From a virus, in the IMG/VR virus record IMGVR_UViG_3300046167_000611, positions 1 through 29,793 of that record: a DNA stretch of 29,793 nucleotides; one strand, written 5' to 3'. The notes below the pieces were generated by a model. That model was not told the DNA's origin. It did not search any database and saw only the letters and a program-made list of their open reading frames with translations. The position numbers and the translations under genes were made by a program. Positions 1 through 29,793 of the stretch are shown here, one piece after another. Position 1 is the stretch's first letter, and every line of letters starts with the position of its first letter.

Positions 1-1
1 A

Positions 2-370
2 GAACTAGTAGAAGACTTTTACGGTATAGACTTAGGTTTAAAATGTAGACAAACTATATATATAGAAGCCAGGGCTTTATACTACTATTTGTGTAGAAAT
101 TTAGGGCGCTATAGCTTAAATAAAATAGCGCAAAGTTTGGATAAAAACCACGCTACAGTAATGCACGCTTTAGCTGAATTACCATATATGCGAAAATTTA
201 ATAGCAAACTTGACGAAAATTTTTACGAACTTTACGAAATAGCAGAAGCTTTAGATAAGGAAAAAACAGACGAATTAACAATAGAACAACTAGTACAAAA
301 ATATAATAAACTACAAATAGACTACCAAGTAATAAAATACCGTCTGTTAAAATACGAGAATGTAATATAA
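2..370 (+). CDS. DnaA domain IV-like helix-turn-helix protein, 5' partial
   Basis: The reading frame is open from the first bases of the window to the stop at 370, so the gene begins upstream; the internal TTG at 89 is not a convincing start. The visible part (about 122 residues) has an N-terminal segment rich in Arg, Tyr and Leu (EARALYYYL) followed by SLNKIAQSLDKNHATVMHAL. This matches the DNA-binding domain IV of DnaA, whose signature has the form (D/N)H-x-TV-x-HA. The remaining 60 residues are charged and probably helical (KTDELTIEQLVQKYNKL) with no recognised domain. The family reads double-stranded DnaA-box-like sites. Here the protein has no visible AAA+ domain in the window, so it is either a free-standing domain IV protein binding a phage origin or a transcription regulator. 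It heads the replication cluster. Confidence 0.7.
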   Translation, partial: ELVEDFYGIDLGLKCRQTIYIEARALYYYLCRNLGRYSLNKIAQSLDKNHATVMHALAELPYMRKFNSKLDENFYELYEIAEALDKEKTDELTIEQLVQKYNKLQIDYQVIKYRLLKYENVI

Positions 371-376
371 CACAAT

Positions 377-424
377 GCCAAACCACTAACCAATATAGAT
401 ACCAAACCACTAACCAATATAGAT
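377..424 (+). repeat. 24-bp tandem duplication over a start codon
   Basis: Two head-to-tail 24-bp copies (377-400, 401-424) that differ at the first base, followed by a partial third copy (425-436) running into the next gene. The first copy follows an ATG at 375 that would encode only MPNH before a stop; the same four codons open the real gene at 423. Confidence 0.85.
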
Positions 425-791
425 GCCAAACCACTACCACAAATATTTAGGTCCAGAAGACAAGCTACAAAATGCTGTAATGCAGTATCTAGCGGCGCAA
501 TACCCAGAAGTATTAGCAGCGCATATTCCAAACGAAGGTAAGCGCACGCCTTTTGAAAGGTTTAAATTTAAGTATTTAGGTGGTAAGGCTGGTATACCAG
601 ACGTTATGGTATTTTGTCCTAGTGGCGATTATGTAGGACTGGCTATTGAACTAAAAGCTGGGCGTAATAAAATGACAGATGCACAAGAAAAATGGCTAAA
701 AGAACTTAGTTTAAATGGCTGGTCGGCGCACTGCTTAAATAGTTTTGTAGGTGTTAAAGAAGTAATAGATAAATATTTTAATAAAAATTAA
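423..791 (+). CDS. VRR-NUC domain nuclease
   Basis: A 122-residue protein covering a single VRR-NUC domain of the PD-(D/E)XK nuclease superfamily. The active-site pattern is visible: GIPDVMVF (catalytic Asp at about residue 60) followed about 15 residues later by IELKAG (E-x-K), then a helix MTDAQEKWLKEL typical of the family. An N-terminal helix (EDKLQNAVMQYLAAQYP) is also characteristic. Stand-alone phage VRR-NUC proteins are thought to act as structure-specific endonucleases, for example on replication or recombination junctions. The start at 423 sits at the end of a tandem duplication that supplied an earlier, aborted ATG at 375. Assignment to the family is secure; the substrate is not known. 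Confidence 0.88.
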   Translation: MPNHYHKYLGPEDKLQNAVMQYLAAQYPEVLAAHIPNEGKRTPFERFKFKYLGGKAGIPDVMVFCPSGDYVGLAIELKAGRNKMTDAQEKWLKELSLNGWSAHCLNSFVGVKEVIDKYFNKN

Positions 792-802
792 AAGTTTTAG
801 TA

Positions 803-1069
803 ATGAAATACAACGCCGTATACTTTGACGAAGAAAACCAGAAGGTACGCTGGACGCAAACAGCGCCAGAAGGGTTTAAATTTAACTACGAATACGTCGG
901 CAAAATGACGCGTATAGAATTTGATTTATTAGTAGAAGTACTATGGGAATTATACGAAGACGATAAAATAAAGTTTAGCGACTTTATAAGACACTTCGGC
1001 GAATTACGTACCTTTTTGCGACCAGATCAAAGGACTGACAGAATTAAAATAAAAACAGCTAACAAATGA
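803..1069 (+). CDS. hypothetical protein
   Basis: An 88-residue acidic protein starting with ATG 11 bp after the nuclease gene and ending in an ATGA overlap with the next small ORF. It begins with a beta-like segment (YNAVYFDEENQKVRWTQ) and continues into amphipathic helices rich in Glu, Asp, Phe and Leu, ending with a basic tail. I recognise no family motif. Position between a nuclease and a replication initiator suggests an accessory role in early DNA metabolism, which is inference from context only. Confidence 0.6.
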   Translation: MKYNAVYFDEENQKVRWTQTAPEGFKFNYEYVGKMTRIEFDLLVEVLWELYEDDKIKFSDFIRHFGELRTFLRPDQRTDRIKIKTANK

Positions 1070-1155
1070 ATAGATATATTAAACCAACAGCCTGGTTATT
1101 ATTAGGCTTGATAACAGTAACGCTATGGTACGGCGTTTATAAGGTGCTAACTTAG
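1066..1155 (+). CDS. tiny single-span membrane protein
   Basis: A 29-residue ORF overlapping the preceding stop (ATGA). After a short basic N-terminus (MNRYIKP) it is one hydrophobic stretch (TAWLLLGLITVTLWYGVYKV), so it would span a membrane once. Translational coupling to the upstream gene supports expression. Function unknown. Similar tiny hydrophobic ORFs occur at 2488, 12685 and 12762. Confidence 0.5.
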   Translation: MNRYIKPTAWLLLGLITVTLWYGVYKVLT

Positions 1156-1173
1156 AAACAGAAACAGTAACAA

Positions 1174-2053
1174 ATGAAACTAAACAGAATTATAAAGCCG
1201 TCGAAATTCGACCACTTTACTATAGTACCTAACGCTATATTTAGACACGAAGGTATAAGCCAACAGGCCACAGGGCTATACTGCTATTTATTTAGCCACA
1301 AAAGCGACCAGGATATAACTATAAATTTTATTACAAACCACTTTAAAAACGGTAGGGACGCTGTACGTAGCGCCATAGCTGAACTAGAACAGTTAGGCTA
1401 TTTACAACGTGAACAACTGCGCCAGAATGGTAAGATAGTAGCATATAACTATATACTAAAAGACGCACCGCTTACTGGAAAACCGTCGACTGGAAAACCG
1501 TCGACTGGAAAACCGTCGCCTGAAAATCCGATACAAAGTAATACTATAACTAGTATATCTATTAATAATACTCAATAAAAGAAATACTAGTACGAAGTCT
1601 GAAAATGTCGAAAAAGCCTACGAACACTTCGTACAACTTTTTCCTAAAAGGTATAGACCTAAAACGCCAGCCACTATAGAAAAATGGAAGGTTTGCCTGG
1701 ACCGTATCGAACGTATAGACGGCTACGACTTGCGTAAAGTTTATGAAGTTTGTAAACAGCTAAGACAGGACCAATTCTGGTCTGAAAACTTTTTAAGCGT
1801 TTTAAAGCTACGTAACAACGATAAAAACGGTATACGGTATGTAGACAGGTTTATGGAACGAAACGCGCTTAAAACGCGTCCTACGGCTTTAAACAAGCTA
1901 AAAGGCGTTAAAGACTTAGTACCGTATTTAGAAGGTAGTACTAAAATGGTAAAAGCATATACTAATAACGGCGTAATACAAGACTTTAATTTGCGTATGA
2001 ATTTAACGCCAGCAGAATATAAAGAAATAGTAGACTATGCACACAGCAAATAG
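1174..2053 (+). CDS. helix-turn-helix replication initiator/organizer, split by a +1 frameshift near 1550-1576
   Basis: The first frame (1174-1578, 134 residues) is a winged-helix domain: SKFDHFTIVPNAIFRH, then QQATGLYCYLFSH, and a recognition region DAVRSAIAELEQLGYLQREQ. It ends in a Lys/Pro linker made of TGKPS repeats. The stop at 1576-1578 is followed in the +1 frame by an open stretch to 2053 that has no ATG near its beginning. This stretch is a C-terminal domain (AYEHFVQLFPKRYRP, then QFWSENFLSVLKLR and GIRYVDRFMERN). The two halves together resemble phage replication initiators with an N-terminal wHTH and a DnaD/replisome-organizer-like C-terminus. Removing one base between 1550 and 1576 joins them into about 292 residues. 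It lies upstream of the primase-helicase, consistent with origin binding and helicase loading. Confidence 0.68.
1474..1518 (+). repeat. three 15-bp tandem repeats encoding TGKPS
   Basis: Three exact 15-bp units (1474-1488, 1489-1503, 1504-1518) in frame, giving three Thr-Gly-Lys-Pro-Ser units in the linker after the winged-helix domain. Such in-frame repeats can change linker length by slippage. Confidence 0.9.
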
Positions 2054-2462
2054 TATAGAAAAAATACACCTACTAGAACAGCAGCTAGTATTCCTACTGA
2101 ACCTAGACGACTGGCAGCTAGAATGGACTGGCGAAGACTACAGCCACTACGACGCTATAGGCTTAGATTTAAACGGTCAAAAATGTATAATAGAATTTAA
2201 GTTTAGACGTGAAACATATATAGACAAAATGCTAGAAGTATATAAATACCAGGCGCTACTAGACGTAGATATAGCTAAAAAGTACTACGCTGTAATAGAT
2301 TTTAAAGGCTGCTGGGTATTCGACCTAGATAGTATAGAATATACAAGCCAGACTATAAACAGCCCAAAACAGTCTATTTTTCGCGATAACAATAAAGTAG
2401 AAAAAGAAGTAATGATGCTAGAAAAAAGCAGCGCTGTAAAGCGTTATTTATATAAATTTTAA
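2037..2462 (+). CDS. PD-(D/E)XK nuclease-like protein
   Basis: A 141-residue protein whose ATG overlaps the end of the replication-initiator gene by 17 bp. The central part reads YSHYDAIGLDLNGQKCIIEFKFRRE. It fits a PD-(D/E)XK core: an Asp at the end of one strand (HYDAIG), then a hydrophobic strand ending in E-F-K. A following helix (YIDKMLEVYKYQALL) and a strand (KYYAVIDFKGCWVFDLD) fit the alpha-beta fold. It could be a small endonuclease acting on replication intermediates or a Holliday-junction-type enzyme. Fold class is moderately supported; specific function is not. Confidence 0.55.
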   Translation: MHTANSIEKIHLLEQQLVFLLNLDDWQLEWTGEDYSHYDAIGLDLNGQKCIIEFKFRRETYIDKMLEVYKYQALLDVDIAKKYYAVIDFKGCWVFDLDSIEYTSQTINSPKQSIFRDNNKVEKEVMMLEKSSAVKRYLYKF

Positions 2463-2487
2463 CTAATAAAAAACTAAATTTTCAAAT

Positions 2488-2601
2488 ATGAAGTTTAACA
2501 GAAACCATAAATTTTTACTAAAAGCAGCTGCTTATTTTGCTGCTATTTATATAATTACAGTACAAATACTAATTTTTGCACTAGATTATTTTGTAGGTTA
2601 G
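2488..2601 (+). CDS. tiny single-span membrane protein
   Basis: A 37-residue ORF between the nuclease-like gene and the primase-helicase. It has a basic N-terminus (MKFNRNHKF) followed by a continuous hydrophobic stretch (AAYFAAIYIITVQILIFAL), a topology expected for a single transmembrane helix with the N-terminus inside. An AT-rich leader precedes its ATG. Function unknown. Confidence 0.5.
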   Translation: MKFNRNHKFLLKAAAYFAAIYIITVQILIFALDYFVG

Positions 2602-2622
2602 CAAACGAAACAATAGAAACAA

Positions 2623-4308
2623 ATGGAATACAAACAGAAACTACAGGACCTAGGTATACACCTAACGGCTAACAGCGGCGAAACCAAAACAATATGCCCA
2701 AAATGTAGCCACACCAGAAAAAACAAAAGCGACAAATGTTTAAGCGTAAATATAGACGAAGGCGTATACAACTGCCATAACTGCGGCTATGCTGGTAACG
2801 TAAAATTTACGCCTAAAAAGGAATATACAAAGCCGCCAAAAGTAAACGCTGAACTAAACAACCGTATTATAGACTGGTTCGCTGGTAGGTCCATAACAGA
2901 ACCAACGCTAGTACACTGGAAAATAGGCGAAAGTTTAGAGTACATACCACAAGTACAGAAAAAACGGCGTACGATCAACTTTAATTATTTTAGGGAAGGC
3001 GAACTAATTAACGTTAAATATAGGGACGCTGAAAAAAACTTTAAAATGGTTTCTGGCGCTGAACTTATATTTTATGGTGTAGACAACCTAAAAGACAGAA
3101 AGCGCTGCTATATAGTAGAAGGCGAGATGGACGCGCTAAGCTTACACGAAGCTGGTTTATACAGCGTTTGTAGTGTACCTAACGGCGCCAGTAAAGGCAC
3201 GCAAAAGCTAGACTATTTAGACAACTGCTATAAGTACTTTGAAGACAAAGACGAAATAATACTATGCACCGATAACGACCAGCCAGGGTTACAGCTACGT
3301 AACGAACTAGCCAGAAGGTTAGGCGCTTACCGCTGTAAATACGTCGAGTTTGGCGATTACAAAGACGCTAACGAAGTTTTAATACAAAAAGGTGGCGAAA
3401 CCTTACGGCAAATTATTAGCGACGCTAAGAACTTCCCACTAGAAGGCGTACTAAACTTAAATAATATATGGAATAACGTACTAAACTATAACGAAAACGG
3501 TATAAAAAACTATAGTATAAACCTAGGCGAAAGCGACAACTACTTCAATATGGCCTTCGGAGAATGGACGGTAGTAACGGGTATACCCAACAGCGGAAAA
3601 AGTGATTTTATAGACCAGGTTTTAGTGAATATAGCTACTAAATACAATTTTAGATGCGCTATGTTTAGCCCAGAAAGCTACCCTTATGAAGGTCATATAA
3701 AGCGTATAGCTGACAAACTAAACGGTAAAAGCTGTAATACAGACGACCTAAATAATACAAAAGACTTTATAGAAGAACATTTTTACTGGATAAAAATAGA
3801 CTTAGAAAACCTAACGCTAAAAGGTATACTAGACGCGTTTAGGCAGCTGGTGTTTCAAAAAGGCGTAAACGTGCTAGTAATAGACCCCTGGAATATGTTA
3901 GACCACAGCGCCCAGCGCGACTTTACGTACATAGGTAAGCTACTAAGTGAAATAACGCAGTTTTGCCAGCAGACAAACACCCACCTATTCCTAGTAGCAC
4001 ACCCCAGAAAAATAGAAAGCGATAACGGCGTATTTAAAAAGCCTAACCTGTACGATATTAGCGGCAGTGCTGACTTCTATAATAAGGCGTATAACGGTCT
4101 AGTATGCTTTAGGTCTGTAGGTCAAAAGACAGAATACAAAAGCGACCTAGTAACCATATATGTCGAAAAAATAAAACGTAAAGAAAATGGGCAGCTGGGA
4201 CAATTTGACTTAGCGCCAGACTTCCATAACGGCGGCGTATATAAACCAATAGGCAAAGCCAGTAAAACTTTTGAAGTAATAAAAGACACTAACGTACCCT
4301 GGGACTAG
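2623..4308 (+). CDS. primase-helicase (T7 gp4/Twinkle type)
   Basis: A 561-residue bifunctional replication enzyme. Domains in order: a zinc-binding domain with two CxxC pairs (CPKC at about 24-27, CHNC at about 51-54) that reads single-stranded template; a TOPRIM primase core with YIVEGEMDAL, PNGASKGT and a CTDNDQPG acidic motif; a linker; and a RecA/DnaB-type helicase with Walker A GIPNSGKSDF, Walker B VLVIDPWNML and a conserved His segment (FLVAHPRK). It would unwind the fork and make primers, acting with the initiator encoded just upstream. A repeat array lies immediately after its stop. Length and motif order are as expected for the family. Confidence 0.93.
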   Translation: MEYKQKLQDLGIHLTANSGETKTICPKCSHTRKNKSDKCLSVNIDEGVYNCHNCGYAGNVKFTPKKEYTKPPKVNAELNNRIIDWFAGRSITEPTLVHWKIGESLEYIPQVQKKRRTINFNYFREGELINVKYRDAEKNFKMVSGAELIFYGVDNLKDRKRCYIVEGEMDALSLHEAGLYSVCSVPNGASKGTQKLDYLDNCYKYFEDKDEIILCTDNDQPGLQLRNELARRLGAYRCKYVEFGDYKDANEVLIQKGGETLRQIISDAKNFPLEGVLNLNNIWNNVLNYNENGIKNYSINLGESDNYFNMAFGEWTVVTGIPNSGKSDFIDQVLVNIATKYNFRCAMFSPESYPYEGHIKRIADKLNGKSCNTDDLNNTKDFIEEHFYWIKIDLENLTLKGILDAFRQLVFQKGVNVLVIDPWNMLDHSAQRDFTYIGKLLSEITQFCQQTNTHLFLVAHPRKIESDNGVFKKPNLYDISGSADFYNKAYNGLVCFRSVGQKTEYKSDLVTIYVEKIKRKENGQLGQFDLAPDFHNGGVYKPIGKASKTFEVIKDTNVPWD

Positions 4309-4310
4309 TA

Positions 4311-4361
4311 TAACATATAATTAACATAAACTAACATAAACTAACACAAATTAGCATAATG
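4311..4361 (+). repeat. iteron-like 10-bp repeats
   Basis: Five consecutive 10-bp units resembling TAACATAAAC: 4311-4320, then after one spacer base 4322-4331, 4332-4341 (these two identical), 4342-4351 and 4352-4361 (more diverged). Period is about one helical turn, all in the same orientation, in the only gap between primase-helicase and the next gene. This is the geometry of a protein-binding array or origin iterons; it could instead be a slippage product. Confidence 0.55.
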
Positions 4362-4565
4362 AATACAGACAAACACCAGGCTATGTCCTGGGCGCTTAAA
4401 AACGGTATAAAGATTTATACTGTAGCCACGCGTAAAGGGCTAGGAATAGTAATAGAAGACAACGGTAAAAAGGTCCGCAGCCCAGATTTATACACCAATA
4501 ATAAAGAAGCCAGCGCTAAAATATGGGAACTTTATACCTATCTTTATAAAAAATATAATAAATAA
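4359..4565 (+). CDS. hypothetical protein
   Basis: A 68-residue basic protein starting at the end of the repeat array. It shows an N-terminal helix (DKHQAMSWALKNG), two probable strands (KIYTVATRKGLGIVIEDNGKK) and a C-terminal helix rich in Tyr and Lys (AKIWELYTYLYKKY). No family motif is recognised. Small alpha-beta proteins of this size are common in phage early operons. Confidence 0.6.
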   Translation: MNTDKHQAMSWALKNGIKIYTVATRKGLGIVIEDNGKKVRSPDLYTNNKEASAKIWELYTYLYKKYNK

Positions 4566-4570
4566 ATACT

Positions 4571-4729
4571 ATGTTTTTAACTTTTTTTCCTATCTACGGC
4601 TGTACTGTTGGCGTATCTTATACCGATAGCTTTACACGCGGCGAAGAACCAACTAACCACAATACCCACCAGCTACAGTTATTATGCTTTTTATTCGGCG
4701 TAACTATAGGCTGGTATACTGATTTATAG
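4571..4729 (+). CDS. small hypothetical protein
   Basis: A 52-residue ORF that follows the previous gene after 5 bp. It has a short hydrophobic N-terminus (MFLTFFPIYGCTVGVSY), a polar middle, and a hydrophobic C-terminus (LQLLCFLFGVTIGWYTDL). Either hydrophobic part could associate with the membrane. No family recognised. The even spacing with neighbours argues for a real gene, but it is short. Confidence 0.4.
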   Translation: MFLTFFPIYGCTVGVSYTDSFTRGEEPTNHNTHQLQLLCFLFGVTIGWYTDL

Positions 4730-4732
4730 CAA

Positions 4733-4882
4733 ATGTCGAAACCAGATATACTATTAAAAAGGGACTTAGAACGGCTAAAACTAGAGAAGTCTGAACTGTA
4801 CCAAAGGGTTATACAACTGGAAGCCGAAAACGGTCTACTACGTACACAGATCAAAATAAAGTTTGGTCTAAAAGTAGAATAG
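4733..4882 (+). CDS. small coiled-coil protein
   Basis: A 49-residue ORF starting 3 bp after the previous stop. Nearly all of it forms a leucine-zipper-like heptad pattern (LLKRDLERLKLEKSELYQRV, then IQLEAENGLLRTQI), so it should form a short parallel coiled coil. It immediately precedes the packaging operon promoter. Its role is unknown. Confidence 0.5.
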   Translation: MSKPDILLKRDLERLKLEKSELYQRVIQLEAENGLLRTQIKIKFGLKVE

Positions 4883-4892
4883 CTTTTTTACG

Positions 4893-4900
4893 TACTTTTG
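4893..4900 (+). promoter_or_regulatory. putative promoter -7 box (TACTTTTG) before terminase
   Basis: TACTTTTG matches the Bacteroidota -7 consensus TAnnTTTG and lies 4 bp before the terminase small subunit ATG, preceded by a T-run. A transcript starting a few bases after the box would begin at or near the start codon. No clear -33 TTG element at the usual distance. Confidence 0.5.
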
Positions 4901-4904
4901 CAAT

Positions 4905-5259
4905 ATGGCTACACAAAATACACAACAGAAAAAAACCGCACTACTAGAAGCCTTAGAAAAAAGCTTAGGCGTAGTAACTACCGCTTGTAAGCAAGTGGGT
5001 ATAGCTAGGAAAACTTACTACCTATGGATAGCTAAAGACAAAGACTTTAAAGACGCTGTAGACGATATTAGCTAATGTAGCGCTGGACTTTGCAGAAAGT
5101 AAACTACATAATCTTATAACTGAAGAAAACCCTACAGCTATTATATTCTACCTAAAGACAAAAGGTAAGAAGCGCGGATATATAGAACGCCAAGAGATAG
5201 CCCACGACGGTAGTATAGAAAGCAAGCTAATCGAATGGAAGCCAGCAGACAAAAAGTAA
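4905..5259 (+). CDS. terminase small subunit (one-base insertion near 5069)
   Basis: The gene begins with ATG just after a promoter-like box. An N-terminal helix-turn-helix is visible ([20 protein letters not shown], then a [11 protein letters not shown] helix), the usual DNA-recognition domain of phage terminase small subunits. In the sequence as given the frame stops at about 5075. Removing one T of the TT at 5068-5069 continues it through [13 protein letters not shown] and [18 protein letters not shown] to a stop at 5257-5259, giving about 117 residues. The C-terminal [14 protein letters not shown] motif is typical of these proteins. It would bind the packaging site and regulate the large subunit, whose gene overlaps its end. 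Confidence 0.8.
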
Positions 5260-6420
5260 CAGAAAGCTGTAATATACAATTTTACCAAACCCTTAATAGT
5301 AAAGCCTAGAATAAAAATACACCAGGGCGGTACTAGAAGTGGTAAGACTTACGCTATATGTCAGTACCTAGTATACCGTATAACAACGGCGCAAAAGCCG
5401 CTTACAATTGATATAGTACGTAAAACGCTTCCAGCTATTAAAGGTTCTGTACAGCGCGACCTAATAGGAATACTACAGCGCCTAGGTATATACTACAAAG
5501 GCGTACATAACAAAAGCGAAAACACGTTTACGTATAACGGCTGTACTATATCGTTTTTGTCTGTAGACGAACCACAGAAAATACGCGGTAGGAAAGCGCG
5601 ATATATGTTTTATTAACGAGGCGAACGAATTACACTTTGAAGACCTTTAGACAGCTGAATATGCGTACAACAGAACAGCTTATAATTGACTTCAACCCTT
5701 CTGACCCTGTACACTGGCTATATACTGAACTAATAGATATAGAACGCGACGACGTCGAAACGTGGATAACAACCTATAAGGATAACAACTTTCTACCAGC
5801 AGAACTAGTACGCGAAATAGAACTACTAAGGGAACGCGACCCAGACTACTGGCGCGTCTTTGGCGAAGGGCAGCGCGCTGTATTTAGTAGCCGCCAGATA
5901 TTCCAGAACTGGACCCAGATACCTTACGCTGACTTCCCAGACCTAGGACTACCACCTAGGCTTAGACTTTGGCTTTACGAACGACCCTACAGCTATACTT
6001 AAAGTAGCTAAGAAGGGTAACAAGCTATACGTACACGAACTGCTATATAAGACTGGCTACACTAACCGCGATATAGCGGACTTTCTAAAGGCGCAAGGGT
6101 TAAACCATACGCTTACATTTTGCGATAGCGCCGAACCTAAAAGTATAGTAGAACTAAAGCAAATGGACTGCCTAGCTAAGCCAGCTGTAAAAGGCGCTGG
6201 TAGTATAACCGCTGGTATAAGTCTACTAAAGGAATTTGACGTAATAATAAGCCAAGAAAGTACTAACCTAATCAAAGAACAACAGAACTACTACTGGCAG
6301 CAGCTAAAGGACGGTACGGTAATAAACACGCCTATAGACAAACATAACCACCTTTGCGACGCGCTTAGATATAGTACATATAGTTTATATAAGAACCGTA
6401 ACGACTTTTTTGTAATTTAA
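5235..6420 (+). CDS. terminase large subunit (four one-base insertions)
   Basis: The packaging ATPase/nuclease is spread over several frames. Repairing single extra bases near 5264 (AAA), 5594 (AAA), 5644 (CC) and 5955 (CC) gives one frame of about 393 residues from the ATG at 5235, which overlaps the small-subunit gene. Visible motifs: Walker A GGTRSGKT at about residues 31-38; Walker [10 protein letters not shown]; motif III-like IIDFNPSDP; then the RNase-H-like nuclease with [23 protein letters not shown] and C-terminal [10 protein letters not shown]. All catalytic acidic residues expected for the two domains are present, so the enzyme would be functional once read in one frame. Confidence 0.85.
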
Positions 6421-6426
6421 AAATAG

Positions 6427-6434
6427 TAAATTTG
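6427..6434 (+). promoter_or_regulatory. putative late promoter box (TAAATTTG) before portal
   Basis: TAAATTTG fits TAnnTTTG and is followed by TAAAAAATTAAG and the portal ATG 13 bp downstream. The surrounding GTAAATTTGTAAAAA is identical at 17166-17180 upstream of the fibre gene. A TTTTTTG lies at 6406-6412, closer than the normal -33 spacing. Confidence 0.55.
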
Positions 6435-6447
6435 TAAAAAATTAAGT

Positions 6448-8668
6448 ATGGCTAGCCTATTAGACAGAATTTCAAAACTTATAACAAAGAACGCCCAACA
6501 GACAGCAGCCGAATATAACCGCGCTATATACCAGTACTTAGGCGAAAGTATATTATGGAACCCAGAAAACGACAGAAGCTATATAGACGAAGGCTACCGT
6601 AAGAACGCTACAGTATATTCGCTGGTAAATATTATAACTAAGGCGGCTACTACTATACCCTTTCAGGTCTACGAAAAAAGAAGCGACAACGACTTTAAAA
6701 AGATACAAAGGCGCTAACAAGCGGCACGCTAGATAGTAGCACTATGTACCAGGCTAAGATGCTACAGAAGAACGCGCTAGTAGAAGTTAAAGACACTGCA
6801 CTACACCAACTGCTAGACAGACCTAACGCGGCGCAGTCTTATAACAGCTGGCTAACTGAACTAATAGCTTTTGGTAAACTAACTGGTAACCGTTACGTTT
6901 ACGGTATAGGACCAGACAACGGACCTAACCAGGGTAAGTATACCTGAACTATATATACTACCTAGTCAAGGTGGTAGAAATAGTATCTAACGGTATTATG
7001 CAGCCAGTAAAAGAATACCGTATAGAGTATAACGGTAACTATTCTATGCCAGCAGACCAGATACTACATATAAAAGATTTTAACCCATACTACGACGGTA
7101 CAGGCAGCCACTTATACGGTCAAAGCCCACTACGCGCTGGTCTTAGAAGTTTAACAACAAATAACGAAGCTGTAACTACAGGGGTTAAATATCTACAGAA
7201 CCAGACCGCTAGGGGTGTACTTATGTCCGAAGAAGGCGACCTAAACGAAGTACAGGCGCAACAGTTAAAGGATAAATTTAGGCAGCAGTACCAAGGTAGT
7301 AACAACGGCGGCGACGTTATTATAACACCTAAGAAACTTAGCTGGGTTAACTTTGGTTTAAACGCTTCGGACGTTTCACTAATAGAACAATACAACGCGT
7401 CTATAAAAGATATTTGTAACATATTTAACGTACCTGTACAGCTGCTAAATAATACAGAAGCCAGCACGTATAACAATATGAAGGAAGCCAAAAAGGCTTT
7501 ATACCAAAACGCTGTAATACCAGAACTAGTAAAACTACGCGACGAACTGAACCGCTGGCTGGTCCCAATGTACGGCGACAACCTATATCTAGATTTTGAC
7601 TTTACAGCTGTACCAGAACTACAAGAAGAAAACGACAAAGTAGTACAACAGCTTAGTAGCGCCTGGTGGATAACACCAAACGAAAAACGCGCCGTTATGA
7701 ATTACGGTAAGGACGAAGACACGCCAGCTATGGACGACTACTATATACCTAGTAACCTACTGCCAGTAAGTAACCAGGATATAGAAATACCAGAACCAGC
7801 ACCTATGGCTGTAGATATTGAAGAAGAAAAAAGGCTAATCAAAGAAGCGCTGTATAGTATAGAAGTGAAAGCCGAAGTACCAGGAATGACTGACGTATAT
7901 ACTACAGAAGAAGAAGCACAGGCGCGCGCAGAAGAACTAGGCGGTAGTGGTACACATCAGCACACCTTTGACGGCGAAGAAGTATATATGCCTTTTGACA
8001 CCCACGCAGAATACGAAACGGCTATAGCTGAAATCAAAGACAAAGAAATAAGCGACAGGCTAAACGCTGCACTAGAAAAAAAAACTAACGACCATAACGA
8101 AGAAGTAGGCGACGACGAAAGTAAACGTACTACTGTAGGTACACTATACGAAGTATATAAACGAGGTGTAGGCGCTTACAGAACTAACCCAGATAGCGTT
8201 AGACCAACAGTACAAAGTTCAGAACAGTGGGCTATGGCGCGCGTAAACAGTTATTTATATGCGCTTAAAAATGGTAAGTTTAGGGGTGGCAAACACGATA
8301 CAGACCTACTACCAGCTGAACACCCAGAAAGCAGTAAAGAAACTAGCAAAGCAGAAAGCTACGACGACTACCCACAGGCAGCTACTAACAACGCTAAGCG
8401 TATGCTAGGCTGGATAGAAAAATACGGTAGGGACGTAGTAACCGCTGGGACGAACGTAGGGCTGGCTAGGGCGCAGCAATTAAGTAGCCGCGAACCAATA
8501 AGCTTAGATGTTTTAAAACGCACTAGAAGCTATTTAGAACGCGCCAAAACGTACAGTACTGTAGACGACAAACTAAAAGACGAACCCTGGCTAGATAACG
8601 GTTTTGTAGCTTACAACTTATGGGGCGGCGAAGCTATGCGAGTATATGCAAACAAAGAAGCTAGCTGA
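6448..8668 (+). CDS. portal protein with long C-terminal extension (four one-base insertions)
   Basis: Restoring the frame by removing extra bases in the A-runs at 6697-6701 and 6707-6709, in GGG at 6932-6934 and in GG at 6970-6971 yields about 738 residues. The first ~420 residues are an HK97-family portal: NATVYSLVNIITKAATTIPF, KRYKALTSGT after repair, PSQVVEIVSNG, DQILHIKDFNPYY, GQSPLRAG and the wing/stem region with NVPVQLLNN. The portal is the dodecameric DNA channel. The extension holds a segment with GSGTHQHTFDGEEVYMPFDT and then a domain with RPTVQSSEQWAMARVNSYLY and GTNVGLARAQQLSSRE, patterns I associate with proteins encoded near prohead proteases. Portals are usually 400-500 residues, so this is a fusion or a read-through of two genes. 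Confidence 0.85.
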
Positions 8669-8679
8669 ACTAGAAGACA

Positions 8680-10339
8680 ATGCCTAAACAACTGCTAACC
8701 AAACAGTTTAAGCAAGTCTGGCAAACGTCCGTAGAACGTGAACGCGGTAAAATGGAACGCCAGTATATAGCTAAGCTACGCAAGTGGTATAACGCCGAAT
8801 ACGCTAAAGGCGTCCAGCAGTTTGTAGACGAAGGGCGTATAATAGTACAGGGTTTATTTCCCTGTAGCTTTTTTGTCTAAATTCTACGAAGAATACTACG
8901 AAGAAACTGGACTACATTTTGCTAACTGGTATTTTAAGAACTATAAGAAGTTTATAAAGAAGCAAAGCGCCGACCAATACCAAAACCAATGGCGTACAAG
9001 TTTTGCTAGTTATGGCGCTGCGGTAGCGAAAACAAACGTAACGCTAGTACAGGGTACAGCTTTAAAAACCCTTATAGCCCTTACAACTAAACTAAGCCGC
9101 GACCCAGAATTTATGGCTGTAGGCGCAGCTGAACAAGCGCGTATATTACGGCGTCAATTCGACGGCTATAGTCAATACCAAGCTGAACGGTTTATACGTA
9201 CAGAAACCACCGCTATAAGTAATAAGGCTATACTAGAAAGCGCTAGTACTATTTTTCCAAAAGACCAACTGCAAAAGGAATGGTCCACGTCTTTAGATGG
9301 ACGCGAACGCGATAGCCACGCAAGGGCAGACGGACAAACTGTACCTTTTAACCAGCCTTTTATAGTACAAGGCGAAGAACTAATGGAACCAGGCGACAGA
9401 CGCGGCAGCGCTAGTAACGTAATTAACTGTAGATGCGTCCCTATACCAGTACCTATAGAAGACGCTGTAGCTGTAGAAGGCTTAGAAAATATAGGCGTAC
9501 AATTAGCTGGCGAAAACCTAACTGGTGGACTAACAGCCGCAGACGTAGCAAGTATAGCAGCAACTATAGGCGCACCAAAACCAAAACCTAAGCCAAGGTA
9601 CAGCGGACCAGACCAGGGCAAAGGCGAACCGCTAGGCGACTACTTAGAACGTACTAACCACCCAGCACTAGACCAGTATAACCAGTTAAAGAAATTAGAA
9701 GCCCAGGGTTATATAGTAGGCGACCTACAAATACTAAAAGACGTAAAGCAAAGTATAGATATTAGACTAAAAGCAAATCGCGGTGCTTTTTTAAGCGCTG
9801 ACAATACATATATAGAGATAGGAACGCTAAGATTTAAAAAAGGTAGTAACACCTTTAAAAGGGTTTTAAAGCACGAAATAGGACACCAGATACATTTTCA
9901 AAATGAATGGTCTAGCTATAAAATAGTTTCTAATACAATAGTAGAAAAATACTTTACTAAATTTAAAAAACAACTTGGTTTTAGAGATAGGCGCCAAAGC
10001 GATATTCATTTTAAGTATAATATGAAGCTACGTACTTTATTTGATAAAGATAAAGCCGACTATTTTAAAAAGAAATATAAACTAACCGAACAAGAATATA
10101 GCGAACTACGAGCCGCTACTTATGATTTTTTTGGCGCCATTACTAAAAACAAAGTAGGTGGCGGTCATAAAAATGTTTATTATAAAGGTAGATATGGTAG
10201 AAACGCCCAGCGCTGGGAAGTGTTAGCGCACGCTAGCGAAAACTTTTACGACGGCGGTAACCCTGTATTTAAGGAACTTTTCCCAGAACTATACGCCGAC
10301 ACTTTAAAACTTTGGGACGAACTTTTAAAAAGCAAATAA
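8680..10339 (+). CDS. MuF-type head morphogenesis protein fused to zinc-metallopeptidase-like domain (one-base insertion near 8861)
   Basis: Removing one C from CCC at 8860-8862 joins 8680-8880 with the following frame into about 552 residues. Residues up to ~300 are a Mu gpF-like minor head protein: FIRTETTAISNKAILESA, DGRERDSHARADGQ, EPGDRRGSASNVINCRC. After a Pro/Lys-rich linker (PKPKPKPRY) comes a separate domain of about 230 residues containing HEIGHQIH, an HExxH zinc-protease motif, with a later Glu (RWEVLAHASENF) that could be the third ligand. MuF proteins often carry variable C-terminal enzymatic domains that may be injected with the DNA. The linker-to-protease stretch (about 9770-10200) is more AT-rich with more ATT, TTT and GAT than its flanks, which suggests exchange. 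Confidence 0.8.
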
Positions 10340-10542
10340 TGGACGAACTATTTATACTAATGGAAAAATACCAAGCGGCTAACCCAGACGCTGAAAACCC
10401 TTTTAACTTCTTTAGCTATTTAGGCGACGAAGGTTTAATAGATATGCTTAAAAAAGCACTAAAAGAAGGTTTAATACTAGAAGCTGTAGACGACGGAACA
10501 GGTCCAGACCAAGGCGAAGTAACACTAATTAAAAAATCGTAA
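10339..10542 (+). CDS. hypothetical protein
   Basis: A 67-residue acidic protein starting at the ATG that overlaps the MuF stop (TAATG). A longer frame begins upstream at a non-ATG codon inside the MuF gene, but translational coupling favours 10339. It is helical at both ends (MDELFILMEKYQAAN, DEGLIDMLKKALKEG) and ends with a Gly/Asp-rich stretch. The segment GPDQG also occurs in the MuF linker (SGPDQGKGE), and GTGPDQGE here looks related. No known family. Confidence 0.6.
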   Translation: MDELFILMEKYQAANPDAENPFNFFSYLGDEGLIDMLKKALKEGLILEAVDDGTGPDQGEVTLIKKS

Positions 10543-10547
10543 ATTTG
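10540..10547 (+). promoter_or_regulatory. putative late promoter box (TAAATTTG) before prohead protease
   Basis: TAAATTTG overlapping the previous stop codon and 16 bp before the protease ATG. The region includes a perfect 14-bp palindrome AATTTGTACAAATT (10542-10555), so it could also bind a dimeric regulator. Same box as at 6427 and 17167. Confidence 0.5.
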
Positions 10548-10563
10548 TACAAATTATTCTAAT

Positions 10564-11235
10564 ATGAGTATTTTATTTAAAAGCGCGCCACTAGGCGAAC
10601 TAGTAGACGCTGACGAAAAAAAAGGTATAGTAAAAGGGTACGCTAGTTACTTTAATAACAAAGATAGCGACAGCGATATTATACGCCCTGGTGCATACGC
10701 CAAGACTATTAAAGAAAACGGACACCGCGTTAAATACTTATACCAGCACAATATGGCGCAGCCACTAGGTAAAATGGTAGAACTAGTAGAAGACGATAAA
10801 GGTTTAATGTTTACAGCTGAAATAGCCAAGACTACACTAGGTAACGACGTTATCGAACTAATGAAAGCTGGCGTAATTACTGAAAACAGCGTAGGTATTC
10901 TACCAATGCAAAAAGAAAACAAAATGGACTACCGCGAAATAACGGAAGTAAAGCTATACGAAGTAAGCGCCGTAACACTAGCGGCTAACGACCAAGCTAA
11001 AATACTAGACGTTAAAGGCGAAAAAGCCCAGGAAAACATTTTAAAAAGATATGATGCACTAGCTAAGCTTGTACGCAAAGGCGACATAAGCGACGAGATG
11101 GGCTACTGTATCGAAGCCGAACTACTAAAACTAAAGGGTTTATTCTCTAAAGCTACTGCGCCGTCTATTGACACGCAGCCAGTGGATAACAGCCAAGAGG
11201 TTTTCGAGTATTTAATAAATAAATTTAACAACTAA
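10564..11235 (+). CDS. HK97-family prohead maturation protease
   Basis: A 223-residue protein of the S78-type prohead protease family. Signature regions: KGYASYFNNKDSDSDIIRPG near the N-terminus, KYLYQHNMAQPLG carrying the catalytic His, and AGVITENSVGI carrying the probable catalytic Ser, then EVKLYEVSAVTLAAN, the typical C-terminal strand. The protease removes scaffold or the delta domain during head maturation and often itself. It lies directly upstream of the capsid gene, as in most HK97-like phages. The C-terminal 60 residues are charged and probably helical and may act as scaffold interaction segment. Confidence 0.93.
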   Translation: MSILFKSAPLGELVDADEKKGIVKGYASYFNNKDSDSDIIRPGAYAKTIKENGHRVKYLYQHNMAQPLGKMVELVEDDKGLMFTAEIAKTTLGNDVIELMKAGVITENSVGILPMQKENKMDYREITEVKLYEVSAVTLAANDQAKILDVKGEKAQENILKRYDALAKLVRKGDISDEMGYCIEAELLKLKGLFSKATAPSIDTQPVDNSQEVFEYLINKFNN

Positions 11236-11241
11236 CTTTTT

Positions 11242-11249
11242 TAATTTTT
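11242..11249 (+). promoter_or_regulatory. possible promoter box before capsid gene (TAATTTTT)
   Basis: A TAATTTTT box in a very AT-rich leader, 5 bp before the capsid ATG. It deviates from TAnnTTTG at the final G, so it may simply be the AT-rich leader that favours initiation in Bacteroidota. Confidence 0.25.
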
Positions 11250-11254
11250 CTATA

Positions 11255-12439
11255 ATGGAAGATAATACTAAAAAACACCTAGACCAATTAGGCGACGTAA
11301 TCGACGCTAAACTGGAAAAGGCTTACGGACAAGCGCTAGAAAGCGCTACTGGAAAAGCAGACGAGATGTTAAAGTCTGAAATTTCTACACTAACAACTAA
11401 ATTTAACGAACGTATCGACGCGTTAGAAGTATCTAATAAAAAGAACTTTGAAGCTGGCAAAAAAGCAACTTTTAAAGGCGCTTTAATGGAAGCTATTGAA
11501 GGCGGTGCTATTGACGCTATGCGTAACGGAATGTCTAAAGCTGCACGTTTCGAAGTAAAGGCGGATATGACTACAGGAGCCGATTTTACAGGCGAAGTTA
11601 TACCAGCTGACCGCGTACCAGGCTACAAATATGACCCTACACGTTTGGTTCATATGCGCCAGCTAATCGCGCAAGGTTCTACTGCGTCTGACGTAGTACG
11701 CTTCGTAAAAGAAAGCGGTTACTCTAACGGTGCTGCTGCAACAGCAGAAGGTTCTACACTAGGACAGTCTGACTTTGATTTTACAGCGTCTGATGCTAAC
11801 GTACAGAAAATTGGTACATACTTTAGAATTTCAGAAGAGATGCTAAACGATACGCCACAGCTTACTAGCTACCTTTCTGCACGTGCGCCAGAAAAACTAT
11901 TAGAAGTAGAAGATAACCAAATCTTAAACGGTACAGGCGTAGCGCCACAGCTAAGCGGTATTATTTCTGATGCTACAGCTTTTGCTGCTGGTGGTTTTGC
12001 TAACGCTATTGAAAGCGCTAACGAATTTGACGTACTTACTGTAGCGTTAAACCAATTAGCACTAGCTAACTACGCTGCTGACTACATTATGATTAACCCT
12101 ACTGACTTCCACAAAATTCTATTGCTAAAGTCTTCGCAAAACGAATACTTAGTAAAAGATTGGAACCAAGGGCTACAGCCACGTATTAACGGTGTACCAG
12201 TTATTTTGAATACAGCTATTACTTCTGACAAGTATTTAGTAGGTAACTTCGGAATGGGTACGCAGTTATGGGTACGTGATAACGTAGGTGTAGAATTCTT
12301 TAAAGAAGACGGCACTAACGTACGCGACGGTTTTGTAACTGTAAGAGTACAAGAAAGAGTAGCACTTACTAACTATCTACCTAACGCCTTTGTAACTGGC
12401 GACTTTAGCGTAGACAAAGCAGCCTTAGAAACTGCATAG
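11255..12439 (+). CDS. HK97-fold major capsid protein
   Basis: A 394-residue protein with the layout of HK97 gp5. Residues 1-~75 are a charged coiled-coil-like delta domain (KHLDQLGDVIDAKLEKAYGQ, ISTLTTKFNERIDALEVSNK) that the protease is expected to cut. The remainder is the capsid fold: RLVHMRQLIAQGSTASDVVR, a KIGTYFRISEEMLNDTPQLT helix-strand region, EDNQILNGTGVAPQLSGI in the P-domain, IMINPTDFHKILLLK and a C-terminal VRVQERVALTNYLPNAFVTG. Codon choice includes more GCT, TCT and ACT than neighbours, consistent with high expression. A strong terminator follows 23 bp after the stop. Confidence 0.93.
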   Translation: MEDNTKKHLDQLGDVIDAKLEKAYGQALESATGKADEMLKSEISTLTTKFNERIDALEVSNKKNFEAGKKATFKGALMEAIEGGAIDAMRNGMSKAARFEVKADMTTGADFTGEVIPADRVPGYKYDPTRLVHMRQLIAQGSTASDVVRFVKESGYSNGAAATAEGSTLGQSDFDFTASDANVQKIGTYFRISEEMLNDTPQLTSYLSARAPEKLLEVEDNQILNGTGVAPQLSGIISDATAFAAGGFANAIESANEFDVLTVALNQLALANYAADYIMINPTDFHKILLLKSSQNEYLVKDWNQGLQPRINGVPVILNTAITSDKYLVGNFGMGTQLWVRDNVGVEFFKEDGTNVRDGFVTVRVQERVALTNYLPNAFVTGDFSVDKAALETA

Positions 12440-12462
12440 TAGTATAACGCTATACACTAAAC

Positions 12463-12492
12463 AAAACCCTGGCTAACCGCTGGGGTTTTTTT
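12463..12492 (+). terminator. rho-independent terminator after capsid gene
   Basis: Stem AAAACCC (12463-12469) pairs with GGGTTTT (12483-12489), followed by a T-run. Ends the head operon. Confidence 0.8.
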
Positions 12493-12508
12493 ATACCCTG
12501 TAAAAAAG

Positions 12509-12552
12509 TTTAAGAATTATTTGTATAGTTTAAAATTAGTTTGTAGTTTAGC
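12509..12552 (+). promoter_or_regulatory. promoter/operator-like element, copy 1
   Basis: A 44-bp stretch that matches 27902-27945 at about 37 of 44 positions. Both contain TTTG, ATAGTTTAAAAT, TTTGTAGTTTAGC in the same order and spacing, with repeated TAGTTT words, and both end 15-19 bp before an ATG. Copy 1 precedes the tiny-ORF cassette, copy 2 the early operon. Shared promoter plus operator is the simplest reading. Confidence 0.6.
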
Positions 12553-12571
12553 CAAACAAATAATAAACATT

Positions 12572-12688
12572 ATGAAACGAAAACTAGAAAACTTTATATT
12601 CGATACAATAATATACGTGGCGGCTTTTGGCTTAGTATGTACATTTTGCCAACTATGCGCGCACGCTGACAAATGGGTAGGGCTATGA
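12572..12688 (+). CDS. tiny Cys-rich hydrophobic protein
   Basis: A 38-residue ORF, first gene after the repeated promoter-like element. It has a basic N-terminus, a hydrophobic middle (FDTIIYVAAFGLVCTF) and three cysteines close together (CTFCQLC). It overlaps the next ORF (ATGA). Possible membrane peptide; function unknown. Confidence rests on the coupled series of four ORFs. Confidence 0.5.
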   Translation: MKRKLENFIFDTIIYVAAFGLVCTFCQLCAHADKWVGL

Positions 12689-12765
12689 AAGATTTAAAAT
12701 TATTTATAGTAGTTATAATGACACTGACATTTTTAATATGGTCTAAAAGTTATTTAGGAATATGA
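12685..12765 (+). CDS. tiny single-span membrane protein
   Basis: A 26-residue ORF coupled by ATGA overlaps on both sides. MKDLK is followed by an uninterrupted hydrophobic stretch (LFIVVIMTLTFLIW) and a basic end, a minimal transmembrane peptide. Function unknown. Confidence 0.4.
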   Translation: MKDLKLFIVVIMTLTFLIWSKSYLGI

Positions 12766-12899
12766 AATATTTAAAACCAATACTAGGCTGGGGTTTATTA
12801 GCGCTGGGACTGCGCGACCTAGCTGTATACGACGATATTGTAGGTACTTTTTTTATGTTTTTATTAGGAATAAGCGTATTATGTTATGACAAAAAATAG
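12762..12899 (+). CDS. small two-span membrane protein
   Basis: A 45-residue ORF overlapping the previous one (ATGA). Two hydrophobic segments (PILGWGLLALGL and VGTFFMFLLGISVLCY) are separated by a short acidic loop (RDLAVYDD), as in a helical hairpin. It could be a membrane-acting accessory protein such as an antiholin or superinfection-exclusion factor; this is only suggested by topology and cassette context. Confidence 0.45.
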   Translation: MKYLKPILGWGLLALGLRDLAVYDDIVGTFFMFLLGISVLCYDKK

Positions 12900-13032
12900 T
12901 ATACTACAGGAATTTAAAAACCTGGTGGACCAGGATAGTTTTAATAAGCTGCCGACGACCCAGAAAATACTGGTAATAAAAAAGCTTACAGAAGCTAGCA
13001 ACGTAATGCGCCACTACACTGGCGCTAAATAG
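12886..13032 (+). CDS. small helical protein
   Basis: A 48-residue soluble-looking ORF that overlaps the previous gene by 14 bp and is the last before a terminator. Sequence is helical and mixed-charge (ILQEFKNLVDQDSFNKL, TQKILVIKKLTEASNVM). No recognised family. Confidence 0.45.
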   Translation: MTKNSILQEFKNLVDQDSFNKLPTTQKILVIKKLTEASNVMRHYTGAK

Positions 13033-13073
13033 TGTAGATTTATTCATTTTTATTTTTATAGATTGTTAATAAG

Positions 13074-13100
13074 CCGTCCTTTATAGGGCGGTTTTTTTTT
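13074..13100 (+). terminator. rho-independent terminator
   Basis: CCGTCC (13074-13079), six-base loop, GGGCGG (13086-13091) and nine T residues. One G-U pair in the stem. Closes the tiny-ORF cassette. Confidence 0.85.
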
Positions 13101-13129
13101 GTAGCTTAGTGTAAGCAACTTAAAACAAA

Positions 13130-13501
13130 GTGGACCGAAACCAGCTAGGCTGTTTAGCAGAATATAAATTTAGCGTAAAAGCTATACAGGAAGGATTTAA
13201 TGTATCTATGCCTTTGCTAGATAGTAGCCCTTACGACTGTATTATAGAACGCGATTTAAAGCTATATAAGATACAAGTAAAGAACGTAAGCGCCGAACGT
13301 AAGTTTAACCGCGATAGCATACACGTAGTGCTAAGGCGTACTACAGACTTCTACACAAAAGACGAAGTAGATTTTTTCGCTATCTACTTTACAGTACTAG
13401 ACGGCTTTTTTATTATACCTAATTATCAACAAAGAAGCGTAAGGTTATCAATGCAAGGGAAGTATAAAGACAATTTTAATAACTTTGCTTTAATCATTTA
13501 A
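13130..13501 (+). CDS. orphan PD-(D/E)XK endonuclease
   Basis: A 123-residue protein with a GTG start (no ATG is available in frame). It has the pattern of small PD-(D/E)XK endonucleases: LGCLAEYKFSVKAIQEGFNV (helix with the conserved Glu), SSPYDCIIERD (catalytic Asp) and LYKIQVKNVS (Q-x-K). Its C-terminal half has strands and a helix (DEVDFFAIYFTVLDGFFII). Relatives include stand-alone and intron-linked endonucleases. It sits alone between two terminators, separating the capsid from the head-tail connector genes, which is typical of a mobile or moron-type gene. Confidence 0.7.
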   Translation: MDRNQLGCLAEYKFSVKAIQEGFNVSMPLLDSSPYDCIIERDLKLYKIQVKNVSAERKFNRDSIHVVLRRTTDFYTKDEVDFFAIYFTVLDGFFIIPNYQQRSVRLSMQGKYKDNFNNFALII

Positions 13502-13532
13502 GATTTTTCTGTTTTTTCATTTGTTTAATAGG

Positions 13533-13566
13533 AAAGCGCTGCTGTTAAAAGTGGCGCTTTTTTTTT
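13533..13566 (+). terminator. rho-independent terminator
   Basis: Stem AAAGCGC (13533-13539) with GCGCTTT (13554-13560) followed by T residues to 13566. Isolates the endonuclease gene from the connector operon. Confidence 0.85.
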
Positions 13567-13568
13567 CG

Positions 13569-13576
13569 TATTTTTA
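13569..13576 (+). promoter_or_regulatory. possible promoter box (TATTTTTA) before connector operon
   Basis: TATTTTTACAG directly after the terminator and 16 bp before the ATG at 13593. It resembles TAATTTTACAG at 23261 before the tape measure gene. Weak match to TAnnTTTG. Confidence 0.3.
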
Positions 13577-13592
13577 CAGAAATTATTTTAAG

Positions 13593-14102
13593 ATGCGTCA
13601 AATAAAAATTAACAGCACTACAGGTAACGAAATACTAACTACTAGCGACGTTAAAAACTACGTTAGAATAGACACTAGCGCCGACGATAGTTTAATTACT
13701 AGAATGATAACCCAGGCGCGTATATGGTGCGAAAACTATATAAGCCGCGATATAGTAGCAAAGAACAGAACGTACTACCTAAGCCAAACAGAAGCGCTAA
13801 TAGATATACCCTTTGGTCCTATAGCTAGCATAAGTACAGTAACTGCTGAAGGTAATACAGCTGCACATACTGTTAAAGGGCTAGATAACGAGCGTATAGA
13901 ACTAGACGGCGGTAGCGCTAAAGACGTTAAAATAACTTACGTAACTGCTGGGCTAAGCGACGACCTTATAAAGAACGCTATGCTACAATTTATAAGCACG
14001 CTATACGATAACCGTAACGACTTTGAAGTAGGTGTAACATTAAATAAAATACCAACAGAAACTAAGGCGCTTTTAACTAGCTATAAAACAATGTTTGTAT
14101 AA
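13593..14102 (+). CDS. head-tail connector (gp6-like)
   Basis: A 169-residue protein. The frame is open further upstream through the terminator, but the ATG at 13593 just after a promoter-like box and terminator is the sensible start. N-terminal TTSDVKNYVRIDTSADDSLI, then a helix TRMITQARIWCENYISRDIV and the strand PFGPIASISTV are the hallmarks of the HK97 gp6/phiSPP1 gp15-like DNA-packaging connector. These proteins form a ring below the portal. It ends in TAATG overlap with the joining protein. Confidence 0.85.
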   Translation: MRQIKINSTTGNEILTTSDVKNYVRIDTSADDSLITRMITQARIWCENYISRDIVAKNRTYYLSQTEALIDIPFGPIASISTVTAEGNTAAHTVKGLDNERIELDGGSAKDVKITYVTAGLSDDLIKNAMLQFISTLYDNRNDFEVGVTLNKIPTETKALLTSYKTMFV

Positions 14103-14428
14103 TGGACGCTGGCAAACTAGATACACAAATAGCCGTAGTAAGGCTAACTAAAACAGCCGACCAGTTTGGTGGCTTTACTTCTACAGAAGCTACTGTAGCT
14201 ACTTATTGGGCTAACCTAACGTATAAAGACGGTAGTATAAAAAGTGAAAACGGACAGCGCCAACACTTTGTAGGAATAGAACTAGTAATGCGTAAAAACA
14301 CAGCGGACGAAATACAGGACCAGGACCTACTACAAATAGAAGGCGCTGGACCTAAGTACAGAATTAACAGTATAGTAGAAACTGAACAAGACTATTACAC
14401 TAAGATAACCGCAACAAAAGTTGACTAA
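14102..14428 (+). CDS. head-tail joining / head closure protein
   Basis: A 108-residue protein of the head-tail joining family (SPP1 gp16-like). It begins LDTQIAVVRLTKTADQFGGF and has the expected FGGFTSTEATVATYWANLTY, an LVMRKNTADEI strand and GPKYRINSIVE near the C-terminus, which together give the small beta-barrel of these proteins. It is the usual partner of the upstream connector and upstream of the gp10-like protein. Confidence 0.85.
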   Translation: MDAGKLDTQIAVVRLTKTADQFGGFTSTEATVATYWANLTYKDGSIKSENGQRQHFVGIELVMRKNTADEIQDQDLLQIEGAGPKYRINSIVETEQDYYTKITATKVD

Positions 14429-14450
14429 TGAACGCTACCAAAATTAAGTA

Positions 14451-14903
14451 ATGAACGCTAAGATAAACCCACAGGACCTAGCTATATTAGATAAAAAGCT
14501 AAAGCAGCTTAAAAGGTTTTCGCGCCAGGAACTTAGTAACGAAGTAGGTAAAACTGCTAGCGACATAGTAAAGCGTAGTACTAAACGTATTGACGCTGGT
14601 TTATTTAAAATGCCTACAGGAAAACTAAAACAGTCTGTATATATGGCTAAAAAAGGTAACACCGCAGAAGTAGGTTATAACAAAAAGTACGCGCCTTATC
14701 AAGAGTTTGGAACCGGTGGGTTAGTAGATACAAAGCACGCGCGCGCGCTAGGCTTTAGTGCTAGTGAAATAAAACAACTATTCAAAGGCAAAGGAATACG
14801 CGAAGTAAATATAGAACCTAAGCCCTTCTTTTTTCCTAGCGTACGCGAAGCGTTAAAAGCGTTAATGTTTAGACTAGACGACAAACTAAAAAAATATATA
14901 TGA
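14451..14903 (+). CDS. HK97 gp10-like tail/neck protein
   Basis: A 150-residue basic protein. The KTASDIVKRSTKRIDAG helix, TGKLKQSVYMAKKGNTAEVG, KKYAPYQEFGTGG and IEPKPFFFPSVREALKAL segments match the HK97 gp10 family, which acts at the head-tail interface. Just upstream (14428-14450) is a 7-codon decoy ORF that begins with the same ATGAACGCTA as the real gene. Its stop overlaps the next start by 4 bp. Confidence 0.85.
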   Translation: MNAKINPQDLAILDKKLKQLKRFSRQELSNEVGKTASDIVKRSTKRIDAGLFKMPTGKLKQSVYMAKKGNTAEVGYNKKYAPYQEFGTGGLVDTKHARALGFSASEIKQLFKGKGIREVNIEPKPFFFPSVREALKALMFRLDDKLKKYI

Positions 14904-15499
14904 AAGAGGTAATACATAGAGTACGTAAAGCTATTATTGATAAACTTAATGGTTCGCCTAATGTTACAAACTTGACGGAATTTAAAAAAAGAGTTGAAAA
15001 TACTGGCGGAACTTTGGAGTCGTTTATTTGTTTGTCTAACCAATTAACACCTATACAAGTATATGACCAAATAAAATTAAGAGATACATATATACCGATT
15101 TATAATAGAATACCTAGTAACGCTACATACCCTTTTGTACGCGTATACAGCGTTTCTAACGACGAAGTAGACCAAAACCGTACTAGTTATATAACAGAAA
15201 CTATAACGCGCTTAGAAGTTATTACACGCTTTTCTAGCGATAGTGGCGGCGAACTAGACAGTAACTTAATAACAGACGAAATACTAAAAAAAGTACGAAC
15301 TAGAAGCGACGACTATATAGACTTAGAAGCAGAAGGTTTTAAAGTATTTACTAGTACTGTAGCTGGTATAAACTATTTAACAGAAGACAGCGACGACTTT
15401 ACATACTTTAGAACTATTATAGAACTTAGTAACCGTATAGAACAAATATCGCCTACAGGTGGACTACAGGCAGAACTACAAAGCGAATTACAAACATAA
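14900..15499 (+). CDS. tail completion/terminator-like protein with internal inserted module
   Basis: A 199-residue protein in the position of the tail terminator. The framework is recognisable: N-terminal helix HRVRKAIIDKLNG, then IPIYNRIPSNATYPFVRVYS, then TETITRLEVITRF and long acidic segments and a C-terminal RTIIELSNRI, as in DUF3168-like tail completion proteins. Residues ~19-65 interrupt this framework between the helix and the first strand. They contain FKKRVENTGGTLESFIC, a motif that also occurs in two other virion proteins here. The inserted stretch uses more ATT, AAT, GTT and TTG codons than the rest of the gene. The C-terminus has a repeated AELQ/SELQ. Confidence 0.7.
   Translation: MKEVIHRVRKAIIDKLNGSPNVTNLTEFKKRVENTGGTLESFICLSNQLTPIQVYDQIKLRDTYIPIYNRIPSNATYPFVRVYSVSNDEVDQNRTSYITETITRLEVITRFSSDSGGELDSNLITDEILKKVRTRSDDYIDLEAEGFKVFTSTVAGINYLTEDSDDFTYFRTIIELSNRIEQISPTGGLQAELQSELQT
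14981..15031 (+). other. GG(T/I)xE(S/A) module, copy A
   Basis: Codes for residues 28-44 of the tail completion protein, FKKRVENTGGTLESFIC. Core of a ~45-residue segment that breaks an otherwise normal protein. Same pattern as copies B and C. Confidence 0.65.
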
Positions 15500-15509
15500 A
15501 TACAGCAAT

Positions 15510-16103
15510 ATGGCTAAAATTACTTTTACAGATAAAACCGATAACAGCACTAGCGCACTAGCAGAAATATATAAAGTAACTGCTGCTGACGTGAACGAAA
15601 TAAAAACTAGCGTAAACGCCTTATACGATACCTTAGGCGGTTTTGCTTTTTATGAAGACACCGCTACTACAGCTACACCTATTAACCTAACTACAGATAC
15701 TTGGACAGACCTAACAAATAATAAAGCTGGAAGCGGTACGCTAACTACACATAAACCTAGCTATGTTACTGGCGACCTTTGGGACAGCGCTACTAATACT
15801 ATAGACCTAGGCGAACTACCAGTAGGAACTGTAGTACTAGTACGTAACGACTACGACATAACTACAGGCGCCGCTAATACTAGAATGGATAGCCGTTTGT
15901 ATTTCCCAGACACTACTAAAAGCGTAGAATTTTCGCACGATACAATATCTAGTAGCGGTACAGAAGTAAGGTATAGTAGAACTACTCAATTTTTTGTAAC
16001 CGACGCTATAAAAACTACAGGGGTTAAAATACAAGTTAAAGTAGATAAGAATAACGCTACAGCTAGAGTAGAAGACTTCCAAATAACTATACTAAGTTTT
16101 TAA
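15510..16103 (+). CDS. beta-rich virion protein
   Basis: The frame is open from 15459, but the ATG at 15510 follows the stop of the previous gene closely and gives 197 residues. An N-terminal helical segment (AADVNEIKTSVNALYDTLGG) precedes a beta-rich domain (INLTTDTWTDLTNN, LPVGTVVLVRNDYDI, MDSRLYFPDTTKSVEF, GVKIQVKVDKNNATARVEDF). This resembles trimeric jelly-roll head domains of virion decoration or spike proteins with a short coiled-coil base. Located between tail completion and lysis genes. Structural role is inferred, not demonstrated. Confidence 0.55.
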   Translation: MAKITFTDKTDNSTSALAEIYKVTAADVNEIKTSVNALYDTLGGFAFYEDTATTATPINLTTDTWTDLTNNKAGSGTLTTHKPSYVTGDLWDSATNTIDLGELPVGTVVLVRNDYDITTGAANTRMDSRLYFPDTTKSVEFSHDTISSSGTEVRYSRTTQFFVTDAIKTTGVKIQVKVDKNNATARVEDFQITILSF

Positions 16104-16109
16104 TTTTTT

Positions 16110-16117
16110 TATCTTTG
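16110..16117 (+). promoter_or_regulatory. putative promoter -7 box (TATCTTTG) before lysis genes
   Basis: TATCTTTG is a full match to TAnnTTTG and lies 4 bp before the ATG at 16122, the same short spacing as at 4893-4905. A leaderless or near-leaderless transcript is implied. Confidence 0.55.
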
Positions 16118-16121
16118 CACA

Positions 16122-16280
16122 ATGGAAGTACAAGACTTTAAACTTTACGCTATGAATTTAGGCGCTTTTGCCCTATCATTAACAGAACTAGAACTGCTTT
16201 TAAAAATCGCACTTTTACTAACCACTATAGGCTACACCGTTTATAAATGGCACGAACTGTACAAGCGTAATAAGAAATAA
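16122..16280 (+). CDS. small membrane protein, possible holin/antiholin
   Basis: A 52-residue protein immediately upstream of the endolysin (its stop abuts the next ATG). It has an acidic N-terminal helix, one hydrophobic segment (LLLKIALLLTTIGYTVY) and a basic C-terminus (KWHELYKRNKK), so it should be a single-span protein with a positive cytoplasmic tail. Position and topology suggest a lysis role. A second holin candidate follows the endolysin, so this one may be an antiholin or pinholin. No family recognised. Confidence 0.6.
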   Translation: MEVQDFKLYAMNLGAFALSLTELELLLKIALLLTTIGYTVYKWHELYKRNKK

Positions 16281-16640
16281 ATGAAGTACTTTACTATAGC
16301 CGAATTTGACAGCCCAGACGAACCAGGCAGCGGTGTAAATATGCACCAGGACTTACTAGAACTACTAGACGAAATGCGCACTATTTACGGTAAACCTATT
16401 GCTATTACAAGCGGCTATAGAACTAAAGAACATAACGCAAGCCTAGGCAAAAACGCGTCTAAAAACAGCAGCCACCTAAAAGGTTTAGCTGTAGATATAG
16501 GAATAGAAAACAGTAACCAACGCTACGAAATAATACGTATAGCTATGCTTTTAGGAATTAAGCGTATAGGAACTGGCAAAGGTTTTGTACATATTGACAT
16601 AGACGGCGACAAAGCGCAAAATGTAAACTGGGTATACTAA
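16281..16640 (+). CDS. peptidoglycan peptidase, M15 family endolysin
   Basis: A 119-residue single-domain enzyme. The zinc-binding pattern of M15A peptidases is visible: SGYRTKEHNASLG, SSHLKGLAVDIGI (H and D ligands) and GKGFVHIDID (third His). It would cleave the D-Ala-containing cross-link or stem peptide of host peptidoglycan. No signal peptide, so export through a holin-made lesion is expected. Flanked by membrane proteins at 16122 and 16640. Confidence 0.92.
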   Translation: MKYFTIAEFDSPDEPGSGVNMHQDLLELLDEMRTIYGKPIAITSGYRTKEHNASLGKNASKNSSHLKGLAVDIGIENSNQRYEIIRIAMLLGIKRIGTGKGFVHIDIDGDKAQNVNWVY

Positions 16641-17026
16641 TGAAGAAACTACTAGCTAAACTTTTAGGACTTAATAGCGGCGGCGATAGCGCCTTAGGTA
16701 GTTTTGCTAAAGACCTACGCGAAGCTATAAAGGGCAAAGAAATAGACCCAGCAAAAGCACTAGAACTAATAAAGGTACAGAACGAAGTAAACAAAATAGA
16801 AGCCCAGCACCGTAGTATATTTGTAGCTGGCTGGCGACCTTTTATAGGCTGGGTTTGTGGTGTAGCTTTATTATACAACTTTATACTACGAGATATTATA
16901 GCCTGGGTTTGCCCAGAACAAATACCACCAGCTTTACAAATGGACCACTTAATAACCATACTACTAGGAATGTTAGGGCTAGGTGGACTTCGCACCTACG
17001 AAAAACTAAAAGACAAAACTAAGTAA
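16640..17026 (+). CDS. three-TM holin-like protein
   Basis: A 128-residue protein. A soluble helical N-terminus with IKVQNEVNKIEAQHRS leads to VAGWRPFIGWVCGVALLY, then NFILRDIIAWVC and a last hydrophobic segment LITILLGMLGLGGLRTYEKL. These are the features of the 3TM holin family (GWRPFIGW and GLGGLRTYEK motifs). Coupled to the endolysin gene by a TAATG overlap and to the following basic gene in the same way. Confidence 0.88.
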   Translation: MKKLLAKLLGLNSGGDSALGSFAKDLREAIKGKEIDPAKALELIKVQNEVNKIEAQHRSIFVAGWRPFIGWVCGVALLYNFILRDIIAWVCPEQIPPALQMDHLITILLGMLGLGGLRTYEKLKDKTK

Positions 17027-17157
17027 TGGCTAAACTACCGCAGTTTATATATAGAAGTAACAGTAAAAAAAAGCGCCCAGGAAAACATAGTAAGAACGCA
17101 AGCCCAGGGCAAAAGGGCTATAAAAAAGCTAGACGCGGTCAAGGTAAACGCCGTTAG
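17026..17157 (+). CDS. 43-residue highly basic protein
   Basis: Starts at the TAATG overlap with the holin gene. About 17 of 43 residues are Lys or Arg, with Gly, Ser, Pro and no acidic residue (NSKKKRPGKHSKN, GYKKARRGQGKRR). It should be disordered and bind nucleic acid or an acidic surface. Possible roles include DNA condensation in the head, or an interaction with the cell surface or peptidoglycan during lysis. No family assigned. Confidence 0.6.
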   Translation: MAKLPQFIYRSNSKKKRPGKHSKNASPGQKGYKKARRGQGKRR

Positions 17158-17166
17158 AATTTTTTG

Positions 17167-17174
17167 TAAATTTG
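17167..17174 (+). promoter_or_regulatory. putative late promoter box (TAAATTTG) before fibre genes
   Basis: TAAATTTG, 15 bp before the ATG at 17190. The 15-mer GTAAATTTGTAAAAA is identical to that at 6426-6440 before the portal gene. Confidence 0.55.
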
Positions 17175-17189
17175 TAAAAATTACTATAA

Positions 17190-18498
17190 ATGGCTTTAAA
17201 AGATAATGCAAGCCTGGCGTTAATACCAGTAGCTTATAAAGAAGACAAAGTATATTGTGCTATTCCAAACGACGCAGACGGCGATTTTGATTTTACAAGA
17301 GGTTCAAATGGAACACGAGTAAACAAAGGCGGTTTAATCGAAACAATGCCAACTAATACACCACGCCTTAATTATAATATATTAGACGGTGTTGTACAGG
17401 GTTGCCCTACGCTATTGTTAGAACCGCCTAAAATCAATATATACACATATAGCGAAGATTTAAGTCAAGGCACTACACTAGCCAACACAACAGTAGATGC
17501 AGATAGTATTACATCTCCTAGCGGTGCTTTAACAGGAAATAAGCTAACACAAACAAGCGGTGCATTAACAAGAAAAAATTTAGGTGTTATAAGCGGTGCT
17601 TATGCTTGGTCATTCTTTGCTAAAAAAGGAGATTTAAGATATTTAAACGCAAGAAGTTTATTTGTGCTTAATGGTACTACTCCTGCAAATGGTAATACTA
17701 TTATTGACCTTGATACAAATACAATAGCATACAAAGGTACAAATGTAACAAGTGCATCAATACAACAATACCCTAATGATTGGGTTAAGGTTGAAATAGT
17801 AGCAACAGACAACGCGACAGGAAGTGGCGATTTTGTAGATTTCTTTTTTACTGATAATGCAACAAGCACCCAATCAACAGGTGTAGCGGGTAATGGTTAT
17901 ATATGGGGTGTACAGTTTGAAAGCGGTAATTATGGAACTTCCTATATTCCTAATTTAACCACAGGCAGCACTTCACGTTCAACAGATGCAGCCAGTGGCG
18001 CAGGAACGAGTGCAACCTTTAACGATAGTGAAGGGGTTTTGTATGCTAATATAAGTGCTTTAGCTGATGATGGTACTTATTCAATAATTTCTTTAAGTGA
18101 TAATTCAAGTAATAATTTTATTATTATCGGTTATAAAGACACTACTAATAGATTGTTTTGTGATGCCATAATAGGTGGTACACGTTTTGTCAGTAATCCA
18201 ACAACGATTGTAAACCAAGAACAATTTAATAAAATATGTCTAAAATATAAAAGTGGAGATACTGATATTTATTTTAATGGTTTTAAAATCCTTTCATCTT
18301 CGACTACATTTACACATTCAGGAAATCCAATATCTGAATTAGAATTTAGATATTTTGACAATAACTTACCTTTCTACGGAAAAACAAAAGAAGTAATGAC
18401 TTTTAACGAAGCATTATCAGACAGCAGAATTAGAAGCACTTACAAGTTACAGTAGCTTTAACGATATGGCAACAGAACAACTTTATACAATAGAATAA
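17190..18498 (+). CDS. fibre/lectin-like protein 1 (frameshift near 18426)
   Basis: First of three paralogues. N-terminus has FDFTRGSNGTRVNKGGLIE and LLLEPP, the attachment-like part. The middle is a beta-sandwich domain with GYIWGVQFESGNYGTSYIPN. The C-terminal part (FNDSEGVLYANISALADDGT onward, ending FYGKTKEVMTFNEALSDS) is a concanavalin/LamG-like domain expected to bind glycans. As given, the frame stops at 18455. Removing one base near 18426 restores ELEALTSY, found in both paralogues, and a stop at 18496-18498 overlapping the next ATG. Codon use (GAT, ATT, TCA, GGA, AAT frequent) is clearly unlike the flanking phage genes. Likely receptor-binding tail or side fibre. Confidence 0.75.
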
Positions 18499-19766
18499 TG
18501 GCAAAGACATTCAACTACGGAGCGGGTATATGGGCAACCAAGACAGGTTCGTCTATGGCTTATAACGACCAAAACGATAACTATAAACCGACACCTTTCA
18601 GCGTAACAAGGGACAGTATTGCCACAAGGGTAAACAAACAAGGGTTAATAGAAGTCGTAGGAAAGGATAAATTAAGAATAGACTATACAGATTCTGATAA
18701 AGGTGTAGCGTTGTTAGAGCCGCAGAGGACTAATTTAGTTACTTATAGTGAGGATTTTAATGATAGTATTTGGGGTAAACTTGATGCTTCGACAGTAAGT
18801 AATTCTGAATTAACATCACCACAAGGAGATATTGGAATTCAAGAGTTAAGGGAAAATAGCGATATTGATGACCATCTTTTAAAATCTAATCCTACATTTT
18901 CTTTTACTAATTGTTCCTTTAGTGTATTTGCTAAATACAAAGGCAACAACAGAAATATAAAACTTGCACTTGGTACGGGTAGATACGCTTCTTTTAATTT
19001 ACAAGATGGATATACTTTTGATGTTCAACCTAATGCTACTGCTGAAATAATAGAATTATCTAATGGTTGGTATAGATGTATTCTTAATGGAAACATATCT
19101 TCGTCTAAAATAAATATAATCTTATTAAACGATACAACAGAGGTTTATCAAGGTGATGGTACAAGTGGTGTATATATATGGGGAGCGCAACTCCAAGAAG
19201 GTGCATACGCCACAAGTTACATTCCCACTTCAGGTTCAACCGTTACAAGAGCAGCAGACGCAGCTAACGGAGCAGGAAACGAGCAAGTATTTAATGACAG
19301 CGAAGGAGTGTTGTTTGCTGATATTGCAGCACTTGCTGATGATGGAACAAGTCGTAGAATTGCTGTATCTGATGAAAGTTATAGTAATAGAGCTATGATA
19401 GAGTTAGACGAAACTTCAAACAAACTTAATTATTTTGTATTTAGTGGTGGTGTTAATCAAAATATAAATGTAGATTTTATTTTATCAAATTCTACATTAT
19501 ATAATAAAATAGCAGCAAAATACAAAGTAAATGATTTTGCATTATGGGTTAATGGTTTTGAGGTTGATTTTTCAACAAGTGGAAACACACCAACAGGATT
19601 AGATGAATTAGCTTTTGATGATGGTGGTAATACATCAAAATTCTACGGAAAAGCAAAAGAAGTTGGCTACTACGATACCGCTTTAACAGATGCCGAACTT
19701 GAAGCACTAACAAGCTACACATCATTTACAAATATGGCTAACGAATTAAATTTAACAATTAAGTAA
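18498..19766 (+). CDS. fibre/lectin-like protein 2
   Basis: A 422-residue paralogue of the preceding gene, starting at a TAATG overlap. N-terminal RDSIATRVNKQGLIEVVG and LLEPQRTNLVTYSEDFN are followed by a beta-domain ending IWGAQLQEGAYATSYIPTSG, then FNDSEGVLFADIAALADDGT and a LamG-like domain with KVNDFALWVNGFE, GLDELAFDDG, FYGKAKEV and TDAELEALTSY. The shared end motif shows that copy 1 is frameshifted. Codon use is again host-like. Divergence between copies is concentrated in the lectin-like parts, as expected if they bind different surface sugars. Confidence 0.78.
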   Translation: MAKTFNYGAGIWATKTGSSMAYNDQNDNYKPTPFSVTRDSIATRVNKQGLIEVVGKDKLRIDYTDSDKGVALLEPQRTNLVTYSEDFNDSIWGKLDASTVSNSELTSPQGDIGIQELRENSDIDDHLLKSNPTFSFTNCSFSVFAKYKGNNRNIKLALGTGRYASFNLQDGYTFDVQPNATAEIIELSNGWYRCILNGNISSSKINIILLNDTTEVYQGDGTSGVYIWGAQLQEGAYATSYIPTSGSTVTRAADAANGAGNEQVFNDSEGVLFADIAALADDGTSRRIAVSDESYSNRAMIELDETSNKLNYFVFSGGVNQNINVDFILSNSTLYNKIAAKYKVNDFALWVNGFEVDFSTSGNTPTGLDELAFDDGGNTSKFYGKAKEVGYYDTALTDAELEALTSYTSFTNMANELNLTIK

Positions 19767-19785
19767 AAATCCTTGATTTTAAGAT

Positions 19786-21087
19786 ATGGCAAATACATTT
19801 AAATTTGGAAACGGAGAATGGGCAGTAGGAAAAGAAACTGCTCTTGCCTACAATGACGAGAACAGTAATTTTAAGCCACTACCTTTTACTTTTGACAGGG
19901 CATCAACAGCAACTGTTGTAAACAAAGATGGTTTAATCGAAACAGTAGGCGTAGATGAGCCACGTATTGACTTTCTAAACAACACTAATGGGCATTTGTT
20001 ATTAGAGCCGCAGAGGCAGAATAAATTACCTTACAGTTTAGATTTTGATAATGATACTTTTTTTGATAAGATAAACAGTTCTATCACAAAAGAAAGCGGT
20101 ATAGCACCTGATGGCTCTAATTCTGCATACGAATTAAAAGACACTAATGATACAGGTAATACATCTCACTATTTTAAACAAACAAGTGGATATAAAGCAT
20201 TTATAGATTATAACGCAATAAAGAGTGCATCTGTTTTTGTTAAAGCAGGAACAAAGAAACAAGTGCAAGTTAGATTAGCAAATGCAGCAGGTACTTTCAG
20301 TTATGTTATGGGTAATTTTGATTTAGAAACCGAAACAATTTTAACAGGTGCGTCTGCAAATGCAGAAAATGTTGCTTATGATTTACAGAATTATGGAAAT
20401 GGTTGGTATAGGTGTATTGTAATTGGTTCTTGGACTGAAAGTAATGTTTCACACTCACGCATTGAGGTTTTTACCGCAGACACAAGTTTAACATCTTTAC
20501 CTAATATACATAGCTATCAAGGTAGTGGTACAGGCACTTTGTTTGTATGGGGTGAAATGATTGAAGAAGGAAGCTACGCCACTTCGTATATACCAACATC
20601 AGGAAGTACTGCTACAAGGAGTGCGGAAACTTGTAATAATGCAGGTAACTCAAATGTATTTAATGATAGTGAGGGAGTACTATATTGGGAGTGTTCATCT
20701 TTATATAACGATTTAACAAACAGAATTATATCTGTTTCTCAAGGTAATCAAAACAATACTGTTCAGTTATATTTTGACGCTTCGTCTAATAGAATTAGGG
20801 GTACTGTAAGGGCAGTTGATGGAACTTATCAATGTGTATTAAACTATACTGTTTCAGATACTACTGACTACATAAAAGCTGCTATAAAGTACAAGGCTAA
20901 TGACTTTGCTCTATGGGTAAATGGTGTAGAAAGAGCAACAGACACGAGTGGAAACGCACCAACGGGATTAAGTGAAATTAGTTTTGATAGCGGTTCGGGT
21001 TCTTTAGATTTCTACGGAAACGTAAAAGATTTAAAAGTTTACAACACAGCATTAAGCGATAGCGAATTACAAGCATTAACAAGTTAA
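19786..21087 (+). CDS. fibre/lectin-like protein 3
   Basis: A 433-residue third paralogue. Same order: FDRASTATVVNKDGLIETVG, LLLEPQRQN, a central beta-domain ending LFVWGEMIEEGSYATSYIPT, FNDSEGVLYWECSSLYND and a lectin-like domain with KANDFALWVNGVE, LSEISFDSGSG, FYGNVKDLKVYNTALSDSEL. Ends at ALTS without the C-terminal extension seen in copies 1 and 2. Host-like codon use continues. It lies 19 bp after copy 2. Confidence 0.78.
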   Translation: MANTFKFGNGEWAVGKETALAYNDENSNFKPLPFTFDRASTATVVNKDGLIETVGVDEPRIDFLNNTNGHLLLEPQRQNKLPYSLDFDNDTFFDKINSSITKESGIAPDGSNSAYELKDTNDTGNTSHYFKQTSGYKAFIDYNAIKSASVFVKAGTKKQVQVRLANAAGTFSYVMGNFDLETETILTGASANAENVAYDLQNYGNGWYRCIVIGSWTESNVSHSRIEVFTADTSLTSLPNIHSYQGSGTGTLFVWGEMIEEGSYATSYIPTSGSTATRSAETCNNAGNSNVFNDSEGVLYWECSSLYNDLTNRIISVSQGNQNNTVQLYFDASSNRIRGTVRAVDGTYQCVLNYTVSDTTDYIKAAIKYKANDFALWVNGVERATDTSGNAPTGLSEISFDSGSGSLDFYGNVKDLKVYNTALSDSELQALTS

Positions 21088-21096
21088 TTTAATACA

Positions 21097-21498
21097 ATGA
21101 AATATATATTTAAAAAATATGAATTTGAAAGCCAAGATTTGGCAGAAACAAGAATAGCTGCTTTACCACATACAGAAGATGAGGACGGCAACGAACACCC
21201 TTCGCACAGCCATACGGTTGTTAAGCTAGGAAACGTAGTAGTAGAACAAGGTACTTATGACGAAGAAGGCGAAGAACTAACTGCGCCTGTACTTGCTGAT
21301 AAGTATTCTGTTGATGTACTATGGAAAGCTTCAGAGATTACAGAAGAAACAGAAGCTGCTGTACTTGACGAAGAAGGTAACGTAATTACCCCTGCTGTAA
21401 CAGAGATTGATTATCCTTACGGTTGGTCTTCTAAAGAAATAGAAATAGAAGAAGGTAACGGCGTCCACACTTTTGCAGGTTGGTCTTATAGTAACTGA
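21097..21498 (+). CDS. fibre-associated accessory protein
   Basis: A 133-residue acidic protein 9 bp after the last fibre gene. It has HTEDEDGNEHPSHSHTVVKL and a Tyr/Trp-rich end (YPYGWSSKEIEIEEGNGVHT, FAGWSYSN). The first third has host-like codon use, the remainder the phage-like one, so a composition boundary lies within or near this gene at about 21200. Its place at the end of the fibre block suggests a chaperone or adaptor for the fibres. No family recognised. Confidence 0.6.
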   Translation: MKYIFKKYEFESQDLAETRIAALPHTEDEDGNEHPSHSHTVVKLGNVVVEQGTYDEEGEELTAPVLADKYSVDVLWKASEITEETEAAVLDEEGNVITPAVTEIDYPYGWSSKEIEIEEGNGVHTFAGWSYSN

Positions 21499-21510
21499 AA
21501 ATAACAACTA

Positions 21511-21999
21511 ATGGCTGTTATAAATTCTACAAATTTTTTGCTTTACAAAAGTCAAATAGACCCTATTGTAAGCGCCTTTGTTGCTAGAGTAGGTACAGAC
21601 GGCGGTACAATTGAAGCTATTAACTGCGTACGTGATGCCTTCGAAGACCAAAAACAGCCACTAGGACACAGTACAAACGTAAGTATAAGTCTTAATGTAG
21701 ATATGCCAGAAAGCACCAATAAGCAAAGCCAAGGTTTTAAAGAAGTATTACCAGGTGTTAAAAGCGGTAATATATCTGTAGAAGGTTTGGTAGATTATAC
21801 AGATACTTTAAGCTATGCAGACTATGTAAATATGTTAGTAACGCGCGAAAAAGCAGAATTTTATATGCAAGCTATTGACGATAATTTAATATTTAACGGT
21901 AATGGTTTTATAACTTCTGTAGAAGAAATAGCGCCAGTAGAAGGTGTTACTACTTATAGTATAGAACTAGAACTAACTAATATTATAGAAATAAATTAA
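21511..21999 (+). CDS. tail tube protein paralogue 1 with inserted module
   Basis: A 162-residue protein clearly homologous to the next gene: GHSTNVSISLNVDMPESTNK, GFKEVLPGVKSGNISVEGLV, DYTD, and FNGNGFITSVEEIAP align throughout. These are tail-tube proteins of the TP901-1 type. Relative to paralogue 2 it has about 26 extra residues near the N-terminus between NFLLYKSQ and QKQPLGHS. This extra part contains FVARVGTDGGTIEAINC, the same motif as in the tail completion and tail tip proteins. One paralogue is probably the bulk tube protein and the other a minor or decorated subunit. Confidence 0.75.
   Translation: MAVINSTNFLLYKSQIDPIVSAFVARVGTDGGTIEAINCVRDAFEDQKQPLGHSTNVSISLNVDMPESTNKQSQGFKEVLPGVKSGNISVEGLVDYTDTLSYADYVNMLVTREKAEFYMQAIDDNLIFNGNGFITSVEEIAPVEGVTTYSIELELTNIIEIN
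21577..21627 (+). other. GG(T/I)xE(S/A) module, copy B
   Basis: Codes for residues 23-39 of tail tube paralogue 1, FVARVGTDGGTIEAINC. Absent from paralogue 2, which gives a direct before/after comparison showing about 26 net inserted residues. Confidence 0.7.
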
Positions 22000-22012
22000 A
22001 AAAAATATTACG

Positions 22013-22020
22013 TATATTTG
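22013..22020 (+). promoter_or_regulatory. putative promoter box (TATATTTG) before tail tube gene 2
   Basis: TATATTTG matches TAnnTTTG, followed by TAG and an A-rich leader, 18 bp before the ATG at 22039. Confidence 0.5.
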
Positions 22021-22038
22021 TAGAAAATAAAACGACTT

Positions 22039-22458
22039 ATGGCTAGTACAGTATTTAACGGAACGGATTTACTACTAAAAGTATCGTCTACAGACGGTGC
22101 AGAAGCGAATATAGGACACACTACAAGCTGTACTATATCTTTGTCTAATGATTTACCAGAAGCTACTACTAAAGATAGCGGCGGCTTTCAAGAAGTTATC
22201 GCTGGCGTTATTTCTGGCGAAATTTCTTTTGAAGGTTTAGTAGATTATACAGACAGTCAAAACGCAGCTGAACTAGGCGACTTTTTACTAGCACGTACAA
22301 AACTATTTTTTGAGTTTGGAACTGCCGCTACAGGCGACCAACTATATAGCGGTGCTGGTTTTTTAAGCAGCTTAGAAGTTAGCGCTGAAATGGAAAGCCC
22401 AGTAACTTATAGTGGTTCTATTACTATTACTGGTGCTATTACAGCCACTACAAACTAA
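22039..22458 (+). CDS. major tail (tube) protein, paralogue 2
   Basis: A 139-residue protein. GHTTSCTISLSNDLPEATTK, GGFQEVIAGVISGEISFEGL, VDYTDSQNAAELGDFLLART and SGAGFLSSLEVSAEMESPVT give the tail-tube fold of the TP901-1/major tail protein 2 family. It has its own promoter-like box and a strong terminator directly after it, suiting an abundant structural protein. It is the more likely major tail protein of the pair because it lacks the insertion and is isolated as its own unit before the tail assembly chaperone gene. Confidence 0.82.
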   Translation: MASTVFNGTDLLLKVSSTDGAEANIGHTTSCTISLSNDLPEATTKDSGGFQEVIAGVISGEISFEGLVDYTDSQNAAELGDFLLARTKLFFEFGTAATGDQLYSGAGFLSSLEVSAEMESPVTYSGSITITGAITATTN

Positions 22459-22470
22459 CAACAAACTAAC

Positions 22471-22503
22471 AGCCCTAGCGTAAGGAACTAGGGCTAATTT
22501 TTA
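22471..22503 (+). terminator. rho-independent terminator after tail tube gene
   Basis: AGCCCTAG (22471-22478), nine-base loop, CTAGGGCT (22488-22495), then a T-rich tract. Perfect 8-bp stem. Confidence 0.85.
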
Positions 22504-22509
22504 TTTAAT

Positions 22510-22899
22510 ATGGCAAACAGAAGAAGGGGGTACTACACTTTAAAGCTAGGCGGTAAAAACCGTACACTTCATTTTAGTATGAATTTTTGGGCAAACTTCA
22601 CAGAAGCCCAGGGCGTAACACTAGACCAAATAGGTCAAATTTTTAGCCAAGGTTTAAGCCTTAGCGCTATTCGCGACTTAATATACAGCGCACTACTAGC
22701 AAACGACCAGGAAAATAATAACGAAATAGAATATAATAAGTTTACTGTAGGCGCCTGGTTAGAAGACCTTACAGGCGACCAGCTAAACGACATAGTAGCG
22801 GCGCTTTTAGAAACCAAACTACTAGGTAACGACCTTAATATGGGCGTAAAGCGCAACGTACAAGCTAGTACAAAACAGCAAAAAAAAACAAAGCCCTAA
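22510..22899 (+). CDS. tail assembly chaperone, short form
   Basis: A 129-residue protein between the tube and tape-measure genes, the conserved place of the gpG-like tail assembly chaperone. It has YYTLKLGGKNRTLHFSMNFW, helices with TLDQIGQIFS and AIRDLIYSAL, and the FTVGAWLEDLTGDQLNDIVA segment typical of these proteins, then a basic tail running into a poly-A slip site. It wraps the tape measure before tube polymerisation. The zero frame ends shortly after the slip site at 22897-22899. Confidence 0.82.
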   Translation: MANRRRGYYTLKLGGKNRTLHFSMNFWANFTEAQGVTLDQIGQIFSQGLSLSAIRDLIYSALLANDQENNNEIEYNKFTVGAWLEDLTGDQLNDIVAALLETKLLGNDLNMGVKRNVQASTKQQKKTKP

Positions 22900-23252
22900 C
22901 CTGGGACGACCTACTAGACTATTACATAGGACAAATAGGTATAAACCCTAACGACTTTTGGGCTAATACTTGGAATGAAAACCAGCTGCTAGGCGAAAGC
23001 CACACTATAAATAATTATTTAGACTGGGAACGTACGCGTTATATATCTACTATGTTATATAACTTAAATTGTACTAAGCGCGGTCAAATGATAACGCCAG
23101 ACAAATTACTACCACTACCACAAGACGTATATTTAGAAAAGGGTGTCCCTAAAAGCACTAAAGAAGACTACGATAAGTTTTTAGAAAAAGTAGCAAGGGC
23201 TAAAGCTGGCGGCAGTAAAACTGTAGCAAACTTTAAAAATACTAACGGTTAA
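22510..23252 (+). CDS. tail assembly chaperone, -1 frameshift long form (gpGT-like)
   Basis: Slipping back one base in the nine-A run at 22880-22888 enters a frame that stays open to 23252. The joined product has about 247 residues. The extension begins LTWDDLLDYYIGQIG and has DFWANTWNENQLLGE, the (F)W-x2-T-x2-E pattern common in second tail chaperones, and a basic end. No suitable start codon exists near the beginning of this frame; the first ATG is at 23052. This is the standard arrangement for programmed -1 frameshifting in long-tailed phages, different from the +1 insertions elsewhere in the window. Confidence 0.78.
22880..22888 (+). promoter_or_regulatory. -1 ribosomal frameshift slip site
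   Basis: Nine A residues read as cAA AAA AAA Aca in the zero frame, so the A-AAA-AAA heptamer allows both tRNAs to re-pair after a -1 slip. The stop comes 3 codons later. Only a weak CCC/GGG hairpin is visible downstream. Confidence 0.7.
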
Positions 23253-23260
23253 TTTTTTTG

Positions 23261-23268
23261 TAATTTTA
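23261..23268 (+). promoter_or_regulatory. possible promoter box (TAATTTTA) before tape measure
   Basis: TTTTTTTGTAATTTTACAG, 18 bp before the ATG. Shares the TTTTACAG ending with the site at 13569. Weak match to TAnnTTTG. Confidence 0.3.
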
Positions 23269-23286
23269 CAGCTATAATTCTACACT

Positions 23287-25773
23287 ATGGCAGACCAAAA
23301 ATTAAGGATATTATTAGAAGCTGACAGTAGTAAACTTACTAAAGGCTTAGATAAGGCTGGAAGTAAATTACAGGCTTTTGGCGCTAAAACCCAGGCTGTA
23401 GGTAAAAATTTATCTACTAAATTAACACTACCGTTATCTTTAGCTGGTGGTGCTGCTTTAAAATTAGCTGTAGACTTTGACAAGTCTATGACTAAAATAC
23501 AAAGTTTAGTAGGTGTAGCGGCAGCTGACGTAGATAAAATGGGCGAAACTGCTAAAAAAATGGCTACCGATACTGGTAAAAGCGCCGCAGAAGCAGCAGA
23601 AGCACTATTTTTTATAACGTCCGCTGGACTTAGGGGTAAAGAAGCTACAGACGTTTTAAACGCTTCATTAAAAGCCGCAGCTGTAGGGACTAGGCGAAAC
23701 GGCTACTGTAGCCGACTTAGCTACGTCCGCTATGAACGCATACGGTAGCGCCAACCTAAACGCCGAAGCAGCTACTGACGTTATGGTAAGCGCTGTAAGA
23801 GAAGGTAAATTAGAAGCTTCTGAACTAGCGCAAAGTATGGGTGCTGTACTTCCAGTAGCTTCAAATATGGGTGTACAATTCCACGAAGTAGGCGCTGCTT
23901 TTGCCGCACTATCTAGAACAGGTACTGGCGCCGCAGAAGCCGCTACACAAATTAGAAGTATTTTAACTTCACTACTTAAACCCACAAAACAAGCAGAAGA
24001 CCAACTAAGCGCCTTAGGTTTGTCAAGCGCTGGGCTTAGACAAAGTTTAAAAGAAGACGGACTACTAGCTACTTTAGAAATACTTAAACAAAAATTCGAA
24101 GGTAACGACACAGCCGCCCAGAATGTATTTGGGAATGTGCGTGCGCTGTCTGGTGTAATGGACTTACTAGGCGCTGGTGTAGATAGTACTAGGGCTATTT
24201 TTGACGCTATGAACGATACCCAAGGCGCTACAGCTAAAGCGTTTGCAGCTACTTCTGAAAGCGCAAGTTTTAAACTTACTAAGGGGTTAAATTCTGTTAA
24301 AATAGCACTAACAGAAGTAGGCGCTGAATTACTAGAAAGCCTAGTACCACTATTTGAAGGGTTTACTAAAACTATTATAAATATTACAAAAAAGTTTAAT
24401 GAACTAGACAAAAGCACAAAAAAAATAATTCTAGCTATAGGCGGTATAGCTGCCGTTATTGGTCCTATACTAATAGTAATAGGTAAAATGTCTTTAGGTT
24501 TTGGCGCTTTAATAAAAGCCTTACCACTTGTAGCTAGTGGGTTTAGAGTTTTAACCGCAGGCTATGATAGCTAACCCCTATACTAGCTGTAGCAACTGCA
24601 ATAGCAGCCGTTACTGTAGCAATAGTTCAGTATAAAAAAAGCCAAAAAGAAGCTAATAAAGTAGCACTTGAACAAATGAACGCCGCACAATTAGGCGAAA
24701 AAATAGAAGAACTAGAAAAAAGAAAACAAGCCCTTTATAAACGCGGTTATAAAGACGGACAGCATAGGGTACAATTAGTACAGGACGAAATAGACGTATA
24801 TAAAAAACAAATAGAAGTAGTAAACGAAGCTACTACAGCTAACGAAGAACTAGAAAAACAAAGACTAGCAACATCAAATACACCAGCACCTACAGCCCTA
24901 CCTACAATGGGCGGCGGCGAAACTAAAAAACCTATGGCTGCTGTAAGCACTGTAAGCGCCCTAGGTGCTACAGCTGGTTATACTATAGATACTACCCAGC
25001 AGTTAAATTTAGAAGCTGGAAGTAGTTTACTAGGCGAGATGCAAACGGTAACTACAGACCCTGTAGCTATGTTAGCAGCTAGTGTAGCTAGTAGTACAGA
25101 AGAATTAAAGAGTAGATTAGGAGCTGCAAACGAAGTGCTAAGGGCTAAAGGACTAGAACAGCAAATGATAGCCCAGGAAAACGCCTTAGCTGTTGGTGCT
25201 ATTGTTACTAGTAATTTACAAAATATAGCTATGGGTATTGGTGAAGCTTTAGGCGACGCTATAGCAAACGGCGGTAATTTAGTAGGTGCTTTAGCTAGTA
25301 CTATGCTTACTGGACTAGCAAATATGGCTATACAAATGGGTAAATTAGTTTTGCAAAACGGTATAGCTATAGAAGCTATAAAAGAAGCGTTAACGTCTTT
25401 ACAGGGTCCTTTAGCTATAGCTGCTGGTATAGCTTTAATAGCTATAGGTTCAGCAGTCAAAGCTGGCGCTGCTAACATAGCAAAAGGCAAAGGCAAAGGC
25501 GGCGGCGGTGGCGGTCAAAGCGGACCACGTAGCGGCGCTGTAGCGGCGTTTGCTAATGGCGGTATAGTTAGCGGTCCCACGCTTGGACTAATGGGCGAAT
25601 ATGCAGGCGCTAAGTCTAACCCAGAAGTAATAGCGCCACTAGATAAACTTAAAAATATTATAGGCGGCGGTCAAGCCCAGCAAGTAAACGTAGGTGGCGA
25701 ATTTAGATTAAACGGTCAAGACCTAGTAGTAGCACTTCAGCGCGCTGAAAAACAGCGCGGTAGAATTAAATAA
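23287..25773 (+). CDS. tail tape measure protein (three one-base insertions)
   Basis: Removing one G at 23686-23688, one G at 24560-24561 and one C at 24575-24578 gives a single frame of about 827 residues. The N-terminus (LRILLEADSSKLTKGLDKAG) and the TP901-type core (DFDKSMTKIQSLVGVAAADV, DTGKSAAEAAEALFFITSAG) are typical. Hydrophobic segments near the middle (IILAIGGIAAVIGPILIVIG and the LAVATAIAAVTVAIV region restored by the repair) would be membrane-active. A helical region and a Gly-rich C-terminus with AVAAFANGGIVSGPTLGLMG and SNPEVIAPLDKL complete it. It sets tail length and helps DNA entry. The length predicts a tail of roughly 120 nm by the 1.5 Å per residue rule. Confidence 0.85.
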
Positions 25774-25779
25774 ACAAAT

Positions 25780-27831
25780 ATGGCTTACGGCGTAAAATAT
25801 AGGTTAGACTTTGAAGACCACGAAGGCAACGGTAAAAGACTGGATATTTTAAAAAACAACTATATAGGTAGTATACTGCCGCTAGTAGGTGGCGCAGAAC
25901 CTGTTAAAATAAAATGGGACGGCGACGACGATTTTTATAGTCCTATAATTGGTAGCACCTGTAGTATAAACCTATACCAAACAGACGAAACAAATTACGA
26001 CGACTTTTTTAACGAACCAGAACGAGAATATAAAGTAGAAGTTTATACCTCACAGTCTAAAGCAGATGCTTTTAAAAATAGAATACAATTAGATGGCGGT
26101 ATATCTGAATCCGCAAAATTTATAGACGAAGAATTAACAGAAACCCAAGACAACTATACACTATTTTGGACTGGCTGGCTACTTAGCGACCAGTTTAAAG
26201 AACTAATGGCGCCAAACCCACAAGCTATACAGCTAACAGCTATAGATGGACTAGGCGAACTAGATAACCTTTTTGTAGATAACACTTTTTATAGTATAAA
26301 TACAGGGCTTCAAAGAATTGAAGCTAGCTTATCTGATATATTATGCGCTGCACTAAATAAAACTGGGCTAGGTTTAGACGTTATTATTAACAACGAACTA
26401 AGCGTATACGATATTTTTGGTAATAGGTCTGAATTTTTAACGTATGTAAATAATTTTATAAACGAAAGCGTTTTTTTAAACGACGAATACGAATTTTTTA
26501 ATGTAAAAGAATTTTTAGAAAACGTACTAAAAAGCGTAAACAGCAGGGTATTCCAGGCAAACGGTAAATTTGTAGTAGTAAATAACAGTTTATATAGTGA
26601 ACAAGCTGTAATAGACTACGTTAAAAACTATATAGACGATAACGACGCTGTACCTAGTGGTATAGGCGCACTACGCCAAGCGTATTTAAAAGGCGATATA
26701 GAACAGTTATACTACCAAAGATTTAACAGTAGCGGCACTTTGCAAGGCGACTACTACTACGAAGGTTTAAGAACTATACGTACAGACTTACAGCCACTAG
26801 ACCAAAATTTGACACGCGAAGCTGAACGCGGTTATAAAGCTTTACGATACAAAACAGAACTTGTAAAAGCTAATCTAAGCTATAAAGAAGATGCAGGTTT
26901 TGAATTCCAAAACACAAGCCACTGGACTATAAGTAACGGTAGTTTTGTAACTGACGAAATAGCTTTTAGTGGTGTACGTAGTTTTAAAACTACAGCTACA
27001 AATTTTGGCGCAACACCAACAAGTTTAGCTATTACTGGTAACTATTTATACCCTAGAGATTTAGATTTAAAACTAAAGCTAAGTTATTATTATAGCGCCA
27101 CAGGTTTACAGACTTCTTTAAACTATAATAAATTCTGGTGCCAACTTTACTTTAGTAACGGACCAACATACTATTACGATAGCGCTAATAATAACTGGAC
27201 TACTACAGTAAAATACTTCTTTTTTGAAGACGCGGCTATATCGTCCGCTAACAAATGGATAAGTCAAGACATAAGTATAGCCAAGCTACCAGCGGCAGCT
27301 AGTCAAAGCCAGACTGTAATTTTAAAAATTTACGGTCCACAAAGCTATTTACTAAACTACCAGGGTGTTTATGTAGATAACACTATACTATATTTAGATA
27401 GCCCTAGCACCCAGGCAAATGTAATAACACTAACACAAGACACCACTACAAATGTTATAATAGGCGACTTAGAAGTAGAACGCCCACTAAACGGCTTAGT
27501 ACTAGACTATACAGGGGTTTATGACGTTAGTAATTTCCTTAGTACTTCTACGCCAGTAATACAAACCCAGAAGCAACAGCTAGACGACTTTAGGACTATT
27601 GTAACTAGGTACGAAGGTACAGTATATAACAATGAAACCGCGCCAGTTACGCCTATGGATAAAATACGTATAAACTTTACAAACTTTAGCGAACCAGACA
27701 GCTTAATACTAGACGGTTTAGAATATAGTGTAAAGTCAAATAGGTACAATATAATAGCACATAAACCAAACCAAGACAACCCAGTAGCAGCTACTTCTAC
27801 TAGTAAATTTACAACTGTAATACAAAGTTAA
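25780..27831 (+). CDS. tail tip / baseplate-type protein with inserted module
   Basis: A 683-residue protein directly after the tape measure. The N-terminal third has IKWDGDDDFYSPIIGSTCSI and NYTLFWTGWLLSDQFKELMA with IQLTAIDGLGELDNLFVDN, a beta-rich tail-tip pattern I associate with Bacteroidota phages. Then comes a helical region (LSDILCAALNKTGLGLDV), a domain with SRVFQANGKFVVVNNSLYS and a carbohydrate-binding-like beta-sandwich (about residues 365-550, HWTISNGSFVTDEIAFSGVR). Residues ~90-126 (TSQSKADAFKNRIQLDGGIS) interrupt the link between EYKVEVY and NYTLFWTGW and carry the shared motif. It is probably the hub or adsorption-apparatus protein. Confidence 0.72.
   Translation: MAYGVKYRLDFEDHEGNGKRLDILKNNYIGSILPLVGGAEPVKIKWDGDDDFYSPIIGSTCSINLYQTDETNYDDFFNEPEREYKVEVYTSQSKADAFKNRIQLDGGISESAKFIDEELTETQDNYTLFWTGWLLSDQFKELMAPNPQAIQLTAIDGLGELDNLFVDNTFYSINTGLQRIEASLSDILCAALNKTGLGLDVIINNELSVYDIFGNRSEFLTYVNNFINESVFLNDEYEFFNVKEFLENVLKSVNSRVFQANGKFVVVNNSLYSEQAVIDYVKNYIDDNDAVPSGIGALRQAYLKGDIEQLYYQRFNSSGTLQGDYYYEGLRTIRTDLQPLDQNLTREAERGYKALRYKTELVKANLSYKEDAGFEFQNTSHWTISNGSFVTDEIAFSGVRSFKTTATNFGATPTSLAITGNYLYPRDLDLKLKLSYYYSATGLQTSLNYNKFWCQLYFSNGPTYYYDSANNNWTTTVKYFFFEDAAISSANKWISQDISIAKLPAAASQSQTVILKIYGPQSYLLNYQGVYVDNTILYLDSPSTQANVITLTQDTTTNVIIGDLEVERPLNGLVLDYTGVYDVSNFLSTSTPVIQTQKQQLDDFRTIVTRYEGTVYNNETAPVTPMDKIRINFTNFSEPDSLILDGLEYSVKSNRYNIIAHKPNQDNPVAATSTSKFTTVIQS
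26071..26121 (+). other. GG(T/I)xE(S/A) module, copy C
   Basis: Codes for residues 98-114 of the tail tip protein, FKNRIQLDGGISESAKF. Local codons (TCA, TCC, GAT, AAA) are more host-like than the flanks. The Cys of copies A and B is replaced by Phe. Confidence 0.6.
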
Positions 27832-27853
27832 AACGGTCCCTTTGTTTGCTGCG

Positions 27854-27891
27854 AAACCTACCTGTATGCTTAGCGCTGGGTAGGTTTTTTT
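27854..27891 (+). terminator. rho-independent terminator after tail genes
   Basis: AAACCTACC (27854-27862) pairs with GGTAGGTTT (27879-27887), then T residues. Marks the end of the late region. Confidence 0.85.
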
Positions 27892-27901
27892 ATATCAATA
27901 C

Positions 27902-27945
27902 TTTAAAAATAGTTTGCATAGTTTAAAATCTATTTGTAGTTTAGC
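27902..27945 (+). promoter_or_regulatory. promoter/operator-like element, copy 2 (early operon)
   Basis: Near-copy of 12509-12552 placed just after the late terminator and 15 bp before the HTH gene. Contains three TAGTTT words, TTTGCATAG and CTATTTGTAG. The promoter function is inferred from position; the HTH product encoded next is a candidate repressor. Confidence 0.6.
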
Positions 27946-27960
27946 ATTAAAATATACGAT

Positions 27961-28161
27961 ATGTATAAAGATTTATTTACAGCTGAAATGCGAAAGCTAG
28001 GCTACACTTTAAAAGATATATGCGAACTAATAGGCGCCAAATACCCTACGGTATATACGCGTTTAGATAGCCCAGAAACTTTTAGAGTAGCTGAACTTCG
28101 CGCGTTACATAAGGCTGGTTTTAGTATAGATGTAACTTTTAATTTAATTTTAAACAAGTGA
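27961..28161 (+). CDS. small helix-turn-helix DNA-binding protein
   Basis: A 66-residue protein, first gene of the early operon. LGYTLKDICELIGAKYPTVY is a helix-turn-helix, followed by TRLDSPETFRVAELRALHKA, a Cro/CI-like arrangement. It should bind DNA as a dimer. The duplicated 44-bp element directly upstream, with repeated TAGTTT words, is a plausible operator, which would give autoregulation and also control of the tiny-ORF cassette at 12.5 kb. Its stop overlaps the next start by 4 bp. Confidence 0.75.
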   Translation: MYKDLFTAEMRKLGYTLKDICELIGAKYPTVYTRLDSPETFRVAELRALHKAGFSIDVTFNLILNK

Positions 28162-28637
28162 GAACAGTAAATATAAAAGGTAAGGAGTATATAACCGTTA
28201 ACGAACGGCTTATACACTTTAGAAAGGAAGCCGCCTATAAGGGCTGGCGAATAGTCGAAGACCTAGTAAGTTTAGACGACAAAGAAGGCGTATTTAAAGC
28301 CACTATTTTGGACCCAGACGGCAACGAAATGGTAAGCGCACACGCCCAGGAATACCGCGATAGTAGCTACATAAATAAAACGTCGTTTTTAGAAAACGGT
28401 TTTACTAGTGCTTTAGGGCGCGCGTTAGGCTATTTAGGTATAGGACTAGACACTAGTATAGCTAGTGCTGACGAAGTAGGTAACGCTGTTAGTAACCAAG
28501 ATAACAAAAGCTGGCTAACAGAAAACCAACTAAACGCAACCCTAAAGGGTACGGTAGACCAGGCTAAAAAGGTCCTGGCTAATTACAAAATGAAAAAAGA
28601 GTATAACCAGCAGATAACTGCAAAATTCAATATATAA
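28158..28637 (+). CDS. putative single-strand annealing/recombination protein
   Basis: A 159-residue protein. NERLIHFRKEAAYKGWRIVE, then FKATILDPDGNEMVSAHAQE, then SSYINKTSFLENGFTSALGR and ALGYLGIGLDTSIASADEV. The last part (ES/EN-x-x-TSA-x-GRALGYLGIG) resembles the core of ERF/Rad52-type annealing proteins, and the same pattern recurs in Bacteroidota phage proteins encoded next to exonucleases. It lies two genes before a RecE-like exonuclease, with an SSB-like gene between, so a recombination trio is likely. Family membership is based on pattern only. Initiator appears to be the GTG-overlapping codon at 28158, since no ATG is available there. Confidence 0.55.
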   Translation: MRTVNIKGKEYITVNERLIHFRKEAAYKGWRIVEDLVSLDDKEGVFKATILDPDGNEMVSAHAQEYRDSSYINKTSFLENGFTSALGRALGYLGIGLDTSIASADEVGNAVSNQDNKSWLTENQLNATLKGTVDQAKKVLANYKMKKEYNQQITAKFNI

Positions 28638-28942
28638 TGAGTAACACGAAAACAAGTAACAAAAAACCTAATTACGTAGAAGGTGTACGACTATTTAAAC
28701 CTGGCGATAACGCGCCACAGAACCTTTTAGCAAACGTTTTAATAACGCCTAGAATACTTATAGAAACTTTAAAAAAGGACGACGTACAAGACGCTAAAGG
28801 CGAATACAAAGGCGACACGCAATATAAAGCGAACCTATGGAAAAACGACGACGGTAGTTTAAGTATGTCGTTTAATACATATAAGCCTACAGAACAAAAA
28901 GAAACCAAAGTAGCGCAAGGGGGCGCAGACCTACCCTGGTAG
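28637..28942 (+). CDS. SSB-like protein
   Basis: A 101-residue protein with a TAATG overlap with the annealing gene. A basic N-terminus leads to a beta-rich centre (NLLANVLITPRILIETL, TQYKANLWKNDDGSLSMSFN) and a flexible tail ending in ADLPW. An acidic-hydrophobic tip of this type (compare DDIPF) is the partner-binding tail of bacterial SSB. The OB fold is not certain from sequence, and it is shorter than typical SSB. A strong terminator follows. Confidence 0.45.
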   Translation: MSNTKTSNKKPNYVEGVRLFKPGDNAPQNLLANVLITPRILIETLKKDDVQDAKGEYKGDTQYKANLWKNDDGSLSMSFNTYKPTEQKETKVAQGGADLPW

Positions 28943-28953
28943 GTTTTAACAAC

Positions 28954-28982
28954 AGCCTGGGCGCCTAGCGCCTGGGCTTTTT
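28954..28982 (+). terminator. rho-independent terminator
   Basis: 11-bp stem with two G-U pairs: 28954-28964 with 28968-28978, three-base loop, then T residues to 28982. It lies between the SSB-like and exonuclease genes, so it may attenuate rather than fully stop the early transcript. Confidence 0.75.
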
Positions 28983-28994
28983 AATTATAAGTAA

Positions 28995-29756
28995 ATGAAA
29001 ATAGTAAAAGATACCAACGCAGAATACCATAGTAAAAAGGACTATATAAGCGCCAGCGGTTTAAAAATGATAGCTAAAAAAAGCGTACACCACTACCTAA
29101 ATGCAGACTTCAAAAGCACGCCTAGTATGGCGTTTGGAACTGCTGTACATACGGCTATATACGAACCTAGCGAATTTTATAAAGACTACCATATAATACC
29201 AAAAATAGACAGGCGTACAAAAGCTGGTAAAGAACTATACGCCGAACACCAAGCGAAAGCAGAAGGCAAAGAAGTACTAGACGAAGCCGACCATAAACGT
29301 ATACTAACAATACTAGAAAACTTAGATAAAAACCAGCAAGCTAAAGACCACGTACTAGGTGAGATGGAACTAAGCCACTATTTAGAATATGAAGGCGTAA
29401 AGGTTCGCGTACGTCCAGACTGCGTTAATAAAGTAGCTGGGTTTATTAGTGATGTAAAAACCTGCCAGGATAACAGCCCTAGGGCGTTTCTAAGCGACGT
29501 ATATAAATATAAATACCACATACAGGCGGCTTTTTATATGGATATGTTAAACGTAAATAAACTAGTTTTTATAGCAATAGAAACCAACGCGCCGTATAGT
29601 GTTGAAAATTATGTACTTAGCGACGAACTTATAGAAAAAGGTAGAAGGGAATATAAGAAAGCTATAGCAGACTGGAAGTACTACCAAGACACTAACGTAG
29701 CGCTAGGCTATGATGGTAAAAGAAACGACGACGGAATTATAATAGTTTTAGGTTAA
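28995..29756 (+). CDS. RecE/exonuclease VIII-like PD-(D/E)XK nuclease
   Basis: A 253-residue protein of the exonuclease VIII-like family. N-terminal YISASGLKMIAKKSVHHYLN and AFGTAVHTAIYEP (conserved His), then GVKVRVRPDCV (catalytic Asp), FISDVKTCQD (D-x-K) and KYKYHIQAAFYMDML (Gln/Tyr motif). The enzyme would resect double-stranded ends to provide single strands for the annealing protein encoded upstream. Complete within the window. An AT-rich leader and another ATG follow it. Confidence 0.88.
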   Translation: MKIVKDTNAEYHSKKDYISASGLKMIAKKSVHHYLNADFKSTPSMAFGTAVHTAIYEPSEFYKDYHIIPKIDRRTKAGKELYAEHQAKAEGKEVLDEADHKRILTILENLDKNQQAKDHVLGEMELSHYLEYEGVKVRVRPDCVNKVAGFISDVKTCQDNSPRAFLSDVYKYKYHIQAAFYMDMLNVNKLVFIAIETNAPYSVENYVLSDELIEKGRREYKKAIADWKYYQDTNVALGYDGKRNDDGIIIVLG

Positions 29757-29773
29757 TTTTTAAGTTTATAACA

Positions 29774-29793
29774 ATGAAAATGCAAAAATACAG
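29774..29793 (+). CDS. start of a further gene, 3' partial
   Basis: An ATG after an AT-rich leader of the kind seen before other genes here; only six codons (MKMQKY) lie in the window, so the product cannot be identified. Confidence 0.35.

Follow-up and report, generated by a model that had tools for sequence, protein, structure and literature searches.

A short module, probably a helical hairpin, carried by many different virion proteins of tailed phages

Copies of the module in the window

The window analyzed here is the whole 29,793-nt stretch of viral DNA in IMG/VR record IMGVR_UViG_3300046167_000611. The pattern F-x2-R-[VI]-x3-G-G-[TI]-x-E-[SA] has three matches in its six-frame open reading frames (ORFs), in the tail terminator (copy A), in one of two tail-tube paralogues (copy B) and in the tail hub (copy C), exactly where the first-pass annotation had placed them and nowhere else. 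The pattern count was zero in 2000 residue-shuffled window proteomes. Because this pattern had been drawn post hoc from the three window copies themselves, an external hidden Markov model (HMM), built from 54 nonredundant copies from other contigs with the window and its close relatives left out, was used as the test. Copy B (36.3 bits, E 2e-9) and copy A (22.8 bits, E 3e-5) were recovered by it, and copy C was borderline when taken alone (9.5 bits, E about 0.3-0.5; 0.25 for the whole protein); on 300 shuffled proteomes the top score was 13.3 bits and the second 6.5 bits. Recovery of copy C remained weak until relatives of the hub were used, in which the corresponding position holds one or two clear copies (lowest full-sequence E 9e-12). 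A wider profile that included the window copies detected just copies A, B and C in the window. Profiles link all three copies to one another and to about 97 nonredundant copies elsewhere, which bears out the earlier impression that similar segments occur in other phages, those of Bacteroidota included. The segments had also been described as interrupting otherwise normal proteins. Sequence comparison agrees: natural relatives without the module were found at sites A, B and C, with inserts of 38 aa (A) and 33 aa (B), so the segment is not a constant part of the core fold in any of the host proteins.

The tail terminator gene with copy A (14900-15499, + strand; 199 aa; phrog_176, E 3.6e-06) has an insertion of 38 codons (residues 19-56; 14954-15067, + strand), seen as a clean gap in 26 orthologues of 145-161 aa that show no other gap near the site. 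Within it, the module core FKKRVENTGGTLESFICLSNQL is located at 14975-15058 (+ strand) by the module profile match, the external-only profile giving the 22.8 bits above. L149 and like relatives are 90-93% identical to the window at 12755-14931 and 15104-17288, yet their site A is empty, and a tract-directed search revealed the module at the same tail-terminator site in a distant lineage (L225 and L226). Codons 1-10 and 67-199 of the window gene are 80-98% like the empty-site relatives L149, L145 and L142 and about 47-71% like L225/L226, while codons 11-66 are 75-84% like L225/L226. This sharp codon-binned identity mosaic shows that copy A arrived on a tract of about 168 bp (14930-15097, + strand), imported by homologous recombination from an L225-like distant phage lineage. 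The codons at copy A had been noted as more host-like than the flanks, and the imported tract accounts for this local change in codon usage. Judged by these comparisons, the only traceable transfer of the module is homologous recombination between orthologous genes.

Copy B lies in a tail-tube paralogue (21511-21999, + strand) assigned by PF06199 (E 3.7e-07), phrog_1407 and its structural model, with the module in the beta1-beta2 loop. The insertion comprises 33 codons (residues 16-48; 21556-21654, + strand), which are a gap in the orthologues from L187 and L188 and in the paralogue, and the module profile match spans 21562-21651. The paralogue (22039-22458, + strand; PF06199, E 8.4e-17) lacks the segment by alignment, as the first-pass annotation had seen, and serves as an internal empty site. 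The AlphaFold model of the copy B protein has the fold of a tail tube, matched by solved tubes, with a strand at residues 4-13, helices at 19-27 and 33-47 and a strand at 53-63; pLDDT is about 50 within the module. The structural models have low confidence inside the module, so that topology alone was used, and an alignment that mixed module fragments with the tail tube misaligned the tube and was left out of folding. Copy B probably has its hairpin at the outer face of the tail tube, because in solved tubes the beta1-beta2 loop contacts the sheath (T6SS) or, in lambda, the Ig domain at the exterior (PMC8718954). The tail-tube genes stand in tandem (21511-22458); Cellulophaga phage phi10:1 likewise has two Phage_tail_2 genes (gp084 and gp089).

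The host gene of copy C (25780-27831, + strand) encodes a tail hub or tip protein with weak Foldseek matches to baseplate and tail hub proteins, homologous to a 'structural protein' of Cellulophaga phage phi18:1 and of Salinibacter phages. Its module core AFKNRIQLDGGISESAKFIDEEL (26056-26148, + strand; module profile match) has F in place of a conserved Cys that the nearest relatives keep. Copy number in the hub varies from none in distant relatives to one in the window clade and two in tandem in most close relatives. In the hub model, helices at residues 94-104 and 113-116 lie between strands at 84-91 and 126-134 (module pLDDT 46-69). The host of the window phage is probably a member of Bacteroidota, because among cultured phages relatives of this hub were matched only in those of Cellulophaga, Flavobacterium and Salinibacter.

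Carriers and distribution of the module

A DNA pattern for A-F-x2-R-V-x2-D-G-G-x2-E matched at least 120 viral-contig stretches, while a reordered control of similar content matched 9. Iterated search of the retrieved viral loci gave 232 copies in 183 ORFs. With the module masked, the carriers fell into 44 groups, or 42 after removal of two chance pattern hits (L079 and L090); 42 is an upper count, some groups being true homologues split by short flanks. High DNA identity between some 'different' carriers was traced to such split homologues and not to recent DNA copies. By sequence, up to 42 carrier families unrelated to one another share the module, and they range from neck to tail tip. The carriers that could be assigned are all virion proteins, namely tail terminator, tail tube, hub, head closure (phrog_25 match for L039), LamG and arabinofuranosidase-like proteins and a 'virion structural protein' (phrog_23570); many small carrier ORFs stand outside this assigned set. 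Many of the other carriers are ORFs of 44-111 residues with the module at their end. About one third of the nonredundant copies are C-terminal, one third near the N-terminus and one third internal. In the head closure family, the module occupies one loop in L039 and L109, a different loop in L037 and neither loop in 17 relatives, and the two sites are strong evidence for independent insertion.

In all eight loci of one group (L019, L039, L043, L064, L078, L109, L115 and L122), the module is present in the gene that immediately follows the hub gene. In seven loci the product of this gene is small and has a variable start, and in L122 it is longer; the hubs of L115 and L122 have no module of their own.

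Several minor observations concern the carriers. In L065 (5107-6060, - strand), the module is immediately followed by another short segment, YDADYQAVLDRSTALGYTAPSPAQQTLQNTLVTDLKTAGVW, which is probably helical and may be a further small promiscuous unit. GWG/WWGD motifs precede the module in small carriers of L016, L055 and their relatives (MANSNGWGDGASNNNIGWGQ...), possibly a repeat family of their own. The window has three consecutive LamG-type proteins at 17190-21087, all of the same PHROG families and all without the module, which LamG proteins elsewhere carry; the third has its most significant cultured match in Nonlabens phage P12024S/L.

Cultured carriers include Nonlabens phages P12024S/L, with the module in gp05 and at the C-terminus of gp09 (4.7e-11 and 5.9e-9). 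A divergent module was detected near the N-terminus of tail-region proteins of about 300 aa in Serratia phage BZS1, Pseudomonas phage VW-6B and Acinetobacter phage MD-2021a, and the BZS1 carrier, p28, has been identified in virions by mass spectrometry (PMC7556043). Among 13 cultured phages of Bacteroidota, the module was absent from 12. GTDB contigs scanned with a strict pattern gave only two stretches, both in Proteobacteria (Roseibium and Paracidovorax), which is about the number estimated for chance. For the most part the carriers are uncultured tailed phages that probably infect Bacteroidota.

Conservation of the module

The module measures about 25-35 aa, with the consensus lvsAFkaRVeADGGTvEaesCLtddLkdL and the conserved protein signature R..D-G-G..E...C. 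In the 43 nonredundant copies to which the search pattern has no match, conservation is 95% for R, 95% for D, 93% for the second G, 98% for E and 100% (43/43) for Cys. Cys is present in 49 of the 54 pattern-derived seed copies, with Y, S or F replacing it in a few copies. Outside the module, 29 of the 42 carrier groups are free of Cys, and Cys density is about eightfold higher inside it. A single near-invariant Cys of this kind suggests either contact between molecules or a tightly packed helix-helix core, and the data fit both.

Values of dN/dS within the module (0.27 in the hub, 0.35 in the tube and 0.21 in a large carrier with an N-terminal copy) are somewhat above those of the flanks and point clearly to purifying selection acting on the protein. 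Third codon positions are free at conserved columns, and the module DNA is not conserved. The module thus reads as an old protein domain under selection and not as a recent repeat element.

Possible function and alternative explanations

We consider the module to be a promiscuous helical-hairpin virion domain that serves in interaction, most likely in docking within the virion, and put the probability of this reading at about 0.6. A hairpin of helix, D-G-G turn and helix, carried on virion proteins of tailed phages, would have reached each new loop by illegitimate recombination in the first instance, would face outward from the particle and would act as an interaction module. Docking would join two modules to each other or one module to a conserved partner, perhaps with the near-invariant Cys as a seal, and would attach or stiffen adhesins and small adaptor proteins on the neck, tube and hub. 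It is favored over host adhesion because R, D, G, G, E and C are near-invariant across diverse phages, because LamG and arabinofuranosidase-like carriers have a sugar-binding domain of their own, because the post-hub gene carries the module in 8/8 loci of one group, and because the module is common to neck, tube, hub and adhesins. Against docking, the Cys might be conserved simply as a small residue of the core, and many fragmentary records hold only one copy, for which module-to-module pairing may be impossible. A more specific form, in which the near-invariant Cys and the R, D and E residues tie module-bearing subunits together on neck, tube and hub, possibly by a disulfide, is speculative and rather doubtful; if true, it would offer phages a universal means of mounting accessory proteins or strengthening them.

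Docking is only slightly more likely than direct accessory binding at the host surface. As an account of the module on its own, a hairpin displayed many times that binds host surfaces or environmental polymers weakly and polyvalently is possible, if on balance unlikely. Its presence from neck to tip fits a dispersed binder, its copy number in the hub varies, and it appears dispensable at site A, where relatives about 90-93% identical in the flanks do without it; precedents are the carbohydrate-binding modules (CBMs) dispersed over the neck and the major tail protein of lactococcal 936 phages, for which such binding was shown (PMC6669499), and the phage Ig-like domains, for which it was proposed (PMC8718954). 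However, near-invariant charged residues and Cys across hosts, gammaproteobacterial ones included, are atypical of a receptor-binding surface, and in many carriers a lectin-like domain is already present as a separate unit. A selfish DNA element that spreads for its own sake, like the Rickettsia palindromic elements, would likewise insert in frame in unrelated genes that have empty sites in relatives. Such an element is very improbable, given free third codon positions and no DNA-level conservation. Neither inverted nor direct repeats were seen at A and B, C has a single poor inverted pair, and single-strand folding at the copies is not unusual. Copies from the same genome are no more alike than copies from different genomes (similarity 0.418 within and 0.421 between), all assigned carriers are virion genes, and selection on the module is purifying. 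The proposal of the first-pass annotation that a mobile peptide domain spreads among structural genes therefore holds for the domain, through profile linkage and empty sites, and fails for an autonomous mobile element. The module is short and a simple helix-turn-helix, so a generic amphipathic hairpin might have arisen many times by chance or convergence, but there is little to recommend this account in view of the excess over the reordered control (at least 120 against 9), R, D, G, E and C near-invariant at fixed spacing in copies that were not selected by pattern, and the phage-to-phage transfer directly visible at site A.

The module shows that domain shuffling in virions extends to units of about 30 residues that are missing from annotation libraries, and that one such unit occurs in many phages on adhesins and on head closure, tail terminator, tail tube and hub proteins. 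With the profile, empty sites, cultured carriers and near-invariant residues, the binding partner of a general virion interaction module can be sought, and many small ORFs near tail genes that lack annotation are linked to one another by the module.

Relation to known systems

CBMs are larger folded domains than the module. In lactococcal 936 phages they decorate the neck, the major tail protein and Dit (PMC6669499), one module type being dispersed over neck, tube and tip much as the present module is over head closure, terminator, tube and hub; host binding has been shown for two of those CBMs (PMC6669499), whereas the module is known here from sequences and models. Phage Ig-like domains (Big_1, Big_2, FN3; Fraser et al., 2006, as cited in PMC10684548) are similar in being promiscuous accessory domains on several unrelated virion proteins. 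They occur on the tail tube and other virion proteins, at the exterior, and are sometimes dispensable (PMC8718954). They differ in being beta-sandwiches added as C-terminal domains, while the module is mostly set within loops or ends small proteins and is modeled, at low confidence, as a hairpin of about 25-35 aa with two helices between strands and one near-invariant Cys, and not as an Ig/FN3 sandwich. The Rickettsia palindromic elements also place a short peptide in frame within unrelated proteins (PMC10969869), but they are repeated DNA elements of about 150 bp in metabolic genes (PMC10969869), and the module has neither conserved DNA nor a palindrome and sits in virion genes. Shuffling of fragments among phage proteins was described as domain mosaicism by Smug et al. 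(2023), whose sequence test needed fragments of at least 50 aa (PMC10684548), so that a module of about 30 aa, being below this limit, may have been missed there.

Pfam holds no model of the module: two stray matches were obtained (E 0.017 and 0.03, one member each), and the fragments had no Ig-type match. Sequence search of the PDB with the module gave no significant match. PHROGs gave no domain-level match, its matches being to whole carrier proteins; PHROG 31097 (Nonlabens phage P12024S gp05 and relatives) was matched by 29 of 59 module fragments, gp05 having a copy of the module, and differs in modeling the whole 125-aa carrier protein and not the module as a domain. No description of the module was found in the literature searched, in which subscription journals were incompletely covered. 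The concept of a promiscuous virion domain is already known, and the present unit, with its size, fold and insertion habit, is absent from Pfam, PHROGs (as a domain) and PDB sequences.

Other features of the window

A stretch of about 50 bp after the capsid gene (12503-12552) occurs at another position in L151 (19940-19989, 92%), and the region 12566-12755 is variable in length among relatives. Before the tape measure, the ORFs at 22510-22899 and 23052-23252 may be a frameshift pair of the gpG/gpGT type (region 22510-23252). The tape-measure gene itself is split into three ORFs in the window (23287-25773), by a sequencing error or because the gene is broken, and is a single ORF of 814-830 codons in L166 (98% identical), L001 and L167.
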